Under the pieces are notes generated by a model. That model searched no databases. It was given only the letters and a program-made list of their open reading frames with translations, and had not been told where the DNA came from. DNA of 64,000 bases from assembly GCF_036226405.1 (NCBI RefSeq), contig NZ_CP108464.1, positions 6,324,001 through 6,388,000 of the forward strand, read 5' to 3'. The translations under genes and the position numbers were made by a program. Each line of letters starts with the position of its first letter. The first letter of the stretch is position 1. The stretch comes from Streptomyces sp. NBC_01260. Its GTDB lineage: Bacteria; Actinomycetota; Actinomycetes; Streptomycetales; Streptomycetaceae. Below, one piece after another: positions 1 through 64,000 of this stretch.

Positions 1-995
1 TGTACGAACGGAAGTGCGAGCAATGCCCCGCTTCCTTCGCCGGTGATGACGCCGTGGTCGAGCAGCGGGTTGAGCGCCATCCGGTCCAGCGCCTTCGCCT
101 GCGCCGGTTCACCGCTCAGCTGACCCGCCAGCCACCAGTCCGGCGCCCGGAACGCCGCCCGCTGGCCGACCAGTGCGCAGGCGGCGGAGACCACCCCGTC
201 CAGGATCACCGGGAGCCGGCGCACCGCGGCCTGCAGCAGGAAGCCGGTCATCGCCGCCAGATCGGCGCCGCCCACCGTGGCCAGCAGCTCCAGCTGGTCG
301 CCCAGGACCGGCCGGGCCCGGCGCAGCGCGTCCCGGACCGCCGCGCACTTGCGCATCCAGGCCAGGTCGTCGATGCCCGCGCCGCCGCGCCCGGTGACCA
401 CCGAGGCGTCGGTGCCGCACAGCGCCGCGATCAGGGTGGCCGCGGCCGTCGTGCCGCCGACGCTCAGATCGCCGAGCACCACCAGGTCCGTGCCCGAGTC
501 GGCCTCCTCGTCGGCGATCGCCATACCGAGGCGCACCGCCTGCTCGGCCTCCTCGGCCGTCAGCGCGTCCTCGATGTCGATCCGGCCGCTGCCCCGCCGT
601 ACCCGGGTCCGAACCACCTGCTCCGGCAGCAGCTCCGGGTCGCAGTCCAGACCGGCGTCGACGATCCGCACCGGTACGGAGAACCGGCGGGCCAGCACGG
701 CGAGCGGCGTCGCACCCTCCAGCGTGGCCCGCACCAGTTCGTGCGCGCTGCCGGCCGCACGTCCGGAGACATCCAGCGCCGCCACCCCGTGGTCACCGGC
801 GAACAGCACCACCCGTGGCTGCTCGATCGGCCTGACCGGCACGGCCTGTTGGGCGGCCGAGAGCCACTCGCCCAGCTCGTCGAGGCGGCCGAGTGCGCCC
901 GGGGGCACGATGAAGCGCTCCCGGCGCTCCTCGGCATCTCGCCGTACACCCCCGTCGGGGCGTTCGATCAGGTCGGAGAAGTCGTCCAGATTCAC
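1..995 (-). CDS. cobT: CobT, nicotinate-nucleotide--dimethylbenzimidazole phosphoribosyltransferase (3' end cut by window edge)
   Basis: Transfers phosphoribose from nicotinate mononucleotide to the lower-ligand base (5,6-dimethylbenzimidazole), giving alpha-ribazole phosphate for cobalamin assembly in the cytoplasm. I read the reverse strand from a GTG at 995 (first residues V/M-NLDDFSDLIERPDGG). Family features are visible: FAGDHGVAALDVSGRA near residue 70, VLGDLSVGGTTAAATL in the middle, VTGRGGAGID, and near the left edge GVITGEGSGALLALP, whose Glu matches the catalytic glutamate of the family. About 331 codons lie inside the window, close to the usual length of 350-360, so only a short C-terminus is missing. 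It lies downstream of cobU and a methyltransferase on the same strand. The identity is secure; the choice of start is likely but not proven. Confidence 0.9.
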   Translation of the reverse strand, partial: MNLDDFSDLIERPDGGVRRDAEERRERFIVPPGALGRLDELGEWLSAAQQAVPVRPIEQPRVVLFAGDHGVAALDVSGRAAGSAHELVRATLEGATPLAVLARRFSVPVRIVDAGLDCDPELLPEQVVRTRVRRGSGRIDIEDALTAEEAEQAVRLGMAIADEEADSGTDLVVLGDLSVGGTTAAATLIAALCGTDASVVTGRGGAGIDDLAWMRKCAAVRDALRRARPVLGDQLELLATVGGADLAAMTGFLLQAAVRRLPVILDGVVSAACALVGQRAAFRAPDWWLAGQLSGEPAQAKALDRMALNPLLDHGVITGEGSGALLALPFV

Positions 996-1124
996 GGGGG
1001 TCTGCCTCGCGGGTCGATACGTCGTGTGGGCCGGGGAGCCCGGCGGCGGGCTCAGAGGTCGCCGGGTGGCCTCCCACTGCGGAACAGTACCTGCCGCGAT
1101 TTCCGGCCCCGGCCGGTGCGCCGC

Positions 1125-1952
1125 TCAGCCGCCGAACCGCAGTTGGGTCATGGCGGGGGTCAGGGTCCGCACCCCGGGAAGCAGATTCTGGACGCGGATC
1201 AGCTCACCCATCGCACCGCGCCCGCGCGGCAGGCGCAGCGCACGCACCTCAGTGATCGCCGGATGCGCGCCGCGCAGCTTCTGCCGCTCGCCCGGGTCCA
1301 TCGCCCAGCGCATCGGCGGGACCGTCATGCCGCCGACCTTCGAGGTGCCCGCCACCGTGCCCTTCGCGATCCACCGGGACATCGAGTCCAGGACGAACAC
1401 CCCGCCCGGCAGCCGCTCGGCACAGGCCGCGATGATCCTCCGCACCTCGGCGGGCCGCAGATACATCAGCAGCCCCTGCGCGGTGACGACGACACCCCGT
1501 CCCGCCGGGTCCTCGATCCCCTCCAGCCAGGAGAGAGCGGTCGCCGATCCGGACAGCGTCCGCAGCCGGTCCGACGGGGGCAGCAGCGTCCGGCGCAGCG
1601 AGGCCACCTCGGGCAGCTCCACGCTCAGCCAGTTCAGCCGGCCGTTGTCGACCCGCCAGAACCCGGTCTCCAGGCCGTCGCCGAGCGCCACCACGGTGGC
1701 CTCCGGACGGTCGGCGAGGTACGCCTGCACAGCCAGGTCGAAGCAGCGCGAGCGCAGTCCCTGCGCCTGAGAGCTGAACGCGTTGGGCAGACCGAACCGC
1801 TCCTCGAACGGGTAGTCCAGCCCCGCCAGCAGCTGGAGCGCCATCGGGTCGTCGAGCACCGGATAGCGCCGGCCGGCCTCGTACGCCCGGTTGTACAACG
1901 TCCACAACAGGGTCTCCGGTACCCCGTCCAGCATCGGCCGCACACGCGCCAT
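1125..1952 (-). CDS. class I SAM-dependent O-methyltransferase, TcmP / leucine carboxyl methyltransferase-like
   Basis: A predicted cytoplasmic SAM-dependent methyltransferase of 275 residues, from an ATG at 1952 to TGA at 1125. It resembles the PPM1/LCM fold branch that includes the tetracenomycin TcmP enzymes. Visible features are the substrate-side SSQAQGLRSRCFDLAVQAYL, the SAM-binding ATVVALGDGLETGFWRV (the loop usually has VNLGAGLDTR), the acidic WLSVELPEV, and the post-motif GVVVTAQGLLMYL that is typical of this family. It sits 41 bp downstream of cobU and 129 bp upstream of cobT on the same strand, so it may be co-transcribed with cobalamin genes. Nothing in the sequence shows that it acts on a corrinoid; its substrate is unknown. 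Confidence 0.8.
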   Translation of the reverse strand: MARVRPMLDGVPETLLWTLYNRAYEAGRRYPVLDDPMALQLLAGLDYPFEERFGLPNAFSSQAQGLRSRCFDLAVQAYLADRPEATVVALGDGLETGFWRVDNGRLNWLSVELPEVASLRRTLLPPSDRLRTLSGSATALSWLEGIEDPAGRGVVVTAQGLLMYLRPAEVRRIIAACAERLPGGVFVLDSMSRWIAKGTVAGTSKVGGMTVPPMRWAMDPGERQKLRGAHPAITEVRALRLPRGRGAMGELIRVQNLLPGVRTLTPAMTQLRFGG

Positions 1953-1993
1953 GGCTCCGCTCCTCACTCCGTCCGCCGCCGGCCGGCAGCCCG

Positions 1994-3196
1994 TCAGCCG
2001 CGCAGCGTCAGCGACTGCCCGGCCACCACCAGCAGCACCTGCTCGCACTCGGCGGCCACCGAGGCGTTCAGCCGGCCCAGTTCGTCCCTGAAGCGCCGCC
2101 CCGCCGCCGTCGCGGGCACCACGCCGGAGCCGGTCTCGTTGGTCACCACGACGACGGTACGCCGCGTCCCGCGGACAGCGGCCACGAGTTCCGCCGTCCG
2201 CTTCCGCAGCGTGCTCTCCCCGCCGCCCGCCCACGCCGCGTCGTCCCAGGCATCCACCCGGTCCATCGCGTCCGTCAGCCAGAGCGACAGGCAGTCGATC
2301 AGCAGCGGGGGCCCGTCCGAGGTCAGCAGTTCCACCAGCTCGCAGGTCTCCTCGGTGCGCCAGGCTGCCGGTCTGCGCTCCCGGTGCAGTCCGATCCGGG
2401 CCGCCCACTCCGCGTCGCCGTTCCGGACGCCGCCGGTCGCCACGTACACGACCTCCGGATACGTCTCCAGCCGCCGTTCGGCCTCGACCGACTTCCCCGA
2501 CCGCGCTCCGCCGGTGATCAGCGTGCGCCGGGGCACATCCGGTACCGCGTGGTACCCGCCGACCGCCAGGGTGGTCCCGTCCGGCACGGCCCGCGCGCCC
2601 GCCGCCGCGAGCCGGCGGTCGAGCTCCGGGCCGGGCGGTGCGTCATGGTCCAGATGGACGGCGACCACCTCGGTGGCCGGGCCGATCGCCGCGACGGCCC
2701 GCAGCCGGGCCACCGCGTCGGGCCGTCCCACGACGTCGCCGACCACCATGTCGTACGGCTCCGCCATCCGGTCGGTGAGACCGGCCGGGGCGGCGCCCGG
2801 CGGCAGGTAGAGCAGCCGCTCGCCCTCCGGCGCCGCCACTTCGTACCCGGTCCCCGGCGCGTCCATCGGCACGGCCCGCACCCGGTGCCCGCTGATCAGC
2901 GTCAGCACTTGCCCGTCCGGCACCCGGCCCGCCGGCGGCAGTCCCGCGGGCAGCTCGACGGCGGGGCCGTCGTGCGGATGGGTGAGCAGCACCTGACGTA
3001 CGCCGGTGAGCGAGTGCCCCGCGCGGGCGGCGGCGAACACGGCCCCGGGGGTGAGATCGAGCAGCAGCGCGTCGTCGACCAGCAGGGCGGTCGCGGCCCT
3101 GCTGCGCACCCCGCGGGCGGTGGCGCAGGCGGCGCAAGGGCATTCGGGCCGCGGCAGCCCGTCGGGGGCTCCGGTGCCGAGCAGAGTCAGTTCCAC
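1994..3196 (-). CDS. cobU: fusion of a metallo-beta-lactamase-like domain with CobU (adenosylcobinamide kinase / guanylyltransferase)
   Basis: A 400-residue protein with two domains. The C-terminal half (from about residue 228) is CobU, which phosphorylates adenosylcobinamide and then attaches GMP in the nucleotide-loop step of cobalamin synthesis. It shows the P-loop ITGGARSGKSVEAE, the VVYVATGG strand, HRERRPAAW with the likely GMP-accepting histidine, LLIDCLSLWL, and VTNETGSGVVP. The N-terminal half begins MELTLLGTGAPDGLPRPE followed by CPCAAC, like PhnP/PqqB-type metallo-beta-lactamases, but the metal motif is reduced: LLTHPHDGPA lacks the full HxHxDH. The N-terminal half may therefore be a weakened hydrolase or a structural module. 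It is first in the reverse-strand block with the methyltransferase and cobT. Confidence 0.88.
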   Translation of the reverse strand: MELTLLGTGAPDGLPRPECPCAACATARGVRSRAATALLVDDALLLDLTPGAVFAAARAGHSLTGVRQVLLTHPHDGPAVELPAGLPPAGRVPDGQVLTLISGHRVRAVPMDAPGTGYEVAAPEGERLLYLPPGAAPAGLTDRMAEPYDMVVGDVVGRPDAVARLRAVAAIGPATEVVAVHLDHDAPPGPELDRRLAAAGARAVPDGTTLAVGGYHAVPDVPRRTLITGGARSGKSVEAERRLETYPEVVYVATGGVRNGDAEWAARIGLHRERRPAAWRTEETCELVELLTSDGPPLLIDCLSLWLTDAMDRVDAWDDAAWAGGGESTLRKRTAELVAAVRGTRRTVVVVTNETGSGVVPATAAGRRFRDELGRLNASVAAECEQVLLVVAGQSLTLRG

Positions 3197-3324
3197 GGTC
3201 CGATCCTCCCGCGTACCGGCACCGGGTGCGCGACGTGGGGGGTACGGGGCGCGCGCGGGCCCCTTCCCGTGCTGGTCCGAAGCACTAGGCTGCGGGACGG
3301 AACAAAGTGACCCAGGAGGCGGAC

Positions 3325-3534
3325 ATGGCGTGGACGTGGCGGTTCGAGAAGTCCGACGGTACGGAGACGGAGCCGGCCCTTCAGCCGGAGGAATTCACGA
3401 CGCAGGGTGACGCGGAGTCCTGGATCGGTGAGTACTGGAAGGAACTCCTCGACGGCGGGGCGGCCCAGGTGACGCTCTTCGACGACGCGACGAAGATCTA
3501 CGGCCCGATGAGCCTCCAGGCCGAGCAGAGCTGA
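3325..3534 (+). CDS. small conserved hypothetical protein (69 aa)
   Basis: A 69-residue acidic protein beginning MAWTWRFEKSDGTE. I chose the ATG at 3325 over the upstream GTG at 3307 because an AGGAGG lies at the right distance before it (about 3313-3318). No signal peptide, membrane segment or known catalytic motif is visible; it is rich in Trp, Asp and Glu and is probably a compact soluble protein. It faces the reverse-strand cobU gene across a 128-bp gap and is followed by a strong inverted repeat. I recognise it only as a type of small protein common in streptomycetes; the function is unknown. Confidence 0.75.
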   Translation: MAWTWRFEKSDGTETEPALQPEEFTTQGDAESWIGEYWKELLDGGAAQVTLFDDATKIYGPMSLQAEQS

Positions 3535-3540
3535 CCCGGA

Positions 3541-3577
3541 CGGGCGCCGGGCGGCCCGAGGGCCCGCCCGGCGCCCG
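3541..3577. terminator. intrinsic terminator, 14-bp stem
   Basis: Perfect 14-bp arms (3541-3554 and 3564-3577) enclose a 9-nt loop. It lies between the convergent small ORF and the htrA-like gene and probably serves both strands; there is no clear T-run. Confidence 0.7.
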
Positions 3578-3607
3578 CGCCGGGCGGCCTCCGCGCCTCC
3601 GCGGCCC

Positions 3608-4693
3608 TCAGATCTCGCCCAGCGTGACGTCCGCGGTCTTCTCCGCCTCGTCGCGCAGATACGTCACGGTGACCTTCTGGCCCGGCTTGTCCGCGGCCAG
3701 CCCCTCCGACAGGGACGTGATCGTGGTGACCGGCGTGTCCCCGAGCTTGGTGATGATGTCGCCGACCTGCAGACCGGCCTTGTCGGCCGCTCCGCCCTTC
3801 GACACGCTGACGAGTGCGACCCCGGCGGGCTGGTAGCTGTCGTCGACGACCGTACGGCCGGTGATGTCCAGCGCCGCCCGGCCCGAGTCGGTGACCTTGC
3901 CGTTCTTGATGATCTGGTCGGCCACCGTCTTCACCATCGAGACCGGGATCGCGAATCCGATCCCCGGAGCGGCGCTGCCGCCCATCTGCGGGTCCGTCGC
4001 CCCCAGCGTCGGGATGCCGATAACCTCGCTGTTCAGGTTCACCAGCGCACCCCCGCTGTTGCCCGGGTTGATCGCCGCCGAGGTCTGCACCATGTTCGCG
4101 ATGGTGGCCCCGGTGCCGCCGCCCGCACTGCTCTCGCTCACGGTCCGGCCGAGTGCCGAGACGATGCCCTGGGTGACGCTGCTGGACAGCCCGAGCGGCG
4201 AACCCATCGCCAGCACGATCTGCCCCACCGCGACCTTGTCCGAGTCGCCGAACTTCGCGGCCTTCAGCCCCTTGGGTACGGTGTCGAGCCTGATGACGGC
4301 CAGGTCCTGCTCGGGATAAGCGGCGACCAGCGAGGCGCTCAGCACCTTCTCACCGGTGGCCGAGCTGACCTTGAAGGTCTTCTCCGTGCCGACGACGTGG
4401 GCGTTGGTGACGATATGGCCGTTGGTGTCGTAGACGATGCCGGAGCCCAGGCTGTCCGACGCGTCGATCTGCACCACGGACGGAAGCACGTTCTCGATGA
4501 CGGACTGGTATTCGTCCTGCAGATCGCCGGTGGCCTTCGAGGCCGAGCCCTGCTGGACCGGGCCGGACTTCGTCGCGTCCGGCCCGGAGGAGTTCGAGTC
4601 GGAGCAACCGCTGACCAGCGCGATCGCACAGACACCTGCGGTCAGAGGCAGCAGCAGCCGCCGCACTTGGCTGCGGGAGTGAAAGGAATCCAT
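3608..4693 (-). CDS. HtrA/DegP-like S1C serine protease lipoprotein with PDZ domain
   Basis: Secreted, lipid-anchored protease for envelope protein quality control. The ATG at 4693 gives 361 residues: a basic N-terminus, a hydrophobic stretch and the lipobox ALVSGC with the modified Cys at about residue 30. The trypsin-like core carries the triad His (ITVTNAHVVG-type: HIVTNAHVVG), Asp (EQDLAVIRLD) and Ser (INPGNSGGALVNL). The C-terminal about 90 residues are a PDZ domain (GVALVSVSKGGAADKAGL, GDIITKLGDTPV). An upstream in-frame start at 4879 would put 62 low-complexity residues in front of the signal peptide, so I rejected it. The gene stands alone between the terminator at 3541 and an intergenic repeat. 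Confidence 0.9.
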   Translation of the reverse strand: MDSFHSRSQVRRLLLPLTAGVCAIALVSGCSDSNSSGPDATKSGPVQQGSASKATGDLQDEYQSVIENVLPSVVQIDASDSLGSGIVYDTNGHIVTNAHVVGTEKTFKVSSATGEKVLSASLVAAYPEQDLAVIRLDTVPKGLKAAKFGDSDKVAVGQIVLAMGSPLGLSSSVTQGIVSALGRTVSESSAGGGTGATIANMVQTSAAINPGNSGGALVNLNSEVIGIPTLGATDPQMGGSAAPGIGFAIPVSMVKTVADQIIKNGKVTDSGRAALDITGRTVVDDSYQPAGVALVSVSKGGAADKAGLQVGDIITKLGDTPVTTITSLSEGLAADKPGQKVTVTYLRDEAEKTADVTLGEI

Positions 4694-4764
4694 GTCCGGA
4701 TTATTGCTTTTAGCCCCATTGGTGGCTCGTCGAGCGCACCCGCCCGAGCACAACACGCGGTTCT

Positions 4765-4817
4765 GAGCCCGTCCGGCGGTCGAGGGCGGCGTTCGAGCCG
4801 GTCCGGCCATCGAGGGC
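4765..4817. repeat. two tandem copies of a 23-bp intergenic repeat
   Basis: The unit at 4765-4787 (GAGCCCGTCCGGCGGTCGAG plus GGC) recurs at 4795-4817 with 20 of 23 bases identical, at a 30-bp period. From memory, GTCCGGC..T.GAGG units of this kind are common in streptomycete intergenic DNA. They lie between the htrA start and the end of the methyltransferase gene. Confidence 0.65.
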
Positions 4818-4860
4818 AAAGCGGCCGCCGGAGGACCCCGGCGAGACCACCCCGTACCGG

Positions 4861-5706
4861 CTAGCCCCGTACTCCGCACAGGTGCAGCAGCGCCGCCACC
4901 CCGCGATACGGATCCGTCCGGCCCGCCCGGTCCTCGGCCGCGAGCACCCGTTCCAGCTCCGCCGCGGCGGGCAGCTCCACGTCGTTGCTCACGTTGTCCG
5001 TGAAGACACGTACCCCGTACCAGGCGTGCAGCGGCGCCGCGATCCCGGCGAGCGTCGCGGTGAGGGCGTCGAGCCGGTCCGCGCGCACGGACACCCCGAG
5101 CCGGTTGGTGTACCGGTCCGTGTCGAACGAGGCCAGTGCCGCGTCCCAGTCCCCGGCGGTCCCGGCCCGCATCGCCAGTGCGTCCGCGTTCCGCACGAGC
5201 AGCGACAGCAGGCCGCCCGGCGCGAGCATCCTGGCCAGTCCGGCCACCATGGCGTCGGGCGCCTGGACATACATCAGCACCCCATGGCAGAGCACCACGT
5301 CGAAGCTGCCGGGCAGGAAGTGCACCCCGGTGTCCTGGCCGTTGCCCTCGATGAGCCGGACTCGCTCACGGATTCCCGCGGGCTCGCCGGCGAGCGCCTC
5401 GCGGGCGGTCCGCAGCATCTCGGCGTCGGACTCCAGCCCGGTCACGGTGTGGCCGGCCCGGGCCAGGCGCAGTGCCTGCGTGCCCTGGCCCGTACCGACG
5501 TCCAGGATCCGCAGCCGCTGCCCGACGGGGAAGCGGCCCGCGATCTGCTCGTCCAGCTGCCGGGCGACCAGCTCCTGGCGAACGGTGTTGCGCAGTCCGC
5601 CGAGCCCCTCCAGCCATGCCGCAGAGGCCCCCGAAAATCCGGATACGGCATCACCCGGCGGACCGGCGGACGAACCGCCGGCCGAGCCGAAGAGATCCGT
5701 ACTCAG
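4861..5706 (-). CDS. class I SAM-dependent methyltransferase with a probable CTG start
   Basis: Predicted SAM-dependent methyltransferase, 281 residues if started at the CTG at 5706. The essential SAM motif RILDVGTGQGTQALRLA lies around residues 68-84, upstream of the first in-frame GTG (5445), so that GTG cannot be the true start. No ATG, GTG or TTG occurs in frame between the motif and the preceding gene. The CTG is preceded by GGAGAG with a 5-nt spacer and overlaps the stop of the upstream membrane-protein gene in a CTGA arrangement, like the usual ATGA coupling. Later motifs are FDVVLCHGVLMYV and LAPGGLLSLLVRN. The substrate is unknown. A sequencing error in the start codon is the main alternative. 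Confidence 0.8.
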   Translation of the reverse strand: MSTDLFGSAGGSSAGPPGDAVSGFSGASAAWLEGLGGLRNTVRQELVARQLDEQIAGRFPVGQRLRILDVGTGQGTQALRLARAGHTVTGLESDAEMLRTAREALAGEPAGIRERVRLIEGNGQDTGVHFLPGSFDVVLCHGVLMYVQAPDAMVAGLARMLAPGGLLSLLVRNADALAMRAGTAGDWDAALASFDTDRYTNRLGVSVRADRLDALTATLAGIAAPLHAWYGVRVFTDNVSNDVELPAAAELERVLAAEDRAGRTDPYRGVAALLHLCGVRG

Positions 5707-6302
5707 GGCCGCTCTCCGCGCTTGACCTGCGGCTTGGGCAGCCGCAGCCGTCGCATCTGGAGCGTGCGCATCAGGCCGTAGGCGACCGCGCCCCGCTTGG
5801 GCGTATCGGGGAACCGCTCGTTCAGCTGCTTGCGCAGCCGGAACGTGAGCCCGATCGAGTCGACGACGATCAGCACGATGACGCCGAGCCAGAGCAGCAG
5901 CGAGATGTTCTGGATGCCCTGCACCTGGATCACGCTGAGAATCAGGATGATCACGGCGAGCGGCAGGAAGTACTCCGCGATGCAGAAGCGCGAGTCCACG
6001 AAGTTACGGACGAAGCGCCGCACCGGGCCCTTGTCGCGGGCCGGCAGATAGCGCTCGTCACCACTGGCGAGCGCCTCACGCTGTTTGGCCATGTCCACGC
6101 GACGCGCTTCGCGCTGGCGCTTCATGGCCTCCTTGCGGTCGGTCGGCGCTCCACTGGAGGCACGACGGCGCTGCGTTTGGGCATCGCTGCGCTTGGGGGT
6201 GGGGCGACCTTTGGGGGCCTGCGGGTCGCGGGGCGTCTTGGAGAGGTCCGCCGTCACCTTGTTGGTGGGGGCCTTCTCTTCCTTGGAGCGGCTACGGAAC
6301 AC
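5703..6302 (-). CDS. DUF3043-type membrane protein
   Basis: A 199-residue protein from the GTG at 6302 (a TTG at 6311 is also possible). The N-terminal 90 residues are highly charged (VFRSRSKEEKAPTNKV..., then KRQREARRVDMAKQREAL) and likely cytoplasmic. Two hydrophobic helices follow (AEYFLPLAVIILILSVIQV and ISLLLWLGVIVLIVVDSI), then a basic tail ending KPQVKRGERP. The architecture matches the actinobacterial DUF3043 family, of unknown function. Its stop overlaps the start of the downstream methyltransferase by 4 bp, so the two are probably co-translated. Upstream lies a 284-bp divergent spacer to pspA in which I see no other gene. Confidence 0.8.
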   Translation of the reverse strand: MFRSRSKEEKAPTNKVTADLSKTPRDPQAPKGRPTPKRSDAQTQRRRASSGAPTDRKEAMKRQREARRVDMAKQREALASGDERYLPARDKGPVRRFVRNFVDSRFCIAEYFLPLAVIILILSVIQVQGIQNISLLLWLGVIVLIVVDSIGLTFRLRKQLNERFPDTPKRGAVAYGLMRTLQMRRLRLPKPQVKRGERP

Positions 6303-6586
6303 AAGGCCCAAGGGTACGGGGTCGATCGCGACGACCCCAGGCCGGTCGGGAACGATCCGGCAACGGCCTGCGTCCCCAGGAGTGTGCGAGCGGGACGATA
6401 CGGGCGTTGCCAGCGGTTTCCCTGACCCTCACCTACTCCCTGGGCCGGAGCGCCGACCGGTGTCAGTCGTCCTTGGGGAGGACCACATCCTTGCTCGAAC
6501 AGTGCGGTAATAGAGACAGGGCCCGTACTGTGGGTTCTGTTGGAGTGCTGGAGCCCAGTTAAGTCAGAAGGGGGCGCGCGAAGCCC

Positions 6587-7381
6587 ATGAGCGGTGTCAT
6601 GAAGCGTATGGGGATGATCTTCCGCGCGAAGGCAAACAAGGCCCTTGACAGGGCCGAGGACCCGCGCGAGACCCTCGATTACTCGTACCAGAAGCAGCTG
6701 GAGCTGCTTCAGAAGGTGCGCCGCGGTGTCGCCGATGTGGCGACGTCGCGCAAGCGTCTGGAGCTGCAGCTGAACCAGCTGCAGGGCCAGACCTCCAAGC
6801 TGGAGGACCAGGGCCGCAAGGCACTCGCGCTCGGTCGCGAGGACCTGGCCCGCGAGGCGCTGTCGCGCCGAGCCGCCCTCCAGCAGCAGGTCACCGACCT
6901 GGAGACGCAGCACACCACGCTGCAGGGTGAGGAGGAGAAACTCACTCTCGCGGCCCAGCGGCTGCAGGCAAAGGTCGACGCCTTCCGCACCAAGAAGGAG
7001 ACGATCAAGGCCACCTACACAGCGGCTCAGGCGCAGACCCGGATCGGGGAGGCCTTCTCGGGCATCTCCGAGGAGATGGGCGATGTCGGCCTGGCGATCC
7101 AGCGGGCCGAGGACAAGACCCAGCAGCTCCAGGCGCGCGCGGGCGCGATCGACGAGCTGCTCGCCTCCGGCGCCCTGGACGACCCGACCGGCACGGCGAA
7201 GGACGATCTCACCGCCGAGCTGGACCGGATCTCCGGTGGTACGGATGTGGAGCTGGAGCTGCAGCGCATGAAGGCTGAACTGGCCGGCGGCTCCTCCTCG
7301 CAGCAGGCCATCGAGGGCGGCCCGCAGGACGCCCAGCAGCAGTCCCCGTCCCAGTCCCCGCACAAGTTCGACAAGAATTAA
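6587..7381 (+). CDS. pspA: PspA/IM30 family envelope-stress protein
   Basis: Phage-shock protein A homologue, an ESCRT-III-like peripheral membrane protein that oligomerises on damaged membranes. The 264 residues start MSGVMKRMGMIFRAKANKAL, an amphipathic helix as in the family, followed by DPRETLDYSYQKQLELL, the family hallmark, and long coiled-coil helices rich in Gln, Glu and Lys to about residue 190. The C-terminal about 50 residues are low-complexity (Ser/Gln-rich). The downstream pspAA gene starts 9 bp after the stop. The upstream spacer ends with a purine-rich stretch suitable for ribosome binding; a start at 6599 (second Met) is possible. Confidence 0.92.
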   Translation: MSGVMKRMGMIFRAKANKALDRAEDPRETLDYSYQKQLELLQKVRRGVADVATSRKRLELQLNQLQGQTSKLEDQGRKALALGREDLAREALSRRAALQQQVTDLETQHTTLQGEEEKLTLAAQRLQAKVDAFRTKKETIKATYTAAQAQTRIGEAFSGISEEMGDVGLAIQRAEDKTQQLQARAGAIDELLASGALDDPTGTAKDDLTAELDRISGGTDVELELQRMKAELAGGSSSQQAIEGGPQDAQQQSPSQSPHKFDKN

Positions 7382-7390
7382 GGCAGCGTC

Positions 7391-7669
7391 ATGATCGTAC
7401 GGATCATGGGGGAGGGCCAGGTACTCCTGGCCGACAGTCATCTCGCCGAGCTCAACAAGCTCGACAACGAACTGCTCGCCGAAATGGAGAGCGGCGACGG
7501 CCCCGGCTTCCGCTCCACTCTCCACGCGCTCCTCGCAAAGGTGCGCGAAGTCGGCACGCCCTTGCCGGACGACTCCCTGGAGCCGTCCGAGCTGATCCTG
7601 CCGTCGCCCGAGGCGACCCTCGAAGAGGTGCGCGCCATGCTCCGTGACGACGGTCTGATTTCCGGCTGA
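7391..7669 (+). CDS. pspAA: PspA-associated protein PspAA
   Basis: A 92-residue acidic protein (MIVRIMGEGQVLLADSHL...) that matches the PspAA family by sequence style and by its position directly after pspA. Such proteins are thought to partner PspA in envelope-stress responses. The fold is predicted to be mixed alpha/beta with a C-terminal SPEATLEEVRAMLRDDGLI helix. It is the last gene of the unit and is followed by a strong terminator. Confidence 0.85.
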   Translation: MIVRIMGEGQVLLADSHLAELNKLDNELLAEMESGDGPGFRSTLHALLAKVREVGTPLPDDSLEPSELILPSPEATLEEVRAMLRDDGLISG

Positions 7670-7696
7670 CAACCGGCAGCTCCAGCACCCGCACCC

Positions 7697-7736
7697 ACGG
7701 TGCCCCGCGTCCGGTCCGCCGGACGCGGGGCACCGT
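7697..7736 (+). terminator. intrinsic terminator, 18-bp perfect stem
   Basis: Arms 7697-7714 and 7719-7736 are perfectly complementary with a TCCG loop, directly downstream of pspAA. Confidence 0.85.
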
Positions 7737-7817
7737 TGTGCGTACGGCGGGGCGCCCGGCCCCCGCTCGCCGCCGGCCGGACGGATTCCCGCGCGACACG
7801 CCGTAACGTAGCTTGAC

Positions 7818-9080
7818 GTGACCACCCTCGGAACCGGCGTTCTGCGCGTCCGGCACTGGCTGCGCGACCATCCGCTCGCGCTGGACGGAGCGCTCGCCCT
7901 GGGCGTGCTCGTGTCCATGATCATCGGTTCGTTCGCCGATCCGAGCTCGCACAGCGGACCCACCTTCGGCACCCGCACGCCCGCCGCGAGCAGCGTGCTC
8001 CTGATGGTGCTGGGCGCCCTCGCCCTGGTGTGGCGGCGCCGCCACCCGATGGCGGTCCTGGTCGCCACCGGCGGGCTGACGGTCGTCGAGCTGGTGATGG
8101 TGGACCCGCCGGCCCCGGTGGTGATGAGCGTGGTCATCGCGCTGTACACCATCGCCGCCCGCACCGACCGGCCGACCACCTGGCGGGTCGGGCTGCTCAC
8201 GATGGCCGCGCTCACCGCCGCCGCGATGTTCTTCGGATCGGCGCCCTGGTACAGCCAGGAGAACTTCGGTGTCTTCGCCTGGACCGGCATGGCGAGCGCC
8301 GCGGGGGACGCGGTGCGTTCCCGGCGCGCGTTCGTCGACGCGATCCGGGAGCGCGCCGAACGGGCCGAGCGGACGCGTGAGGAGGAGGCCAGGCGAAGGG
8401 TGGCCGAGGAACGGCTGCGGATCGCCCGCGATCTGCACGACGTCGTCGCCCACCACATCGCCCTGGTCAACGTGCAGGCCGGGGTCGCGGCCCACGTCAT
8501 GGACAAGCGCCCCGACCAGGCCAAGCAGGCGCTCGCCCACGTCCGCGAGGCGAGCCGCTCCGCGCTCAACGAACTGCGGGCCACCGTCGGGCTGCTGCGC
8601 CAGTCCGGCGACTCCGAGGCACCGACCGAACCCGCCCCCGGCCTCGCCGTCCTCGACGCGCTCGTGGAGACCGTGCGCCGGGCGGGGCTGCCCGTCGAGG
8701 TGGCCTGCGCGACCGGGGACGGCCCGCCGCTGCCCGCCGCCGTGGACCTGGCCGCGTACCGGGTGATCCAGGAGGCGCTGACCAATGTGCGCAAGCACGC
8801 GGGTCCCGGAGCGAAGGCCGAGGTGAGTGTCGTACGGGTCGGGGCCACGGCCGAGGTCATGGTGCTCGACAACGGCCGCGGAAACCCGGACGGCGGGGGC
8901 GAAGGCGGCGGCCATGGGCTGCTCGGTATGCGGGAACGGGTCACGGCTCTGGGCGGCACCCTCGCCGCCGGACCCCGTTACGGCGGCGGTTTCCGCGTCC
9001 ATGCGATCCTGCCCGTCAAGGCCCTCCCGCAGCAGTCGGAGCAACCGGACGTGGTGGGCCGGACGGGGGAGAACGCATGA
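7818..9080 (+). CDS. NarL-type sensor histidine kinase (HisKA_3)
   Basis: Membrane sensor kinase of 420 residues. The N-terminal about 165 residues carry four to five hydrophobic helices (e.g. ALDGALALGVLVSMIIG, SSVLLMVLGALALVW) with short loops, so sensing is probably within the membrane. A linker coiled coil leads to the H-box RDLHDVVAHHIALVNVQAG, with the phospho-accepting His, and an ATPase domain with EALTNVRKHA (N box), VLDNGRG and GHGLLGMRERV. The GTG at 7818 has no strong ribosome-binding site. The stop overlaps the response regulator start by 4 bp (ATGA). Its stimulus is unknown; the RND exporter gene downstream is a plausible target. Confidence 0.88.
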   Translation: MTTLGTGVLRVRHWLRDHPLALDGALALGVLVSMIIGSFADPSSHSGPTFGTRTPAASSVLLMVLGALALVWRRRHPMAVLVATGGLTVVELVMVDPPAPVVMSVVIALYTIAARTDRPTTWRVGLLTMAALTAAAMFFGSAPWYSQENFGVFAWTGMASAAGDAVRSRRAFVDAIRERAERAERTREEEARRRVAEERLRIARDLHDVVAHHIALVNVQAGVAAHVMDKRPDQAKQALAHVREASRSALNELRATVGLLRQSGDSEAPTEPAPGLAVLDALVETVRRAGLPVEVACATGDGPPLPAAVDLAAYRVIQEALTNVRKHAGPGAKAEVSVVRVGATAEVMVLDNGRGNPDGGGEGGGHGLLGMRERVTALGGTLAAGPRYGGGFRVHAILPVKALPQQSEQPDVVGRTGENA

Positions 9081-9772
9081 CACCGGCCATCAGGGTCCTG
9101 CTCGTCGACGACCAGGCGCTGCTGCGCAGCGCGTTCCGGGTGCTGGTCGACTCGGAGCCCGACATGCAGGTGGTCGGCGAGGCGGCGGACGGCGCGCAAG
9201 CGGTGGAGCTGGCCCGGTCGACCTGCGCCGACGTGGTGCTGATGGACATCAGGATGCCCGGAACGGACGGGCTCACCGCGACCCGGATGATCAGTGCCGA
9301 CCCGGATCTCGCCGGAGTGCGCGTGGTCATGCTCACCACCTTCGAGGTGGACGAGTACGTGGTGCAGTCGCTGCGGGCCGGTGCCTCGGGCTTCCTGGGC
9401 AAGGGGGCGGAACCGGACGAACTCCTCAACGCCATCCGTGTCGCCGCGGCCGGCGAGGCGCTGCTCTCACCGGCCGCGACCAAGGGGCTGATCGCCACGT
9501 TCCTCGCACAGGGCGGCGGTTCGGACGGCGAGGGGCCGGACGCCGCGGAGTACTCCGAGCGCCTCGCGGCCCTCACCACACGGGAGCGGGAGGTGCTGGT
9601 CCTGGTCGCGGGCGGGCTCTCCAACGACGAGATCGCCGAGCGCCTGGTGGTCAGCCCGCTCACCGTCAAGACGCATGTGAACAGGGCGATGGCGAAGCTG
9701 GGCGCCCGCGACCGGGCCCAATTGGTGGTAACAGCCTACGAATCGGGCCTTGTCCGCCCCAGGGTGGAGTGA
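9077..9772 (+). CDS. NarL/FixJ family response regulator
   Basis: DNA-binding partner of the kinase encoded immediately upstream (ATGA overlap). The 231 residues have a receiver domain with the acidic pair in VLLVDDQALL, phospho-acceptor Asp in VVLMDIRMPG, Thr in VVMLTTFEVD, and a divergent last motif GFLGKGAEPDELL in which the conserved Lys is kept. The C-terminal LuxR-type HTH reads LTTREREVLVLVAGGLSNDEIAERL then SPLTVKTHVNRAM. It probably autoregulates and may control the RND gene 165 bp downstream; that link is inferred from position only. Confidence 0.9.
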   Translation: MTPAIRVLLVDDQALLRSAFRVLVDSEPDMQVVGEAADGAQAVELARSTCADVVLMDIRMPGTDGLTATRMISADPDLAGVRVVMLTTFEVDEYVVQSLRAGASGFLGKGAEPDELLNAIRVAAAGEALLSPAATKGLIATFLAQGGGSDGEGPDAAEYSERLAALTTREREVLVLVAGGLSNDEIAERLVVSPLTVKTHVNRAMAKLGARDRAQLVVTAYESGLVRPRVE

Positions 9773-9937
9773 GGGTGCAGCCGCGGCGTACTCCACCTGC
9801 GGTATGCGCGGCATAAGAAAGCGACCTGGGACCGACGCTTTCGGTCCGTCGGACAAGCGATCGTATAGATGGGCCGGGTCTGTCCCCGTGTTACCCCGCC
9901 CACCTGCCGCGTAAGCCACAGAAGAGAGACCTCACCC

Positions 9938-12900
9938 ATGTCCTGGCTGTCCAGATTCAGCCTCGCGCAAAGGGCCCTGATCGGGCTGATCTCGATCGTC
10001 GCGCTCGTATTCGGAGCGATTGCGATCCCGCAGCTCAAGCAGCAACTGCTGCCCACCATCGAACTTCCGATGGTGTCGGTGCTCGCCCCCTATCAGGGCG
10101 CGTCCCCCGATGTGGTCGAGAAGCAGGTCGTCGAACCGCTCGAGAACTCGATCAAGTCCGTCGACGGTGTCACCGGAATCACCTCGACCGCCAGCGAGGG
10201 CAACGCCGTCATCATGGCGTCCTTCGACTTCGGCGACGAGGGCACCAAGCAGCTCGTCGCGGACATCCAGCAGGCGGTGAACCGCGCCCGCGTCCAGCTG
10301 CCCGACGGTGTGGACCCGCAGGTCATCGCCGGTTCGACGGATGACATCCCGACCGTCGTCCTCGCAGTCACCTCCGGCAAGGACCAGCAGGCGCTCGCCG
10401 ACCAGCTGGACCGTACCGTGGTCCCCGCACTGGAGGCCATCGACGGTGTCGGTCAGGTGTCCGTCGACGGTGTGCAGGACCTCCAGATCTCCATCACCCC
10501 CGACGACAAGAAGCTCAGCTCCGCCGGCCTGAACGCGACCTCGCTCTCCCAGGCACTCCAGGCGGGCGGCGCGACCGTCCCGGCGGGTTCCTTCTCCGAG
10601 TCGGGCAAGAGCCGCACCGTCCAGGTCGGTGGCGCCTTCACCTCCCTGAAGCAGATCGAGGACCTGCGGGTCACCGGCCAGGACCCGACGACGGGCAAGC
10701 CCGGCGAGCCGGTCCGCATCGGTGACATCGCGACGGTGAAGCAGGAGCCGTCCACCGCGGTCTCCATCACCCGTACGAACGGCAAGCCGAGCCTCGCCGT
10801 CATGGCCACGATGGACAAGGACGGCAGCGCCGTCGCCATCTCGGACGCGGTCAAGGACAAGCTCCCGGACCTGCGCAAGGACCTCGGCGCCGGCGCCGAG
10901 CTGACCGTCGTCACCGACCAGGGCCCGCCCGTCTCCAAGGCCATCTCGGGTCTGACCACCGAGGGCGCGCTCGGCCTGCTCTTCGCGGTCATCGTGATCC
11001 TGGTCTTCCTGGCCTCGCTCCGCTCGACCCTGGTCACCGCGGTCTCCATCCCGCTCTCCGTGGTCCTCGCACTGATCGTGCTCTGGACCCGCGACCTCTC
11101 GCTCAACATGCTCACCCTGGGCGCGCTGACCATCGCGATCGGCCGGGTCGTCGACGACTCGATCGTCGTCCTGGAGAACATCAAGCGCCACCTCAGCTAC
11201 GGGGAGGAGCGCCAGTCCGCGATCCTCGCCGCGGTGAAGGAAGTGGCCGGCGCGGTCACCGCCTCGACCCTCACCACGGTCGCCGTATTCCTGCCGATCG
11301 GTCTGGTCGGCGGCATGGTCGGCGAGCTCTTCGGCTCGTTCTCGCTGACGATCACCGCGGCGCTGCTGGCCTCCCTGCTGGTCTCGCTGACCGTCGTCCC
11401 TGTCCTGTCCTACTGGTTCCTGCGCGCCCCCAAGGGCAGCGCCGAGAACCCGGACGAGGCCCGGCGCAAGGCCGAGGAGAAGGAAGCCCGCAGCAAGCTC
11501 CAGCAGATGTACGTCCAGGTGCTGGGCTTCGCCACCCGGCGCCGCGTCGTCAGTGTGGTCATCGCCGTCGTCGTGCTGATCGGCACCTTCGGCATGGCTC
11601 CGCTGCTGAAGACCACCCTCTTCGACCAGGGCGAGCAGGAAGTCCTTTCCATCAAGCAGGAGTTGACCCCGGGCACCAGCCTGGCGGCCGCCGACGAGGC
11701 GGCCAGGAAGGTCGAGAAGCTCCTCGCCGACGACAAGGCCGTCAAGGAGTACCAGGTCACCGTCGGCTCGTCCGGCTTCATGGCGGCCTTCGGCGGCGGC
11801 ACGGGGGCCAACCAGGCCTCCTACCAGGTCACGCTGAAGGACCCGGCCGAATACGACGCCACCGAGAAGCGCCTCGGCGAGGCGCTCGGCAAGCTCGACG
11901 GCATCGGTGACACGACCTTCGGCGAGGCCGGCGGTTTCGGCAGCCAGGACCTGAGCGTCGTGGTCAAGGCCGCCGACGCGGACGTCCTGACGAAGTCCTC
12001 CGAAATGGTGCGCAAGGCGGTGGCCGGCCTCAAGGACGTCAGCGACGTCCAGAGCGACCTGTCGCAGAGCATCCCCCGGATCTCGGTCAAGGCCAACGCC
12101 AAGGCCGCCGACGCCGGTTTCACCCAGGCAGCCCTGGGAGCGGCCGTCGCCGGTGCGGTGAAGGGCACCCCCTCAGGCAAGGCGATCATGGACGACACCG
12201 AGCGTGATGTCGTCATCAGGTCCGCCCACCCGGCCGCCACGATGGCCGAGCTGAAGAACCTCCCGCTCGGCCCGGTCAAGCTCGGCAGCATCGCCGACGT
12301 GAAGCTGGTCCCCGGACCGGTCTCCATGACACGGATCGACGGCCAGCGCGCCGCGACGATCACCGCCAAGCCCGTCGGTGACGACACAGGCGACGTCAGC
12401 AAGGCGCTCCAGAAGGAGATCGACTCCCTGGACCTCCCGGACGGTGCCACCGCCACCATCGGCGGCGTCTCCGAGGACCAGAAGGACGCCTTCGTCAAGC
12501 TGGCCCTGGCCATGCTGGCGGCCGTCGCGATCGTCTTCATGCTGCTGGTCGCCACCTTCCGGTCGCTCATCCAGCCGCTGATCCTGCTGGTCTCCATCCC
12601 GTTCGCCGCCACCGGCGCGATCGGCCTGCTCCTCATCACCGGGACCCCGATGGGCGTCGCGGCGATGATCGGCATGCTGATGCTGATCGGCATCGTGGTG
12701 ACCAACGCGATCGTGCTGATCGACCTGATCAACCAGTACCGGGCGCAGGGCATGGGCGTCGTCGAGGCGGTCGTCGAGGGTGGACGCCACCGGCTGCGCC
12801 CGATCCTGATGACGGCCCTGGCGACCATCTTCGCCCTCCTCCCGATGGCGCTCGGCGTCACCGGCGAGGGCGGCTTCATCTCGCAGCCGCTGGCCGTCGT

Positions 12901-13093
12901 GGTCATCGGCGGTCTGGTCACCTCGACGCTGCTGACGCTGCTCCTGGTGCCGACGCTGTACGCCATGGTGGAGCTCCGCAAGGAGCGCCGCGCGAAGAAG
13001 AAGGCCGCGAAGCGCGCCGCCAAGGCGGGCGGGCCGGCCCCGGCCGAGTCGGAGGAGGCCTCCTCCGAGGAGCCGGAGCCCGCGAAGGCCTGA
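9938..13093 (+). CDS. RND family efflux permease (AcrB/HAE1-like)
   Basis: Large proton-driven exporter of 1051 residues in the cytoplasmic membrane. It shows the RND pattern of one N-terminal helix (MSWLSRFSLAQRALIGLISI), a porter-like extracytoplasmic domain of about 300 residues, helices 2-6, a second porter domain and helices 8-12. Helix 4 holds the paired aspartates of the proton relay in GRVVDDSIVVLENIKRH. The C-terminus is basic, then acidic. I chose the ATG at 9938, preceded by GAAGAGAGAC, over an upstream GTG at 9869. No adaptor or outer-membrane factor gene is nearby, as expected in an actinobacterium. The gene follows a NarL-type two-component system and ends at a strong terminator. 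The substrate is unknown. Confidence 0.9.
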   Translation: MSWLSRFSLAQRALIGLISIVALVFGAIAIPQLKQQLLPTIELPMVSVLAPYQGASPDVVEKQVVEPLENSIKSVDGVTGITSTASEGNAVIMASFDFGDEGTKQLVADIQQAVNRARVQLPDGVDPQVIAGSTDDIPTVVLAVTSGKDQQALADQLDRTVVPALEAIDGVGQVSVDGVQDLQISITPDDKKLSSAGLNATSLSQALQAGGATVPAGSFSESGKSRTVQVGGAFTSLKQIEDLRVTGQDPTTGKPGEPVRIGDIATVKQEPSTAVSITRTNGKPSLAVMATMDKDGSAVAISDAVKDKLPDLRKDLGAGAELTVVTDQGPPVSKAISGLTTEGALGLLFAVIVILVFLASLRSTLVTAVSIPLSVVLALIVLWTRDLSLNMLTLGALTIAIGRVVDDSIVVLENIKRHLSYGEERQSAILAAVKEVAGAVTASTLTTVAVFLPIGLVGGMVGELFGSFSLTITAALLASLLVSLTVVPVLSYWFLRAPKGSAENPDEARRKAEEKEARSKLQQMYVQVLGFATRRRVVSVVIAVVVLIGTFGMAPLLKTTLFDQGEQEVLSIKQELTPGTSLAAADEAARKVEKLLADDKAVKEYQVTVGSSGFMAAFGGGTGANQASYQVTLKDPAEYDATEKRLGEALGKLDGIGDTTFGEAGGFGSQDLSVVVKAADADVLTKSSEMVRKAVAGLKDVSDVQSDLSQSIPRISVKANAKAADAGFTQAALGAAVAGAVKGTPSGKAIMDDTERDVVIRSAHPAATMAELKNLPLGPVKLGSIADVKLVPGPVSMTRIDGQRAATITAKPVGDDTGDVSKALQKEIDSLDLPDGATATIGGVSEDQKDAFVKLALAMLAAVAIVFMLLVATFRSLIQPLILLVSIPFAATGAIGLLLITGTPMGVAAMIGMLMLIGIVVTNAIVLIDLINQYRAQGMGVVEAVVEGGRHRLRPILMTALATIFALLPMALGVTGEGGFISQPLAVVVIGGLVTSTLLTLLLVPTLYAMVELRKERRAKKKAAKRAAKAGGPAPAESEEASSEEPEPAKA

Positions 13094-13111
13094 TCCGCGT
13101 TGCCCGACGAG

Positions 13112-13149
13112 AGGGCCCTGTCCCACGCACCCGCGTGGGACAGGGCCCT
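13112..13149. terminator. bidirectional terminator, 17-bp perfect stem
   Basis: Arms 13112-13128 and 13133-13149 are perfectly complementary with an ACCC loop, followed by a short T-run at 13156-13160. It separates the RND gene from the convergent caspase-STAND gene. Confidence 0.88.
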
Positions 13150-13188
13150 TCCCGGTTTTTCCGGCGGTTCTCCGGCGGGCGGTGAGCG

Positions 13189-16100
13189 TCAGGCGGCCCC
13201 GCTTCCGCTGAGCGCCTGGACGATACGGAGCCACGTCGCACCGTGCGGGTGGGCGTGCTGGACGCTGAGGGCGCAGATCTCCCTCAGCAGCCGGACCCGG
13301 ATCTCCTCGCGCGCCCGGGGCAGGAGCGTGGCCAGATCGTTCGGTTCGACGCCCTCGACCGCCCCGGAGAGCACCATGCCCGCCTGGGCGTGGGTGAGGG
13401 AGGACAGCTTGTCGTCGAAGACCTGCCCCTCCACGGCGGCCGCGTGCATCAGCGCGTTGCCGTCCCCGGCCGCCAACGCCCTTTCCACGTACGCCTGGAG
13501 GGCGTCGCGGTCCTCAACGAGGCGGTACGCGGCGTCCAGTCCTTCGGTGCGGGCGACATCGAGGACGGCGACGTGCGCGAGCGGAGTGGCCCCGGACGGC
13601 TGGACCTGGAGGATGCGGGGGTGGTCCTGGAGGAAGACCCGTGACTCCGCCCAGGTGTCGCACTCCACCCACTCCGCCAACTGCTCCCTGAGGATCAGCG
13701 GATCGTAGGCGGCGGTCACGCCGTGGAGGAGGACGGCCTCGCGGAGCGCGGCGTGCTGCAGCGCGGTGCGGGGGTCCAGGAGGGCCGCTTCTTCGAGGGC
13801 GGTAGCTGTCTCCCGGCTGCTGAGGGCCTCGGCGTTCCGGGACCAGAAGTCGCGTGACTGGGGCCAGTTGGGCGCGAACATCCAGGAACTGACGAGGTTC
13901 AGAGTCTCCGGCAACAGGGTGAGCCAGGCCGGTGCGGGGGCAAGGATTTCCGTCTCCCACGCCATGCGGACCGCGTCGGGATCGCCGTACGCGCGCAGCG
14001 CCCGCCGGGCCCGTACGGTCGCGGTGTCCGCCGTACCCGGCCCTCCGGAATCCTTGTCGAGGAACACCAGCAGTTCACGTAGGCCGGCCTCGGCCCAGGG
14101 GGCGGGGCAGGACAGCAGGAAGACGGCACGCTCCACGCCGAGGCGGCGAGCGGTCGCGGGGTGGGCTGCCGCGAAGTCCTCCACGGCCGCGTCGAAAGCG
14201 CGGATCGCCGATGCGTGGTCGTCCGTGCGGGTGAGACCCTCGGCCAGGTTGTTGAGAGCGGAGGTGAACACCGTCTCGAAGGCGCCGGGGTCCGCCATGG
14301 CCAGGCTCCGCCGGATGGCGACCGCTTCCCGCGCCGCAGTCACCGCCCTGCCGTAGTCGCGGTTCTGCCCCAGGTACACGCCGATGTTGTTGAGGGCGGT
14401 GGCGAGATCGGGAAGGAAGGCATCGGCCTGGTCGGCGACGAGCTCACGCCAGAGCCGTACGGATTCATGGGCCGATGACAGCGCTTCTTGCGGACTCCCC
14501 GTCGCGGCGAGGCTCTCCGAGAGCGGGGTGAGCGCTCCTGCGAGGCCGTGGCGGAAGGAGACCGGGTCCTGTGCGATGAGTTCGCGGTGGATGGCGACGG
14601 ACTCCTCGGCCGCCCGCAGTGCGGCGGCCGGGTCCCTGGCGTCGTTGAGGTGGTTGGCCAGGTTGCCGAGCGTGTCGGCAAGGTCCACGCGGAAGACGGC
14701 AGGCTGCCGCGCGACGAGTTCACGCTGGATGGCGAGCGCTTCCCGGGTCGATTCGAGCGCGCCTGACACGTCGCCGACGACAGCGCGATTGCTGCCCAGG
14801 TGGCAGAGCGTGATGGCGAGCTTGGGAGAGAAGGCGTTCGGGTCCCGTGAGACGAGGCGCCGAGTGACGCTGACCGCTTCCTCGGCCGGGGTCAGAGCCG
14901 CTGAGGCTTCCCCGGCGGAGACGAGCGCACGTGCGAGGTTGTGGAGGAAGTCGGCGAGCACCGGAAGGTGTGCGGCCGGATGTTCCGCGACCAGTTCACG
15001 TTGGACGCGTACGGCCTCTCGCACCAATGCCACAGCGGTCTCCCGGTCTGCGGCCGTTGTCGTCGAGGCCAGGGTGTTCAGGGACATGGCGAGTCCCGCG
15101 CGGAACGCACCAGGGTGTTCTGCGGCGAGCCCGGCGTACAGACGTGCCGCCTCCCGCGCCGGGGCACGCGCCGCCTCGCGCTCCCCGGTGGCGGAGATGC
15201 GCTGCGACAGAACATGGAGAGCGTTGGCCAGACCCGGCAGGAAAGCGGCCGGATGGCGCGGACCGAGGTCCCGGTAGAGGCGTACCGCCTCCCGCGCGAC
15301 CGCGAGGGCCCCCTCGCGGTCCCCGGCACTGGCGCGGTGCTTGGACAAGTCGCTCAGGGAACCGGCCAACAGGGGCAGATCGGCACAGTGGCGTTCGGCC
15401 TTGGTCCGCCGGATGCGGACGGCCTCCTCCGCATGTGACAGCGCGTCCGCACGAGCGCCGGTTTCGCTGAGGTGGTCTGCCAGATTGGCGAGGGCGGAGG
15501 CGAGCTCGCCCAGAAACGCGTCCGGGTGACGTGTGGCGAGCTCGCGGTAGATGCCGACCGCTTCCTCCGTGTGCGGGAGCGCCGCCCGGTGGTGTCCGCC
15601 GGCCCCCAGATGGGCCGCGAGGTTGGCGAGTGCGGCGGCGAGACCAGGACGGAAGGCCGATGAGCTCCGCGTGGTGAGTTCACGGTAGATGCGCACGGCT
15701 TCCCGCGCCGGATCGAGGGCGCCCTCGTGGTCGCCGACGCCCGCGAGGCGGTTGCCGAGGGTGCTGAGGGAAGCCGCCAGAGCCGGGAGCACGTCGGCGG
15801 CCCCGGAATGGGCCAGTGCCCGCTGGATGAGGACCGCCTCCCGCGCGGGTGCCAGAGCCCCCGCTCGATCGCCGGTGGCGGCGCAACGGGCGGCCACACC
15901 GGTCAGAGCACGGGCCACCGCGGCCCGGTGGCTTCCCGGAGACTCTCGTTCCAGTTCCTCCCACAGGGACAGTGCCTTCCGCGCGGCGGACAGCGCTCCC
16001 TCCAGTTCTCCCGCCGCGTCCAGCAACTGCGAGAGGACGTGGAGCGCTTCGGCCAGATACGGTGCCGCGCCCACCCCGCCCCGCTCCACCAGCCCCCGCA

Positions 16101-18243
16101 GCATCCCGATCCCCGGTGCGCCCTCCCGCGCCGCGTGCCGCGCCAGTGCCCGCACCACGTACGGATCGACCGCCCCCCAGTCGCCGCCCACCGCCCGCCG
16201 CTCGACGTGCGCGATGAGCGCGGCCAGTGCCACCTCGCCGGCCTCGGCACGCCCCGGTCCCTCCCGGTCCGCGAGGTATGACACGAACTCGCGGTGGTAC
16301 AGGCGGTACACCGCCTGCCCGTCCTCGGAGTCCTCGACGACGTAGCGGCCGTATGCGGACAGCACCCAGTCCACGTCGTCCTCGCCGTACGACACGTCAC
16401 CGCCGCTCAGTGCCCCGGCGACCTCCTCCCACACGCCTCCGGCCGGCATACCGCGCCCGACGGTCCACGCGAGGGCCGTCAGCAGGTCCCTGGCGGCGGA
16501 CGGCAGTTCGGTGCCGTCCGCCAGGACCCGTACCGGCCCCGCCCGCAGGTCCTCCTCGAACGCGGCCTCGATGGAGTCCGGCAGACCGGCCGGCCACTGA
16601 GCCCCGCCGGTGACACGACCCCCCGCCAGCAGCGAGCCCGCCACCAGCCGCGCGAACAGGAACCCGCCGTCCACCGCCGTCGCACGGGCCGCGACCGCGT
16701 CGCCCGCCTCCCGCGCCCGGCCCTCCGGGACACCGGCGGCCGTGCACCGGCGGAACACGTACTCACTGATGTCCGCCCGGGTGTGCGGCTCCCGCTCCAG
16801 GTCCGCGGTGGTGACACCCGCACCGATCAGCCGGGCCAGAGCGTCCGGCAGGGTCTCGTTCCCCTCCCCGTCCTCCGCGATACGGCTGCGGAACGCGCGG
16901 TCGCGGGAGCCCAGCAGGACCGGGCTCGTCCGGCTGAGCGGGAAGACCAGCTCCTCGATCATGGTGCGGAGGTGTTCGGCCGGTACTTCGTCCAGGCCGT
17001 CCAGCACCAGCACCGGCTGCGGGGACAACGCGCGGAGCTCTCCCCGCAAGTCGTCCGCGTTGCGCGGTTCCGGCAGTCCGAGTTGCCGGGCCAGCTCCGA
17101 GGCCGCCTGGAGAGGGCTCAGGCCTCGCAGATGCACGGAGGCGAGGGAGCGGCCGGGGCGCAGGCCCGGGTCCGGGTCGTCCTCGCGCAGGCCCCCGTGC
17201 GCCTCGGTCTCCCTCCGCTGCACGGGATCGGTGAGCGTCGCGATCCGGCCCAGCACGGCCGACTTGCCGCAGCCCGCCGGGCCGGTCACCAGGAAGAGCC
17301 CGGCAGCGTCCGCCTCCAGCCATGCGGCGATCCGGCCCAGCACCTCCTTCCGGCCCGTGAAGAACCAGCCCTCCTCACGGTGCCCGACCCCGCGCGCCGC
17401 GAGCACCAGGTGCTCCACCAGCCGGGCAGGGGTCCCGGGCACATGGCGCGGGTTGGGAAAGACCGGGCGCCCGGTGCCGAGGGTGGCGGGCACCGGTGTC
17501 TGGCCCTCGCCGCGCCACCGCTCACCCAGCGCCGCCAGCAGGTCCGGGCCGCTGACCAGCTCGTTGTGGGCGCTCCAGGCCGAGCGGTACTCGGTGGTGG
17601 CGGGGCCGGACCTCAGGACCCGCGCCAACGCGGTGAGCAGCGGGCCACTGCCCTCCGACGTCTCGTCGCGCCGGCAGCTCGCCATGATCCCGAACCACTT
17701 GGCCTGGCCGGGCGGCGTGGAGGTGGCCGCCCAGCGCCGCAGGGTCTTCTCCAGGCCCCGGCCCACCGCGTCCCCCGCGTAGCAGGTGTCGATGATCACC
17801 AGGATCTGGTCGGCGCCCGACGCCACCGCGTCGTTGACCAGCGTCTCGGCCGGGACGCCCCGTCTGAGAGCACGTGCGTCGCGCGTCACCTGATCGGCGT
17901 CGAGCTCCAGGTCGCAGAGCGCGAGGCGCAGTTCGTCGTCGATCAGCACGCCGTGCCCCGACCAGACGATGATCGCGGGCCTCGCCTCCCCCGTCTCCCG
18001 CCAGCCCTCGCTCCAGGCCGTGAGGGACTCGTCGAAGGCCGCCCGGGACGGGTTCCCGCCGCCCACCACATGTGCGGCGATCCCCAGACCCTCCAGCAGT
18101 GCGGCGACCTCCTCCATCTGGGCCACCGCCCCGGTCAGCCGGGGAAAGCTCCGCCTGTCGGCGTACTCCTCGCACACCACGCACAGCGCCGTCCCCACCG
18201 GCTCGTTCCCACCGTCGCCCGCCACGCCCGGCTCACGCACCAT
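13189..18243 (-). CDS. caspase-like protease / STAND NTPase / TPR-repeat protein (1684 aa)
   Basis: A multidomain protein with the layout of NTP-dependent conflict and abortive-infection proteins. Residues 1-245 form a peptidase C14 (caspase/metacaspase-like) domain with the His in [10 protein letters not shown] (His97) and Cys in [11 protein letters not shown] (Cys154). Residues 290-660 form a STAND/NACHT-like NTPase: [11 protein letters not shown], Walker A GPAGCGKS (321-328), Walker [11 protein letters not shown] (411-420), an arginine-containing [12 protein letters not shown], and the late [14 protein letters not shown]. About 14 TPR-like repeats of roughly 46 residues fill 729-1373, consensus L..AL.NLA..L...GD...AL..AREAV.IYREL. 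The last about 310 residues have no motif I recognise. The ATG at 18243 overlaps the upstream lipase gene by 11 bp. I infer that the repeats sense, the NTPase switches, and the protease acts. Confidence 0.9.
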
Positions 18244-19642
18244 GGCCCGCCCCGTTCTCCAGTACCAGCACCAGCGCGGTCATCACGACATGGCCCGCGT
18301 TTCCCGTACTCACCCGCACCCGGTGCGGTCCGGCCGGCAGCCCGGCCAGGCGTGCCGCGTAGCGGCCCCCGCCCAGGTTGTTCAGCGTCCGCACCGGCCG
18401 GCCCCCGGGCGCCGCGAAGACGGCCACCCGGTCGTGGCCCCGTATGTCCGGCGGGACCGTGGCCCGCAGCTCGTACACCTCGCCCTCGGTGATCGCGTCC
18501 GGGGCGTCCACCACCAACGGCACCTCCACGCCCTCCGGGCCCCGGTGGACCGGCGGGTCCGGGGTGAGCCAGTTGTAGAGGGCCTGGCGCAGCGCCGTGT
18601 TGTTCTGGAGCGAGCCGTGCTTCTCCCAGGGTGTGTACGCGGGCCGCCCCGCCGCCCCCACATGGGCGCTGGAGAGCCTGGGTACGCGGCCGTCGCCGCC
18701 CTCGTCGGTCCCGTCGATGGTGAGCAGTCCGGTCAGCCTCTCGCCCCGGACCTCGGCGGTGGTCGGCGTCGGCTGGAGCACCCCGCTGACCGGTACGTAC
18801 TCCACCCCGTACGCCGCCCCCGCCCCGGACTCCCGCAGCGCCCCGTGGAAGCGGGCGGCGTCCTTGAGCAGGCGCGTGTCGGTCCCGGGCAGGCCGGTCA
18901 CCTCACGGGCGTACCGCAGCGGCTCACCCGGCGCGGTGATCAGCGCGGCGTAGTCGGGGACGAGCTGGTGGAGGGACGGAAGGCTGCGGGCGAACGCGCT
19001 GAGGCCGGCACCGGCCGGGCCCACCCCGTTGACCAGATGGAGCAGGGCGTCCAGGGAGCCCCGGTACGGGGTTCCGAGCGTGATCACGCGGCGCGTCGTC
19101 TCCGCGCCGCCGCCTTGCTCCACGTACTGGCGGGCGACCAGTCCGCCCATCGAGTGGCAGACGAAGACGACCCGGGCCGTGGCCCGCTGCGGTGCCGAGG
19201 CCCGCCAGCGGCCGAGCTCCTCATCCACCCGCTCGGCCGGCCGGTCCGCGTTGTACCGGCAGGAGAGCCGCCAGTCGTAGCCGAAGCCGATCAGGTTGGC
19301 GGGGGCACAGGACTCGTCCCTCACGCCCCGGCGGCGCAGTGTGAAGTGGCGCTCCAGCCAGTCCAGGAAGCCGTCGTAGCCGTCCACGAGCGTCCCGATG
19401 CCCGGCAGGCCGTGCAGGTCGCGCACCGGACCGAGCGGGCGCACGCCGTCGCCCGGGTGAGCGTCGCCCAGGTCCTTGGGAAGCGCCAGCCCCTTGACGG
19501 ACCGGCCGAAGGTACGGATGCCCCGGAGGAGGGCCCGGCCCGAGAGGCCCCAGACCTCGTGCCCGTCCGCGTCCGCCAGCCGGCTGCCGAGAATGCCCGG
19601 GACGACGACCACCAGATCGTCCACCGGGCTGCGAGAAGTCAT
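18233..19642 (-). CDS. LCAT-like serine lipase/acyltransferase with C-terminal beta-sandwich domain
   Basis: A 469-residue alpha/beta hydrolase of the lecithin:cholesterol acyltransferase / phospholipase type. The start [12 protein letters not shown] carries the LCAT oxyanion motif; the nucleophile is Ser164 in [14 protein letters not shown]; the likely triad Asp and His are Asp317 (GGDGRVPR) and His342 (EKHGSLQNN). GFGYDWRLS is also LCAT-like. Residues about 365-469 look like an immunoglobulin-like or Ca-binding-type beta sandwich ([15 protein letters not shown] ... [11 protein letters not shown]). There is no signal peptide or membrane helix, so it should stay in the cytoplasm and could attack the cell's own membrane. 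It is the first gene of a two-gene operon, overlapping the caspase-STAND gene by 11 bp. Confidence 0.88.
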
Positions 19643-19754
19643 GTGGCGCCGTACCCCCGTGAATGTGCGCTGCGGTGAGTAGCAGCGTAATTACGGAACG
19701 GACATCCTGGGTGCCGTATGGGGGAAAATCAGCCCGCCGCCACCACCTGCGCGA

Positions 19755-19792
19755 AAGGCCCCGGAGAAACGCCCGAAGGCGCCCCGGGGCCT
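19755..19792. terminator. putative terminator with 10-bp stem
   Basis: Complementary arms 19755-19764 and 19783-19792 enclose an 18-nt loop, just past the nadA stop. It would end nadA transcription before the lipase operon on the same strand. Confidence 0.6.
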
Positions 19793-19804
19793 TGTGCGGC
19801 CGGG

Positions 19805-20992
19805 CTACGGCAGGGCCAGCATCCGCTCAAGCGCCAGCTTGGCGTACTTCTCCGTCTCCGGATCGACCTCGATCCGGTTCACGAGGTTGCCCTCGGCCAG
19901 CGACTCCAGCGTCCACACCAGGTGCGGCAGGTCGATCCGGTTCATCGTCGAGCAGAAGCACACCGTCTTGTCGAGGAAGACGATCTCCTTGTCCTCGGCA
20001 GCGAAACGGTTCGCCAGCCGGCGGACCAGGTTCAGTTCGGTGCCGATCGCCCACTTGGAACCGGCCGGGGCCGCCTCCAGGGCCTTGATGATGTACTCCG
20101 TCGAGCCGACGTGGTCCGCGGCCGCCACGACCTCGTGCTTGCACTCCGGGTGCACCAGCACGTTGACGCCGGGTATGCGGGCGCGCACGTCGTTGACGGA
20201 CTCCACCGAGAAGCGCCCGTGCACCGAGCAGTGCCCGCGCCACAGGATCATCTTCGCGTTGCGCAGCTCCTCGGCGGTCAGCCCGCCGCCCGGCTTGTGC
20301 GGGTTGTAGAGGACGCAGTCCTCCAGGGTCATCCCCATGTCCCGTACGGCGGTGTTCCGGCCCAGGTGCTGGTCCGGCAGGAAGAGGACCTTCTCCCCCT
20401 GCTCGAAGGCCCACTCCAGCGCGCGCTTCGCGTTCGACGAGGTGCATATGGTGCCGCCGTGGCGGCCGGTGAAGGCCTTGATGTCGGCGGAGGAGTTCAT
20501 GTACGAGACGGGTACGACCTGCTCGGCGACCCCGGCCTCGGTCAGCACGTCCCAGCACTCGGCGACCTGCTCGGCGGTGGCCATGTCGGCCATCGAGCAG
20601 CCCGCCGCCAGGTCCGGCAGCACGACCTTCTGGTCGCCGGTGGTCAGGATGTCCGCGGACTCGGCCATGAAGTGCACACCGCAGAAGACGATGTACTCGG
20701 CCTCCGGACGCGCCGCGGCGTCGCGCGCCAGCTTGAACGAGTCACCGGTGACGTCCGCGAACTGGATGACCTCGTCGCGCTGGTAGTGGTGCCCGAGGAT
20801 GAAGACCTTCTCCCCCAGCTTCTCCTTGGCAGCGCGGGCGCGCTCCACCAGGTCCGGGTCGGACGGGGAGGGCAGGTCGCCGGGGCATTCGACGCCGCGC
20901 TCGCTCCTGGGGTCGGCGTCGCGGCCGAGCAGGAGCAGGGCGAGGGGCGACGGCTGGACGTCGAGTTCCTGGACGGGGTGGGCCGTGGTCAC
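19805..20992 (-). CDS. nadA: NadA, quinolinate synthase
   Basis: Condenses iminoaspartate with dihydroxyacetone phosphate to quinolinate for NAD synthesis, using a 4Fe-4S cluster. The 395 residues (GTG at 20992, with AGAAAGG 8 nt upstream) contain KVFILGHHYQRDEVIQFAD, VFCGVHFMAESADIL with the first cluster Cys, LPDLAAGCSMADM, PVSYMNSSADIKA, CTSSNAKRAL, FLPDQHLGRN, ILWRGHCSVHGRFS, VHPECKHEVV, GSTEYI, and TVCFCSTM near the end. A GTG at 21001 is in frame but directly abuts the purine tract. No nadB or nadC gene lies beside it. Two palindromes 85-120 bp upstream may be repressor sites. Confidence 0.95.
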   Translation of the reverse strand: MTTAHPVQELDVQPSPLALLLLGRDADPRSERGVECPGDLPSPSDPDLVERARAAKEKLGEKVFILGHHYQRDEVIQFADVTGDSFKLARDAAARPEAEYIVFCGVHFMAESADILTTGDQKVVLPDLAAGCSMADMATAEQVAECWDVLTEAGVAEQVVPVSYMNSSADIKAFTGRHGGTICTSSNAKRALEWAFEQGEKVLFLPDQHLGRNTAVRDMGMTLEDCVLYNPHKPGGGLTAEELRNAKMILWRGHCSVHGRFSVESVNDVRARIPGVNVLVHPECKHEVVAAADHVGSTEYIIKALEAAPAGSKWAIGTELNLVRRLANRFAAEDKEIVFLDKTVCFCSTMNRIDLPHLVWTLESLAEGNLVNRIEVDPETEKYAKLALERMLALP

Positions 20993-21076
20993 GTCACGCA
21001 CCCTTTCTTCTCTGCGAGGAGCTTCTCTACGAGGAGCCTTTTCGTCGAATTGACGCTATCTATCATAACCGCTTCA

Positions 21077-21112
21077 CGTCACTTTGACGATGCCGATAAC
21101 GTCAATGTGACG
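21077..21112. promoter_or_regulatory. two tandem CGTCA-N3-TGACG palindromes upstream of nadA
   Basis: CGTCA-CTT-TGACG at 21077-21089 and CGTCA-ATG-TGACG at 21100-21112 have identical arms and centres 23 bp apart, about two helical turns. They lie in the divergent spacer between nadA (reverse) and the Fe-S carrier gene (forward). They look like paired operator sites; an NAD-responsive repressor is a reasonable but unproven guess. Confidence 0.55.
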
Positions 21113-21238
21113 CACCCGCCCGAGGGGCCGGTGTGCGAGCATGAATGGAACAGGCAAGCGCGCGGCCCGGAATGAATCCGCGGTTCCGGCGGTTGCAACG
21201 TCGGCAAGCAGACTCCGTACAACCCGGGAGAGAAGCAG

Positions 21239-21595
21239 ATGTCCGTATCGGACGAGACCACCACCGTGAGCGACGGCATCCTCCTGTCCGACGCCGCCGC
21301 AGCCAAGGTCAAGGGCCTGCTGGAGCAGGAAGGCCGTGACGATCTGGCGCTGCGCGTCGCCGTCCAGCCCGGCGGCTGCTCGGGCCTGCGATACCAGCTC
21401 TTCTTCGATGAGCGCTCGCTCGACGGCGATGTCGTGAAGGACTTCGACGGCGTCAAGGTCGTCACCGACCGGATGAGCGCCCCGTACCTGGGCGGCGCCT
21501 CCGTCGACTTCGTCGACACCATCGAGAAGCAGGGCTTCACGATCGACAACCCGAACGCGACGGGTTCCTGCGCCTGCGGCGACTCCTTCAACTAG
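21239..21595 (+). CDS. erpA: A-type iron-sulfur carrier (HesB/IscA/ErpA family)
   Basis: Binds and hands over Fe-S clusters to client proteins in the cytoplasm. The 118 residues include GILLSDAAAAKVKGLL, LRVAVQPGGCSGLRYQLFF with the first cluster Cys, the VDFVDTIEKQGFTIDNPNA core, and CACGDSF with the last two Cys, the full three-Cys pattern of the family. The ATG at 21239 has GGGAGAG 6 nt upstream. It is divergent from nadA, whose product needs a 4Fe-4S cluster, and is followed by a strong terminator. The gene symbol is by family only. Confidence 0.88.
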   Translation: MSVSDETTTVSDGILLSDAAAAKVKGLLEQEGRDDLALRVAVQPGGCSGLRYQLFFDERSLDGDVVKDFDGVKVVTDRMSAPYLGGASVDFVDTIEKQGFTIDNPNATGSCACGDSFN

Positions 21596-21649
21596 AGCGC
21601 GAAGGCCGGGCGCACATTGTGCGCACGGCGCACATCGGGCACGCGTGGC

Positions 21650-21692
21650 TACGGCGGCGGCCCCGGGACCGGATCCCGGGGCCGCCGCCGTA
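21650..21692. terminator. bidirectional terminator, 19-bp perfect stem
   Basis: Arms 21650-21668 and 21674-21692 are perfectly complementary with a CCGGA loop, between the convergent Fe-S carrier gene and the membrane-anchored protein gene. Confidence 0.88.
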
Positions 21693-21740
21693 CCGCTGTC
21701 CGGTTCGGCCCCTGGCGGGCCGACGTCGGCGGGCGTCACG

Positions 21741-23204
21741 TCACCTCTGCGCGACCGCGCCGCCCGATGCGGCGTCGACGACCTTCCGGTCGCCCAGCGG
21801 CTGGTCCAGGGTGACCGTACGGGTCAGCTCCTTGGCGATCATGACGCAGACCTTCTTCGGGTCCGGCCCGGACTCCGCCACGGTCACCCGCACCGTGTCG
21901 CCGTCCTCGCGCGCGCTCACCTTGTACGTGCTGCACGCACCGCCCCAGAGCGTCACCGAGAGGGTCCGTCCGTCGGCGCTGTACGACTGGATCGCGCCGC
22001 CCGCCCTCGTCGTTCCGCCCGCGTCCGGGGCCTTCTCCGAGGGGGCGTCCTTCGCCAGGTACTCCGGGTCCACGGCCACCTGGGTGACGGTGTTGCCCGT
22101 CCCGCCCGAGGCCGGCCGGACCGTGAAGATCCAGGACGGCACGAGCAGCTGCTTGCCGTCCACGTAGCGCGCCGCCAGGCCGAAGACGGCCTTGTCGACC
22201 GTCACCGTCGTCGGCTCCGCCCCGGTCCGCGCGCCGCAGGCGGGCCCGGACGGCTTCGTGTCGTCCTTGAGCGGCGCGACGGTCGCGCACCCGCCGATGT
22301 TCTTGCGGGCGTCCGAGGGCTGGGCGGCGTTCAGCTGCTTCAGCGCCTCGGCCGCGCCGATCACCGGATAGTCGGCGCCTTTCTCCAGGCCCTTCAACTG
22401 CCCGCCACCGCCGATCACTTCACCGTCGGTGCCGACCTGGATCCCGGTCGCCCAGCCGTATGTCGGCAGTCCGTCCACCACCGGATCCGCGTTCACCACC
22501 CGGGCCGAGCCCATGAGTTGGTGTGCGTCGAGGGCTGCGCCGTCCTGGCCGGCCGCCTTCAGTACGGGCGCCGCGGCGGCCTTGGCGGCCTTCTCGCCCA
22601 CCGGTGATCCCGATCCGCCCGGAGCCACGTGCTTGCCCGAACAGGTCGTCTTGTTCCCGCAGTTGTCCGTACCGCCGGAGCCGTAACGGGCGAAGGTCCA
22701 GGTGCCGGGCGCCTGCTTGTCCACCCGCAGCACCGGACCGGAGCCGTCCCCGTCGGAGCCCACCTTCCAGGAGGTGCCCTCGGCCTGCGGGGCGCCCTTC
22801 AGGCCGAGCGCCTTCGCCAGCCGGGTCACCTCGGCCGCGGAGACGGTTCCGCTCGTGCGCTGGACGGCGGCCTTCGCCGGACCGTCCGGCAGCGCTCCGG
22901 CCGCGCGGTAGACCAGCCGTTCGCCGTGCGGATCGGGCTCGCCCGGTGCGATGCCCCGCGGCGGGGCCGATGCGCTGGGGGAGTGCGTGGCCGGTTCGCC
23001 CGTCCGCTCGTCCACGGAGAGCGGTGGGGGAGCGCCGGCGCCGCTGCCCGCGCTGTCCTTGCCGCTACCGCCGTCCGCCGCGGTGGCGGCCCAGTACGCG
23101 CCGCCGCCACCGGCCAGCAGTACGGCTGCCGCCACCGAGGCCACGGCGAGCGGCGAACGCCGCCGGGGGCCGGTCACGTCGTTGTCGGGTCGCTCGGTGC
23201 TCAC
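21741..23204 (-). CDS. membrane-anchored hypothetical protein (487 aa)
   Basis: Begins with a short basic cytoplasmic tail (MSTERPDNDVTGPRRRS) and one hydrophobic helix (LAVASVAAAVLLAGGGGAYWAATA, residues about 18-41), then a Gly/Ser/Pro-rich linker and a large extracytoplasmic domain. That domain holds at least six Cys (for example TDNCGNKTTCSGK, IGGCATVAP, GPACGAR), suggesting disulfides outside the cell. The GTG at 23204 has GGAG about 8 nt upstream. No enzyme motif is recognised. The layout (N-terminal anchor, linker, extracellular part) is common in streptomycete conserved hypotheticals, some encoded next to anti-sigma systems, but no sigma factor is near here. Confidence 0.8.
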   Translation of the reverse strand: MSTERPDNDVTGPRRRSPLAVASVAAAVLLAGGGGAYWAATAADGGSGKDSAGSGAGAPPPLSVDERTGEPATHSPSASAPPRGIAPGEPDPHGERLVYRAAGALPDGPAKAAVQRTSGTVSAAEVTRLAKALGLKGAPQAEGTSWKVGSDGDGSGPVLRVDKQAPGTWTFARYGSGGTDNCGNKTTCSGKHVAPGGSGSPVGEKAAKAAAAPVLKAAGQDGAALDAHQLMGSARVVNADPVVDGLPTYGWATGIQVGTDGEVIGGGGQLKGLEKGADYPVIGAAEALKQLNAAQPSDARKNIGGCATVAPLKDDTKPSGPACGARTGAEPTTVTVDKAVFGLAARYVDGKQLLVPSWIFTVRPASGGTGNTVTQVAVDPEYLAKDAPSEKAPDAGGTTRAGGAIQSYSADGRTLSVTLWGGACSTYKVSAREDGDTVRVTVAESGPDPKKVCVMIAKELTRTVTLDQPLGDRKVVDAASGGAVAQR

Positions 23205-23366
23205 CGGATCGCTCCTTCGCCTGCATTGCCGTCATATGCCTGGCCCGGCATATCGCCCGCCCCTTGGGTGCGGACACCGATGGGACGGGGCGCGGGAGCG
23301 CACGGTTCCCCCGTGGGGCGGCAGTTGCGGCGGGAGCGCGGCCGGGGAGCGGCCGGAGCGCGGTCC

Positions 23367-23564
23367 TCAGTCGCCGTACTCCGACATCGCGTCGATCAGT
23401 CTGGCCGAGGCGGGCGGCACGGTCACTCCGTGAATCAGGGACGGCGCCACAGGGGTGGCGGCGACCTTTGTGGGTACCACCCAGTGCGGAGCCATCCGTG
23501 CGCAGTCCGAGCGCAGGTCCGCCAGGCCGGTCTCGGACTCGTGCGGGGCGATGTGGTTCGACAT
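23367..23564 (-). CDS. small hypothetical protein (65 aa)
   Basis: A 65-residue ORF beginning MSNHIAPHESETGLADLRSD and ending SARLIDAMSEYGD. The composition (helix, Pro/Val-rich middle, helix) looks like a real small protein rather than a shadow, and nothing else explains this spacer, but the ribosome-binding site is weak. It is divergent from the PfkB kinase gene. Function unknown; it could be non-coding. Confidence 0.5.
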   Translation of the reverse strand: MSNHIAPHESETGLADLRSDCARMAPHWVVPTKVAATPVAPSLIHGVTVPPASARLIDAMSEYGD

Positions 23565-23653
23565 ATCCGCACCGTAGGCACCGCAGAGCTCAGGAAGAAA
23601 GCCCTACTATCGGGTAGTTTTTCCCATTCAGGTCACCGTAGGAACCGGTAGCG

Positions 23654-23682
23654 TGAGGGGGCCCCGATTTCCGGGCCCCTCA
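23654..23682 (+). promoter_or_regulatory. leader hairpin upstream of the PfkB kinase
   Basis: A 10-bp stem (23654-23665 with 23673-23682, one bulged G) and a 7-nt loop lie about 63 bp before the kinase start. No forward-strand gene precedes it, so it would lie in the kinase 5' leader, as an attenuator or folded leader element; a terminator for stray upstream transcription is the alternative. Confidence 0.4.
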
Positions 23683-23745
23683 TCTGTCACGCCGCCCCGG
23701 GAACGCGGACACCGTTCCCCTCGACCTCCGCAGGAGCAGTCTCCC

Positions 23746-24720
23746 GTGCGTATCGCAGTCACCGGCTCCATCGCCACCGACCACCTCATGACCTTCCCCG
23801 GCCGATTCGCCGACCAGCTGGTCGCCGATCAGCTGCACACGGTCTCGCTCTCCTTCCTGGTCGACAACCTGGACGTGCGCCGGGGAGGTGTCGCCGCCAA
23901 CATCTGCTTCGGCATGGGTCTGCTCGGCACCGCTCCGATCCTGGTCGGCGCCGCGGGCTCCGACTTCGACGAGTACCGGGCCTGGCTCGACCGCCACGGC
24001 GTCGACACCGGATCGGTGCGGATCTCCGAGGTCCTGCACACCGCCCGCTTCGTCTGCACGACGGACGCCGACCACAACCAGATCGGCTCCTTCTACACCG
24101 GCGCCATGAGCGAGGCCCGGCTGATCGAGCTGAAGGCCGTCGCCGACCGTGTGGGCGGTCTCGACCTGGTCTCCATCGGTGCCGACGACCCGGAGGGCAT
24201 GCTCCGCCACACGGAGGAGTGCCGCTCCCGCGGAATCCCGTTCGCCGCGGACTTCTCGCAGCAGATCGCCCGGATGGACGGCGAGGAGATCCGCATCCTG
24301 CTCGACGGCGCCACCTACCTCTTCTCCAACGAGTACGAGAAGGGGCTCATCGAGTCCAAGACCGGCTGGACCGACGAGGAGATCCTGTCCAAGGTCGGCC
24401 ACCGCGTCACCACCCTCGGCTCCCAGGGCGTGCGGATCGAGCGCGTCGGCGAGGAGCCGATCGAGGTCGGCTGCGCGGAGGAGATGAGCAAGACCGACCC
24501 GACCGGCGTCGGCGACGCCTTCCGCGCCGGATTCCTCTCCGGTCTCGCCTGGGGCGTCGGCCTGGAGCGGGCCGCCCAGGTCGGCTGCATGCTCGCCACC
24601 CTGGTCATCGAGACGGTCGGCACCCAGGAGTACACCCTGCACCGCACCCACTTCATGGACCGCTTCACCAAGGCGTACGGCCACGAGGCCGCGGCCGAGG
24701 TCCGCACGCACCTCGCGTAA
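23746..24720 (+). CDS. PfkB-family carbohydrate/nucleoside kinase
   Basis: Cytoplasmic ribokinase-family enzyme of 324 residues that phosphorylates a sugar or nucleoside with ATP. Features are the N-terminal IAVTGSIATDHLM, the substrate-side NLDVRRGGVAANICFGMGLLG, and the C-terminal PfkB signature with the anion hole and base DPTGVGDAFRAGFLSGLAWG. The GTG at 23746 is preceded by CAGGAG. From the layout it resembles the actinobacterial adenosine-kinase-like branch, but the sequence alone does not fix the substrate. It faces the IscS-TusA fusion gene, with only 20 bp between the stops. Confidence 0.85.
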   Translation: MRIAVTGSIATDHLMTFPGRFADQLVADQLHTVSLSFLVDNLDVRRGGVAANICFGMGLLGTAPILVGAAGSDFDEYRAWLDRHGVDTGSVRISEVLHTARFVCTTDADHNQIGSFYTGAMSEARLIELKAVADRVGGLDLVSIGADDPEGMLRHTEECRSRGIPFAADFSQQIARMDGEEIRILLDGATYLFSNEYEKGLIESKTGWTDEEILSKVGHRVTTLGSQGVRIERVGEEPIEVGCAEEMSKTDPTGVGDAFRAGFLSGLAWGVGLERAAQVGCMLATLVIETVGTQEYTLHRTHFMDRFTKAYGHEAAAEVRTHLA

Positions 24721-24740
24721 GCAGGAGGCGGGACAGCCGG

Positions 24741-26123
24741 TCAGGACAGCCGGCGGACCACATAGGCCGAGCCCCGGTCCGCCGGCTCCTCACCCACGTA
24801 CTCCTGCTCACGCATCGCGCACCAGGCCGGAATGTCGAGCCGGGCCGCCTCGTCGTCGGACAGGACGGTCACCGTCCCGCCCACCGGTACGTCTGCGATC
24901 ACCTTTGCGAGCTCGATCACCGGGACCGGGCAGCGCTTTCCGAGCGCGTCGACGACCAGGGAGGCCGCCGGGGCGGGGGAGGGGGCTGCCGCCGCGGGCG
25001 CCCCCAGTTTCTCCCGCACCCCCGCCACCACCCCGGGAAGCACGTCGAGGAAGCGGTCGACGTCCTCCTCGGTGGTGCCCGTCGGCAGCGACACGCGGAC
25101 GTTGCCCTCCGACAGCACCCCCATCGCCCTGAGCACATGGCTCGGGGTCAGCGTGCTGCTCGTGCAGGACGAGCCGGACGACACGGAGAAACCCGCCCGG
25201 TCCAGCTCATGGAGCAGGGTCTCCCCGTCGACGTAGAGACAGGAGAAGGTGACCAGATGCGGCAGCCGCCGCACCGGATCGCCGACGACCTCCACATCGG
25301 GCACCAGTGCGGGTACCCGGCTCCGGATCCGCTCCACCAGCGTCCTCAGCCGCACCGACTCGGCGGCGGCCTCCGCCCGAACCGCCCGCAGGGACGCCGC
25401 GGCGGCCACGATCGCCGGAATGTTCTCGAAGCCGGCGGCCCGCCCCGACTCACGCTCGTCGGCCGGTCCTTGGACCGCGAACCGGACACCCTTGCGCACC
25501 GCCAGCAGCCCGACCCCGGCCGGACCACCCCATTTGTGGGCGCTCGCCGCCAGCAGCGACCAGCCGCCCGGCACCGGCCCCTGGCCCAGTGACTGCGCGG
25601 CGTCCACCAGCAGCGGCACCCCCGCGTCCCGGCAGAGCCCGGCGACCTCGGCCACCGGCTGCTCCGTGCCGACCTCGTGGTTGGCGGACTGGAGGCAGGC
25701 CAGCGCGGTGTCCTCGCGCAGCTCCGCTCCGTACGCCGCCGGGCTCACCGCCCCCGAGCGGTCCACCGGCACCTCCGCGACCGATCCGCCCTGGGCCTCG
25801 TGCGCGGCGGCCGAATGGAGCACGGACGAATGTTCGATCGCCGACACCACCAGATGGCGACCGACACGCCGACGCCCGGCGAGGGCCCCGGAAATTCCGG
25901 AGTGCACCGCCCGGGTGCCCGACGAGGTGAACGTGAGCTCGTCGGGACGGCAGCCGACGGCCTCGGCCGCCGCCTCCCTGGCCGCGTCCAGCAGCAGCCG
26001 GGCCCGGCGCCCCTCGCGGTAGAGCCTGGCCGGATCGGCCCAGCCCTCGTCCAGGGCGGCAAGCAGCGCCTGGCGGGCTACGGGGTGGAGGGGGGCGGCG
26101 GACGCGGCGTCGAAGTAGGGCAC
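24741..26123 (-). CDS. cysteine desulfurase (NifS/IscS-like) fused to a C-terminal TusA domain
   Basis: A 460-residue fusion. Residues 1-360 form a PLP-dependent class V aminotransferase-type desulfurase: YFDAASAAPLHPVAR start, TSSGTRAVHSGI, IEHSSVLHSA, the PLP Lys in ASAHKWGGPAGVGLL, and the persulfide Cys loop SVSSGSSCTSSTLTPSHVL. After an Ala/Pro linker, residues about 385-460 form a TusA-like sulfur carrier with the acceptor Cys in VDALGKRCPVPVIELAKVI. The fusion probably passes the persulfide directly to the carrier domain for thiolation of tRNA, molybdopterin or another acceptor. It differs from the usual separate IscS and TusA proteins. It is transcribed divergently from ctaC. Confidence 0.9.
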   Translation of the reverse strand: MPYFDAASAAPLHPVARQALLAALDEGWADPARLYREGRRARLLLDAAREAAAEAVGCRPDELTFTSSGTRAVHSGISGALAGRRRVGRHLVVSAIEHSSVLHSAAAHEAQGGSVAEVPVDRSGAVSPAAYGAELREDTALACLQSANHEVGTEQPVAEVAGLCRDAGVPLLVDAAQSLGQGPVPGGWSLLAASAHKWGGPAGVGLLAVRKGVRFAVQGPADERESGRAAGFENIPAIVAAAASLRAVRAEAAAESVRLRTLVERIRSRVPALVPDVEVVGDPVRRLPHLVTFSCLYVDGETLLHELDRAGFSVSSGSSCTSSTLTPSHVLRAMGVLSEGNVRVSLPTGTTEEDVDRFLDVLPGVVAGVREKLGAPAAAAPSPAPAASLVVDALGKRCPVPVIELAKVIADVPVGGTVTVLSDDEAARLDIPAWCAMREQEYVGEEPADRGSAYVVRRLS

Positions 26124-26393
26124 CCGGCCACGCTAGCCCGGTCCGGACCCCGGCTCGGGACCGGCCGCCGGCACGGTCAGGAGAGGGGGCGTCAGATGAC
26201 GGCCGGAGGAGTGGATTCCACCCCTTCGGGGAGTCGGGCGGCGCGTTGGGCACCCTCCCCGCGCGACCTCAAATAGCGTCCAGTAGGGTTTGGTCCGCAT
26301 AAACATCCAAACCCCTGCCCGCGTCAGGGGCGGCGACCGACAAACGAGACGGGCGCGCCGACCGTGCGGGCGAGACTCTCGGGAAGGCGCTAC

Positions 26394-27356
26394 GTGAGTC
26401 CCAACGGCTCCGACCGCTCGTCGCGGCGCCCGATGCGGCGGAAGCTGCCGCAGGTGCTGACTGCGGGCCTGATCCTGGCGACCGCAACCGGTTGCACATA
26501 CAAGGATTTCCCCCGCCTCGGTATGCCTACGCCGGTAACGGAAGAGGCCCCACGGATCCTTTCCCTCTGGCAGGGCTCGTGGGCGGCAGCGCTCGCCACG
26601 GGCGTGCTGGTCTGGGGCCTGATCCTGTGGAGCGTCATCTTCCACCGGCGCAGCCGCACCAAGGTGGAGGTTCCTCCGCAGACCCGGTACAACATGCCGA
26701 TCGAGGCGTTGTACACCGTGGTCCCTCTGATCATCGTCTCGGTGTTGTTCTACTTCACCGCGCGCGATGAATCGAAGCTCCTCGAACTCTCCCCGAAGCC
26801 CGCCCACACGGTCAACGTGGTCGGCTATCAGTGGAGCTGGGGCTTCAACTACATCGAGAACGTGGACGGCTCGACCGCCACGGGCAACGAGATCCCCAAG
26901 GAGCTCGACGCCATCCCGGACCGGTTCCGCAAGGACTTCCCCAAGGGTGCTGAAGGCGTCTACGACGTCGGTGTCCCGGGAACCCGGAATCCGCAGAACG
27001 GCAACCCCGGTCCGACCCTGTGGCTGGCCAAGGGGGAGAAGGTCCGCTTCGTCCTGACTTCGCGTGACGTCATCCACTCGTTCTGGGTGGTGCCGTTCCT
27101 CATGAAGCAGGACGTCATTCCGGGCCACACCAACTCCTTCGAGGTGACTCCCAACCAGGAGGGCACCTTCATGGGCAAGTGCGCCGAGCTCTGTGGCGTC
27201 GACCACTCCCGCATGCTCTTCAACGTCAAGGTCGTCTCCCCGGAGCGCTATCAGGCGCACCTCAAGGAGCTGGCGAAGAAGGGCAACACGGGCTACGTGC
27301 CGGCCGGCATCGAGCAGACTGACCCGGCCAGGAATGCGGAGACGAACAAACTGTGA
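26394..27356 (+). CDS. ctaC: cytochrome c oxidase subunit II (CtaC)
   Basis: Electron-entry subunit of aa3-type oxidase, carrying the binuclear CuA centre outside the membrane. The GTG at 26394 (GGAAGG upstream) gives 320 residues: a signal sequence ending [10 protein letters not shown] (lipoprotein-like Cys), two membrane helices ([20 protein letters not shown] and [19 protein letters not shown]), then a cupredoxin domain with [11 protein letters not shown] and the CuA cluster [14 protein letters not shown]. The GYQWSWGF stretch is the electron-entry aromatic patch. The stop overlaps the ctaD start by 4 bp. The 270-bp upstream spacer to the desulfurase gene holds no gene that I see, only small hairpins and the presumed cta promoter. 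Confidence 0.95.
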
Positions 27357-29089
27357 GCATCCTCAACGAACCTCAGGGTGCCGCGGCAGCAGACGACTCG
27401 TACGAGGACGAGCTGCCGGTCCGGCGCAAGCAGCCGGGAAACGTCGTCGTCAAGTGGATGACCACCACTGACCACAAGACGATCGGCACGATGTACCTGG
27501 TCACATCGTTCGCGTTCTTCTGCATCGGCGGTCTGCTCGCGCTCTTCATGCGCGCCGAGCTGGCCCGTCCGGGCACGCAGATCATGTCGAACGAGCAGTT
27601 CAACCAGGCGTTCACGATGCACGGCACGATCATGCTGCTGATGTTCGCGACGCCGCTGTTCGCCGGGTTCGCGAACTGGATCATGCCGCTGCAGATCGGC
27701 GCGCCCGACGTGGCGTTCCCGCGGCTGAACATGTTCGCGTACTGGCTGTACCTCTTCGGTTCGATCCTCGCGGTGGCCGGCTTCCTCACCCCGCAGGGTG
27801 CGGCCGACTTCGGCTGGTTCGCCTACTCCCCGCTTTCGGACGCGGTCCGCTCGCCGGGCGTCGGTGCCGATATGTGGATCATGGGTCTGGCCTTCTCCGG
27901 ATTCGGCACGATCCTCGGTTCGGTCAACTTCATCACCACGATCATCTGCATGCGCGCACCCGGCATGACGATGTTCCGCATGCCGATCTTCGTCTGGAAC
28001 GTCCTGCTGACCGGTGTTCTGGTCCTGCTGGCCTTCCCGGTCCTCGCCGCGGCGCTCTTCGCGCTGGAGGCGGACCGAAAATTCGGGGCGCATGTATTCG
28101 ACGCGGCCAATGGCGGCGCATTGCTATGGCAACACCTCTTCTGGTTCTTCGGCCATCCAGAGGTGTACATCATCGCTTTGCCCTTCTTCGGGATCGTTTC
28201 CGAAGTGATTCCGGTGTTCAGTCGAAAGCCGATGTTCGGATACATCGGCCTGATCGGCGCGACGATCGCCATCGCGGGTCTGTCCGTGACCGTGTGGGCC
28301 CACCACATGTACGTCACCGGCGGTGTGCTGTTGCCGTTCTTCTCGTTCATGACGTTCCTCATCGCGGTACCCACCGGGGTGAAGTTCTTCAACTGGATCG
28401 GCACGATGTGGAAGGGCTCACTGTCCTTCGAGACACCGATGCTCTGGGCCGTCGGCTTCCTGATCACCTTCGCCTTCGGTGGTCTGACCGGCGTCATCCT
28501 CGCGTCGCCCCCGATGGACTTCCACGTCTCGGACTCGTACTTCGTCGTGGCGCACTTCCACTACGTGGTCTTCGGCACCGTGGTCTTCGCGATGTTCTCC
28601 GGATTCCACTTCTGGTGGCCGAAGTTCACCGGCAAGATGCTGGACGAGCGGCTCGGCAAGATCACCTTCTGGACGCTGTTCGTGGGCTTCCACGGCACGT
28701 TCCTGGTGCAGCACTGGCTGGGCGCCGAGGGCATGCCGCGTCGTTACGCGGACTACCTCGCGGCGGACGGCTTCACCGCGCTGAACACGATCTCGACGAT
28801 CTGTTCGTTCCTGCTCGGTCTGTCGATCCTGCCGTTCTTCTACAACGTGTGGAAGACGGCCAAGTACGGCAAGAAGATCGAGGTCGACGACCCGTGGGGC
28901 TACGGCCGCTCGCTGGAGTGGGCGACGTCCTGCCCGCCGCCGCGGCACAACTTCCTCACGCTGCCGCGGATCCGTTCGGAATCCCCGGCGTTCGACCTGC
29001 ACCACCCGGAAATCACGGCGCTCGAACAGCTGGAGCACCACTCCGAGGGTGACAAGGCCCTCGCCGGCGGCAAGGAGGCGGGCAAGTGA
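27353..29089 (+). CDS. ctaD: cytochrome c oxidase subunit I (CtaD)
   Basis: Catalytic haem-copper subunit reducing O2 to water and pumping protons. The 578 residues show 12 membrane helices; the haem a ligand lies in [15 protein letters not shown], the CuB/Tyr crosslink motif in [17 protein letters not shown], CuB His pair in [11 protein letters not shown], and the haem a/a3 His pair in [14 protein letters not shown]-channel residues [12 protein letters not shown] are also seen. The GTG start overlaps ctaC and the stop overlaps ctaF (GTGA both times), so the three genes are translationally coupled. Confidence 0.97.
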
Positions 29090-29484
29090 AGATTCAGGGC
29101 AAGCTGTTCCTCTGGCTGGCGGTCTTCATGCTCGCCATGGCCATCACGTACGGCGTGTGGTCCAAGGAGCCGGCCGGTACGACCGCGCTCGTCCTGGCCT
29201 TCGGCCTGAGCGTCATGATCGGCTTCTACCTGGCCTTCACGGCCCGGCGGGTCGACGCGCTCGCGCAGGACAACAGGGACGCCGACGTGGCGGACGAGGC
29301 CGGCGAGGTGGGGTTCTTCTCCCCGCACAGCTGGCAGCCGCTCTCGCTGGCGGTCGGCGGTGCACTCGCCTTCATGGGAGTCGTCTTCGGCTGGTGGCTG
29401 CTCTACTTCTCGCTCCCGATGCTCCTGATCGGTCTGTTCGGCTGGGTGTTCGAGTACTACCGCGGTGAGAACCGCACCCAGTGA
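29086..29484 (+). CDS. ctaF: cytochrome c oxidase subunit IV (CtaF)
   Basis: Small actinobacterial subunit of the aa3 oxidase, 132 residues, with four hydrophobic helices ([74 protein letters not shown]) and a charged loop between the pairs. The GTG at 29086 overlaps the ctaD stop. It ends the ctaCDF unit at the terminator 29518-29552. Confidence 0.92.
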
Positions 29485-29517
29485 CACCGCTCCACCCGTG
29501 ACACCGCTCCACCTGAC

Positions 29518-29552
29518 GGGGGCCCGCACTTCCACGCGAAGTGCGGGCCCCC
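29518..29552 (+). terminator. intrinsic terminator, 15-bp perfect stem
   Basis: Arms 29518-29532 and 29538-29552 with a CACGC loop, followed by a short T-run; it ends ctaCDF. Confidence 0.88.
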
Positions 29553-29605
29553 CGTTTGCAGTCACCCCGCGCGCTGAATCGAATGAACCTTCTTAGCGTG
29601 GGTTC

Positions 29606-30859
29606 ATGAACCACACGCCGCGCATCCGTCCCGTAGTGAGCTGCACTCTGCTGGTCGTGACCCTGGTCGCAGGGATGACCGCCTGTGGGGAGTCCGACGG
29701 CCATCCGCTCTCGGCGAAGCCGTACGACGCCGCGGACGAGATCTCCTTCAACGCGCCCGACGGCGGCAAGAAGGTCGACCCGGACAAGCCCCTCGAAGTC
29801 GGCGTCGACGGCGACGACGGCCGGATCACCGATGTGGCGGCCGTCGACACCGCAGGACGCCATCTGGCGGGCGAACTCGACGCCGACGGGCAGCGCTGGC
29901 ACTCCACCGCCCCGCTCGCCGCAGGCACCCGGTACACCGTCAAGGTCAGCATGGAGGACCACGACGGCGCCCCAGGGGACCGCACGCTGTCTTTCGAGAC
30001 CGCCTCCGCCAAGAGGTTCCTGAAGGTCACCTTCGGCCCTCAGGCGGGCACCTACGGGGTCGGGCAGCCCGTTACGGCGCAACTCAGCGCCCCCGTCGCC
30101 GACAAGGCGGCCCGCGCCACCGTCGAGCGCGCGCTGAAGGTGCGCTCCACACCTGCCGTGACCGGCTCCTGGTACTGGGTCGACAACAAGACGCTGCACT
30201 ACCGGCCGCGGGACTACTGGCCGGCGAAGGCCACCATCGAGGTCAGCAGCAATCTGGCCGGCATCAAGGTGGCCAACGCGCTGTACGGGGCTCCCGCGAA
30301 AGCGTTGAAGATCACTACCGGCGACCGGATCGAGGCCGTGACCGACGCCTCGGAGCACTCCATGACGGTCAAGCGCAACGGCGAAGTGATCAACACCATT
30401 CCGGTGACCACGGGCAAGCCCGGCTTCTCCACCCGCAACGGCGTCAAGGTCGTGCTGGGCAAGGAGCAGCAGGTACGTATGCGCGGGGAGACGATCGGCA
30501 TCGCGCAGGGCTCGAGCGACTCCTACGACCTGCTGGTCTACTACGCGACCCGGGTCACCTGGAGCGGTGAGTACGTGCACGCGGCCCCCTGGTCCACGGG
30601 ATCACAGGGGTACGCGAACGTCAGCCACGGGTGCACCGGTATGAGCACCAGCGCGGCGGAGTGGTTCTACAACACCGTGCGCGAGGGCGACATCGTCCGC
30701 GTCGTCGGCAGCGAGGGCGAGACCATGACGCCGTTCGACAACGGCTACGGCGACTGGAACCTGTCCTGGGCCAAGTGGCAGAAGGGCAGCGCACTGCAGA
30801 ACAGCACGCCCGACCGCGTGGACACGGTTCAGGCGGCGCGACTGCGCCCCGAGGTCTGA
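29606..30859 (+). CDS. L,D-transpeptidase (YkuD) lipoprotein with Ig-like domains
   Basis: Makes 3-3 peptidoglycan cross-links or anchors outside the membrane. The 417 residues begin with a signal peptide and a lipobox-like GMTACGES. Residues about 40-240 look like two tandem beta-sandwich (Ig-like, LDT-associated) domains. The YkuD catalytic domain follows with the active site YANVSHGCTGMSTSAAEWFY, His/Ser/Cys of the SHGC motif intact, and an upstream conserved His in YVHAAPW. The length and order match the mycobacterial Ldt type. The gene sits inside the cytochrome oxidase cluster, between ctaF and ctaE, behind its own spacer and after a terminator. Confidence 0.9.
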   Translation: MNHTPRIRPVVSCTLLVVTLVAGMTACGESDGHPLSAKPYDAADEISFNAPDGGKKVDPDKPLEVGVDGDDGRITDVAAVDTAGRHLAGELDADGQRWHSTAPLAAGTRYTVKVSMEDHDGAPGDRTLSFETASAKRFLKVTFGPQAGTYGVGQPVTAQLSAPVADKAARATVERALKVRSTPAVTGSWYWVDNKTLHYRPRDYWPAKATIEVSSNLAGIKVANALYGAPAKALKITTGDRIEAVTDASEHSMTVKRNGEVINTIPVTTGKPGFSTRNGVKVVLGKEQQVRMRGETIGIAQGSSDSYDLLVYYATRVTWSGEYVHAAPWSTGSQGYANVSHGCTGMSTSAAEWFYNTVREGDIVRVVGSEGETMTPFDNGYGDWNLSWAKWQKGSALQNSTPDRVDTVQAARLRPEV

Positions 30860-30918
30860 GCGGGGAGTGCGCTGCCCCTCGGAGGGGCCGGCAGCAGGGG
30901 GAAGGGCCCGCGGGCCCC

Positions 30919-31320
30919 TCAGGCCCCCACGGAGAGCCTGCTGCGCAGCAGGGCGGCCAGGGCGTCCGCGAACCCGACCGGCTCGACCGGATGGGTCACC
31001 GCCGCGTCGGCGCGGCTCCAGGTGGCCAGCCAGGCGTCCTGCGGGCGCCCGATCAGCAGCAGCACCGGCGGGCAGCGGAAGATCTCGTCCTTGATCTGGC
31101 GGCAGACGCCCATGCCGCCGGCCGGTGCGGTCTCACCGTCCAACACGCAGACGTCGACGCCTCCGTGGTCCAGTGCGTCCAGGACGGCGGGCAGGGTGGC
31201 GCACTCCAGGAACTCCACCGGCGGCACGTCCGCCGCGGGCCTGCGCCCTGCTGCCAGCCTCACCTGCTCACGGGTGTGTGCGTTGTCGCTGTAGACCAGG
31301 ACCGTGGCGGTCGGCTGCAT
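30919..31320 (-). CDS. stand-alone, degenerate CheY-like receiver protein
   Basis: A 133-residue receiver fold without an output domain (ATG at 31320, GGAGG just upstream). VLVYSDNAHTREQ replaces the usual VDD acidic pair, leaving one Asp; the phospho-acceptor Asp is present in DVCVLDGETAPAGG; the conserved Lys of the KPF motif is replaced by His in AAVTHPVEPVGF. Standard phosphorylation-driven switching is therefore doubtful, and it may act as a binding module. It is transcribed against the surrounding ctaF/LDT/ctaE genes. I know of no assigned function. Confidence 0.82.
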   Translation of the reverse strand: MQPTATVLVYSDNAHTREQVRLAAGRRPAADVPPVEFLECATLPAVLDALDHGGVDVCVLDGETAPAGGMGVCRQIKDEIFRCPPVLLLIGRPQDAWLATWSRADAAVTHPVEPVGFADALAALLRSRLSVGA

Positions 31321-31520
31321 TGTTCCTCCGTGACATCTGTGTCTTCGGGGCTTAGGGGCATGGGGGCTGTCCTGCGGACGGCCCCCGGACCGATGCGCGG
31401 ATCGTACTCCGCCCGACAGCCTGTCAGCACCGCCCGGGACAGCGGATCCATGGGCCGTTCGGGGAGGACACACCCCTCTGACACACCGAACGGCACCCCC
31501 CGGAGTGAGGGCGGGATAAG

Positions 31521-31541
31521 CGACCGACATAATGTCGGTCG
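31521..31541. promoter_or_regulatory. perfect palindrome across the ctaE start codon
   Basis: Ten-base arms CGACCGACAT (31521-31530) and ATGTCGGTCG (31532-31541) surround a single A, so the ATG start of ctaE is the first three bases of the right arm. It could be a protein operator or an RNA hairpin masking the start. Confidence 0.5.
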
Positions 31542-32152
31542 TGGCGACAGCAACGACAGTAGAAACCGGGCACGCGCACCCGTCGGTCAATCGGCCGAAC
31601 CTCACCAGCGTCGGAACCATCATCTGGTTGAGTTCCGAGCTGATGTTCTTCGCGGCCCTCTTCGCGATGTACTTCACCCTGCGATCGGTGACCGGACCAG
31701 AACACTGGAAGGAAATGGCGTCGTCCCTGAACGTTCCGTTCTCGGCGACGAACACCACCATCCTGGTGCTCTCCTCACTCACCTGCCAGCTCGGCGTCTT
31801 CGCCGCGGAGCGGGGCGATGTGAAGAAGCTCCGCGCCTGGTTCGTGATCACTTTCGTGATGGGTGCGATCTTCATCGGAGGCCAGATCTTCGAGTACACC
31901 GAGCTGGTGAAGCAGGACGGCCTCTCGCTGTCCTCGGATCCGTACGGCTCGGTGTTCTACCTGACCACCGGGTTCCACGGTCTGCATGTGACAGGCGGTC
32001 TCATCGCCTTCCTGCTCGTTCTGGGCAGGACATACGCAGCCAAGAGGTTCACCCATGAACAGGCGACCGCTGCCATCGTCGTGTCCTATTACTGGCACTT
32101 CGTCGATGTCGTGTGGATCGGCCTCTTTGCCACGATCTACATGATCAAGTAA
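31532..32152 (+). CDS. ctaE: cytochrome c oxidase subunit III (CtaE)
   Basis: Membrane subunit of aa3 oxidase that stabilises subunit I. The 206 residues carry five hydrophobic helices, including [59 protein letters not shown] and [21 protein letters not shown], with the Glu/His pattern ([18 protein letters not shown]) of the family. ATG at 31532 is used here; a GTG at 31541 would remove three residues and place the palindrome upstream. It is followed 63 bp later by qcrC, so oxidase and bc1 genes form one unit. Confidence 0.95.
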
Positions 32153-32215
32153 CCGGGCCCCGAGCCCGAACCACATCCAGCATCGAAGCAGAAGATCCTG
32201 ACACCGGGGTAATCC

Positions 32216-33025
32216 GTGAAAAAGCTCTCCGCACGACGACGCCATCCGTTGGCGGCGGTCGTCGTACTACTCCTCGCGCTGGCGGCCACTGGGGGGCTGT
32301 ACGCCGCGTTTGCGCCCGCGAGTAAGGCGCAGGCCGACGACACCGCCCAGTCCCTCGCCATCGACGAGGGCAAGAAGCTGTACTCCGTCGGTTGCGCCAG
32401 CTGCCACGGAACCGGCGGTGAGGGCTCCACCGACGGGCCCCAGCTTGTCGGCGTGGGCTCCGCCGCCGTGGACTTCCAGGTCGGTACGGGCCGTATGCCG
32501 GCACAGCAGCCGGGCGCCCAGGTACCGAAGAAGAAGGTCATCTACACCCAGGCCGAGATCGACCAGCTCGCGGCGTACGTCGCGTCGCTCGGCGCCGGCC
32601 CGATCGTCCCGACCAAGAGCCAGGTCAGCCCTGAGGGCGCGGACGTCGCCAAGGGCGGCGACCTGTTCCGTACCAACTGCGCTCAGTGCCACAACTTCAC
32701 CGGCGAGGGCGGTGCCCTGACGAAGGGCAAGTACGCCCCCAGCCTTGAGGGCGTGGACCCGAAGCACATGTACGAGGCCATGCAGACCGGTCCTCAGAGC
32801 ATGCCGTCCTTCCCGGACTCGACGATGCCCAATCAGCAGAAGAAGGACATCATCGCGTACATCCAGACCGTGAACAGCGCGCAGGCTGAGAGCCCCGGTG
32901 GCCTCAAGCTGGGCGGGCTCGGTCCGGTCAGCGAGGGTCTGTTCGGCTGGATCTTCGGGCTCGGCGCACTGATCGCAGTTGCCGTCTGGGTCGCGGCCCA
33001 CACCGCTAAGGCCAAGAAGTCATGA
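32216..33025 (+). CDS. qcrC: QcrC, dihaem cytochrome c subunit of the bc complex
   Basis: Carries electrons from the Rieske protein directly to the oxidase, replacing a soluble cytochrome c in actinobacteria. The 269 residues have an N-terminal basic helix (LAAVVVLLLALAATGGLYAAF), two c-type haem sites CASCH and CAQCH about 110 residues apart, with a Met-rich second half (SMPSFPDSTMP) for axial ligation, and a C-terminal anchor helix (GLFGWIFGLGALIAVAVWVAA). The GTG start at 32216; the stop overlaps the qcrA start by 4 bp. Confidence 0.96.
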   Translation: MKKLSARRRHPLAAVVVLLLALAATGGLYAAFAPASKAQADDTAQSLAIDEGKKLYSVGCASCHGTGGEGSTDGPQLVGVGSAAVDFQVGTGRMPAQQPGAQVPKKKVIYTQAEIDQLAAYVASLGAGPIVPTKSQVSPEGADVAKGGDLFRTNCAQCHNFTGEGGALTKGKYAPSLEGVDPKHMYEAMQTGPQSMPSFPDSTMPNQQKKDIIAYIQTVNSAQAESPGGLKLGGLGPVSEGLFGWIFGLGALIAVAVWVAAHTAKAKKS

Positions 33026-34074
33026 GTAGCCAAGAGATTCCAGAAGAGAACCTGCCCGCAGAGCAGGTCCCCGCGCACGGCGCGGTAGAGGGCGCGGACG
33101 ATCCGTTCGCCGACCCGGGGCTGCCGGCCCACCAGCCGCGCATCCAGGACATCGACGAACGGGCCGCAGACCGGTCCGAGCGCGCCGTCGCGTTCATGTT
33201 CACGCTGTCCATGCTGGCGACGGTCGGCTTCATCGCCTCCTTCGTCATCTTCCCGGTCGACAAGATCGTCTACATCTTCCCGTTCGGTCATGTGAGTGCG
33301 CTCAACTTCTCCCTGGGGCTGACCCTGGGCGTGGCGCTCTTCGCGATCGGCGCGGGAGCCGTCCACTGGGCGCGCACCCTGATGTCCGACGTGGAGGTCG
33401 CCGACGATCGGCACGCGATCTCTGCCGAGCCCGAGGTCAAGGCGAAGGTTCTCGCCGACTTCGCGGCCGGTGCCGAGGAGTCCGCGTTCGGCCGGCGCAA
33501 GCTGGTCCGCAACACCATGTTCGGCGCGCTGGCCCTGGTGCCGCTCGCCGGTGTGGTGCTGCTGCGCGACCTCGGTCCGCTGCCGGAGAAGAAGCTCCGC
33601 TCCACCCTGTGGGCCAAGGGCAAGCAGCTCATCAACATGAACACGATGGAGCCGCTTCGTCCCGAGGACGTGACCGTCGGTTCGCTGACCTTCGCCATGC
33701 CCGAGGGCCTGGAGGAGGACGCGGAAGACTTCCAGACGCAGATCGCCAAGGCTGCGCTGATGATCATCCGCATCGAGCCGTCCAACATCAAGGACAAGCG
33801 CGAGCGCGAGTGGGCCCACGAGGGCATCGTGGCCTTCTCGAAGATCTGCACCCACGTCGGCTGCCCGATCAGCCTGTACGAGCAGCAGACCCACCACGTG
33901 CTCTGCCCGTGCCACCAGTCAACCTTCGACCTCTCCGACGGCGCCCGCGTCATCTTCGGTCCGGCCGGTCACGCCCTTCCGCAGCTGCGGATCGGCGTGA
34001 ACAGCGAGGGTAACCTCGAGGCGCTCGGTGACTTCGATGAGCCCGTCGGTCCTGCATTCTGGGAGCGCGGATGA
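33022..34074 (+). CDS. qcrA: QcrA, Rieske iron-sulfur subunit
   Basis: The 2Fe-2S protein of the bc1-type complex, 350 residues, with three N-terminal membrane helices (for example AVAFMFTLSMLATVGFIASF, HVSALNFSLGLTLGVALFAI, FGALALVPLAGVVLL) typical of actinobacterial Rieske proteins, and the C-terminal cluster-binding motifs ICTHVGCPI and VLCPCHQSTFD, with two Cys and two His ligands. ATGA overlaps couple it to qcrC before and qcrB after. Confidence 0.97.
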   Translation: MSSQEIPEENLPAEQVPAHGAVEGADDPFADPGLPAHQPRIQDIDERAADRSERAVAFMFTLSMLATVGFIASFVIFPVDKIVYIFPFGHVSALNFSLGLTLGVALFAIGAGAVHWARTLMSDVEVADDRHAISAEPEVKAKVLADFAAGAEESAFGRRKLVRNTMFGALALVPLAGVVLLRDLGPLPEKKLRSTLWAKGKQLINMNTMEPLRPEDVTVGSLTFAMPEGLEEDAEDFQTQIAKAALMIIRIEPSNIKDKREREWAHEGIVAFSKICTHVGCPISLYEQQTHHVLCPCHQSTFDLSDGARVIFGPAGHALPQLRIGVNSEGNLEALGDFDEPVGPAFWERG

Positions 34075-35696
34075 GTACTGCGACCGATACGAAGCGCAAG
34101 GCGCCCGCCGGTGAGAAGATGGCCGACTGGGCGGACGGCCGGCTCGGGATCTACTCCCTGGCCAAGGCCAACATGCGCAAGATCTTCCCGGACCACTGGT
34201 CCTTCATGCTGGGCGAGATCTGCCTCTACAGCTTCATCATCATCATCCTCACGGGTGTGTATCTGACGCTGTTCTTCCACCCGAGCATGAACGAGGTCGT
34301 CTACCACGGCCCGTACGAGCCCATGCAGGGCATCCGGATGTCCGAGGCCTACGCCTCGACGCTGGACATCAGCTTCGACGTCCGCGGTGGTCTGCTGGTC
34401 CGGCAGATCCACCACTGGGCCGCGCTGATCTTCCTGGCCGGCATGTTCGTGCACATGATGCGTGTCTTCTTCACGGGCGCGTTCCGCAAGCCGCGTGAGA
34501 TCAACTGGCTGTTCGGCTTCCTGCTGTTCGTGCTCGGTATGTTCACCGGCTTCACCGGCTACTCGCTCCCGGACGACCTGCTCTCGGGTACGGGTGTCCG
34601 CTTCACCCAGGGCGCGATCCTGGCCACGCCGGTCGTCGGCACGTACATCTCGATGTTCCTGTTCGGCGGGGAGTTCCCCGGTGGCGACATCGTCGCCCGG
34701 TTCTACTCGATCCACATCCTGCTGCTGCCCGGCATCATGATGGGCCTGCTGGTGGCACACCTGATCCTGGTCTTCTACCACAAGCACACGCAGTTCGCGG
34801 GTCCCGGCCGGACCAACAAGAACGTCGTCGGCATGCCGCTGCTCCCGGTGTACATGGCGAAGGCCGGAGGATTCTTCTTCCTGGTCTTCGGCGTCATCGC
34901 CGTCATGGCGGCCATCGCCTCGATCAACCCGATCTGGGCCATCGGCCCGTACCGCCCGGACCAGGTGTCCACCGGCGCCCAGCCCGACTGGTACATGGGC
35001 TTCGCCGAGGGTCTGATCCGAGTGATGCCCGGCTGGGAGATCAACCTCTGGGGTCACACGCTCGTCCTGGGTGTGTTCATCCCGCTGATGGCCTTCGGAC
35101 TGGTGCTCGCGATCATCGCGGTCTACCCGTTCATCGAGTCCTGGATCACCGGGGACAAGCGCGAGCACCACATTCTGGACCGCCCGCGCAACGCTCCCAC
35201 CCGTACGGCCTTCGGCGTGGCCTGGATCACCGAGTACATCATCGTCTTCATCGGCGGCGGCAACGACCTGTGGGCCACGCACTTCCACCTGTCGCTGAAC
35301 GCCATCTCGTGGTTCGTCCGGATCTTCATCTTCGTGGGCCCGGTCATCGCGTTCATCGCCACCCGGCGGATCTGCCTCGGCCTTCAGCGCCGGGACAAGG
35401 AGAAGGTGCTGCACGGGCGCGAGTCCGGGCTCATCAAGCGCCTGCCGCACGGTGAGTTCGTCGAGGTCCACGAGCCGCTCTCACCCGCGGCGCTGCACAC
35501 GCTCACCGCGCACGAGCAGTACAAGCCGCTCGAGATCGGCCCGACGGTCGACGAGAACGGTGTCGAGCGCAAGGTGTCCCTGGTCCACAAGGTGCGGGCC
35601 AGGCTCAGCCAGAGCCTGTACGGCGAGGACAACCAGATCGCCAAGCCCTCTGCCGAGGAGTACAAGGAGATCAACAGCGGCCACGGCCACCACTGA
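34071..35696 (+). CDS. qcrB: QcrB, cytochrome b subunit
   Basis: Quinol-oxidising core of the bc complex. The 541 residues show at least eight helices; the haem b His pairs lie in RQIHHWAALIFLAGMFVHMMR and FYSIHILLLPGIMMGLLVAHLILV; the Qo-site PEWY motif appears here as TGAQPDWYMGFAEG, the usual PDWY variant in actinobacteria. A long C-terminal tail of about 120 charged residues follows the last helix, as in other actinobacterial QcrB proteins. It is the last gene of ctaE-qcrCAB. Confidence 0.97.
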   Translation: MSTATDTKRKAPAGEKMADWADGRLGIYSLAKANMRKIFPDHWSFMLGEICLYSFIIIILTGVYLTLFFHPSMNEVVYHGPYEPMQGIRMSEAYASTLDISFDVRGGLLVRQIHHWAALIFLAGMFVHMMRVFFTGAFRKPREINWLFGFLLFVLGMFTGFTGYSLPDDLLSGTGVRFTQGAILATPVVGTYISMFLFGGEFPGGDIVARFYSIHILLLPGIMMGLLVAHLILVFYHKHTQFAGPGRTNKNVVGMPLLPVYMAKAGGFFFLVFGVIAVMAAIASINPIWAIGPYRPDQVSTGAQPDWYMGFAEGLIRVMPGWEINLWGHTLVLGVFIPLMAFGLVLAIIAVYPFIESWITGDKREHHILDRPRNAPTRTAFGVAWITEYIIVFIGGGNDLWATHFHLSLNAISWFVRIFIFVGPVIAFIATRRICLGLQRRDKEKVLHGRESGLIKRLPHGEFVEVHEPLSPAALHTLTAHEQYKPLEIGPTVDENGVERKVSLVHKVRARLSQSLYGEDNQIAKPSAEEYKEINSGHGHH

Positions 35697-35721
35697 TCAC
35701 CTGAACTGATCGCCACAGCAG

Positions 35722-35754
35722 GAGCCCCGCCCATCCATACGATGGACGGGGCTC
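35722..35754 (+). terminator. intrinsic terminator after qcrB
   Basis: 13-bp arms (35722-35734 and 35742-35754) with one mismatch and a 7-nt loop, followed by a short T/C stretch. Confidence 0.78.
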
Positions 35755-35822
35755 TTCGCTGTCCCCCGCGCTCGATAGGGTGGTCACATCCCTTTATCGG
35801 CTGTGGACCCCAGGAGCGGACC

Positions 35823-36887
35823 ATGAACGTTGTGACCCCGGTCGGCGGCGACAGCGTGGCGGCTCGTACCTGGCCCGGCGTGCTGACCCCGCTGCTGCGC
35901 GGCGAGGACCTGAGCGCCGACGACACCGCGTGGGCGATGGACCGCATCATGAGCGGTGAGGCGACCGACGTGCAGATCGCCGGCTTCGCGGTGGCCCTGC
36001 GCGCCAAGGGCGAGACCGTCACGGAGGTCACCGGTCTGGTCCGTGCGATGTACGAGCACGCCACCACGATTCACGTGCCCGGCCGTACGGTCGACATCGT
36101 CGGCACCGGTGGCGACATGGCCAAGACGGTCAACATCTCCACCATGTCCGCGATCGTCGTGGCGGGGGCCGGGGCCAAGGTCGTCAAGCACGGCAACCGC
36201 GCCTCCTCCTCGGCCAGCGGCTCCTCCGACGTACTGGGCAAGCTCGGCGTCAATCTGGATCTGCCCCCGCAGCGCGTCGTCGAGGTGGCCGAGGAGGCGG
36301 GCATCACCTTCTGCTTCGCGGTGAAGTTCCACCCCGCCCTGCGGTACGCGGCGAAGGCCCGGGCGGAGCTGGGCGCCCCGACCACCTTCAACATTCTCGG
36401 TCCGCTCACCAATCCGGCCCAGGTGCGCTCCCAGGCCATCGGGGTCGCCGACCTGCGGATGGCACCCATCGTCGCGGGCGTGCTCGCCGAACGCGGCAAC
36501 TCCGCGCTGGTCTTCCGCGGCGACGACGGCCTGGACGAGCTGACCACCACCGCGACCTCCAGGGTCTGGGTGGCCCGGGACGGCGTCGTGCGCGAGCAGG
36601 CCTTCGACCCGCGCGACGTCGGCCTGGAGCTGGTACCGGTGGAAGCGCTGCGCGGCGCCGACGCCTCGTACAACGCCGATGTGGCCCGCCGGCTGCTGGC
36701 CGGCGAGACCGGTCCCGTACGGGAGGCCGTCCTGCTCAACGCGGCGGCGGCCCTGGTCGCGCTGGACCAGGGGGAGGGCACGCTTACCGAGCAGCTCGCC
36801 GCCGGTATCGCGAAGGCCGCCGAGTCCATCGACTCCGGGTCCGCCGGGCGGGCGCTGGAGAGATGGGTCAGGGCCAGCAACGCCTGA
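35823..36887 (+). CDS. trpD: TrpD, anthranilate phosphoribosyltransferase
   Basis: Joins anthranilate to phosphoribosyl pyrophosphate, the second step of tryptophan synthesis. The 354 residues start at the ATG at 35823, with CAGGAG upstream, and contain [21 protein letters not shown], the [25 protein letters not shown]/Mg segment, FHPALRYAA, and [12 protein letters not shown]. The second acidic site reads [13 protein letters not shown]. It stands alone as a transcription unit, bounded by terminators on both sides, away from other trp genes, as in other streptomycetes. Confidence 0.95.
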
Positions 36888-36907
36888 GCGCAGGGAATGT
36901 GAAGCAG

Positions 36908-36934
36908 GGCGCAGTCCATGATCTGGACTGCGCC
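36908..36934 (+). terminator. intrinsic terminator after trpD
   Basis: Perfect 11-bp arms (36908-36918, 36924-36934) and a TGATC loop, about 20 bp after the trpD stop. Confidence 0.82.
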
Positions 36935-36970
36935 TTGCGCGTTCACCCACGTATGGCAAGATGCTGGGCA

Positions 36971-37090
36971 GGTCATGAGTGACAGCGACTACGGCCCCGG
37001 CCCGCTGTCCGGCAACCCTCCGTCCGTGGCGGGGTGCCCCGGGTGAAGACCAGGCCGTAGGCAGCGAGGTCTGCGGCAAGCGCGGACCCC
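36971..37090 (+). ncRNA. SAM-IV riboswitch aptamer
   Basis: The leader contains the SAM-IV consensus blocks in order: GGTCATGAGTGACAGCGAC, then CCGGCAACCCTCC, then GGCGGGGTGCCCCGGGTGA, then GACCAGG closing the basal stem with GGTC, and a downstream GGCAAGCGCGGACC segment. SAM-IV elements occur in actinobacteria and repress sulfur-amino-acid genes when S-adenosylmethionine is high. Here it precedes a SufS-like desulfurase gene by about 170 nt. Aptamer edges are approximate. Confidence 0.85.
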
Positions 37091-37141
37091 TCGACGTCGT
37101 GAGACGTCCACCCGTGGGGTCCTGGTCCTCAGGGAGCCTCT

Positions 37142-37162
37142 GTGAGCAAGCGAATGCGATAG
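37142..37162 (+). CDS. candidate 6-residue leader peptide downstream of SAM-IV
   Basis: A short ORF reading M-S-K-R-M-R then TAG, from a GTG at 37142, with AGGGAG 6 nt upstream. It sits between the aptamer and a small hairpin (AGGGC/GCCCT around 37161-37176), 98 nt before the desulfurase gene. It could couple translation to the riboswitch, or be chance. Confidence 0.35.
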   Translation: MSKRMR

Positions 37163-37260
37163 GGCTTTTCGGCCCTCCTCCGCACACCCTTCTTCTTCCT
37201 TCCGTGCTGCCGCGTATCCGCGGGCACGCGGAATTCGCCTGCCTGTTACGGGAGTTCGTC

Positions 37261-38676
37261 ATGTCTGTCTTCACCGCTGCCGCCGACCAGTCCATTTGTG
37301 CCCCGTTGCCCGTTCTGGGGAAGGATGTGACGGTTCCGCTGGTGACCGGCGGTGAGGTCACGTACGCCGCGCTGGACTACGCCGCCAGCGCCCCGGCCCT
37401 GCAGCGGGTGTGGGACGACGTCGCCGCGTACGCGCCGTACTACGGCAGCGTCCACCGCGGCGCCGGATACCTCTCGCAGCTCTCCACGGACCTCTTCGAG
37501 AGCAGCCGGGTCACCGTCGCGGAGTTCCTCGGCTGCCGCGCCGACGATCAGGTGGTCTTCACCCGGTCGACCACCGACTCGCTCAACCTGCTGGCCGCGG
37601 CGGTTCCCGCCGACTGCCAGGTCTTCGTCTTCGAGACCGAGCACCACGCGTCGCTGCTGCCCTGGCGCGACGCCCGCGTGACCTACCTGAACGCCCCGCG
37701 CACCCCCGCCCAGGCCGTCGCCGCGCTGGAGCGGGCACTCGCCGACCGCGATCCTTCCCCGAGCTCTCAGCTTCGTTCGAGCAGGGGAGGCCCCACTGGT
37801 CCCGCGCTGGTCTGCGTCACCGGCGCCTCCAATGTCACCGGTGAGCTGTGGCCGGTCAAGGAGCTCGCCGCCGCCGCGCACGCTCACGGCGCGCGGATCG
37901 TGCTGGACGCCGCGCAGCTGGCCCCGCACCACCCCGTCGACATCGCCGAGCTGGACGTCGACTGGGTCGCCTTCTCCGGACACAAGCTGTACGCGCCGTT
38001 CGGCTCGGGCGTCCTGGCCGGCCGCTCCGACTGGCTGCGCGACGCCGACCCCTACCTGGCCGGCGGCGGCGCCTCCCGCAAGGTGGCCCGGCGGGCCGGC
38101 GGCGGGGTGGACGTCGAGTGGCACACCACCGCCGCCCGCCACGAGGCAGGTTCCCCCAACGTCATCGGCGTCTACTCCATCGCCTCCGCCTGCAAGGCGC
38201 TCACCGAGGCCGGATTCGAGGGCCTGGTCGCCCGGGAGCAGCAGCTCGTCACCGCGGTCCGTGCCGGACTCGCCGAGGTCCCCGCGGTCAAGGTGCTCTC
38301 GTTGTTCGGCGACGACGCCCCGCGGGTCGGCGTCATCTCCTTCGTGGTGGAGGGCTGGAACAGCTCGCACTTCGCCGCGGCGCTCTCCGCGGAGTACGGC
38401 ATCGGGGTGCGCGACGGACTGTTCTGCGCCCACCCGCTGGTGCGCACCCTGCTCGGCAGCGACCCGCAGGACGTCGGCGAGTGCGGTGCGCCTGAGGCCG
38501 ATCCGGGGGAGAGGTCGCTCAACGCGATCCGGGTCAGCTTCGGTGCCGGCACGCCGGACGAGCACATCGAGCGCTTCGTGCGGGCGGTCAAGGAGCTGGT
38601 GAGCGAGGGCGCCCAGTGGAAGTACCGCACCGAGGGCGGCCGTTGCGTCCCGGACCGGGGTACCGCCCAGGTCTGA
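37261..38676 (+). CDS. SufS/CsdA-like class V aminotransferase (putative cysteine desulfurase)
   Basis: PLP enzyme of 471 residues from the ATG at 37261 (GGGAG upstream). It shows YAASAPALQRVWDDV, the FTRSTTDSLNLLA phosphate-site region, FETEHHASLLPW, VLDAAQLAPHHPVDI with the Asp contacting PLP, the Lys in VAFSGHKLYAPFGSG, and a SufS-like GIGVRDGLFCAHPLVR with a possible persulfide Cys. A SAM-IV riboswitch in the leader ties it to sulfur-amino-acid supply. Residues about 165-178 (SPSSQLRSSRGGP) are encoded by a repetitive palindromic element inserted in frame. A selenocysteine lyase or other class V activity remains possible. Confidence 0.88.
   Translation: MSVFTAAADQSICAPLPVLGKDVTVPLVTGGEVTYAALDYAASAPALQRVWDDVAAYAPYYGSVHRGAGYLSQLSTDLFESSRVTVAEFLGCRADDQVVFTRSTTDSLNLLAAAVPADCQVFVFETEHHASLLPWRDARVTYLNAPRTPAQAVAALERALADRDPSPSSQLRSSRGGPTGPALVCVTGASNVTGELWPVKELAAAAHAHGARIVLDAAQLAPHHPVDIAELDVDWVAFSGHKLYAPFGSGVLAGRSDWLRDADPYLAGGGASRKVARRAGGGVDVEWHTTAARHEAGSPNVIGVYSIASACKALTEAGFEGLVAREQQLVTAVRAGLAEVPAVKVLSLFGDDAPRVGVISFVVEGWNSSHFAAALSAEYGIGVRDGLFCAHPLVRTLLGSDPQDVGECGAPEADPGERSLNAIRVSFGAGTPDEHIERFVRAVKELVSEGAQWKYRTEGGRCVPDRGTAQV
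37755..37795. repeat. repetitive palindromic element inside the desulfurase gene
   Basis: The stretch beginning TTCCCCGAGCTCTCAGCTTC and ending GCAGGGGAGGCCCCA matches, from memory, a family of streptomycete dispersed repeats (CCCCGAGCTCTC-GCTTCG-TCGAGCAGGGG). It is read through in frame. Confidence 0.6.
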
Positions 38677-38689
38677 GGGGCGCAGAACG

Positions 38690-38731
38690 CGTTCGGCCGG
38701 GTACGGACAGCTGTCCGTACCCGGCCGAACG
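38690..38731. terminator. 42-nt perfect palindrome, bidirectional terminator
   Basis: Two 21-base arms (38690-38710 and 38711-38731) with no spacer lie between the convergent desulfurase and Lrp-like genes. In RNA the centre opens into a short loop. Confidence 0.85.
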
Positions 38732-38738
38732 TATGTAC

Positions 38739-39020
38739 CTATGCGTCCAGGCCGATGGCGAAGGCCGCCTCCAGGTCGTGCTGCGAGTACGTACGGAACG
38801 CCACGTGGGTGTCGGTCCCCTCGACGCCGGGGATCTTGCTGATCCGGCCGGGGATGACGTCGGCCAGATCGTCGTGCTTGGCCACCCGGACCATGGCGAT
38901 CAGGTCGTACGTACCGGTGACCGAGAAGACCTCGCTGACGCTGTCCAGCGCTGCGACGGCCTCGGCGATCTCGGGAATCCGGTCCACACTGGTCTTGATG
39001 AGCACGATCGCGGTGATCAC
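38739..39020 (-). CDS. stand-alone Lrp/AsnC ligand-binding (RAM) domain protein
   Basis: A 93-residue protein matching only the effector domain of Lrp/AsnC regulators: ITAIVLIKTSVDRIPEIAEA, VSEVFSVTGTYDLIAMVRV, DTHVAFRTYSQHDLEA. The HTH half is absent. Such stand-alone RAM proteins bind amino acids and may modulate full-length Lrp proteins. The GTG at 39020 overlaps the rhomboid gene stop by 4 bp (GTGA), so both are co-translated. Confidence 0.88.
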   Translation of the reverse strand: MITAIVLIKTSVDRIPEIAEAVAALDSVSEVFSVTGTYDLIAMVRVAKHDDLADVIPGRISKIPGVEGTDTHVAFRTYSQHDLEAAFAIGLDA

Positions 39021-39754
39021 GGCTGGCTTTCTCCCTCGGTGGCCGTGGCTGGAGATCTCACTCTAGCGCCACGCCGGTAGCGCCCCCAGGCGTAGAGGAA
39101 GCCGATGGCGAAGCCGACCACATGAGCGAGATAGGCCACGCCGGGGCCGCTGCCGGCGCCCTTGGCGGCCAGCCACTGCAGCACGAACCAGAAGATCAGC
39201 ACGATCCAGGCGGGGAAGCGCAGCGGCAGGAAGAGCAGGAACGGGAACACGCTGGTGACCCGGGCCCTGGGGAAGAGGTAGAGGAAGGCGCCCAGTACCG
39301 CCGAGATCGCCCCGGACGCGCCGACGAGCGTCTCGTCGGACGTGGCGTGCGCGGCCGCGTAGGCGAGCAGGGCGAGGTAGCCGCAGCCGAGGTAGAAGAA
39401 CGCGAACTCGGTGTGGCCCATGCGCTCCTCGGCCATCGCTCCGAACACGTACAGGAACAGTATGTTGCCGAGCAGATGCAGCCAGCTGCCGTGCACGAAG
39501 AGCGCGGTCAGCGGCGTGAGCAGGGCGTGGGCGGAGCCGTCCCAGAGTTCGCTCGGGATCACGCCCCAGCGCTCGAAGTACCCGGCCTGGGCGGACAGCA
39601 GGGCGTCCGCGCTGCCGTACACCGGGTTGAGCCCGGAGAGCGGGCTGATCGCGAAGACCACGCAGCACAGGGCGATGAGGGCGTACGTCACCGGCGGCCC
39701 GCCCGAGGTGGCCGCCCGCAGGAGTCTGCCGGCCGCAGCCCGCCGATCGATCAT
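39017..39754 (-). CDS. rhomboid family intramembrane serine protease
   Basis: Membrane protease of 245 residues with six to seven helices. The nucleophile is in LVGASGAISAVLGAF (GASGA), the catalytic His in YLAHVVGFAIGFLYAW, and the early FVHGSWLHLLGNILFLYVFG is the HxxxN oxyanion motif. The ATG at 39754 is preferred; the upstream start at 39913 would add 53 unlikely residues. Start and stop place it directly before the Lrp-like gene. Substrates are unknown. Confidence 0.9.
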   Translation of the reverse strand: MIDRRAAAGRLLRAATSGGPPVTYALIALCCVVFAISPLSGLNPVYGSADALLSAQAGYFERWGVIPSELWDGSAHALLTPLTALFVHGSWLHLLGNILFLYVFGAMAEERMGHTEFAFFYLGCGYLALLAYAAAHATSDETLVGASGAISAVLGAFLYLFPRARVTSVFPFLLFLPLRFPAWIVLIFWFVLQWLAAKGAGSGPGVAYLAHVVGFAIGFLYAWGRYRRGARVRSPATATEGESQP

Positions 39755-39915
39755 GAACAGAGCATGACGCAACTGGAGGGAACAGGACAGACCGCCTCGC
39801 CGTGCCGGTGGTATGCGGCGAGGCCGTAGGGTTACGGCAGGACATCCGCAGTTCGACGGCGCACCGCGAAGATCCTTATGTGGCAGCACGAGGCCCGACG
39901 AAAGAGGACGCAACG

Positions 39916-40158
39916 ATGACGACGGTTCCCCAGCCGACCGAGGCGACCCGCTGGCGCTGCACGCTCTGCGGAAACCTCACGCGATTCGACGTGACGCGCT
40001 CCTCCAAGGTCGTCGAATACGTCCATCTCGACCTGGCCGGGGAGTCGAGCGTCGAGGAACGCGAGGTGGTCAGTGAGACCATCGAGTCGGTGCGCTGTCG
40101 TTGGTGCAACGCGGTGGACCAGATCGAGCTAGTCGACAGGCCCGGTGCCGACTCCTGA
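39916..40158 (+). CDS. small zinc-ribbon-like protein (80 aa)
   Basis: An 80-residue protein with CTLC near residue 15 and CRWC near residue 61, a probable four-Cys zinc site. The centre (FDVTRSSKVVEYVHLDLAG) is a beta-rich segment. The ATG at 39916 has GAGGA upstream. It precedes the NYN nuclease gene by 34 bp. Function unknown. Confidence 0.82.
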   Translation: MTTVPQPTEATRWRCTLCGNLTRFDVTRSSKVVEYVHLDLAGESSVEEREVVSETIESVRCRWCNAVDQIELVDRPGADS

Positions 40159-40192
40159 CGGGGCCGTGCGGACATACAGTTTGAGGTGACGG

Positions 40193-41557
40193 ATGGTGGA
40201 GCAGCCCGCTGGCGGCGCCGCGTCGGCCGATGCGGCCGACGATGCCGTGGAGGTGCTCGACCGCCCGCTGCCCGAAGGTGTACGGCGTCGGGTCGTCGCG
40301 CTGGTCTCGGACGCGTTCGGCGGCCTCACGGTCACCGAACTCCCGGCCCAGCTCAGACAGTACGCCCGCTTCACGCCGACCCGGCGTGCCAAGTTCGCCG
40401 GGAACGCGATGGCGGCCGCCCTGGAGGGCGACGCCGCGTTCCGCCGGCGCATCGGCGAACGGCTGAGGGAGACCCAGCCGGAGCTGAGTGCCGCCCTGGA
40501 GGCCGGCTCGCCGCCCGCCGCCGCCGACCCCGTCGATGTGGCCGCCGCGGCCTATGTGCTCCGTCCGGCCGGCTGGGTGAAGCTCCTCGCCGCCGCGGGT
40601 GAGGAGGCGCAGCGGGCCGACGCCGAGCGGGCCGACGACGAGATCCGGCGCGAACTGGGACGGCTGAGCGAGGAACTCGCCCAGGCCCGCGCCCAGACGA
40701 GGAGCGAGACCGAACGGCTCCGCAGTGACCTCGACGCGGCCCGCAAGGAGGCCGAGTCGCTCCAGCGCAAACTGCGCAGCGCGGCCAACGAGGTGAAGCG
40801 CGGCGAGGCCGCGCTGCGCCAGGGCAGGGCCGAGAGCGACGCCGTACGGGCCGAGGCGGCCGCCCAGGTCTCGGCGGCGGAGAGCGAGACCCGGAGGCTG
40901 CGGGCCCGGCTCGGCGAGGCGGAGGCGTCCGTCGAGGCGGGGCGCCGGGCCGCCCGCGAGGGGCGGTCGGTCGAGGACATGCGGCTGCGGCTGCTGCTCG
41001 ACACGGTGCTCGAAGCGGCCGGCGGACTGCGCCGCGAACTGGCCCTGCCGCCGTCCTCGATGCGCCCCGCGGACACCGTCGACGCCGTCGAGCCGGGCCG
41101 GATGTCACCCAAGGACATTGCCGCCAGAGCCCTTTCGGACACCGATCCGGCGCTGCTGGACCAACTCCTCGCGCTGCCGCAGGCGCACCTCATCGTGGAC
41201 GGCTACAACGTCACCAAGACCGGCTATCCGCAGCTTCCGCTGGAGAAGCAGCGGCTGCGGCTGCTGGGCGGCCTGTCGATGCTCGCCGCCCAGACGGGCG
41301 CCGAGATGACCTGCGTCTTCGACGGGGCCGAGCTGGCCGCTCCGGTGCTGCTCGCGCCGCCCCGGGGGGTGCGGGTGCTGTTCAGCAGGGCGGGGGTCAC
41401 CGCGGACGAGCTCATCCGGCAGCTCGCGCGCGCCGAACCGTCCGGGCGGCCCGTCGTGGTGGTCTCGACCGACCGCGAGGTGGCCGACGGAGTGGCGAAG
41501 GCGGGGGCCAGGCCCGTTGCGTCCCTCTTGCTCCTGAAGCGGCTTTCGCGCGTTTAG
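40193..41557 (+). CDS. NYN-domain (YacP-like) RNA-binding/nuclease protein with coiled coil
   Basis: A 454-residue cytoplasmic protein. Residues about 1-140 are helical with AYVLRPAGWVKLLAAAGEEA; residues about 140-265 form a long charged coiled coil (ELGRLSEELAQARAQTRSE... ). The C-terminal about 170 residues are a NYN/PIN-like nuclease domain: HLIVDGYNVTKTGYP, MTCVFDGAELAAP, VRVLFSRAGVTADELI, and VVVVSTDREVADGVAKAG, with the acidic residues of the metal site present. Related YacP proteins act in rRNA or mRNA maturation. The upstream zinc-ribbon gene may be in the same unit. Confidence 0.85.
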   Translation: MVEQPAGGAASADAADDAVEVLDRPLPEGVRRRVVALVSDAFGGLTVTELPAQLRQYARFTPTRRAKFAGNAMAAALEGDAAFRRRIGERLRETQPELSAALEAGSPPAAADPVDVAAAAYVLRPAGWVKLLAAAGEEAQRADAERADDEIRRELGRLSEELAQARAQTRSETERLRSDLDAARKEAESLQRKLRSAANEVKRGEAALRQGRAESDAVRAEAAAQVSAAESETRRLRARLGEAEASVEAGRRAAREGRSVEDMRLRLLLDTVLEAAGGLRRELALPPSSMRPADTVDAVEPGRMSPKDIAARALSDTDPALLDQLLALPQAHLIVDGYNVTKTGYPQLPLEKQRLRLLGGLSMLAAQTGAEMTCVFDGAELAAPVLLAPPRGVRVLFSRAGVTADELIRQLARAEPSGRPVVVVSTDREVADGVAKAGARPVASLLLLKRLSRV

Positions 41558-41716
41558 CGAGACTTGTTGCGGCTCGTCGGAAATTACGGAACGGGCCGTC
41601 AATTCACCGCTACACGCAGTGTGGTGCGGGTAAAGAAGTGCCCGCTGTGACGAGATTTTTCCTGCGAGGATTTGAACTGATCACAGGATGGTCACTATGG
41701 TCGGGCCTCGAACCTT

Positions 41717-41835
41717 CGCACGGTTGATCACCCATCCGGGGTGGCAGTGAAGGAACCGCCGAGTCCGTGATCTGCACGGAGCCGGGGATTCATGTCCCCC
41801 ACAGCCCGGTAGGCGGCTCGAGGAAGAAGGAGCTC
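41717..41835 (+). ncRNA. probable c-di-AMP riboswitch (ydaO-yuaA type)
   Basis: The 284-nt leader of the first NlpC/P60 gene contains GAAGGAACCGCCGAGTCCG, a hairpin GGGGATTCATGTCCCC, and CCCGGTAGGCGGCTCG, which resemble the conserved blocks of ydaO-type elements found before streptomycete cell-wall hydrolase genes. GCCGCC/GGCGGC pairing closes the domain. Boundaries are approximate, and the full ydaO consensus is not matched by eye. Confidence 0.6.
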
Positions 41836-41841
41836 GCCTTC

Positions 41842-42867
41842 GTGGCGTCCCACCGTCGACCCAAGAACCCGAGCCGCACCCGTGTGACCGTGCTCACCGC
41901 GACCGCCGCTGCGGCCGTGGCCCTGACCTCCCAGGCCGCTCACGCCGACCCCAAGCCGACCAAGAGCGAGGTCAAGGCGGAGGTCGACAAGCTCTACCAC
42001 GAGGCGGAGGCGGCCACCGAGCAGTACAGCGGGGCCAAGGAGAAGCAGGAGAAGCTCGAGAAGCAGGTCGGCGCGCTGCAGGACAAGGTGGCGCGCGGTC
42101 AGGAGGAGCTCAACACGCTCCGTGCCGGGCTCGGTTCGATCGCCGCCGCGCAGTACCGCTCGGGTGGCATCGACCCCTCGGTGCAGCTCTTCCTCGCCTC
42201 GGACCCGGACAGCTTCCTCGACCAGGCCTCCTCGCTGGACCAGTTGACGGCCAAGCAGGCCGAGTCGCTGACGAAGATCCAGGAGAAGCAGCGGTCCCTC
42301 GCGCAGGAGCGCAAGGAGGCCCAGGACAAGCTGAACGACCTCGCGGACGTCCGCAAGACGCTCGGCGAGAAGAAGAAGCAGCAGCAGGGCAAGCTCGCCG
42401 AGGCCCAGAAGGTGCTCAACACCCTGACCGCCGCCGAGCGCGCGAAGATGCGCGAGGACGACCTGCGCGCCAGCCGCTCCGCCGGCGACCGGGTCGACCT
42501 GGGCAGCGAGGTCCCCGCCTCCGCCCGTGGAGCCGCCGCCCTTCAGGCTGCCTCCACCCAGCAGGGCAAGCCGTACGTCTCCGGCGGTACCGGCCCCAAC
42601 TCGTTCGACTGCTCGGGTCTGACCCAGTGGGCCTACCACCAGGCCGGTGTCGAGATCACCCGCACCACGTACACCCAGATCAACCAGGGCACCCAGATCG
42701 GGCGCAGCCAGTTGAAGCCCGGGGACCTGGTCTTCTTCAGCAACACCTCGCACGTGGCCCTCTACGCGGGCAACAACACCGTGCTGCACGCCCCGAAGCC
42801 GGGTGCCGTGGTCCGCTTCGAGTCGATGAACACCGTCGGCAGCTACCAGACCGCCGTGCGCATCTGA
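41842..42867 (+). CDS. secreted NlpC/P60 (C40) peptidoglycan hydrolase with coiled coil
   Basis: Cleaves stem peptides in peptidoglycan outside the cell. The GTG at 41842 (AGAAGGAG upstream) gives 341 residues: a signal peptide ending SQAAHADPK, a coiled coil of about 190 residues (EVKAEVDKLYHEAEAATEQY ... KAEAQKVLNTLTAAERAK-like), and a C-terminal NlpC/P60 domain with the nucleophile in NSFDCSGLTQWAYHQAG and the catalytic His in NTSHVALYAGNNTVLHAP. It resembles RipA-type hydrolases. A probable c-di-AMP riboswitch controls it, and a paralogue follows. Confidence 0.92.
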   Translation: MASHRRPKNPSRTRVTVLTATAAAAVALTSQAAHADPKPTKSEVKAEVDKLYHEAEAATEQYSGAKEKQEKLEKQVGALQDKVARGQEELNTLRAGLGSIAAAQYRSGGIDPSVQLFLASDPDSFLDQASSLDQLTAKQAESLTKIQEKQRSLAQERKEAQDKLNDLADVRKTLGEKKKQQQGKLAEAQKVLNTLTAAERAKMREDDLRASRSAGDRVDLGSEVPASARGAAALQAASTQQGKPYVSGGTGPNSFDCSGLTQWAYHQAGVEITRTTYTQINQGTQIGRSQLKPGDLVFFSNTSHVALYAGNNTVLHAPKPGAVVRFESMNTVGSYQTAVRI

Positions 42868-42910
42868 TCACGCCCGAACGGGCGAATTCCCGCGCCCCGT
42901 ACTGACTGCC

Positions 42911-42945
42911 CGCCCCGCCGGAGACCACAGGTCACCGGCGGGGCG
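42911..42945 (+). terminator. intrinsic terminator between the NlpC/P60 paralogues
   Basis: Perfect 11-bp arms (42911-42921 and 42935-42945), 13-nt loop, followed by TCGCTGTTTGT. Confidence 0.82.
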
Positions 42946-43107
42946 TCGCTGTTTGTGCCTCCCGTCCGTCCGGCGCGGCTTTTGTTCGCTCCGTGATCGC
43001 GCGACTACTGTCTGGCTGCCGCGTGGCTCCATGTGTCGGTCCGCCCGCCCCGGGTGGCAGGGGCTGCGCACATCTGCGTACAGCGGAAGGGAGTGCGGCG
43101 TCCTGTG

Positions 43108-44136
43108 GTGTCCCATCGCCGTTCCACACAGCCCGGCCTGAACCGGAGCGCCCGGGCCACTGTCCTGTCGGCCGCGGCGGCGACCGCCGCCGCGACGCTC
43201 GGCGCGGCCACCGCGAACGCCGAACCGCAGGACACCCGGCAGAGCGCCGGGGCCCGGGTGGACCGCCTCTACGCCGAGGCCGAGCAGGCCACCGAGCAGT
43301 ACAACAAGGCCGGTGAGGACGTGAGACGGCTGCGCGGTGAGGTGGACCGGGCGCAGGACCGGGCGGCCCGGGGGCAGGAGCGCGTCAACGCGATGCGTAC
43401 GGAACTCGGTTCCGCGGCCCGTGCGCAGTACCGGTCCGGCGGCATCGACCCCTCGCTCGCCCTGCTGCTCTCCTCCGATCCGGACAACTACCTCGACCGG
43501 GCCGCCGTGCTGGGCCGGGTGAACGACAGCCGGGCCAACACCCTGGCCGAACTCCGCAGGGCCCAGCGGGTGCTGGCCCAGACCCGGGCGGAGGCCGCCG
43601 GTTCGCTCGCGGACCTGGAGCGCGGCCGCGCGGCCGTCAGCCGCCACAAGCGGACCGTCGTGCGCAAGCTCACCGAGGCCAGGCGGCTGCTGAAATCACT
43701 TCCCGGCGCCGACCGGGCGGCGTTCGAGCGGGCCTCGCGCACCGGCCGGGACACCGGGGCCGGGACGGTGGCCGGACTCCCGGCGGGCTCGGCGAGGGCG
43801 GCGGCCGCCGTCATGGCCGTCCACCGGGCGCTGGGCCGCCCGTATGTCTGGGGCGCGAGCGGGCCCTTCGGATTCGACTGCTCCGGGCTGATGCAGTGGG
43901 CGTACGCACAGGCCGGGGTCAGCCTGCCCCGCACCTCGCAGGCCCAGCGGTACGCCGGCCGGATGGTGCCGCTCTCCGAGGCCCGGCCCGGCGATCTGGT
44001 CACCTACCGCGCGGACGCCAGTCATATCGGGATGTATGTGGGGAACGGCCAGGTCATCCATGCCCCGTACCCCGGCGCCCCGGTCCGCTACGACCCCGTC
44101 GGCATGATGCCCGTCTCCTCGGTCACCCGGGTCTGA
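43108..44136 (+). CDS. secreted NlpC/P60 (C40) peptidoglycan hydrolase, second copy
   Basis: Paralogue of the preceding gene, 342 residues from a GTG at 43108 (alternatives at 43105 and 43093). Same layout: VSHRRSTQPGLNRSARA signal region ending ATANAEPQ, a coiled coil (VDRLYAEAEQATEQYNKAGED, YRSGGIDPSLALLLSSDPDNYLDRA mirrors the first copy), and a catalytic domain with FGFDCSGLMQWAYAQAG and DASHIGMYVGNGQVIHAP. The coiled coil is more Arg-rich than in copy 1. It has its own spacer after a terminator but no riboswitch-like leader that I can see. Confidence 0.9.
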   Translation: MSHRRSTQPGLNRSARATVLSAAAATAAATLGAATANAEPQDTRQSAGARVDRLYAEAEQATEQYNKAGEDVRRLRGEVDRAQDRAARGQERVNAMRTELGSAARAQYRSGGIDPSLALLLSSDPDNYLDRAAVLGRVNDSRANTLAELRRAQRVLAQTRAEAAGSLADLERGRAAVSRHKRTVVRKLTEARRLLKSLPGADRAAFERASRTGRDTGAGTVAGLPAGSARAAAAVMAVHRALGRPYVWGASGPFGFDCSGLMQWAYAQAGVSLPRTSQAQRYAGRMVPLSEARPGDLVTYRADASHIGMYVGNGQVIHAPYPGAPVRYDPVGMMPVSSVTRV

Positions 44137-44153
44137 CCCTTACCCTCGTTCCT

Positions 44154-45407
44154 GTGGCTGATCAGGGGCGTACCGCGGAGCGGGCGCGTGGTGGACGACG
44201 GCGCGCGGCGGGCGCCGTGCTCGCCGCGCTGTTGTGCGCCTCCGCCTGCTCGGCCCCGGCCACTGACGTCCCGGACACCACCGCCGCCGATATCCGCGCC
44301 ACCCTGGACCGCCGGGCCGCCGCGGTGCTGCACCACGACCCGGACGCCTATGCCGCGGTCGTCGCCCGGGACGCCACCGATCTGCGGGCCTCGCAGCGCA
44401 GGGAGCTCGGCCATCTCGCGGACATGCCGATCGGCTCCTGGACGTACCGGCTCGACGATGTCTCGCCGCACGGCGCGGACCGGGCCACCGCCGAGGTCCG
44501 GCTCGGCTACCGGATCAAGGGTTACGACAGCGCGCCGGTCTCCGTGGACCGGGTCCTCGACCTGGAACGGGACCCGGCGGACGGCCGCTGGTACCTGACC
44601 GCCGACCGCCCGGCGGAGGGCGGCGGCCGGCAGCTCTGGCAGCAGGGCGATGTCGAGGTGGTGCGCGGCACGCACAGCCTGGTGCTGGGCGTCGGCCGCC
44701 CCCGCGAGGAGCTGACCGGGATCGCGGCCACCGCGGACCGGGCGGTTCCCGCCGTCTCCGACGCCTGGCCGGAGCGCTGGGCCGGGCGCGTGGTGGTGCT
44801 GGTCCCGGACACCGTGCAGGACATGGCGGAGCTGCTCGGGTCGCCCGCCGCGAACTACCGGGGCATAGCGGCCGTCACCACCGGCGAGACCGGCGGCTCG
44901 GGCACGGCGCCCGCGGACCGGGTGATCGTGAACCCGAAGGCGTACGCGATGCTCGGCACCTTCGGGCAGCGCGTCGTCCTCACCCACGAGACCACCCATG
45001 TCGCCACCCGCACCCGCACCTCCGCCGCCACCCCGACCTGGCTCTCCGAGGGGTTCGCGGACTGGGCGGCCTACCGGGACGGGGACCGCACCGCCGCCGA
45101 GATCGCGCCCGAACTGGCGGAGGCCGTCCGGCGCGGGGAACTGCCCGCCGCCCTGCCCATCGACGAGGACTTCGGCTTCACCGAGGACCCGGACCGGCTG
45201 GCGAAGGCCTACGAGGGCGGCTGGCTGGCCTGCGAGCTCATCGCCGACCACTGGGGCGAGGAGGAGCTGTTCGCCTTCTACCGGGCCGTCGGGGGGCACT
45301 CAGGGCGGGACGGAGCGGTGGAGCAGGCCCTGCACGAGGTGCTCGGCACGACTCCGCAGGACTTCACGGCGCGCTGGCGGGAGTACGTTCGGGACCGGCT
45401 CGGCTGA
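44154..45407 (+). CDS. secreted or lipid-anchored HExxH peptidase-like protein
   Basis: A 417-residue exported protein starting at GTG 44154 with a basic N-terminus and hydrophobic stretch ending ALLCASACSAPA, possibly a lipoprotein site. The middle (residues 40-170) is an NTF2-like or beta-rich domain (LDRRAAAVLHHDPDAYAAVV). The C-terminal part has RVVLTHETTHVATR, an HExxH zinc motif, and WLSEGFADWAAYR about 20 residues later, which supplies the third ligand Glu of a gluzincin. Substrate unknown. Its 3' end overlaps the convergent glycosyltransferase gene by 44 bp. No ribosome-binding site is evident before the start. Confidence 0.8.
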   Translation: MADQGRTAERARGGRRRAAGAVLAALLCASACSAPATDVPDTTAADIRATLDRRAAAVLHHDPDAYAAVVARDATDLRASQRRELGHLADMPIGSWTYRLDDVSPHGADRATAEVRLGYRIKGYDSAPVSVDRVLDLERDPADGRWYLTADRPAEGGGRQLWQQGDVEVVRGTHSLVLGVGRPREELTGIAATADRAVPAVSDAWPERWAGRVVVLVPDTVQDMAELLGSPAANYRGIAAVTTGETGGSGTAPADRVIVNPKAYAMLGTFGQRVVLTHETTHVATRTRTSAATPTWLSEGFADWAAYRDGDRTAAEIAPELAEAVRRGELPAALPIDEDFGFTEDPDRLAKAYEGGWLACELIADHWGEEELFAFYRAVGGHSGRDGAVEQALHEVLGTTPQDFTARWREYVRDRLG

Positions 45408-46596
45408 CCTCGGGGGCCGGCCGCGTCACCGTGTCACGCCACAGCCGCCCGCCCGCGATCAGCGTCGCGGCGACCAGCAGTCCGTTGCGCAGGAACATCA
45501 GGGTCACGCCCGTCGCGTCGCTCGTCACCACATGGACGAACCCGAGCGGGAACTCCAGCTGGGTGACGCCCGTCGCCGCCAGCACCAGACAGGCCGGCAG
45601 CGTCATCCGGCTCTCCCGGAAGACCAGGCACACCGCGGCCAGACCGACCAGCCACAGCATGTACTGGGGGCTGATCACCCGGCTCGTGGTGGTGAACAGC
45701 AGCACCGCGGTGAACGCCGCGTCCGCCGGCGTACTCACACCGAACGTGCGCGCCTTCAGCCGCCACACCAGCAGCCAGCCGAACGCCACCACGCTCAGCC
45801 CCAGCGCGAGCGTGCTCACCAGCGGCACGTGCGGGCCCAGGAACTCCAGCGAGCCGTAATGCAGCTCCACCCGGCCCTGCCAGCCGAACTGCCGCGCCAC
45901 ATGGAAGACCAGCGCACCCAGCGACTCGACCTCGGTGCCCCGGTCGCGCTGGAAACCGAGAAAGGCCAGCGCGCCGGGCGCCGCCAGAGCGCACAGCGCC
46001 AGCAGCCCGAGCGCCGTCCCGGCCGCGGTCGCCCACGCCAGGCGCGTCCGGCGCCCGCGAGCCGTACCGGCGAGCAGCAGCGCCGGCCACACCTTCAGCA
46101 GCGCCCCGACCGCCGCCAGCGCCCCCAGCACCCGTGGATGCCGCACCCCGGCCAGCAGCGCCGCCACCGCGACGGCCGTCACCATCACGTCGTACCGGGC
46201 GTACGCGGTCGTACCGAGCAGCGGCACCCCCGCGACCCACACCCAGGCCCCGGCCGTCCGACGGGCGGTGCCCCGGCCCGCGTACAGCAGCAGACCCAGC
46301 ACCAGCGCGTCGCAGAGGAACGCCAGGACGAAGAAGGCCGAGGCGTAGTCCAGGAACGGCAGCAGGGCGGGGGAGAGGATCGCGAGTGCCGCGAGCGGCG
46401 GGTACTGCCAGGTGACGTCGGACTGCGGGTAGCTGCCCGAGCGCAGCACGTCGTACCAGCCCTGGTAGATCACCGACACGTCGCTCGTCACGTCGGGGCC
46501 CGGCAGCGTGATCACCTTGATGACGCAGAGCAGCAGGAGAGCCCTGGTGAGGGCCCACACCACGAAGGCCGGTTGTGCGCTGCTCGAACCCGTCAT
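45364..46596 (-). CDS. GT87-type polyprenyl-phosphate-mannose-dependent mannosyltransferase
   Basis: An integral membrane glycosyltransferase of 410 residues with about 10-12 helices (RALLLLCVIKVITL, LSPALLPFLDYASAFFVLAF, and others) in the GT-C fold. The early acidic GPDVTSDVSVIYQGWYDVL and TWQYPPLAALAIL match the GT87/DUF2029 family, which uses lipid-linked mannose on the outer face of the membrane for glycolipids such as PIMs and lipomannan. It is divergent from the PimB-like gene, which fits a shared role. It overlaps the convergent peptidase-like gene by 44 bp. Confidence 0.85.
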   Translation of the reverse strand: MTGSSSAQPAFVVWALTRALLLLCVIKVITLPGPDVTSDVSVIYQGWYDVLRSGSYPQSDVTWQYPPLAALAILSPALLPFLDYASAFFVLAFLCDALVLGLLLYAGRGTARRTAGAWVWVAGVPLLGTTAYARYDVMVTAVAVAALLAGVRHPRVLGALAAVGALLKVWPALLLAGTARGRRTRLAWATAAGTALGLLALCALAAPGALAFLGFQRDRGTEVESLGALVFHVARQFGWQGRVELHYGSLEFLGPHVPLVSTLALGLSVVAFGWLLVWRLKARTFGVSTPADAAFTAVLLFTTTSRVISPQYMLWLVGLAAVCLVFRESRMTLPACLVLAATGVTQLEFPLGFVHVVTSDATGVTLMFLRNGLLVAATLIAGGRLWRDTVTRPAPEVSRAGPERTPASAP

Positions 46597-46697
46597 GTCC
46601 CGCCCTCGTCCGTTCCATCGGTGGTACGACAGGACATGATGCCCGGCGGGTCCGTGCGAGAGCCACGAGGCGGGGCCGCCCGGTACTGTCGGCGGCG

Positions 46698-47840
46698 ATG
46701 GACAAGACCCTGATCGTGACCAACGACTTCCCGCCCCGCCCCGGTGGCATCCAGGCGTTCCTGCACAACATGGCGCTCCGGCTGGACCCGGACCGGATCG
46801 TTGTCTACGCCTCCACCTGGAAGCGCGGCCCCGAGGGCGCCGCGGCCACCGCCGCCTTCGACGCCGAGCAGCCCTTCACCGTGGTCCGCGACCGCACGAC
46901 GATGCTGCTGCCGACCCCGCGGGTGACCCGGCGCGCCGTCCAGCTGCTGCGCACCCACGGCTGCTCGTCCGTCTGGTTCGGCGCCGCCGCCCCGCTCGGG
47001 CTGATGGCACCGGCCCTGCGCCGGGCCGGTGCGCGCCGGCTGGTCGCCACCACCCACGGGCACGAGGCCGGCTGGGCCCAGCTGCCCGCCTCCCGGCAGC
47101 TGCTGCGGCGGATCGGCGAGGGCACGGACACCGTCACCTATCTCGGCGAGTACACCAGGTCCCGGATCGCCGCCGCGCTCACCCCGGCGGCGGCGGAGCG
47201 CATGGTCCAGCTGCCGCCCGGCGTGGACGAGAAGACCTTCCACCCGGAGTCCGGGGGCGATCTGGTCCGGGCCCGGCTCGGGCTCACCGACCGGCCGGTC
47301 GTCGTCTGCGTGTCCCGGCTGGTGCCCCGCAAGGGCCAGGACACCCTGATCCTCGCGATGCCCGCGATCCTGGCCGAGGTGCCCGACGCCGTCCTGCTGA
47401 TCGTCGGCGGCGGACCGTACGCGGGGGAGCTGAGGAAGCTGGCCGCCGGGACCGGAGTGCTGGACTCGGTGCGGTTCACCGGAGCGGTGCCCTGGGCGGA
47501 ACTGCCCGCGCACTACGGGGCCGGTGACGTCTTCGCGATGCCGTGCCGCACCCGGCGCGGCGGTCTCGACGTGGAGGGCCTCGGCATCGTCTACCTGGAG
47601 GCGTCCGCGACCGGGCTGCCGGTGGTGGCGGGCGACTCGGGCGGCGCCCCGGACGCGGTGCTCGACGGCGAGACCGGCTGGGTGGTGCGCGGCGGTTCGG
47701 CCGAGGAGGCGGCGGAGCGGATCGTCGCGCTGCTCGGCGACGCGGAGCTGCGCCGGCGGATGGGGGAGCGGGGCCGCGCCTGGGTCGAGGAGAAGTGGCG
47801 CTGGGACCTGCTGGCGGAGAAGCTCAGGGCGCTGCTCTGA
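46698..47840 (+). CDS. pimB: GT4 glycosyltransferase, PimB-like
   Basis: Probable GDP-mannose-dependent alpha-(1-6)-phosphatidylinositol monomannoside mannosyltransferase, acting on the inner membrane face. The 380 residues begin MDKTLIVTNDFPPRPGGIQAF, the GGI loop of GT-B enzymes, with HGHEAGWAQLPASR, VCVSRLVPRKGQDTL (donor-phosphate Arg/Lys), and the GT4 E-x7-E motif in GLDVEGLGIVYLEASATGLPV. The ATG at 46698 lacks a good ribosome-binding site. The symbol is by family; substrate not proven. Confidence 0.88.
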   Translation: MDKTLIVTNDFPPRPGGIQAFLHNMALRLDPDRIVVYASTWKRGPEGAAATAAFDAEQPFTVVRDRTTMLLPTPRVTRRAVQLLRTHGCSSVWFGAAAPLGLMAPALRRAGARRLVATTHGHEAGWAQLPASRQLLRRIGEGTDTVTYLGEYTRSRIAAALTPAAAERMVQLPPGVDEKTFHPESGGDLVRARLGLTDRPVVVCVSRLVPRKGQDTLILAMPAILAEVPDAVLLIVGGGPYAGELRKLAAGTGVLDSVRFTGAVPWAELPAHYGAGDVFAMPCRTRRGGLDVEGLGIVYLEASATGLPVVAGDSGGAPDAVLDGETGWVVRGGSAEEAAERIVALLGDAELRRRMGERGRAWVEEKWRWDLLAEKLRALL

Positions 47841-47884
47841 GCGGGCGTCGGGCCACCCGGCGGCCTCCGGGCCCGTGCACGCGG

Positions 47885-47921
47885 AAGGGGCCGCCCGCAC
47901 GAGATGCGCGGGCGGCCCCTT
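47885..47921. terminator. bidirectional terminator, 14-bp stem with T-run
   Basis: Arms 47885-47898 and 47908-47921 are complementary, followed by TTT. It lies between the convergent PimB-like and acyl-CoA ligase genes. Confidence 0.88.
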
Positions 47922-47936
47922 TTGGTGGTGCCCCGG

Positions 47937-49733
47937 TCAGGAGCGGTAGATCGATTCGACCTCGTCCGCGAAGTCCTTCGCCACCACGTTCCGCTTCAGC
48001 TTCAGCGACGGCGTGATGTGGCCCGCCTCCTCGGTGAACTGGGCGGCCAGGATGCGGAACTTGCGTACGGACTCGGCCTTGGACACCGCGGCGTTGCCGT
48101 CGTCGACCGCCCGCTGCACCTCGGCCAGCAGCTCCGGGTCCTCGCGCAGCGACAGGGCGGTGGAGCCGACCGGCTTGCCGTGCTCCTCGGCCCAGCGGCC
48201 CAGGAACTCCTGGTCCAGCGTCACCAGCGCGCCCACGAACGGGCGTCCGTCGCCGACCACCATGCACTCCGCCACCAGGGCGTGCCCGCGGATGCGGTCC
48301 TCGATGACGGCGGGAGCGACGTTCTTGCCGCCCGCCGTGACGATGATCTCCTTCTTGCGGCCGGTGATCGCGAGATAGCCGTCCTCGTCGAGGGTGCCGA
48401 TGTCGCCGGTGTGGAACCAGCCGTCGGCCAGCGCCTCGGCCGTCGCCACCTCGTTGTTCCAGTACCCGGAGAACAGGTGCTCGCCGTGCAGCAGCACCTC
48501 GCCGTCGTCGGCGATCCGCACGACCGAGCCGGGCAGCGGCTGGCCGACCGTGCCGATCTTCTGGCGGTCCCACGGGTTGAACGCGGTGGCCGCGCACGTC
48601 TCGGTCAGGCCGTAGCCCTCCAGGACGGTGAAGCCGATCCCGCGGTAGAAGTGCCCGAGCCGCTCGCCGAGCGGCGCACCGCCGGAGATCGCGTACTCGC
48701 CGCGTCCGCCGAGCACGGCCCGCAGCTTGCTGTAGACGAGCCGGTCGAACACCTTGTGCTTGAACCGCAGGCCCACGGACGGACCCTGCGGTGTGCCCAG
48801 CGCGCGGCTGTAGGCGATCGCCGTGTTCGCGGCCTTGTCGAAGATCTTGCCCTTGCCGTCGGCCTGGGCCTTGGCGCGCGCCGAGTTGTAGACCTTCTCG
48901 AAGACCCGCGGCACCCCGAGGATCAGGGTCGGCCGGAACGCGGCCAGTTCATCGGTGAGGTTCTTGATGTCCGGTACGCAGCCGAGCTTGATCGGGGCCA
49001 TCACGGAGGCGACCTCGACCAGCCGTCCGAAGACGTGCGCGGCCGGCAGGAAGAGCAGGACGGAGCACTCGCCGGTACGGAAGAGGGGCTTGAGCCGTTC
49101 CACCACGTTGCCGCACTCCGCGAAGAAGCTGCGGTGCGTGAGCACACAGCCCTTGGGGCGTCCGGTGGTGCCCGAGGTGTAGACGATGGTGGCCGGGTCG
49201 TCGGCCTTGGCGCTCCTGCTGCGCAGATCCACGGTCTCCTCGGAGACCTCCGTACCCGAAGCGGTGAGCACGCCGACCGCACCCTTGTCGATCTGCCACA
49301 CATGGCGCAGCTCCGGCAGCCGGTCGCGCACGGAGGCCACGGCCTCGGTGTGCGCGTCGCTCTCCACCAGGACCGCGACGGCGCCCGAGTCGCCGAGGAT
49401 CCACTGGACCTGCTCGGCCGAACTGGTCTCGTACACCGGCACGGTGACGGCGCCCGCGCTCCAGATCGCGAAGTCCAGCAGCACCCACTCGTAGCGGGTG
49501 CGGGACATCAGGGCGACCCGGTCGCCGGGTTCGACACCGGCGGCGATCAGCCCCTTGGCGGCGGCTCTGACCTCGGTCAGGAACTGCGTGGCGGTGACGT
49601 CGGTCCAGACGCCCGCCACTTTGCGGCTCATCACCGCGACATCGGGATGCTGAGCGGCATTGCGGCGGATGAGATCCGTCAGGTTGCCGTCCGCGGGGAC
49701 CTCGTACAGGGCCGGAAGGCTGAACTCGCGCAA
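47937..49733 (-). CDS. fadD: long-chain fatty acid--CoA ligase (AMP-forming)
   Basis: Activates fatty acids as acyl-AMP then acyl-CoA. The 598 residues carry the AMP-binding motif IVYTSGTTGRPKGCVLTH, LPAAHVFGRLVE, the EYAISGGAPLGERLG linker, GYGLTETCAATAFN, GWFHTGDIGTLDEDGYLAITGRKKEIIVTAGGKNV, and the late Lys in PSLKLKRNVV. It matches the FadD15 branch of actinobacteria. The start is TTG at 49733, supported by GAGGAG 8 nt upstream; no better start is in frame. The 279-bp spacer beyond holds no gene that I see. Confidence 0.92.
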   Translation of the reverse strand: MREFSLPALYEVPADGNLTDLIRRNAAQHPDVAVMSRKVAGVWTDVTATQFLTEVRAAAKGLIAAGVEPGDRVALMSRTRYEWVLLDFAIWSAGAVTVPVYETSSAEQVQWILGDSGAVAVLVESDAHTEAVASVRDRLPELRHVWQIDKGAVGVLTASGTEVSEETVDLRSRSAKADDPATIVYTSGTTGRPKGCVLTHRSFFAECGNVVERLKPLFRTGECSVLLFLPAAHVFGRLVEVASVMAPIKLGCVPDIKNLTDELAAFRPTLILGVPRVFEKVYNSARAKAQADGKGKIFDKAANTAIAYSRALGTPQGPSVGLRFKHKVFDRLVYSKLRAVLGGRGEYAISGGAPLGERLGHFYRGIGFTVLEGYGLTETCAATAFNPWDRQKIGTVGQPLPGSVVRIADDGEVLLHGEHLFSGYWNNEVATAEALADGWFHTGDIGTLDEDGYLAITGRKKEIIVTAGGKNVAPAVIEDRIRGHALVAECMVVGDGRPFVGALVTLDQEFLGRWAEEHGKPVGSTALSLREDPELLAEVQRAVDDGNAAVSKAESVRKFRILAAQFTEEAGHITPSLKLKRNVVAKDFADEVESIYRS

Positions 49734-50012
49734 GACTGCTGCTCCTCATCGGGCTCCGGTGCCACGGCTCTGTGTGACGCACCGGCTGCGGTCCAAGATG
49801 GCGGGTGCTCAGTGGGGTGAGCACGACTGGACTGCCCGGACGTTACCCACCAGTACTCGGTTCCGGATAGGGGGTTCCGGCCAGATGTCTTACGCGTCAC
49901 ACATAGAGGCGGGCCTTTCGCGCACAGTAGTGCACCCCGGCCGGGCCCTGGAAGTAACCGCAGGTCCGGTGGCCTCTACCCAGGCGGACGCCGGAGTCCT
50001 AGGGTGATCGTC

Positions 50013-50819
50013 ATGGGAGCCGGACCGAACAGCCGGGGGGCCGCCGCCGGGCGGCGCACCCGAATTCACGTGGTCAGCGACGTGCACGGGAACACCGAGG
50101 CGCTGGCCCGCGCGGGGGACGGCGCCGACGCCCTCGTCTGCCTGGGCGACCTGGTGCTCTTCCTCGACTACGCCGATCACTCGCGCGGCATCTTCCCGGA
50201 ACTCTTCGGGGTGGAGAGCGCCGACCGGATCGTCGCCCTGCGCACCGAACGCCGTTTCGAGGAGGCCCGGGACTTCGGCCGGGGCCTGTGGGCGGGCGTG
50301 GACCGCGACGCCGCGATCGTCTCGGCGGTGCGCAAGCAGTACGCCGAGATGTTCGCCGCGCTGCCCGCCCCGACGTACGCCACCTACGGCAACGTCGACA
50401 TCCCCGGCCTGTGGCCCGAGTACGCCGGCCCCGGAACCACCGTCCTGGACGGCGAACGCGTCGAGATCGGCGGCCGCGTCTTCGGGTTCGTCGGCGGTGG
50501 CCTGCAGACCCCGATGCGCACCCCGTACGAGATCAGCGACGAGGAGTACGCCGCCAAGATCGAGGCGGTCGGCGAGGTCGACGTGCTCTGCACGCACATC
50601 CCGCCCGACGTCCCGGAGCTGACGTACGACACCGTGGCGCGCCGTTTCGAACGCGGCAGCCGGGCCCTGCTCGACGCCATCCGCCGGACCCGGCCCCGGT
50701 ACTCCGTGTTCGGCCATGTCCACCAGCCCCTGGTCCGCCGGATGCGGATCGGCGCCACCGAGTGCGTGAACGTCGGCCACTTCGCCTCGACCGGCAGGCC
50801 GTGGGCGCTGGAGTGGTGA
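50013..50819 (+). CDS. calcineurin-like metallophosphoesterase
   Basis: A 268-residue cytoplasmic phosphoesterase with the metal-binding motifs HVVSDVHGNTEAL, LVCLGDLVLFLDYADH, TYATYGNVDIPG (GNxD instead of GNHD), VDVLCTHIPPD and SVFGHVHQPLV. The substrate is not evident; cyclic nucleotides, proteins or nucleic acids are all possible for this family. Either GTG 50004 or ATG 50013 could be the start; AGGGTGAT lies just before the latter. It heads a run of five forward genes. Confidence 0.88.
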   Translation: MGAGPNSRGAAAGRRTRIHVVSDVHGNTEALARAGDGADALVCLGDLVLFLDYADHSRGIFPELFGVESADRIVALRTERRFEEARDFGRGLWAGVDRDAAIVSAVRKQYAEMFAALPAPTYATYGNVDIPGLWPEYAGPGTTVLDGERVEIGGRVFGFVGGGLQTPMRTPYEISDEEYAAKIEAVGEVDVLCTHIPPDVPELTYDTVARRFERGSRALLDAIRRTRPRYSVFGHVHQPLVRRMRIGATECVNVGHFASTGRPWALEW

Positions 50820-50941
50820 CCGGGCCCGGCCGCACCGGGCGTCCCGGCAGGCCCTGGGCCGAGGCACGGCGCACACGCGATAGCCTTCTGGCGGCAGGCC
50901 TCTGCCGACCGACCGGTACACCGCACTGGAGGGCCACAGCG

Positions 50942-51391
50942 ATGGCTGAACACACCAGCTCGAGCATCACCATCGAGGCGGCACCGGCCGACGTCATGGG
51001 CGTGATCGCCGACTTCGACCGCTATCCGGAATGGACCGGCGAGGTCAAGGAGGCCGAGGTGCTCGCCTCCGACGACCGCGGCCGCGCCGAGAAGGTCCGC
51101 CTGGTCCTCGACGCCGGGGCGATCAAGGACGACCACACCCTCGCGTACACCTGGATCGGCGACTACGAGGTCAGCTGGACCCTGGTCAAGTCCCAGATGC
51201 TGCGCGCCATCGACGGCTCCTACGCACTGGCCCCGCTCGGCGACGGCGACCGCACCGAGGTCACCTACCGGCTGACCGTCGACGTCAAGATCCCGATGCT
51301 CGGAATGATCAAGCGCAAGGCGGAGAAGGTCATCATCGACCGCGCCCTGGCCGGCCTGAAGAAGCGCGTCGAGTCCGTCCCGAAGGCCTGA
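50942..51391 (+). CDS. SRPBCC/polyketide cyclase-like protein
   Basis: A 149-residue START/SRPBCC fold protein (MAEHTSSSITIEAAPADVMG, FDRYPEWTGEVKEAEVL, YEVSWTLVKSQMLRAIDG) that should hold a hydrophobic ligand. The ATG at 50942 has GGAGGG upstream. The downstream ArsA-like gene starts 4 bp after the stop. The partnership of a START-like protein with an ArsA/Get3-like ATPase is repeated in streptomycetes as I recall it; function unknown. Confidence 0.85.
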   Translation: MAEHTSSSITIEAAPADVMGVIADFDRYPEWTGEVKEAEVLASDDRGRAEKVRLVLDAGAIKDDHTLAYTWIGDYEVSWTLVKSQMLRAIDGSYALAPLGDGDRTEVTYRLTVDVKIPMLGMIKRKAEKVIIDRALAGLKKRVESVPKA

Positions 51392-51395
51392 CCGG

Positions 51396-52634
51396 GTGCG
51401 TACGGTCCTGGTCACCGGCCCCGGCGGCTCCGGCCGTACCACCGTCGCGGCGGCGACCGCGCTGGCCGGCTCCCGCCGCGGCGCCCGCACCCTGCTGATC
51501 TCGGCGGACGCCATACCCGGCTTCCCCTCGGCCACCGAGCCCGCACAGGTCACCGACACCCTGTGGTCCGTCCGGACCGACTCCGCGGAGCACTTCCGCG
51601 GCGAACTCCTCGCCCTCCAGGACCAGCTGTCCGGTGTGCTCGGCCTGCTCGGCGGCAACCAGCTGGACGGTGAGGAGCTCACCGAACTCCCCGGCAGCGA
51701 CCAGCTCGCCCTCCTGCAGAGCCTGCGCCGCGCCGCGCGGGGCGACTGGTCCCGCGACGGCTACGACCTCCTCGTCGTCGACCTGCCGCCGCTGCGTGAA
51801 GCCCTCGCCGTACTGGCCCTGCCCGAACAGCTGCGCCGCTATCTGCGCCGGCTGCTGCCCCAGGAGCGCCAGGCCGCACGCGCCCTGCGCCCGATGCTCG
51901 CCCAGCTGGCCGGCGTGCCCATGCCCGCACAGTGGCTGTACGAGGCGGCAGCCCGGCGCGACGCCGAACTGGCCGCCGTCCAGGCACTCATCGAGGACCG
52001 GGCCACCACACTCCGGCTGGTCGCCGAACCGGGCCCGGCCGCCGAGGACGCGCTGCGCACCGCCCGGACCGGACTCGCCCTGCAGGGACTGCGCGTCGAT
52101 GCGCTGGTGGCCAACCGGGTGCTGCCCCGGCACTCCGCGGACCCCTGGTTCGCGGCGCTCGCCGCACAGCAGGAGAAGTGCCTCGACCACTGGCGCGAGG
52201 AGTGGGCCGCCGAAGCCCCGCCGGTGGAGGTGCCGCACCTGGGCCGTGACCCGCAGGGCCCCGACGACCTCACCGGTCTCACCAGCACCTCCGGTCCCAC
52301 CGGCACCGATGACACGCTCGACGTGCCCATGGACGGCCGGGCCCCGGGCCGTGCCGAGGATCCCTGGTGGATCGAGGAATCCGGCGCGCCGGACGGGGCC
52401 GACGGCCCGGACGGAATACTGGTCTGGTGCCTGCGGCTGCCCGGAGCGGTCAAGAAGGACCTCCAGCTGGTCCGCCGCGGCAGCGAACTCCTGCTCACCG
52501 TCGGCCCGTTCCACCGCATCGTGCCCCTGGAGTCCGCGCTGCGCCGCTGCACCGTCTCCGGCGCCGCGCTCACGGACGGGGTGCTGCGCGTCCGGTTCAC
52601 GCCCGACCCGGACCTGTGGCCCAGGACGAGCTGA
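51396..52634 (+). CDS. ArsA/Get3-like ATPase with degenerate P-loop
   Basis: A 412-residue protein related to anion-transporting or tail-anchored-protein-targeting ATPases. The N-terminal loop reads VLVTGPGGSGRTTVAAAT where functional family members have GKGGVGKT: the signature Lys is Pro and the Walker A Lys is Arg. Further features are TLLISADAIPGFP (switch I-like, SADP becomes SADA), LLVVDLPPL, ALVANRVLP (A-loop NR), and a C-terminal beta-rich domain (WCLRLPGAVKKDLQLVRRGSELLLTVG), the HSP20-like fold seen in bacterial ArsA proteins. ATP hydrolysis is doubtful. It is coupled to the SRPBCC gene. Confidence 0.85.
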   Translation: MRTVLVTGPGGSGRTTVAAATALAGSRRGARTLLISADAIPGFPSATEPAQVTDTLWSVRTDSAEHFRGELLALQDQLSGVLGLLGGNQLDGEELTELPGSDQLALLQSLRRAARGDWSRDGYDLLVVDLPPLREALAVLALPEQLRRYLRRLLPQERQAARALRPMLAQLAGVPMPAQWLYEAAARRDAELAAVQALIEDRATTLRLVAEPGPAAEDALRTARTGLALQGLRVDALVANRVLPRHSADPWFAALAAQQEKCLDHWREEWAAEAPPVEVPHLGRDPQGPDDLTGLTSTSGPTGTDDTLDVPMDGRAPGRAEDPWWIEESGAPDGADGPDGILVWCLRLPGAVKKDLQLVRRGSELLLTVGPFHRIVPLESALRRCTVSGAALTDGVLRVRFTPDPDLWPRTS

Positions 52635-52728
52635 ACGGCTCACGGCCCGCCCTGTCACCGTTCGGGTAACGTCGTAGGTACGGGTCCCGTATGCCGGGCC
52701 GCCGGCCATCACGTCGCAGGAGTCCGCC

Positions 52729-53187
52729 ATGAGCGAAGCCACCGATCGTCCCGTCGACGACGACGCGTGGGCGCAGGCCTGCGCCGAGGACCTCGCCGCC
52801 GAGAAGGCCCGCCGCCGTGCCGAGTACGGACCGCCGCCCGGCTCCGCGGCCGAGGAGCTGCGCAAGCTGATCGACGCGGTGGCCGACAAGGTCTCCTCCC
52901 TCCAGTCGCCGCTGTTCGGCATGGCGGCGCAGGGCGCGGTGCAGCAGGTCATCAAGCAGGCGAAGTCCGCGGTCGAACCCGTCATCGAACGCAATCCAGA
53001 CGTTTTCGACCACATTGCCGCAGCCGGCGGCGAACTGCTCGCCGCCTACCGCTCCGCCGTCGAGGGTCAGGAACGCCGCTGGACCCAGGGCGCGGGAGAC
53101 CCCGCGGGCACCGAAAAGAAGGCGGACGACGCCACCGACCCCCGCGACGAGGGGCCCGGCACCGGCGAGCAGATCGACCTGGACTGA
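52729..53187 (+). CDS. DUF5304-like hypothetical protein (152 aa)
   Basis: A soluble, acidic 152-residue protein beginning MSEATDRPVDDDAWAQAC with a helical centre (EELRKLIDAVADKVSSLQS, AVQQVIKQAKSAVEPVIE) and a disordered acidic tail. The ATG at 52729 has CAGGAG upstream. It lies between the ArsA-like and glucokinase genes. Function unknown. Confidence 0.82.
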   Translation: MSEATDRPVDDDAWAQACAEDLAAEKARRRAEYGPPPGSAAEELRKLIDAVADKVSSLQSPLFGMAAQGAVQQVIKQAKSAVEPVIERNPDVFDHIAAAGGELLAAYRSAVEGQERRWTQGAGDPAGTEKKADDATDPRDEGPGTGEQIDLD

Positions 53188-53260
53188 CCGGCGCCGACGG
53201 GGCGGGGCCCGGCCTCGGGTACGGTTGCCCCAGCGGGGCTCGACCGAAACTGAGGGATTC

Positions 53261-54202
53261 ATGGGACTCACCATCGGCGTCGATATCGGCGGCACGAAGA
53301 TCGCAGCTGGAGTGGTCGACGAAGAGGGCCACATCCTCTCGACCTTCAAGGTGCCGACCCCGCCGACGGCCGAAGGCATCGTGGACGCGATCGCGGCGGC
53401 GGTGTCCGGCGCGAGCGAGGGGCACCCGGTCGAGGCCGTCGGCATCGGCGCGGCAGGATACGTCGACGACAAGCGTGCCACGGTGCTGTTCGCACCGAAC
53501 ATCAACTGGCGGCACGAGCCGCTCAAGGACAAGGTCGAGCAGCGCGTCGGCCTCCCGGTGGTCGTCGAGAACGACGCCAACGCGGCTGCCTGGGGCGAGT
53601 ACCGCTTCGGCGCGGGCCAGGGCCACGAGGACGTCATCTGCATCACGCTCGGCACCGGGCTGGGCGGCGGCATCATCATCGGCAACAAGCTGCGCCGCGG
53701 ACGCTTCGGCGTGGCCGCCGAGTTCGGCCACATCCGGGTCGTCCCGGACGGTCTGCTCTGCGGCTGCGGCAGCCAGGGCTGCTGGGAGCAGTACGCCTCC
53801 GGGCGGGCGCTCGTCCGGTACGCGAAGCAGCGGGCCAACGCCACCCCCGAGAACGCCACGATCCTGCTGTCGCTCGGCGACGGCACGGTCGAGGGCATCG
53901 AGGGCAAGCACATCAGTGAGGCCGCCCGGCAGGGCTGCCCGGTGGCCGTCGACTCGTTCCGCGAGCTGGCCCGCTGGGCCGGTGCCGGACTGGCCGACCT
54001 CGCCTCGCTCTTCGACCCGTCCGCCTTCATCGTCGGCGGCGGCGTCTCGGACGAGGGCGAACTGGTCCTCGACCCGATCCGCAAGTCGTTCCGGCGCTGG
54101 CTGATCGGCGGCGAGTGGCGTCCGCACGCCCAGGTTCTCGCGGCCCAACTGGGCGGCAAGGCCGGACTGGTGGGCGCGGCGGACCTGGCCCGGCAGGGCT
54201 GA
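53261..54202 (+). CDS. glkA: ROK-family glucokinase
   Basis: Phosphorylates glucose and, in streptomycetes, mediates carbon-catabolite repression. The 313 residues start MGLTIGVDIGGTKIAAGVV (ATP phosphate loop), with VVENDANAAAWGEYRFGAG, ITLGTGLGGGIIIG (Asp/Gly active-site region), and the ROK zinc motif FGHIRVVPDGLLCGCGSQGCWEQYAS. The ATG at 53261 follows GAGGGA. A large hairpin follows the stop. Confidence 0.94.
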   Translation: MGLTIGVDIGGTKIAAGVVDEEGHILSTFKVPTPPTAEGIVDAIAAAVSGASEGHPVEAVGIGAAGYVDDKRATVLFAPNINWRHEPLKDKVEQRVGLPVVVENDANAAAWGEYRFGAGQGHEDVICITLGTGLGGGIIIGNKLRRGRFGVAAEFGHIRVVPDGLLCGCGSQGCWEQYASGRALVRYAKQRANATPENATILLSLGDGTVEGIEGKHISEAARQGCPVAVDSFRELARWAGAGLADLASLFDPSAFIVGGGVSDEGELVLDPIRKSFRRWLIGGEWRPHAQVLAAQLGGKAGLVGAADLARQG

Positions 54203-54227
54203 TCCACCCAGCCACCACGGACATGCC

Positions 54228-54267
54228 GGACGCCCGTCGCGCCCCTCTCGGGGAGCGGCGGGCGTCC
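54228..54267 (+). terminator. hairpin after glkA
   Basis: 9-bp outer arms (54228-54236, 54259-54267) with an inner CCCC/GGGG stem and TCTC loop. Confidence 0.65.
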
Positions 54268-54284
54268 GCCGTATCGTGAGCGGC

Positions 54285-55046
54285 ATGGCCATGATGTCGC
54301 TGCCAGAATCCCGTACCGAGCAGGACGGCTCGGCCGTCATCAGAGTGCTCAGCTACAACATCCGGTCGATGCGTGACGACGGTGCGGCGCTGGCCCGGGT
54401 GATCCGCGCCTGCGCACCCGATCTGGTCCTGGTCCAGGAGGCGCCGCGCTTCTTCCGCTGGCGCAAGCGAGCCGCCCGGCTCGCCGCCGCCACCGATCTG
54501 GTGGTCCTCGGCGGCGGAGCCACCGCGGCCGGACCGCTGCTGCTCTGCTCACTGCGCGCCGCGGTGGAGCGCACCGAGGACGTCCTGCTGCCGCTCACCC
54601 CCGGACTGCACCGCAGGGGCTTCGCCACCGCGGTCGTGCGGATCGCGGGCACCCGGCTCGGAGTGCTGAGCTGCCATCTGAGCCTCCAGCGGGAGGAGCG
54701 CCTCGCCCAGGCGGAGTCGCTGCTCGGCCAGCTGGACGCGATGGGGGTGGAACACGCCGTGGTGGGCGGTGACCTCAACGACGTACCGAGCGGGCAGGCG
54801 TTCCGCCGGCTGGCCGGGCGGCTCCAGGACTGCTGGACGGTACAGCCCCGGGGCGGCGAGCACACCTTCCCGCCGCACGACCCGCGCAAGCGGATCGACG
54901 CGGTCTTCGCGACCCGGGGCATCGAGGTGCTCGGCTGCGGTGTCCCGGCCGGGCTGCCCGGCGTGGCCGAGGGCGACCTGCTGGCCGCGAGCGACCACCT
55001 GCCGGTGCTGGCCGTGCTGCGGGTGCCCGCGGCCGGTGCGTCTTAG
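54285..55046 (+). CDS. endonuclease/exonuclease/phosphatase family protein
   Basis: A 253-residue cytoplasmic EEP-fold hydrolase: IRVLSYNIRSMRDDG (first metal/phosphate Asn), LVLVQEAPRFFRW (Glu metal ligand), LGVLSCHLSL (His), VVGGDLNDVPSG (Asp/Asn), KRIDAVFATRG and AASDHLPVLA (catalytic His). The substrate could be DNA, RNA or phosphoinositide-like. A GTG at 54276 is an alternative start. The IS element inserted exactly at the stop codon, which it regenerates. Confidence 0.85.
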   Translation: MAMMSLPESRTEQDGSAVIRVLSYNIRSMRDDGAALARVIRACAPDLVLVQEAPRFFRWRKRAARLAAATDLVVLGGGATAAGPLLLCSLRAAVERTEDVLLPLTPGLHRRGFATAVVRIAGTRLGVLSCHLSLQREERLAQAESLLGQLDAMGVEHAVVGGDLNDVPSGQAFRRLAGRLQDCWTVQPRGGEHTFPPHDPRKRIDAVFATRGIEVLGCGVPAGLPGVAEGDLLAASDHLPVLAVLRVPAAGAS

Positions 55047-55063
55047 GTCCTGTTTCTCGGATC
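55046..55063. repeat. terminal inverted repeat of the IS (left)
   Basis: GGTCCTGTTTCTCGGATC, the exact reverse complement of 56032-56049. Confidence 0.88.
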
Positions 55064-55619
55064 ATGTACGGAGCCAGATCATGAGTGCTGCGAGTGTGAC
55101 GGTGCCGAGGTAGATGTAGGCGCGTTTCTCGTAGCGGGTCGCGACGGCGCGGAAGCCTTTGAGGCGGTTGATGGTGCGTTCGACGGTGTTGCGCTTCTTG
55201 TAGAGCTCGCTGTCGAAACCGGTAGGCCGACCGCCGCGTGAACCTCGGTTCTTGCGGTGTCTCTGCTGGTCGAGACGTTCGGGGATGGTGTGCCGGATTC
55301 CGCGTCGTCGCAGGTAGCGGCGGTTCTTCCGGGACGTGTAGGCCTTGTCCGCCAAGACATGGTCGGGCCGGGTGCGTGGCCGGCCGACTCCGGCTCGCGG
55401 CACCAGAACCTGTTCCAGCACCCGCTCGAGCTGGGGTCCGTCTCCGTAGTGTCCGGGTGTCAGGACGAAGGCGAGGGGCCGGCATCGTCCCTCGGCAACG
55501 AGGTGGATCTTGGTGGTGAATCCTCCGCGGGAACGTCCCAGACATTCGCCGACCTGACCACCTCCTCCAGGCGGATGGTCAGTCTCCGCAGTACCGGATC
55601 GACCTGGTTCGTCCCCCAC
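55062..55619 (-). CDS. IS5-family transposase, C-terminal ORF (orfB)
   Basis: Encodes the C-terminal half of the DDE transposase, 185 residues: LGRSRGGFTTKIHLVAEGRC, the second catalytic Asp in HVLADKAYTSRKNRRYL, and the catalytic Glu in KKRNTVERTINRLKGFR. Translation probably begins in orfA and shifts -1 near the G6 run at 55624-55629, since the orfB frame alone lacks the first catalytic Asp. A GTG at 55619 could also start it. An extra about 20-residue stretch (TAETDHPPGGGGQVGE) precedes the GRSRGG motif. Confidence 0.85.
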   Translation of the reverse strand: MGDEPGRSGTAETDHPPGGGGQVGECLGRSRGGFTTKIHLVAEGRCRPLAFVLTPGHYGDGPQLERVLEQVLVPRAGVGRPRTRPDHVLADKAYTSRKNRRYLRRRGIRHTIPERLDQQRHRKNRGSRGGRPTGFDSELYKKRNTVERTINRLKGFRAVATRYEKRAYIYLGTVTLAALMIWLRT

Positions 55620-55993
55620 TTGGCCCCCCTTTGAGGGACGGCGGCCGGGGGCGCTTTCCTCGCACCGGCGGCGTGCTGGTGGGCTCGCACGGCTGTCGAG
55701 TCCACCGACACGTCCCAGTCGATGCCGCCCTCGGCGTCCTCGGCTACCTGGATGCGAGACAGCAGCATCTGCCAGGTTCCATCGGCTGACCAGCGACGAT
55801 GTCGTTTATAGACCGTCTCCCATGGCCCGAATCGCTCCGGCAGATCCCGCCACTGCACGCCGGTCCGCACCCGGTAGAGAACCCCGTTGATCACCCGGCG
55901 GTGATCGCTCCACCGACCTCCACGCGTACCACCAGGAGGTAGGAACGACTCCAGCCGATCCCACTCCGCATTCGTCAGATCCCCACGGCCCAT
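55460..55993 (-). CDS. IS5-family transposase, N-terminal ORF (orfA)
   Basis: The 177-residue ORF holds the DUF4096-type N-terminus MGRGDLTNAEWDRLESFLPP, VRTGVQWRDLPERFGPWETVYKRHRRW, and the first catalytic Asp in DWDVSVDSTAVRAHQHAAG. Beyond the G-run the orfA frame turns into unrelated residues, consistent with frameshifting to orfB to give the full enzyme. Confidence 0.85.
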   Translation of the reverse strand: MGRGDLTNAEWDRLESFLPPGGTRGGRWSDHRRVINGVLYRVRTGVQWRDLPERFGPWETVYKRHRRWSADGTWQMLLSRIQVAEDAEGGIDWDVSVDSTAVRAHQHAAGARKAPPAAVPQRGAKWGTNQVDPVLRRLTIRLEEVVRSANVWDVPAEDSPPRSTSLPRDDAGPSPSS

Positions 55994-56031
55994 GAACCCA
56001 GCCTGGCCCCAACACCCCTCGCAGGTCAGGA

Positions 56032-56049
56032 GATCCGAGAAACAGGACC
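56032..56049. repeat. terminal inverted repeat of the IS (right)
   Basis: GATCCGAGAAACAGGACC, the exact reverse complement of 55046-55063, lying upstream of orfA. Confidence 0.88.
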
Positions 56050-56075
56050 TAGGCCGTGTCCGCGAGATCCCGTGC

Positions 56076-56756
56076 TCAGACCACCGCGCCGCGGCCGGGG
56101 TCGTCGCCGTCCTCGTCGTCGTGCTCCATCCGCGCCACCAGTGTCACGAAGCCGCCCAGGAAGCCGCCGACGCAGATCGTCGTCAGCCACCAGGTCATCT
56201 CCCACTGGAGCAGCACCGCGAGCAGCAGCAGGACCGGTCCGCCGACCACCGCGAGCCAGGCGAACTTCGCCGTGACATCGGCCTCCGGCAGCGGCGGCGG
56301 CTCCGGCGGCACGAAGTGCCCCTCGCCGCTGTCGTCCCCGTCGTCGGTGTCACCCGCTGCGGGCTCCGCCGGCTCGTAGTCGCGCGGGCCGCCCCCGACG
56401 CCGGGGGCGAACACCACCGAGCTGCCGAGCGGCTTCTCCGGCGGCTTGGGCGGCCGCTTGCCGATGCCCTTGTCCGGGTCCAGCGCGGACAGCGGACCGT
56501 CCTCCAGCAGCGCGACATCCTCGATGGACCGGAACGGCCTCGCACCCGGCGGGTCCGGCGGCTCGTCGCCGTACCCCGCGACGATCGCCTTCCAGACGGC
56601 GTCCTCGTCGACCGGCCGCTCCCCGTCGCCGCCCTGGGCCAGGCCCGGGGCCTCCGACGGGGGTGCGCCGCCGTCATCGGGGACGGCCGCTCCCTCGGCG
56701 GGGAGCGGCTCGCGCTCCTCCTCGCTGCCCGCGCGATCCGCGTCGTGCTCAGCCAC
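56076..56756 (-). CDS. hypothetical protein with two C-terminal membrane helices
   Basis: A 226-residue acidic, proline-rich cytoplasmic region (VAEHDADRAGSEEEREPLPA..., KRPPKPPEKPLGSS) followed by two hydrophobic helices (FAWLAVVGGPVLLLLAVLL and WWLTTICVGGFLGGFVTLVA) and an acidic tail (RMEHDDEDGDDPG). The GTG at 56756 overlaps the end of the hydrolase gene by 8 bp and has GGGGAG upstream, so the two are coupled. No function recognised. Confidence 0.82.
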   Translation of the reverse strand: MAEHDADRAGSEEEREPLPAEGAAVPDDGGAPPSEAPGLAQGGDGERPVDEDAVWKAIVAGYGDEPPDPPGARPFRSIEDVALLEDGPLSALDPDKGIGKRPPKPPEKPLGSSVVFAPGVGGGPRDYEPAEPAAGDTDDGDDSGEGHFVPPEPPPLPEADVTAKFAWLAVVGGPVLLLLAVLLQWEMTWWLTTICVGGFLGGFVTLVARMEHDDEDGDDPGRGAVV

Positions 56757-57528
56757 CGGACGTGCTCCCCTTCTTCCCGACGCTCGGAGCGAGGCGGCCG
56801 ATGAACGAATAGCTCTCGTCGAAGATCCGCTCCGCATCGTGGTCCAACGTCGCCACGTGGTAGCTCTGTTCCAGGAGGATCTCCTCGACCTCCGTGGACG
56901 AGACCCGGCTCAGGATCCGGGCCGAGTCGGCGGGCGGCACGACATGGTCCTGCGGGCTGTGCAGCAGCAGGATCGGCTGGGTCACCTGGGGCAGTTCGGC
57001 GTCGACCAGCCGGAAGAACTTCCGTACCGAGTGCGCCGCGTGCAGCGGCACCCGGTCGTAGCCCACCTCTTCGGAGCCCGCCAGGGCGATGTCGCTGGTC
57101 AGGCCCTTCGTCGTCGGCACCAGATGACGGGCGACCGGCAGCGCGTGCGCCGCGAGACCGTGCACCTTGTTGGCCGGATTGACGAGCACCAGGCCCTGGA
57201 CCGCGTGACCGTGCTTCGCCGCGAGCCGCAGCGAGAGGGCGCCGCCCATGGAGAGACCGAAGACGAAGACCTGGGCGCACCGCTCCAGCAGCGACCGCAG
57301 CTCCCGGTCCACCTCCGCGTACCAGTCCTGCCAGCCGGTCACCTGCATGTCCTGCCAGCGGGTGCCGTGCCCCGGGAGCAGGGGCAGCGAGACCGTCAGC
57401 CCGCGCGCCGCCAGGTAGTCGGCCCAGGGGCGCAGCGACTGCGGGGAGCCGGTGAATCCGTGGCAGAGGAGGACGCCGACCTCTCCGCCCTCGTGGCGGA
57501 ACGGCTCGGCTCCAGGAAGGACCGGCAC
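56749..57528 (-). CDS. alpha/beta hydrolase, carboxylesterase/monoacylglycerol lipase-like
   Basis: Cytoplasmic hydrolase of 259 residues: the oxyanion-region GVLLCHGFTGSPQSLRPWA, nucleophile Ser in VFVFGLSMGGALSLRLA, Asp in LLLHSPQDHVVPPAD, and His in EQSYHVATLDHDAE. It resembles Est30-type carboxylesterases. The GTG at 57528 has AGGAG 7 nt upstream. It is divergent from the acyltransferase gene, suggesting a lipid-related role. Confidence 0.88.
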   Translation of the reverse strand: MPVLPGAEPFRHEGGEVGVLLCHGFTGSPQSLRPWADYLAARGLTVSLPLLPGHGTRWQDMQVTGWQDWYAEVDRELRSLLERCAQVFVFGLSMGGALSLRLAAKHGHAVQGLVLVNPANKVHGLAAHALPVARHLVPTTKGLTSDIALAGSEEVGYDRVPLHAAHSVRKFFRLVDAELPQVTQPILLLHSPQDHVVPPADSARILSRVSSTEVEEILLEQSYHVATLDHDAERIFDESYSFIGRLAPSVGKKGSTSGG

Positions 57529-57810
57529 CGGGGTCTCCTGTTCGTGAGGCTCGGAGGGGAGCGAAAGGGGGAGTGCAGAAGGATTACTTCACCGTACGCG
57601 ACCGGGCCGACACCGACCAGGGCCGTCACCGGCACGGGCCGGGTACCCCGGGCCGTGCCGGGCAGGAGCACGGACGGCGGTACGGGTTAGGGTCTGTCCG
57701 GGGGATCGCAGTCGGACAGGGTGAGGCGCCGTGCCGGACGTCGCGACCGCGGCTCCGAGCCGCCGGGCAGACCCTGAGGCCTGCCGGACAGCACACAGGA
57801 GGCACCCGAG

Positions 57811-58584
57811 TTGATCTACGGCGCTATGAAGTTCTCCATCGGCGGGTCGCTGAAGCTCGCGTTCAGGCCGTGGGTGGAGGGCCTGGAGAACATTCCCGCG
57901 CAGGGACCCGCGATTCTCGCGAGCAACCATCTGTCCTTCTCCGACTCCTTCTTCCTGCCCGCCGTCCTGGACCGCAAGGTCACCTTCATCGCCAAGGCCG
58001 AGTACTTCACCGCGCCCGGCGTCAAGGGCAAGCTGACCGCCGCCTTCTTCAAGGGCGTCGGCCAGCTCCCGGTGGACCGCTCGGGCGCCCGGGGCGCCGG
58101 CGAGGCGGCGATCAAGGCCGGCATCGAGGTGATCGAGAGCGGCGGCCTCTTCGGTATCTACCCGGAGGGCACCCGCTCGCCCGACGGCCGCCTCTACCGG
58201 GGCAAGCCCGGCGGGCTCGCCCGGGTGGCGCTCGCGACCGGGGCGCCGGTGATCCCCGTCGCGATGATCGACACGGAGAAGATCCAGCCGCCCGGCCAGG
58301 TGGTGCCCAAGCTGTTGCGCCCGGGGATCAGGATCGGCAAGCCGCTCGACTTCAGCCGGTACCACGGCATGGAGGGCGACCGCTTCATCCTGCGCTCGGT
58401 CACCGACGAGGTGATGTACGAGATCATGAGGCTCTCCGGGCAGGAGTACGTAGACATCTACGCGACCGCCGCCAAGCGGCAGATCGCGGACGAGGCGAAG
58501 CAGCGCTCGGAGGCCGCCAAGCGGGCCGCGTCCGACGGCCGGGACGAGCAGCGGGGTACGGACGAGGACCGCGACGGCGCCTGA
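57811..58584 (+). CDS. 1-acyl-sn-glycerol-3-phosphate acyltransferase (PlsC-like)
   Basis: Adds an acyl chain to lysophosphatidate or a related lipid at the membrane. The 257 residues contain the catalytic NHLSFSDSFF (HxxxxD), GVGQLPVDRSG, the FGIYPEGTRSPDG loop and IPVAMIDT. The start is TTG at 57811, with AGGAGG 8 nt upstream. The C-terminal about 35 residues are charged and probably disordered. It is followed 29 bp later by the sensor kinase gene. Confidence 0.9.
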   Translation: MIYGAMKFSIGGSLKLAFRPWVEGLENIPAQGPAILASNHLSFSDSFFLPAVLDRKVTFIAKAEYFTAPGVKGKLTAAFFKGVGQLPVDRSGARGAGEAAIKAGIEVIESGGLFGIYPEGTRSPDGRLYRGKPGGLARVALATGAPVIPVAMIDTEKIQPPGQVVPKLLRPGIRIGKPLDFSRYHGMEGDRFILRSVTDEVMYEIMRLSGQEYVDIYATAAKRQIADEAKQRSEAAKRAASDGRDEQRGTDEDRDGA

Positions 58585-58613
58585 GCGCGCGCCGGTCCGT
58601 GCGGGGGGAGAAG

Positions 58614-59834
58614 ATGATGGCCAAGCGCGTGCGGGTCGTGCGGATGTCGGTCGAGCAGCCGCTGTGGCGTGCCCTGACCGCGTACCGCATTCTGACGATG
58701 CTCTACGCGATCCTGCTCGCCGTCTTCGGACGCGACAAGTACGACCGGCCGTGGGTGGCCGTCGCCTTCCTGACGGTCATGGCCGTCTGGACGCTCGCCA
58801 CCCTGCCGAAGGTCGCCGGCGCGGTGGCCTGCACCAAGCGTTTCCTCGGCGCCGACCTCGCCCTCGCCCTCGCCGGTATCCTCCTCACCCCGCTCGCCGA
58901 CTTCCAGGCCCAGCACGTCGACGGTCCGACCCTGCCGTCGATCTGGACCGCGGGTTCCGTCCTGGCCTTCGCGATCAAGGGCGGCTGGCGCTGGGCGGCC
59001 TTCGCCTCCAGCTTCGTCGCCGTCGCCAACCTCATCGAGCGCGCCGAACCCAGCCGCGACACCCTGCACAACGTCCTGCTGGTTTGGGTCGCCTCCATCG
59101 CGATCGGTTACGTCGTCGAGGTGGCCCGCGCCAGTGAGCGAACCCTCGCCCGCGCCCTGGAGATCGAGGCCGCCACCCGGGAACGGGAACGGCTGGCCCG
59201 CGACATCCACGACAGCGTGCTCCAGGTCCTGGCGATGGTGCAGCGCCGCGGTACGGCGATCGGCGGCGAGGCCGCCGAGCTGGGCCGGATGGCCGGGGAG
59301 CAGGAGGTCGCCCTGCGCACCCTGGTCTCCAGCGGCCTGGTGCCGCCCACCCGGGTCTCCGAGGACGCCGCCGAGGGCGCCGTGGTGCGTACCGTCGAGA
59401 CGGACGACGACGCGCCGGGCGAGACCGATCTGCGCTCCCTGCTCGCCCCGCACGCCGGCTCCCGGGTCAGCTTCGCGGAGCCCGGCGCCCCGGTGCTGCT
59501 CGCGCCCGCGGCGGCGACGGAGCTGGCGGCCGCGGTCAGCGCCGCCCTGGACAATGTCCGGGTGCACGCGGGGCACAGCGCCCGGGCCTGGATCCTGGTC
59601 GAGGACTGGCCGGACGAGGTGATCGTCACGGTCCGGGACGACGGGCCGGGCATCCCGGAGGGGCGGCTCGCCCAGGCCGAGGGCGAGGGGCGCCTCGGCG
59701 TCGCCCTGTCGATACGCGGGCGGCTGGCCGAACTGGGCGGTACGGCCGAGCTGATCTCGGTGCCCGGCCAGGGCACCGAGGTAGAACTGAGGGTTCCGAA
59801 GACTCCACGGGGGAAGGCGGGTTCAGTCCGATGA
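58614..59834 (+). CDS. MacS-like sensor histidine kinase
   Basis: Membrane sensor kinase of 406 residues, with five to six helices in the first 170 residues (YRILTMLYAILLAVFG, WVAVAFLTVMAVWTLATLP, and others), then the H-box RERLARDIHDSVLQVLAMVQ with phospho-accepting His, and an ATPase domain with VSAALDNVRVHAGH, VTVRDDGPGIPEGR and GRLGVALSIRGRLAELGG. The gene pair corresponds by order to the morphology- and antibiotic-linked MacRS system of streptomycetes as I remember it. ATGs at 58614 and 58617 are both possible. It overlaps the regulator gene (ATGA). Confidence 0.86.
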   Translation: MMAKRVRVVRMSVEQPLWRALTAYRILTMLYAILLAVFGRDKYDRPWVAVAFLTVMAVWTLATLPKVAGAVACTKRFLGADLALALAGILLTPLADFQAQHVDGPTLPSIWTAGSVLAFAIKGGWRWAAFASSFVAVANLIERAEPSRDTLHNVLLVWVASIAIGYVVEVARASERTLARALEIEAATRERERLARDIHDSVLQVLAMVQRRGTAIGGEAAELGRMAGEQEVALRTLVSSGLVPPTRVSEDAAEGAVVRTVETDDDAPGETDLRSLLAPHAGSRVSFAEPGAPVLLAPAAATELAAAVSAALDNVRVHAGHSARAWILVEDWPDEVIVTVRDDGPGIPEGRLAQAEGEGRLGVALSIRGRLAELGGTAELISVPGQGTEVELRVPKTPRGKAGSVR

Positions 59835-60529
59835 GTGCAGAGCACGACCGGGGTGCGGCGCAAGAGCGGCCGGCCATCAGGGTGATGGTGGTCGACGACC
59901 ACCCGATGTGGCGCGACGCCGTCGCCCGTGACCTCGCCGAGTCCGGTTTCGACGTGGTGGCGACCGCGGGCGACGGCCCGCAGGCGGTCCGTCGGGCCGG
60001 GGCCGTCCGCCCCGACGTCCTCGTCCTCGACCTCAATCTGCCCGGGATGCCGGGCGTCCAGGTCTGCAAGGAGCTCGTCGGCTCGCACCCCGGGCTACGG
60101 GTCCTGGTGCTCTCCGCGAGCGGCGAGCACGCCGATGTGCTGGAGGCGGTCAAGTCCGGCGCCACCGGCTATCTGCTCAAGTCGGCGAGCACCCAGGAGC
60201 TGACCGAGGCGGTCCGGAGCACCGCCGCCGGTGACCCGGTCTTCACCCCCGGCCTGGCCGGGCTGGTGCTCGGCGAGTACCGCAGGCTGGCCTCCGAACC
60301 CGCACCCGTGGCGTCCGACGAGCCGAAGGCCCCGGAGCTCACCGACCGGGAGACCGAGGTGCTGCGGCTGGTCGCCAAGGGACTCTCGTACAAGCAGATC
60401 GCCGAACGGCTGGTCATCTCGCACCGCACCGTCCAGAACCATGTCCAGAACACCCTGGGCAAGCTCCAGTTGCACAACCGGGTGGAGCTCGTGCGGTACG
60501 CCATCGAGCGGGGACTCGACGACATCTGA
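59831..60529 (+). CDS. MacR-like NarL-family response regulator
   Basis: Partner of the upstream kinase, 232 residues. The receiver has VMVVDDHPMWRDA, phospho-acceptor Asp in LVLDLNLPGMPG, VLVLSASGEH and GYLLKSASTQE; the C-terminal LuxR HTH reads LTDRETEVLRLVAKGLSYKQIAERL and SHRTVQNHVQNTLGKLQ. The Asp-Asp-Thr/Ser-Lys set is complete. Confidence 0.9.
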   Translation: MSAEHDRGAAQERPAIRVMVVDDHPMWRDAVARDLAESGFDVVATAGDGPQAVRRAGAVRPDVLVLDLNLPGMPGVQVCKELVGSHPGLRVLVLSASGEHADVLEAVKSGATGYLLKSASTQELTEAVRSTAAGDPVFTPGLAGLVLGEYRRLASEPAPVASDEPKAPELTDRETEVLRLVAKGLSYKQIAERLVISHRTVQNHVQNTLGKLQLHNRVELVRYAIERGLDDI

Positions 60530-60647
60530 GATCAATTCCGGAGAATTGCAAGGGAATTGACCGTCCGACCCATCCCGGAGTGACCTGAATCACCCTTAGG
60601 CTGACCTGTGCATGGGGGGTGGCTCACTTCGGCGAAGGGATACTTCC

Positions 60648-61676
60648 ATGCGGGTCGGAGTACTGACCGGGGGCGGCGACTGCCCCGGGCTCAACGCGGT
60701 CATCCGTGCCGTCGTCCGCAAGGGCGTGCAGGAGTACGACTACGACTTCATCGGCTTCCGGGACGGCTGGCGCGGACCGCTGGAGGGTGTGACGGTCCCG
60801 CTCTCCATCCCGGCGGTGCGCGGCATTCTGCCACGCGGCGGCACCATCCTCGGTTCCTCGCGCACCAACCCGCTCAAGGCGGAGCACGGTGTCCGCCGGA
60901 TCCGGGACAACCTCGGCAGATACGAGGTCGACGCACTCGTCACGATCGGCGGCGAGGACACCCTCGGGGTGGCGGCGACCCTGTCCGACGAGCACGGCAT
61001 CCCCTGCGTCGGCGTTCCCAAGACCATCGACAACGACCTCTCCGCCACCGACTACACCTTCGGTTTCGACACGGCCGTCGGCATCGCGACCGAGGCCATC
61101 GACCGGCTGCACACCACGGCCGAGTCCCATATGCGCGTCCTCGTCGTCGAGGTGATGGGCCGTCACGCCGGGTGGATCGCGCTGCACTCGGGACTGGCCG
61201 GCGGCGCCAACGTCATCCTCATCCCGGAGCAGCGCTTCCACACCGACCAGGTCTGCGCCTGGGTGTCCTCCCGGTTCCGGGCGAGCTACGCCCCGATCGT
61301 GGTGGTCGCGGAGGGGGCCGTGCCCGCGCAGGGCGAGATGGTCCTCAAGGACGGCTCGCAGGACTCCTTCGGCCATGTCCGTCTCTCCGGGGTCGGCGAA
61401 TGGCTGGCCAAGGAGATCGAGCGCCGCACCGGCAATGAGGCCAGGACCACCGTCCTCGGCCACGTCCAGCGCGGCGGCACTCCCAGCGCCTTCGACCGCT
61501 GGCTGGCCACCCGGTTCGGCCTGCATGCCATCGACGCCGTGCACGACGGCGACTTCGGGAAGATGGTCGCCCTGAACGGCACGGACATCGTGCGGGTGCC
61601 GATCGCGGAGGCGACCGCCCGGCTCAAGACGGTCGACCCCGCGCTCTACGCCGAGGCGGGGGTCTTCTTCGGCTGA
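60648..61676 (+). CDS. pfkA: 6-phosphofructokinase (group III, PPi-type signature residues)
   Basis: Phosphorylates fructose 6-phosphate. The 342 residues show LTGGGDCPGLNAVIRAVV, GGTILGSSRTNP, TIGGEDTLGVAATL, GVPKTIDNDLSATDYTFGF with the catalytic Asp, EVMGRHAGWIALHSGLA, and GHVQRGGTPSAFDRWLA. At the two positions that set the phosphate donor (E. coli Gly104 and Gly124) it has Asp and Lys, which in this superfamily points to pyrophosphate rather than ATP. The ATG at 60648 was chosen; the MacRS-like system precedes it by 118 bp. Confidence 0.93.
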   Translation: MRVGVLTGGGDCPGLNAVIRAVVRKGVQEYDYDFIGFRDGWRGPLEGVTVPLSIPAVRGILPRGGTILGSSRTNPLKAEHGVRRIRDNLGRYEVDALVTIGGEDTLGVAATLSDEHGIPCVGVPKTIDNDLSATDYTFGFDTAVGIATEAIDRLHTTAESHMRVLVVEVMGRHAGWIALHSGLAGGANVILIPEQRFHTDQVCAWVSSRFRASYAPIVVVAEGAVPAQGEMVLKDGSQDSFGHVRLSGVGEWLAKEIERRTGNEARTTVLGHVQRGGTPSAFDRWLATRFGLHAIDAVHDGDFGKMVALNGTDIVRVPIAEATARLKTVDPALYAEAGVFFG

Positions 61677-61818
61677 GGGGCTGCCGGGCGACCCCCGGTC
61701 GGCGCACCGGGGCCCGCGGCCTTATATTCGCGATGACCGGCCCTCGCGGGGGCCGCCCCCGCACCCCGGTGCGCGCGGGCGGGCCCCCTACCTCACCCGC
61801 ACAGTCACGGGAGACGCA

Positions 61819-62823
61819 GTGGAAATCCTGGCCTTCGGCGTGCAGTCCGACGAGAAGCCGCTGATCGAGAAAGCCTTCGCCGGGAAGCACGAGGTCCGCT
61901 GCCTGGACGTCTTCCTGAACCGGGACACCGCACCCATCGCGGCCGGCTACGAGATCATCTCCACCAGCGTCAACGCCGACCTGGGCAGCAGCGTCCTGCA
62001 GACCCTCGCGGCCGGCGGCACGCAGATGATCGCCCAGCGCTCCACCGGCTTCAACAACATCGACCTGGACGTCGCCGAGCGCCTCGCCATGCGCGTGGCC
62101 CGGGTCTCCTCCTACTCGCCCCACTCGGTCGCCGAATTCGCCTGGACCCTGGCCATGGCGGTCAACCGCCGAGTCATCCGGGCCGCGAGCCGCACCCGCG
62201 ACTTCGACTTCCGCCTCGACGGGCTCCTCGGCCGGGACATGCACGGCCGCACGGCCGGTGTCGTCGGCACCGGCAAGATCGGTGAGGCCTTCACCCGGAT
62301 CGCCCATGGCTTCGGCATGAATCTGCTGGGCTGGGACGTCGCCGAGAACCCGGCCTGCGTCGAGCTCGGCATGCGGTACGTCGACAAGGACCAGCTCCTC
62401 GCCGAGTCCGACCTGATCAGCCTGCACGTCCCGCTGCTGCCCTCGACCCACCACGTCATCGGCAAGGACGCCCTGGCCCGGATGAAGGACGACGCGATCC
62501 TGATCAACTCCAGCCGCGGCGGACTCATCGACACCACCGCCCTGGTCGGGGAGTTGCGGGCCGGCCGGTTCCTCGGCGTCGGACTCGACGTGTACGAGGC
62601 CGAGGCCGGGCTCTTCTTCCTCGACAAGTCGATCGAGGGCATCGACGACGACACCCTGGCCCGGCTGGTCACCTTCCCGAACGTCATCGTCACCTCGCAC
62701 CAGGCGTACTACACCGAGGACGCGGTGGGCCAGATCATCGAGGCCACCGTCCAGAACGTCGACGACTACCTGGCCCGCCGCGGCAGTGACAACGTCCTGG
62801 TCCCGGCACCGCCCGGACCCTGA
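61819..62823 (+). CDS. D-2-hydroxyacid dehydrogenase, D-lactate dehydrogenase-like
   Basis: NAD-dependent dehydrogenase of 334 residues interconverting pyruvate and D-lactate or a related 2-hydroxyacid. It shows RSTGFNNIDLDVAERLAMR, SPHSVAEFAWTLAMAVNR, the NAD loop GVVGTGKIGEAFTRIAHGFG, the hinge NSSRGGLIDTTALVGEL with catalytic Arg, FLDKSIEGIDDDTLARL with the LDH-like insertion, and the catalytic His in VIVTSHQAYYTEDA. The GTG at 61819 is preceded by GGGAG. It is convergent with the anthranilate synthase gene, 27 bp away. Confidence 0.92.
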   Translation: MEILAFGVQSDEKPLIEKAFAGKHEVRCLDVFLNRDTAPIAAGYEIISTSVNADLGSSVLQTLAAGGTQMIAQRSTGFNNIDLDVAERLAMRVARVSSYSPHSVAEFAWTLAMAVNRRVIRAASRTRDFDFRLDGLLGRDMHGRTAGVVGTGKIGEAFTRIAHGFGMNLLGWDVAENPACVELGMRYVDKDQLLAESDLISLHVPLLPSTHHVIGKDALARMKDDAILINSSRGGLIDTTALVGELRAGRFLGVGLDVYEAEAGLFFLDKSIEGIDDDTLARLVTFPNVIVTSHQAYYTEDAVGQIIEATVQNVDDYLARRGSDNVLVPAPPGP

Positions 62824-62850
62824 GCACCCGACAGGGTCCGGGCGGCCGCC

Positions 62851-64000
62851 TCAGCCGCGCACCGGCAGTCCGGCCAGCAGCTCGCTCACGATCGCCGAGC
62901 CGCGCAGCGTCAGCACCGACTCCGGATGGAACTGCACCGAGGCGAAGCCGTCCCCGCGCAGCGCGTGCAGCTCCCCGGTCGCCCCGTCCACGCTCACCTC
63001 GATGCCGTGCGCCGCCAGCTCGGCGGCCACGGCGTCGTCGCAGCGCGCGGTGAAACTGTTGTAGAAGCCGACCGTCTCCGGCCGCCCGAACAGCTCGATC
63101 CGGGTCTGCGCACCCTGGTACGGCACCGTCTTGCGGACGATTTCCAGCCCCAGCTCCGCAGCGATCAGCTCATGACCCAGGCACACCCCCAGCAGCCCGT
63201 GCCGGTGGTCCCGGACCAGCTCCGCCGCCAGTGCCCGCAGCTGCCGCATCCTCGGATCGTCCGGATCGCCCGGATTCCCCGGCCCGGGGCCCAGCACCAC
63301 GGGCCCCTCGTGCGCCCGCACGGCCTCGCGCAGCCCCGGCTCGTCGTAGCGGCGCACCGACACATCGAGACCCGAGGCGCGCAGCAGATGCCCCAGCATC
63401 GCGGTGAACGTGTCCTCGCCGTCGACCACCAGCGCATGGCCGGACAGCTCGTCGGTGCGCTCCTGCATCCGCAGCCAGAACGGTGCGAGCCCGTCCCGTC
63501 TGGCGTCCAGCGCCGCCCGCACCCGCGGGTCCGCGGCCAGTCGCGGCGGCGCGCCCGCCGTTCTCGGCCGGCCCGGCAGCACGCCCAGCGCGGTCAGCAC
63601 CCCGGCCGCCTTCGCGTGGGTCTCGGCGACCTCGCCCGCCGGGTCGGAGTGGCGCACCAGCGTCGCCCCGACCGGCACCCGGAGCTGTCCCCGCGCCGAG
63701 ATGTCGGCGGTCCGGATCAGGATCGGCGAGTCCAGCGTCTGCGCCCCGTCGGGTCCCTGCCGCAGCAGGGCCAGCGCACCCGCGTAGTAGCCGCGCCCGC
63801 CGGTCTCGTACCGCTCGATGACCCGGCAGGCGTTCTGCACGGGGGAGCCGGTGACCGTCGCCGCGAACATGGTCTCCTTCAGCACCTCGCGCACATCCAG
63901 CGAGGAGCGCCCGCGCAACTCGTACTCCGTGTGCGCGAGATGGGCCATCTCCTTGAGCCGGGGGCCGATCACCACACCGCCCATGTCGCCGACGGTGCAC
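62851..64000 (-). CDS. trpE: fused anthranilate synthase (TrpE-TrpG / PhzE-like), N-terminal part outside the window
   Basis: Chorismate-using enzyme whose C-terminal glutaminase supplies ammonia. The window holds the end of the chorismate-binding domain (CTVGDMGGVVIGPRLKEM at the edge, then FAATVTGSPVQNACRVIE and GGRGYYAGALALL, as in TrpE/PhzE) and the whole glutamine amidotransferase domain: VVLGPGPGNPGDP, nucleophile Cys in GLLGVCLGHELIAAELG, and the His/Glu pair in ASVQFHPESVLTLRG. The 5' end lies beyond 64000. Whether it makes anthranilate or aminodeoxyisochorismate cannot be told from this part. No operon partner is visible. Confidence 0.9.
   Translation of the reverse strand, partial: CTVGDMGGVVIGPRLKEMAHLAHTEYELRGRSSLDVREVLKETMFAATVTGSPVQNACRVIERYETGGRGYYAGALALLRQGPDGAQTLDSPILIRTADISARGQLRVPVGATLVRHSDPAGEVAETHAKAAGVLTALGVLPGRPRTAGAPPRLAADPRVRAALDARRDGLAPFWLRMQERTDELSGHALVVDGEDTFTAMLGHLLRASGLDVSVRRYDEPGLREAVRAHEGPVVLGPGPGNPGDPDDPRMRQLRALAAELVRDHRHGLLGVCLGHELIAAELGLEIVRKTVPYQGAQTRIELFGRPETVGFYNSFTARCDDAVAAELAAHGIEVSVDGATGELHALRGDGFASVQFHPESVLTLRGSAIVSELLAGLPVRG

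What the first reader, a model, noticed from the sequence alone, without database searches (positions are those of the whole stretch)
13189..19642. Two-gene LCAT-like lipase plus caspase/STAND/TPR operon: candidate new conflict or cell-suicide module
The reverse-strand operon joins a cytoplasmic LCAT-like lipase (Ser164/Asp317/His342, no signal peptide) to a protein with a caspase-like protease (His97, Cys154), a STAND NTPase (Walker A 321-328, Walker B 411-420) and a long TPR array, with an 11-bp gene overlap. Seen: motifs, overlap, isolation between a terminator and nadA. Known: caspase-like plus STAND plus repeat proteins are typical of bacterial NTP-dependent conflict systems, and membrane-attacking phospholipases (such as patatin-like CBASS effectors) kill infected cells. 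Inferred: ligand sensing by the repeats triggers the protease, which releases or cleaves the lipase, whose C-terminal beta-sandwich could be the inhibitory part. I do not know a described system with this pair.
Basis: partly seen in the sequence, partly recalled or inferred. Interest (0 to 1): 0.9.

Follow-up and report, generated by a model that had tools for sequence, protein, structure and literature searches.

The report
Paired lipase and caspase-NLR-like genes
A Streptomyces genome carries a membrane-lipid-cutting type of enzyme next to a sensor protein with a caspase-like protease, a pair that recurs and co-evolves in many bacteria and looks like a protease-triggered self-destruct switch, so far untested at the bench.

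Summary
In detail: 18233-19642(-) encodes a 469-aa LCAT/lysosomal-phospholipase-A2-like enzyme with an Ig-like C-terminal domain; 13189-18243(-) encodes a 1684-aa caspase-STAND-TPR protein; they overlap by 11 nt. The pair is real. Of 80 fetched Streptomyces loci around lipase homologues, 54 have a caspase-STAND gene nearby, and lipase and protease distances agree (Mantel r 0.66, 0 of 5000 permutations). In other loci the same lipase family sits beside a CHAT protease or a transglutaminase-like thiol protease fused to STAND/NACHT, also in rhizobia and cyanobacteria and on some conjugative plasmids. The TPR part diverges far faster than the rest. In 17 of 30 nadA loci nadA is followed by the RND gene without the module; 2 have it. 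Best reading: a two-gene, NLR-like abortive-infection or programmed-death module in which the sensor turns on the protease, which activates a phospholipase. Activation by cleavage is inferred, not shown. Against: four pairs have a dead lipase, and half of the caspase-STAND genes lack it. Precedents: caspase/alpha-beta-hydrolase gene pairing in VMAP systems (Kaur 2020) and protease-activated nucleases (2025). New variant of a known kind.

The parts
18233..19642 (-). Gene A: LCAT/lysosomal-phospholipase-A2-like lipase, 469 aa
18557..19642 (-). Catalytic alpha/beta-hydrolase domain (residues 1-362) with S164 (19151-19153), D317 (18692-18694), H342 (18617-18619)
   Evidence: triad invariant in 73 rows; fold span 6-362
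18521..18556 (-). Interdomain linker (363-374) with R367 (18542-18544), candidate cleavage point
   Evidence: R367 in 66 of 73 relatives, but R in only 29 of the 80 wider loci (47 have a gap); pLDDT block 361-370 mean 64; cleavage is a prediction only
18263..18520 (-). C-terminal Ig/filamin-like beta-sandwich (375-460)
   Evidence: profile positions 375-454 match a filamin repeat (7p0e), E 9e-6; strands
13189..18243 (-). Gene B: caspase-STAND-TPR protein, 1684 aa
   Evidence: ORF
17449..18195 (-). Caspase-like protease domain (17-265); H97 17953-17955, C154 17782-17784
16564..17376 (-). STAND NTPase (290-560); Walker A 17260-17283, Walker B 16984-17013
   Evidence: invariant residues; Foldseek matches ORC/Cdc6, NLRC4, CED-4
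14218..16068 (-). TPR array (726-1342), 13 HMM hits, fast-diverging putative sensor
   Evidence: Pfam TPR_10/TPR_12; median identity 55% against 85% for caspase and STAND in 50 orthologues
13192..14217 (-). C-terminal region of gene B (1343-1684), function unknown
   Evidence: median identity 76% in 50 orthologues; none of the best Pfam stretches lies here
18233..18243 (-). 11-nt overlap of the two genes
13111..13150 (+). Terminator-like hairpin between the module and the convergent gene
19805..21001 (-).
   Evidence: homologue in 40 of 41 genomes
9869..13093 (+). Other flank, RND-type transporter by my reading of the sequence
   Evidence: its 3' end follows nadA without the module in 17 of 30 nadA loci

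Best explanation
A two-gene NLR-like conflict or programmed-death module. The TPR array of gene B senses a trigger (probably an invader protein), which lets the STAND NTPase assemble and so switch on the N-terminal caspase-like protease. The protease then activates the cognate phospholipase encoded by gene A, most simply by cutting the linker in front of its Ig-like C-terminal domain (candidate: after R367) and so freeing the active site. The active enzyme hydrolyses membrane phospholipids from inside and kills or arrests the cell before the invader spreads. Shown here: domain content, conserved catalytic residues, folds, linkage, co-evolution, divergence of the TPR part, exchange of the protease family around one lipase family. 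Inferred: trigger, assembly, direction of the signal from protease to lipase, cleavage, membrane attack, defence.
For: Linkage: 54 of 80 fetched lipase loci hold a caspase-STAND gene, within 100 nt or overlapping in the ORF calls for 51 of them and 168, 506 and 2230 nt away in L077, L048 and L036; three gene orders occur (23 lipase first, 15 caspase first, 16 divergent), so proximity rather than one frozen operon is kept. The 54 loci lie in 48 genomes. In the named-genome set 27 of the 39 loci whose lipase scores 300 bits or more have an adjacent caspase-STAND gene, against 0 of the 41 lower-scoring LCAT-like loci. Co-evolution: Mantel r 0.655 lipase-caspase, none of 5000 permutations as high; cognate partners fit in 10 of 11 within-genome tests. 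Same lipase family, other protease: CHAT in L032, L133, L134 and by annotation in the Bradyrhizobium plasmid L302; transglutaminase-like Cys-His-Asp protease with STAND/NACHT in 8 of the 80 loci and in L144, L148, L162, L301, L303. Catalytic residues: caspase His/Cys in 54 of 54; lipase triad in 50 of 54 caspase-paired lipases. Enzyme class: nearest folds are lysosomal phospholipase A2, LCAT and Tle4. TPR part: 55% against 85% median identity. Precedent for the logic: caspase and trypsin-like proteases activate pro-nucleases in phage defence, and the authors expect further proteolytically activated enzyme classes (PMC12799240, passages and Discussion).
Against: No functional data. Four related pairs (L051, L054, L056, L057) keep the caspase but have Ala and Asn for the lipase Ser and His, so a catalytic lipase is not always needed. 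R367 is conserved only in nearer relatives: 66 of 73 in A3, but 29 of 80 in the wider set, 47 of which have a gap there. Removing the beta-sandwich from Thermoanaerobacter EstA3 lowered activity (PMC10816834, passages). 9 of 18 caspase-STAND genes in 41 genomes have no such lipase next door, two of them at contig ends; a nineteenth, split match (L237) has none either. Of the 26 loci without a caspase, only three (L049, L085, L086) have lost the Ser; the unresolved L033, L045, L055, L091, L104 and L106 keep the triad without a recognised partner. The STAND-lipase fusion L101 has Tyr for the His. The immediate flanks are the nadA and RND genes; the rest of the window was not scanned for defence genes. 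dS is raised in the TPR part too (0.69 against 0.13-0.25; dN/dS 0.53), so its divergence reflects recombination or conversion at least as much as selection.
Confidence: 0.6

Rival explanations
1. Same conflict module, but without cleavage: the lipase is a second subunit or parallel effector that is recruited and switched on by the oligomerised STAND protein, while the caspase cuts other cell proteins.
For: In L094 and L101 the lipase is fused directly to a STAND-type domain, with no protease seen; gene order varies.
Against: Protease families are exchanged around the lipase (caspase, CHAT, transglutaminase-like), which is hard to explain if the protease has nothing to do with it; the linker has a well conserved basic residue in near relatives. 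L101 has an altered His.
Confidence: 0.22
2. The lipase-like protein is mainly a regulator or docking partner of the caspase-STAND protein (as EACC1 is thought to be), and the caspase or the repeats are the effector.
For: Four related pairs have a dead lipase triad yet keep the caspase dyad; in L051 a pentapeptide-repeat gene follows. In EACC1 systems the 5' gene is a membrane component (section 33 of PMC7159879).
Against: Triad intact in 50 of 54 caspase-paired lipases.
Confidence: 0.1
3. A developmental or lysis-control module of Streptomyces (programmed hyphal death, release), not an anti-invader system.
For: Related NLR-like systems can be co-opted: LypABC drives lysis for release of gene transfer agents (PMC13236601, abstract and passages).
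Against: Patchy presence at the nadA site; relatives on conjugative plasmids of rhizobia; fast-diverging TPR part.
Confidence: 0.05
4. Ordinary lipid metabolism or nadA-linked housekeeping.
For: A 398- to 412-aa gene, nadA by position, lies beside the module in the nearest relatives (confirmed by tblastn in the two loci).
Against: Only 16 of 295 genomes have a listed row of 55% identity or more, own genome included (15 rows covering 83% or more of the query, plus the truncated G166 row); caspase-STAND partner; other flanks in other lineages.
Confidence: 0.03

Closest known systems
VMAP (MoxR-vWA) ternary systems with caspase (Kaur et al. 2020, PMC7159879)
   Same: Caspase domain in the core protein with a neighbouring alpha/beta-hydrolase gene always present, read as operating together.
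   Different: No VMAP-C at the locus: the own genome has one VMAP-C hit, at C1:2508152, while the module is near 6.34 Mb. In the one caspase-VMAP locus recognised here (L269) the 508-aa hydrolase is not hit by my lipase HMM at E up to 1.
EACC1 two-gene systems (Kaur et al. 2020)
   Same: Two-gene unit; 3' gene with N-terminal caspase and variable C-terminus, STAND and repeats included. NF047832 matches at 40 bits.
   Different: 5' gene is a phospholipase-like enzyme, not the EACC1 transmembrane component; the NF047832 cut-off of 140 is not reached.
Nuclease-protease pairs and Canu (PMC12799240, Science 2025)
   Same: Effector enzyme encoded beside a protease, co-evolving, pair shared between systems; a caspase version exists.
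   Different: Effector there is an MBL-fold nuclease, here a phospholipase-like enzyme. Proteolytic activation was shown there and is inferred here.
CARD-NLR and bacterial gasdermin systems
   Same: Protease and NTPase controlling a killing effector; PMC13236601 states that phospholipases can replace gasdermin in CARD-NLR variants (passage; the cited Wein 2025 paper is not held and was not read).
   Different: No CARD and no gasdermin match in either protein by Pfam; caspase, STAND and repeats are one chain.
BlEst2 (6wpx/6wpy), lipase solved in propeptide and mature form
   Same: Top Foldseek match over the full chain; alpha/beta-hydrolase followed by a beta-sandwich.
   Different: Domain arrangement not superposable as a whole (TM 0.35; only the catalytic part aligned). 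No caspase partner known to me (recall).

Membership tests
LCAT / Group XV phospholipase A2 family | PF02450 above its curated cut-off | tested here: met
   28.9 bits against 21
LCAT / Group XV phospholipase A2 family | Ser-Asp-His triad and family fold | tested here: met
LCAT / Group XV phospholipase A2 family | Phospholipase or acyltransferase activity | not testable with these tools
   needs an assay
Caspase superfamily (clan CD) | His-Cys dyad in a caspase fold | tested here: met
STAND NTPase | Walker A, Walker B with acidic pair, related fold, C-terminal repeats | tested here: met
   (AAA_16 and AAA_22 just below cut-off)
EACC1 two-gene system | 5' EACC1 transmembrane gene | tested here: not met
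   5' gene is the LCAT-type lipase, no EACC1 match listed by Pfam
EACC1 two-gene system | caspase of NF047832 type | tested here: not met
   40.3 bits against a cut-off of 140; remote kinship only
VMAP ternary system | VMAP-C gene at the locus | tested here: not met
   only VMAP-C hit of the genome is at C1:2508152
VMAP ternary system | caspase domain with a neighbouring alpha/beta-hydrolase gene | tested here: met
VMAP ternary system | hydrolase of the same family as here | tested here: inconclusive
   one hydrolase-like gene found by a crude motif scan of 20 VMAP loci (L269), not hit by the lipase HMM; sample of one; my caspase HMM also missed the Pfam-detected caspase of L269
Canu (caspase-nuclease) | MBL-fold nuclease partner | tested here: not met
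   two-gene unit whose other gene is the lipase
CARD-NLR / gasdermin systems | CARD and gasdermin (or other effector) genes | tested here: not met
   neither family listed for either protein; a weak CARD could be missed
Any system of PADLOC-DB 2.0.0 | confident model match | tested here: not met
   lipase 0 hits, partner best E 0.0017

The most novel reading that the evidence does not exclude
A cross-phylum class of 'protease-lipase pairs': one LCAT-type pro-phospholipase family with a removable Ig-like cap, paired again and again with caspase, CHAT or transglutaminase-like proteases that are mostly fused to NLR-type sensors, serving as the membrane-killing counterpart of the nuclease-protease pairs of 2025.
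Probability: 0.5. Interest if true: 0.86.

Novelty: new variant of a known kind. Interest (0 to 1): 0.72.

Why it matters
It would extend proteolytic zymogen activation in bacterial immunity from nucleases to a phospholipase, a kind of extension that the nuclease-protease authors say is possible (PMC12799240 Discussion). It gives a simple two-gene unit with defined catalytic residues and a candidate cleavage point, so the question 'does a bacterial caspase switch on a lipase?' becomes directly testable. It parallels animal inflammasomes (sensor NTPase, caspase, membrane rupture) with an enzyme in place of a pore. The fast-diverging TPR part suggests recognition of changing targets.

Tried and rejected
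Considered and set aside: (1) the pair as a plain EACC1 system, because the 5' gene is an enzyme and the NCBIfam cut-off is missed by 100 bits. (2) The pair as a VMAP system, because no VMAP-C is near; 20 VMAP loci were fetched, and a crude motif scan found one hydrolase-like neighbour; my caspase HMM is too narrow to tell which of the 20 have a caspase. (3) Vertical housekeeping beside nadA: of 30 nadA loci with DNA (40 matches in 41 genomes), 2 have the lipase after nadA, 17 have the 3' end of the RND gene within about 1 kb of nadA, 11 show neither in the flank held, two or more of them at contig ends. (4) Positive selection alone for the TPR divergence: dN/dS 0.53 with raised dS points to recombination or repeat conversion. 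(5) Position-specific variability of the TPR repeats (46-residue register): no clear single surface, the register slips; left out of the argument. (6) Promoter scan of 19500-20000 found none (sigma-70 consensus only).

Led nowhere: paper searches for 'ProA' did not identify the NCBIfam 'anti-phage protein ProA'. Searches of the held library that listed no paper which I recognised as describing this pair: (listings only, apart from the papers named in the report). This covers only open-licence PMC papers.

Dropped or partial rows: 80 of the 82 rows with E up to 9.4e-15 were fetched; the others are the second half of the L077 gene and G026:C5. Of the 80 loci: 54 caspase-STAND; 2 CHAT (L032 Pfam-scanned; L034 only by the same gene order); 8 transglutaminase-like (L062, L063, L092, L095, L098, L102, L108, L109); 2 STAND-lipase fusions (L094, L101); 3 at contig ends (L039, L041, L087); 3 with Ser to Gly and no partner (L049, L085, L086); 1 lipase in two pieces (L078); 7 unresolved (L033, L045, L055, L091, L104, L106, L110). 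The partner HMMs were iterated over these same loci, and the ORF starts are the first possible ones, so some 'overlaps' are artefacts of start choice. Of the 12 named-genome loci of 300 bits or more without an adjacent caspase-STAND gene, L133 and L134 are CHAT, L144, L148 and L162 transglutaminase-like, L155 is the same place as L109, L127 is at a contig end, L140 has one 2.9 kb away, and L120, L128, L131, L135 are unresolved (L128 has caspase and STAND on separate frames over 2.5 kb away).
Full report

IS THE PAIR REAL. I searched 295 genomes of the genus with the lipase and fetched 80 of the 82 rows with E up to 9.4e-15. HMMs started from the window's own domains and iterated over these loci found a caspase-STAND gene in 54 of 80 loci, in 48 genomes; it overlaps or lies within 100 nt of the lipase in 51, and at 168, 506 and 2230 nt in L077, L048 and L036. 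Orders: 23 lipase first on the same strand, 15 caspase first, 16 divergent. In the named-genome set of 80 loci, 27 of the 39 whose lipase scores 300 bits or more have an adjacent caspase-STAND gene, among them Lentzea, Nocardia, Actinocrinis, Actinoplanes, Catellatospora and an Acidimicrobiia MAG; none of the 41 lower-scoring LCAT-like loci has one, though the HMMs may be less sensitive there. Independently, 17 of the 41 closest lipase clusters sit on contigs of exactly the same length as a gene-B cluster. Lipase and partner distances agree: Mantel r 0.655 (lipase-caspase) and 0.581 (lipase-STAND), none of 5000 permutations as high; in five genomes with two or more pairs the cognate partner fits in 10 of 11 tests. 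The converse is weaker: of 18 hits spanning caspase and STAND in 41 genomes, 9 have this lipase next door. One of the other nine (L236) has a shorter alpha/beta-hydrolase overlapping it, one (L233) a 310-aa neighbour without a Pfam match, and two are at contig ends. That search used a profile made from lipase-linked partners, so the converse rate is if anything too high.

THE PROTEASE CHANGES, THE LIPASE STAYS. Where the caspase is missing, the neighbour is often another thiol protease. L032, L133 (Mesorhizobium) and L134 (an Ardenticatenales MAG) have a CHAT protease, with a TCAD7 domain in L134; the Bradyrhizobium plasmid L302 has an annotated CHAT protein directly after the lipase. Eight of the 80 loci, and also L144 (cyanobacterium), L148, L162, L301 (Rhizobium plasmid) and L303 (cyanobacterial plasmid), have a transglutaminase-like N-terminal domain followed by STAND or NACHT and often TPR. 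An alignment of nine of these shows conserved Cys (HxTCLD), His and Asp positions. Pfam reports this domain only below its cut-off. NCBIfam 'anti-phage protein ProA' matches this stretch in the five proteins of this class that were scanned (L062; L098, L092, L144, L162), at 31-62 bits, far below that model's cut-off of 1500. In L094 and L101 a STAND-type domain is fused directly to the lipase. Counting L034 by gene order alone, 66 of 80 loci have a protease and/or STAND partner.

CATALYSIS AND DECAY. The caspase His/Cys dyad is kept in 54 of 54 partners; the lipase triad is intact in 70 of 80 loci and in 50 of the 54 caspase-paired ones. L049, L085 and L086, which have no recognised partner, have Gly for Ser; but L033, L045, L055, L091, L104 and L106, also without a recognised partner, keep the triad, so decay without the partner is a hint and not a rule. 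Four related pairs (L051, L054, L056, L057) have Ala and Asn for Ser and His while keeping the caspase; in L051 a 647-aa pentapeptide-repeat protein follows.

SENSOR. Over 50 orthologues of gene B the median identity is 85% for caspase and for STAND, 55% for the TPR array and 76% for the C-terminus. Between the window pair and L073, dS is 0.69 in the TPR part and 0.13-0.25 elsewhere, with dN/dS 0.53 in the TPR part and 0.34-0.69 elsewhere. The TPR segment thus has a different history (recombination or repeat conversion), as one expects of a diversifying recognition part, but this is not proof of selection. In relatives the repeats are WD40 (L042, L058, L036).

MOBILITY. Of 30 nadA loci, 2 have the lipase after nadA, 17 have the 3' end of the RND gene within about 1 kb, and 11 show neither in the flank held. 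The module thus sits at a point that is empty in many relatives. Lipase relatives lie on 34 plasmid records, 10 conjugative and 4 mobilizable by PLSDB typing. Of the four that I opened, the Rhizobium, Bradyrhizobium and Sphaerospermopsis plasmids are typed conjugative and have a CHAT or transglutaminase-like/NTPase partner; pSCL4 of S. clavuligerus is typed mobilizable and has the caspase-STAND form.

MECHANISM. The most economical reading is signal flow from repeats through NTPase assembly to protease to phospholipase. The first steps follow the general STAND logic set out in PMC7159879 (passages). The last step rests on the exchange of protease families around one lipase family, on the co-evolution, and on precedent: protease-activated pro-nucleases with active-site-blocking insertions, a caspase version included (PMC12799240, passages and Discussion). 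For the lipase the cap could be the Ig-like domain. [quoted passage not shown] The linker before the Ig-like domain is a lower-confidence stretch with R367 conserved in 66 of 73 nearer relatives. That metacaspases and MALT1 cut after basic residues, and that the Asp two residues before the catalytic Cys shapes that pocket in metacaspases, is recalled, not looked up; that position is Asp in 36, Asn in 12 and Glu in 6 of 54 partners. Against this, the R367 column is R in only 29 of the 80 wider loci and a gap in 47, and deleting the beta-sandwich of EstA3 lowered activity. So cleavage at R367 is a test to run, not a result.

WHAT IS KNOWN. Kaur et al. 2020 (PMC7159879; part 1 of section 9, section 33 and passages seen) state for VMAP systems that a caspase is always accompanied by a neighbouring alpha/beta-hydrolase gene and suggest that the two operate together, describe caspase plus STAND/repeats in EACC1 systems, and list rare transglutaminase-like peptidases in VMAPs. 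As word starts, 'lipase' and 'LCAT' do not occur in the main text of that paper or of its 2021 sequel; 'phospholipase' occurs once in the 2020 paper, in a passage that was not shown. PMC13236601 says that phospholipases can stand in for gasdermin in CARD-NLR variants (passage), citing a paper that I could not read. In the open-licence library my searches listed no paper that I recognised as describing this lipase/caspase-STAND pair. I therefore call it a new variant of a known kind: known logic and relatives, with a distinct lipase family, no VMAP-C or EACC1 at the locus, and a recurrent protease exchange that I have not seen described.

Noticed in passing
L051, L054, L056, L057 (L051 lipase 8285-9661, next gene 9678-11618): Clade with a dead lipase triad (Ser to Ala, His to Asn) that keeps the caspase-STAND partner; a pentapeptide-repeat protein follows the lipase in L051 (and in L050, whose Ser is intact). 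Possible effector replacement.
   Followed up: partly
L062, L063, L092, L095, L098, L102, L108, L109, L148, L162, L144, L301, L303: Second partner type: transglutaminase-like Cys-His-Asp protease fused to nSTAND5 or NACHT, often with a long TPR array; in the five scanned it shares a stretch with NCBIfam 'anti-phage protein ProA'.
   Followed up: partly
L058, L067, L099 (similar gene order in L061, L100): Lipase plus caspase-STAND followed by a large SF1-helicase-like gene (AAA_11/AAA_12), a possible three-gene extension; Pfam-scanned in L058, L067 and L099 only.
   Followed up: partly
own genome C1:46128-47054 (+) and C1:9077303-9078229 (-); L239: Equal-scoring caspase-like matches in 1540-codon open frames at mirror distances from both ends of contig C1, so probably in terminal inverted repeats.
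   Followed up: no
P0218, P0221-P0228: Gene-B relatives of about 1350-1430 aa with 58-59% query coverage, which seem to lack the caspase part; their neighbours were not looked at.
   Followed up: no
L077 (G171): Lipase gene split into two frames with two caspase-STAND genes downstream: a decaying or duplicated copy.
   Followed up: no
L236 4932-5756 and L233 9974-10903: Caspase-STAND genes that abut a shorter protein: a 275-aa alpha/beta-hydrolase (weak PGAP1/Abhydrolase_6) in L236 and a 310-aa protein without a Pfam match in L233.
   Followed up: partly
L302 (Bradyrhizobium plasmid): The lipase-CHAT pair lies near annotated ImmA/IrrE, S8 peptidase and AbiEi/AbiEii genes, as in a defence island.
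   Followed up: no
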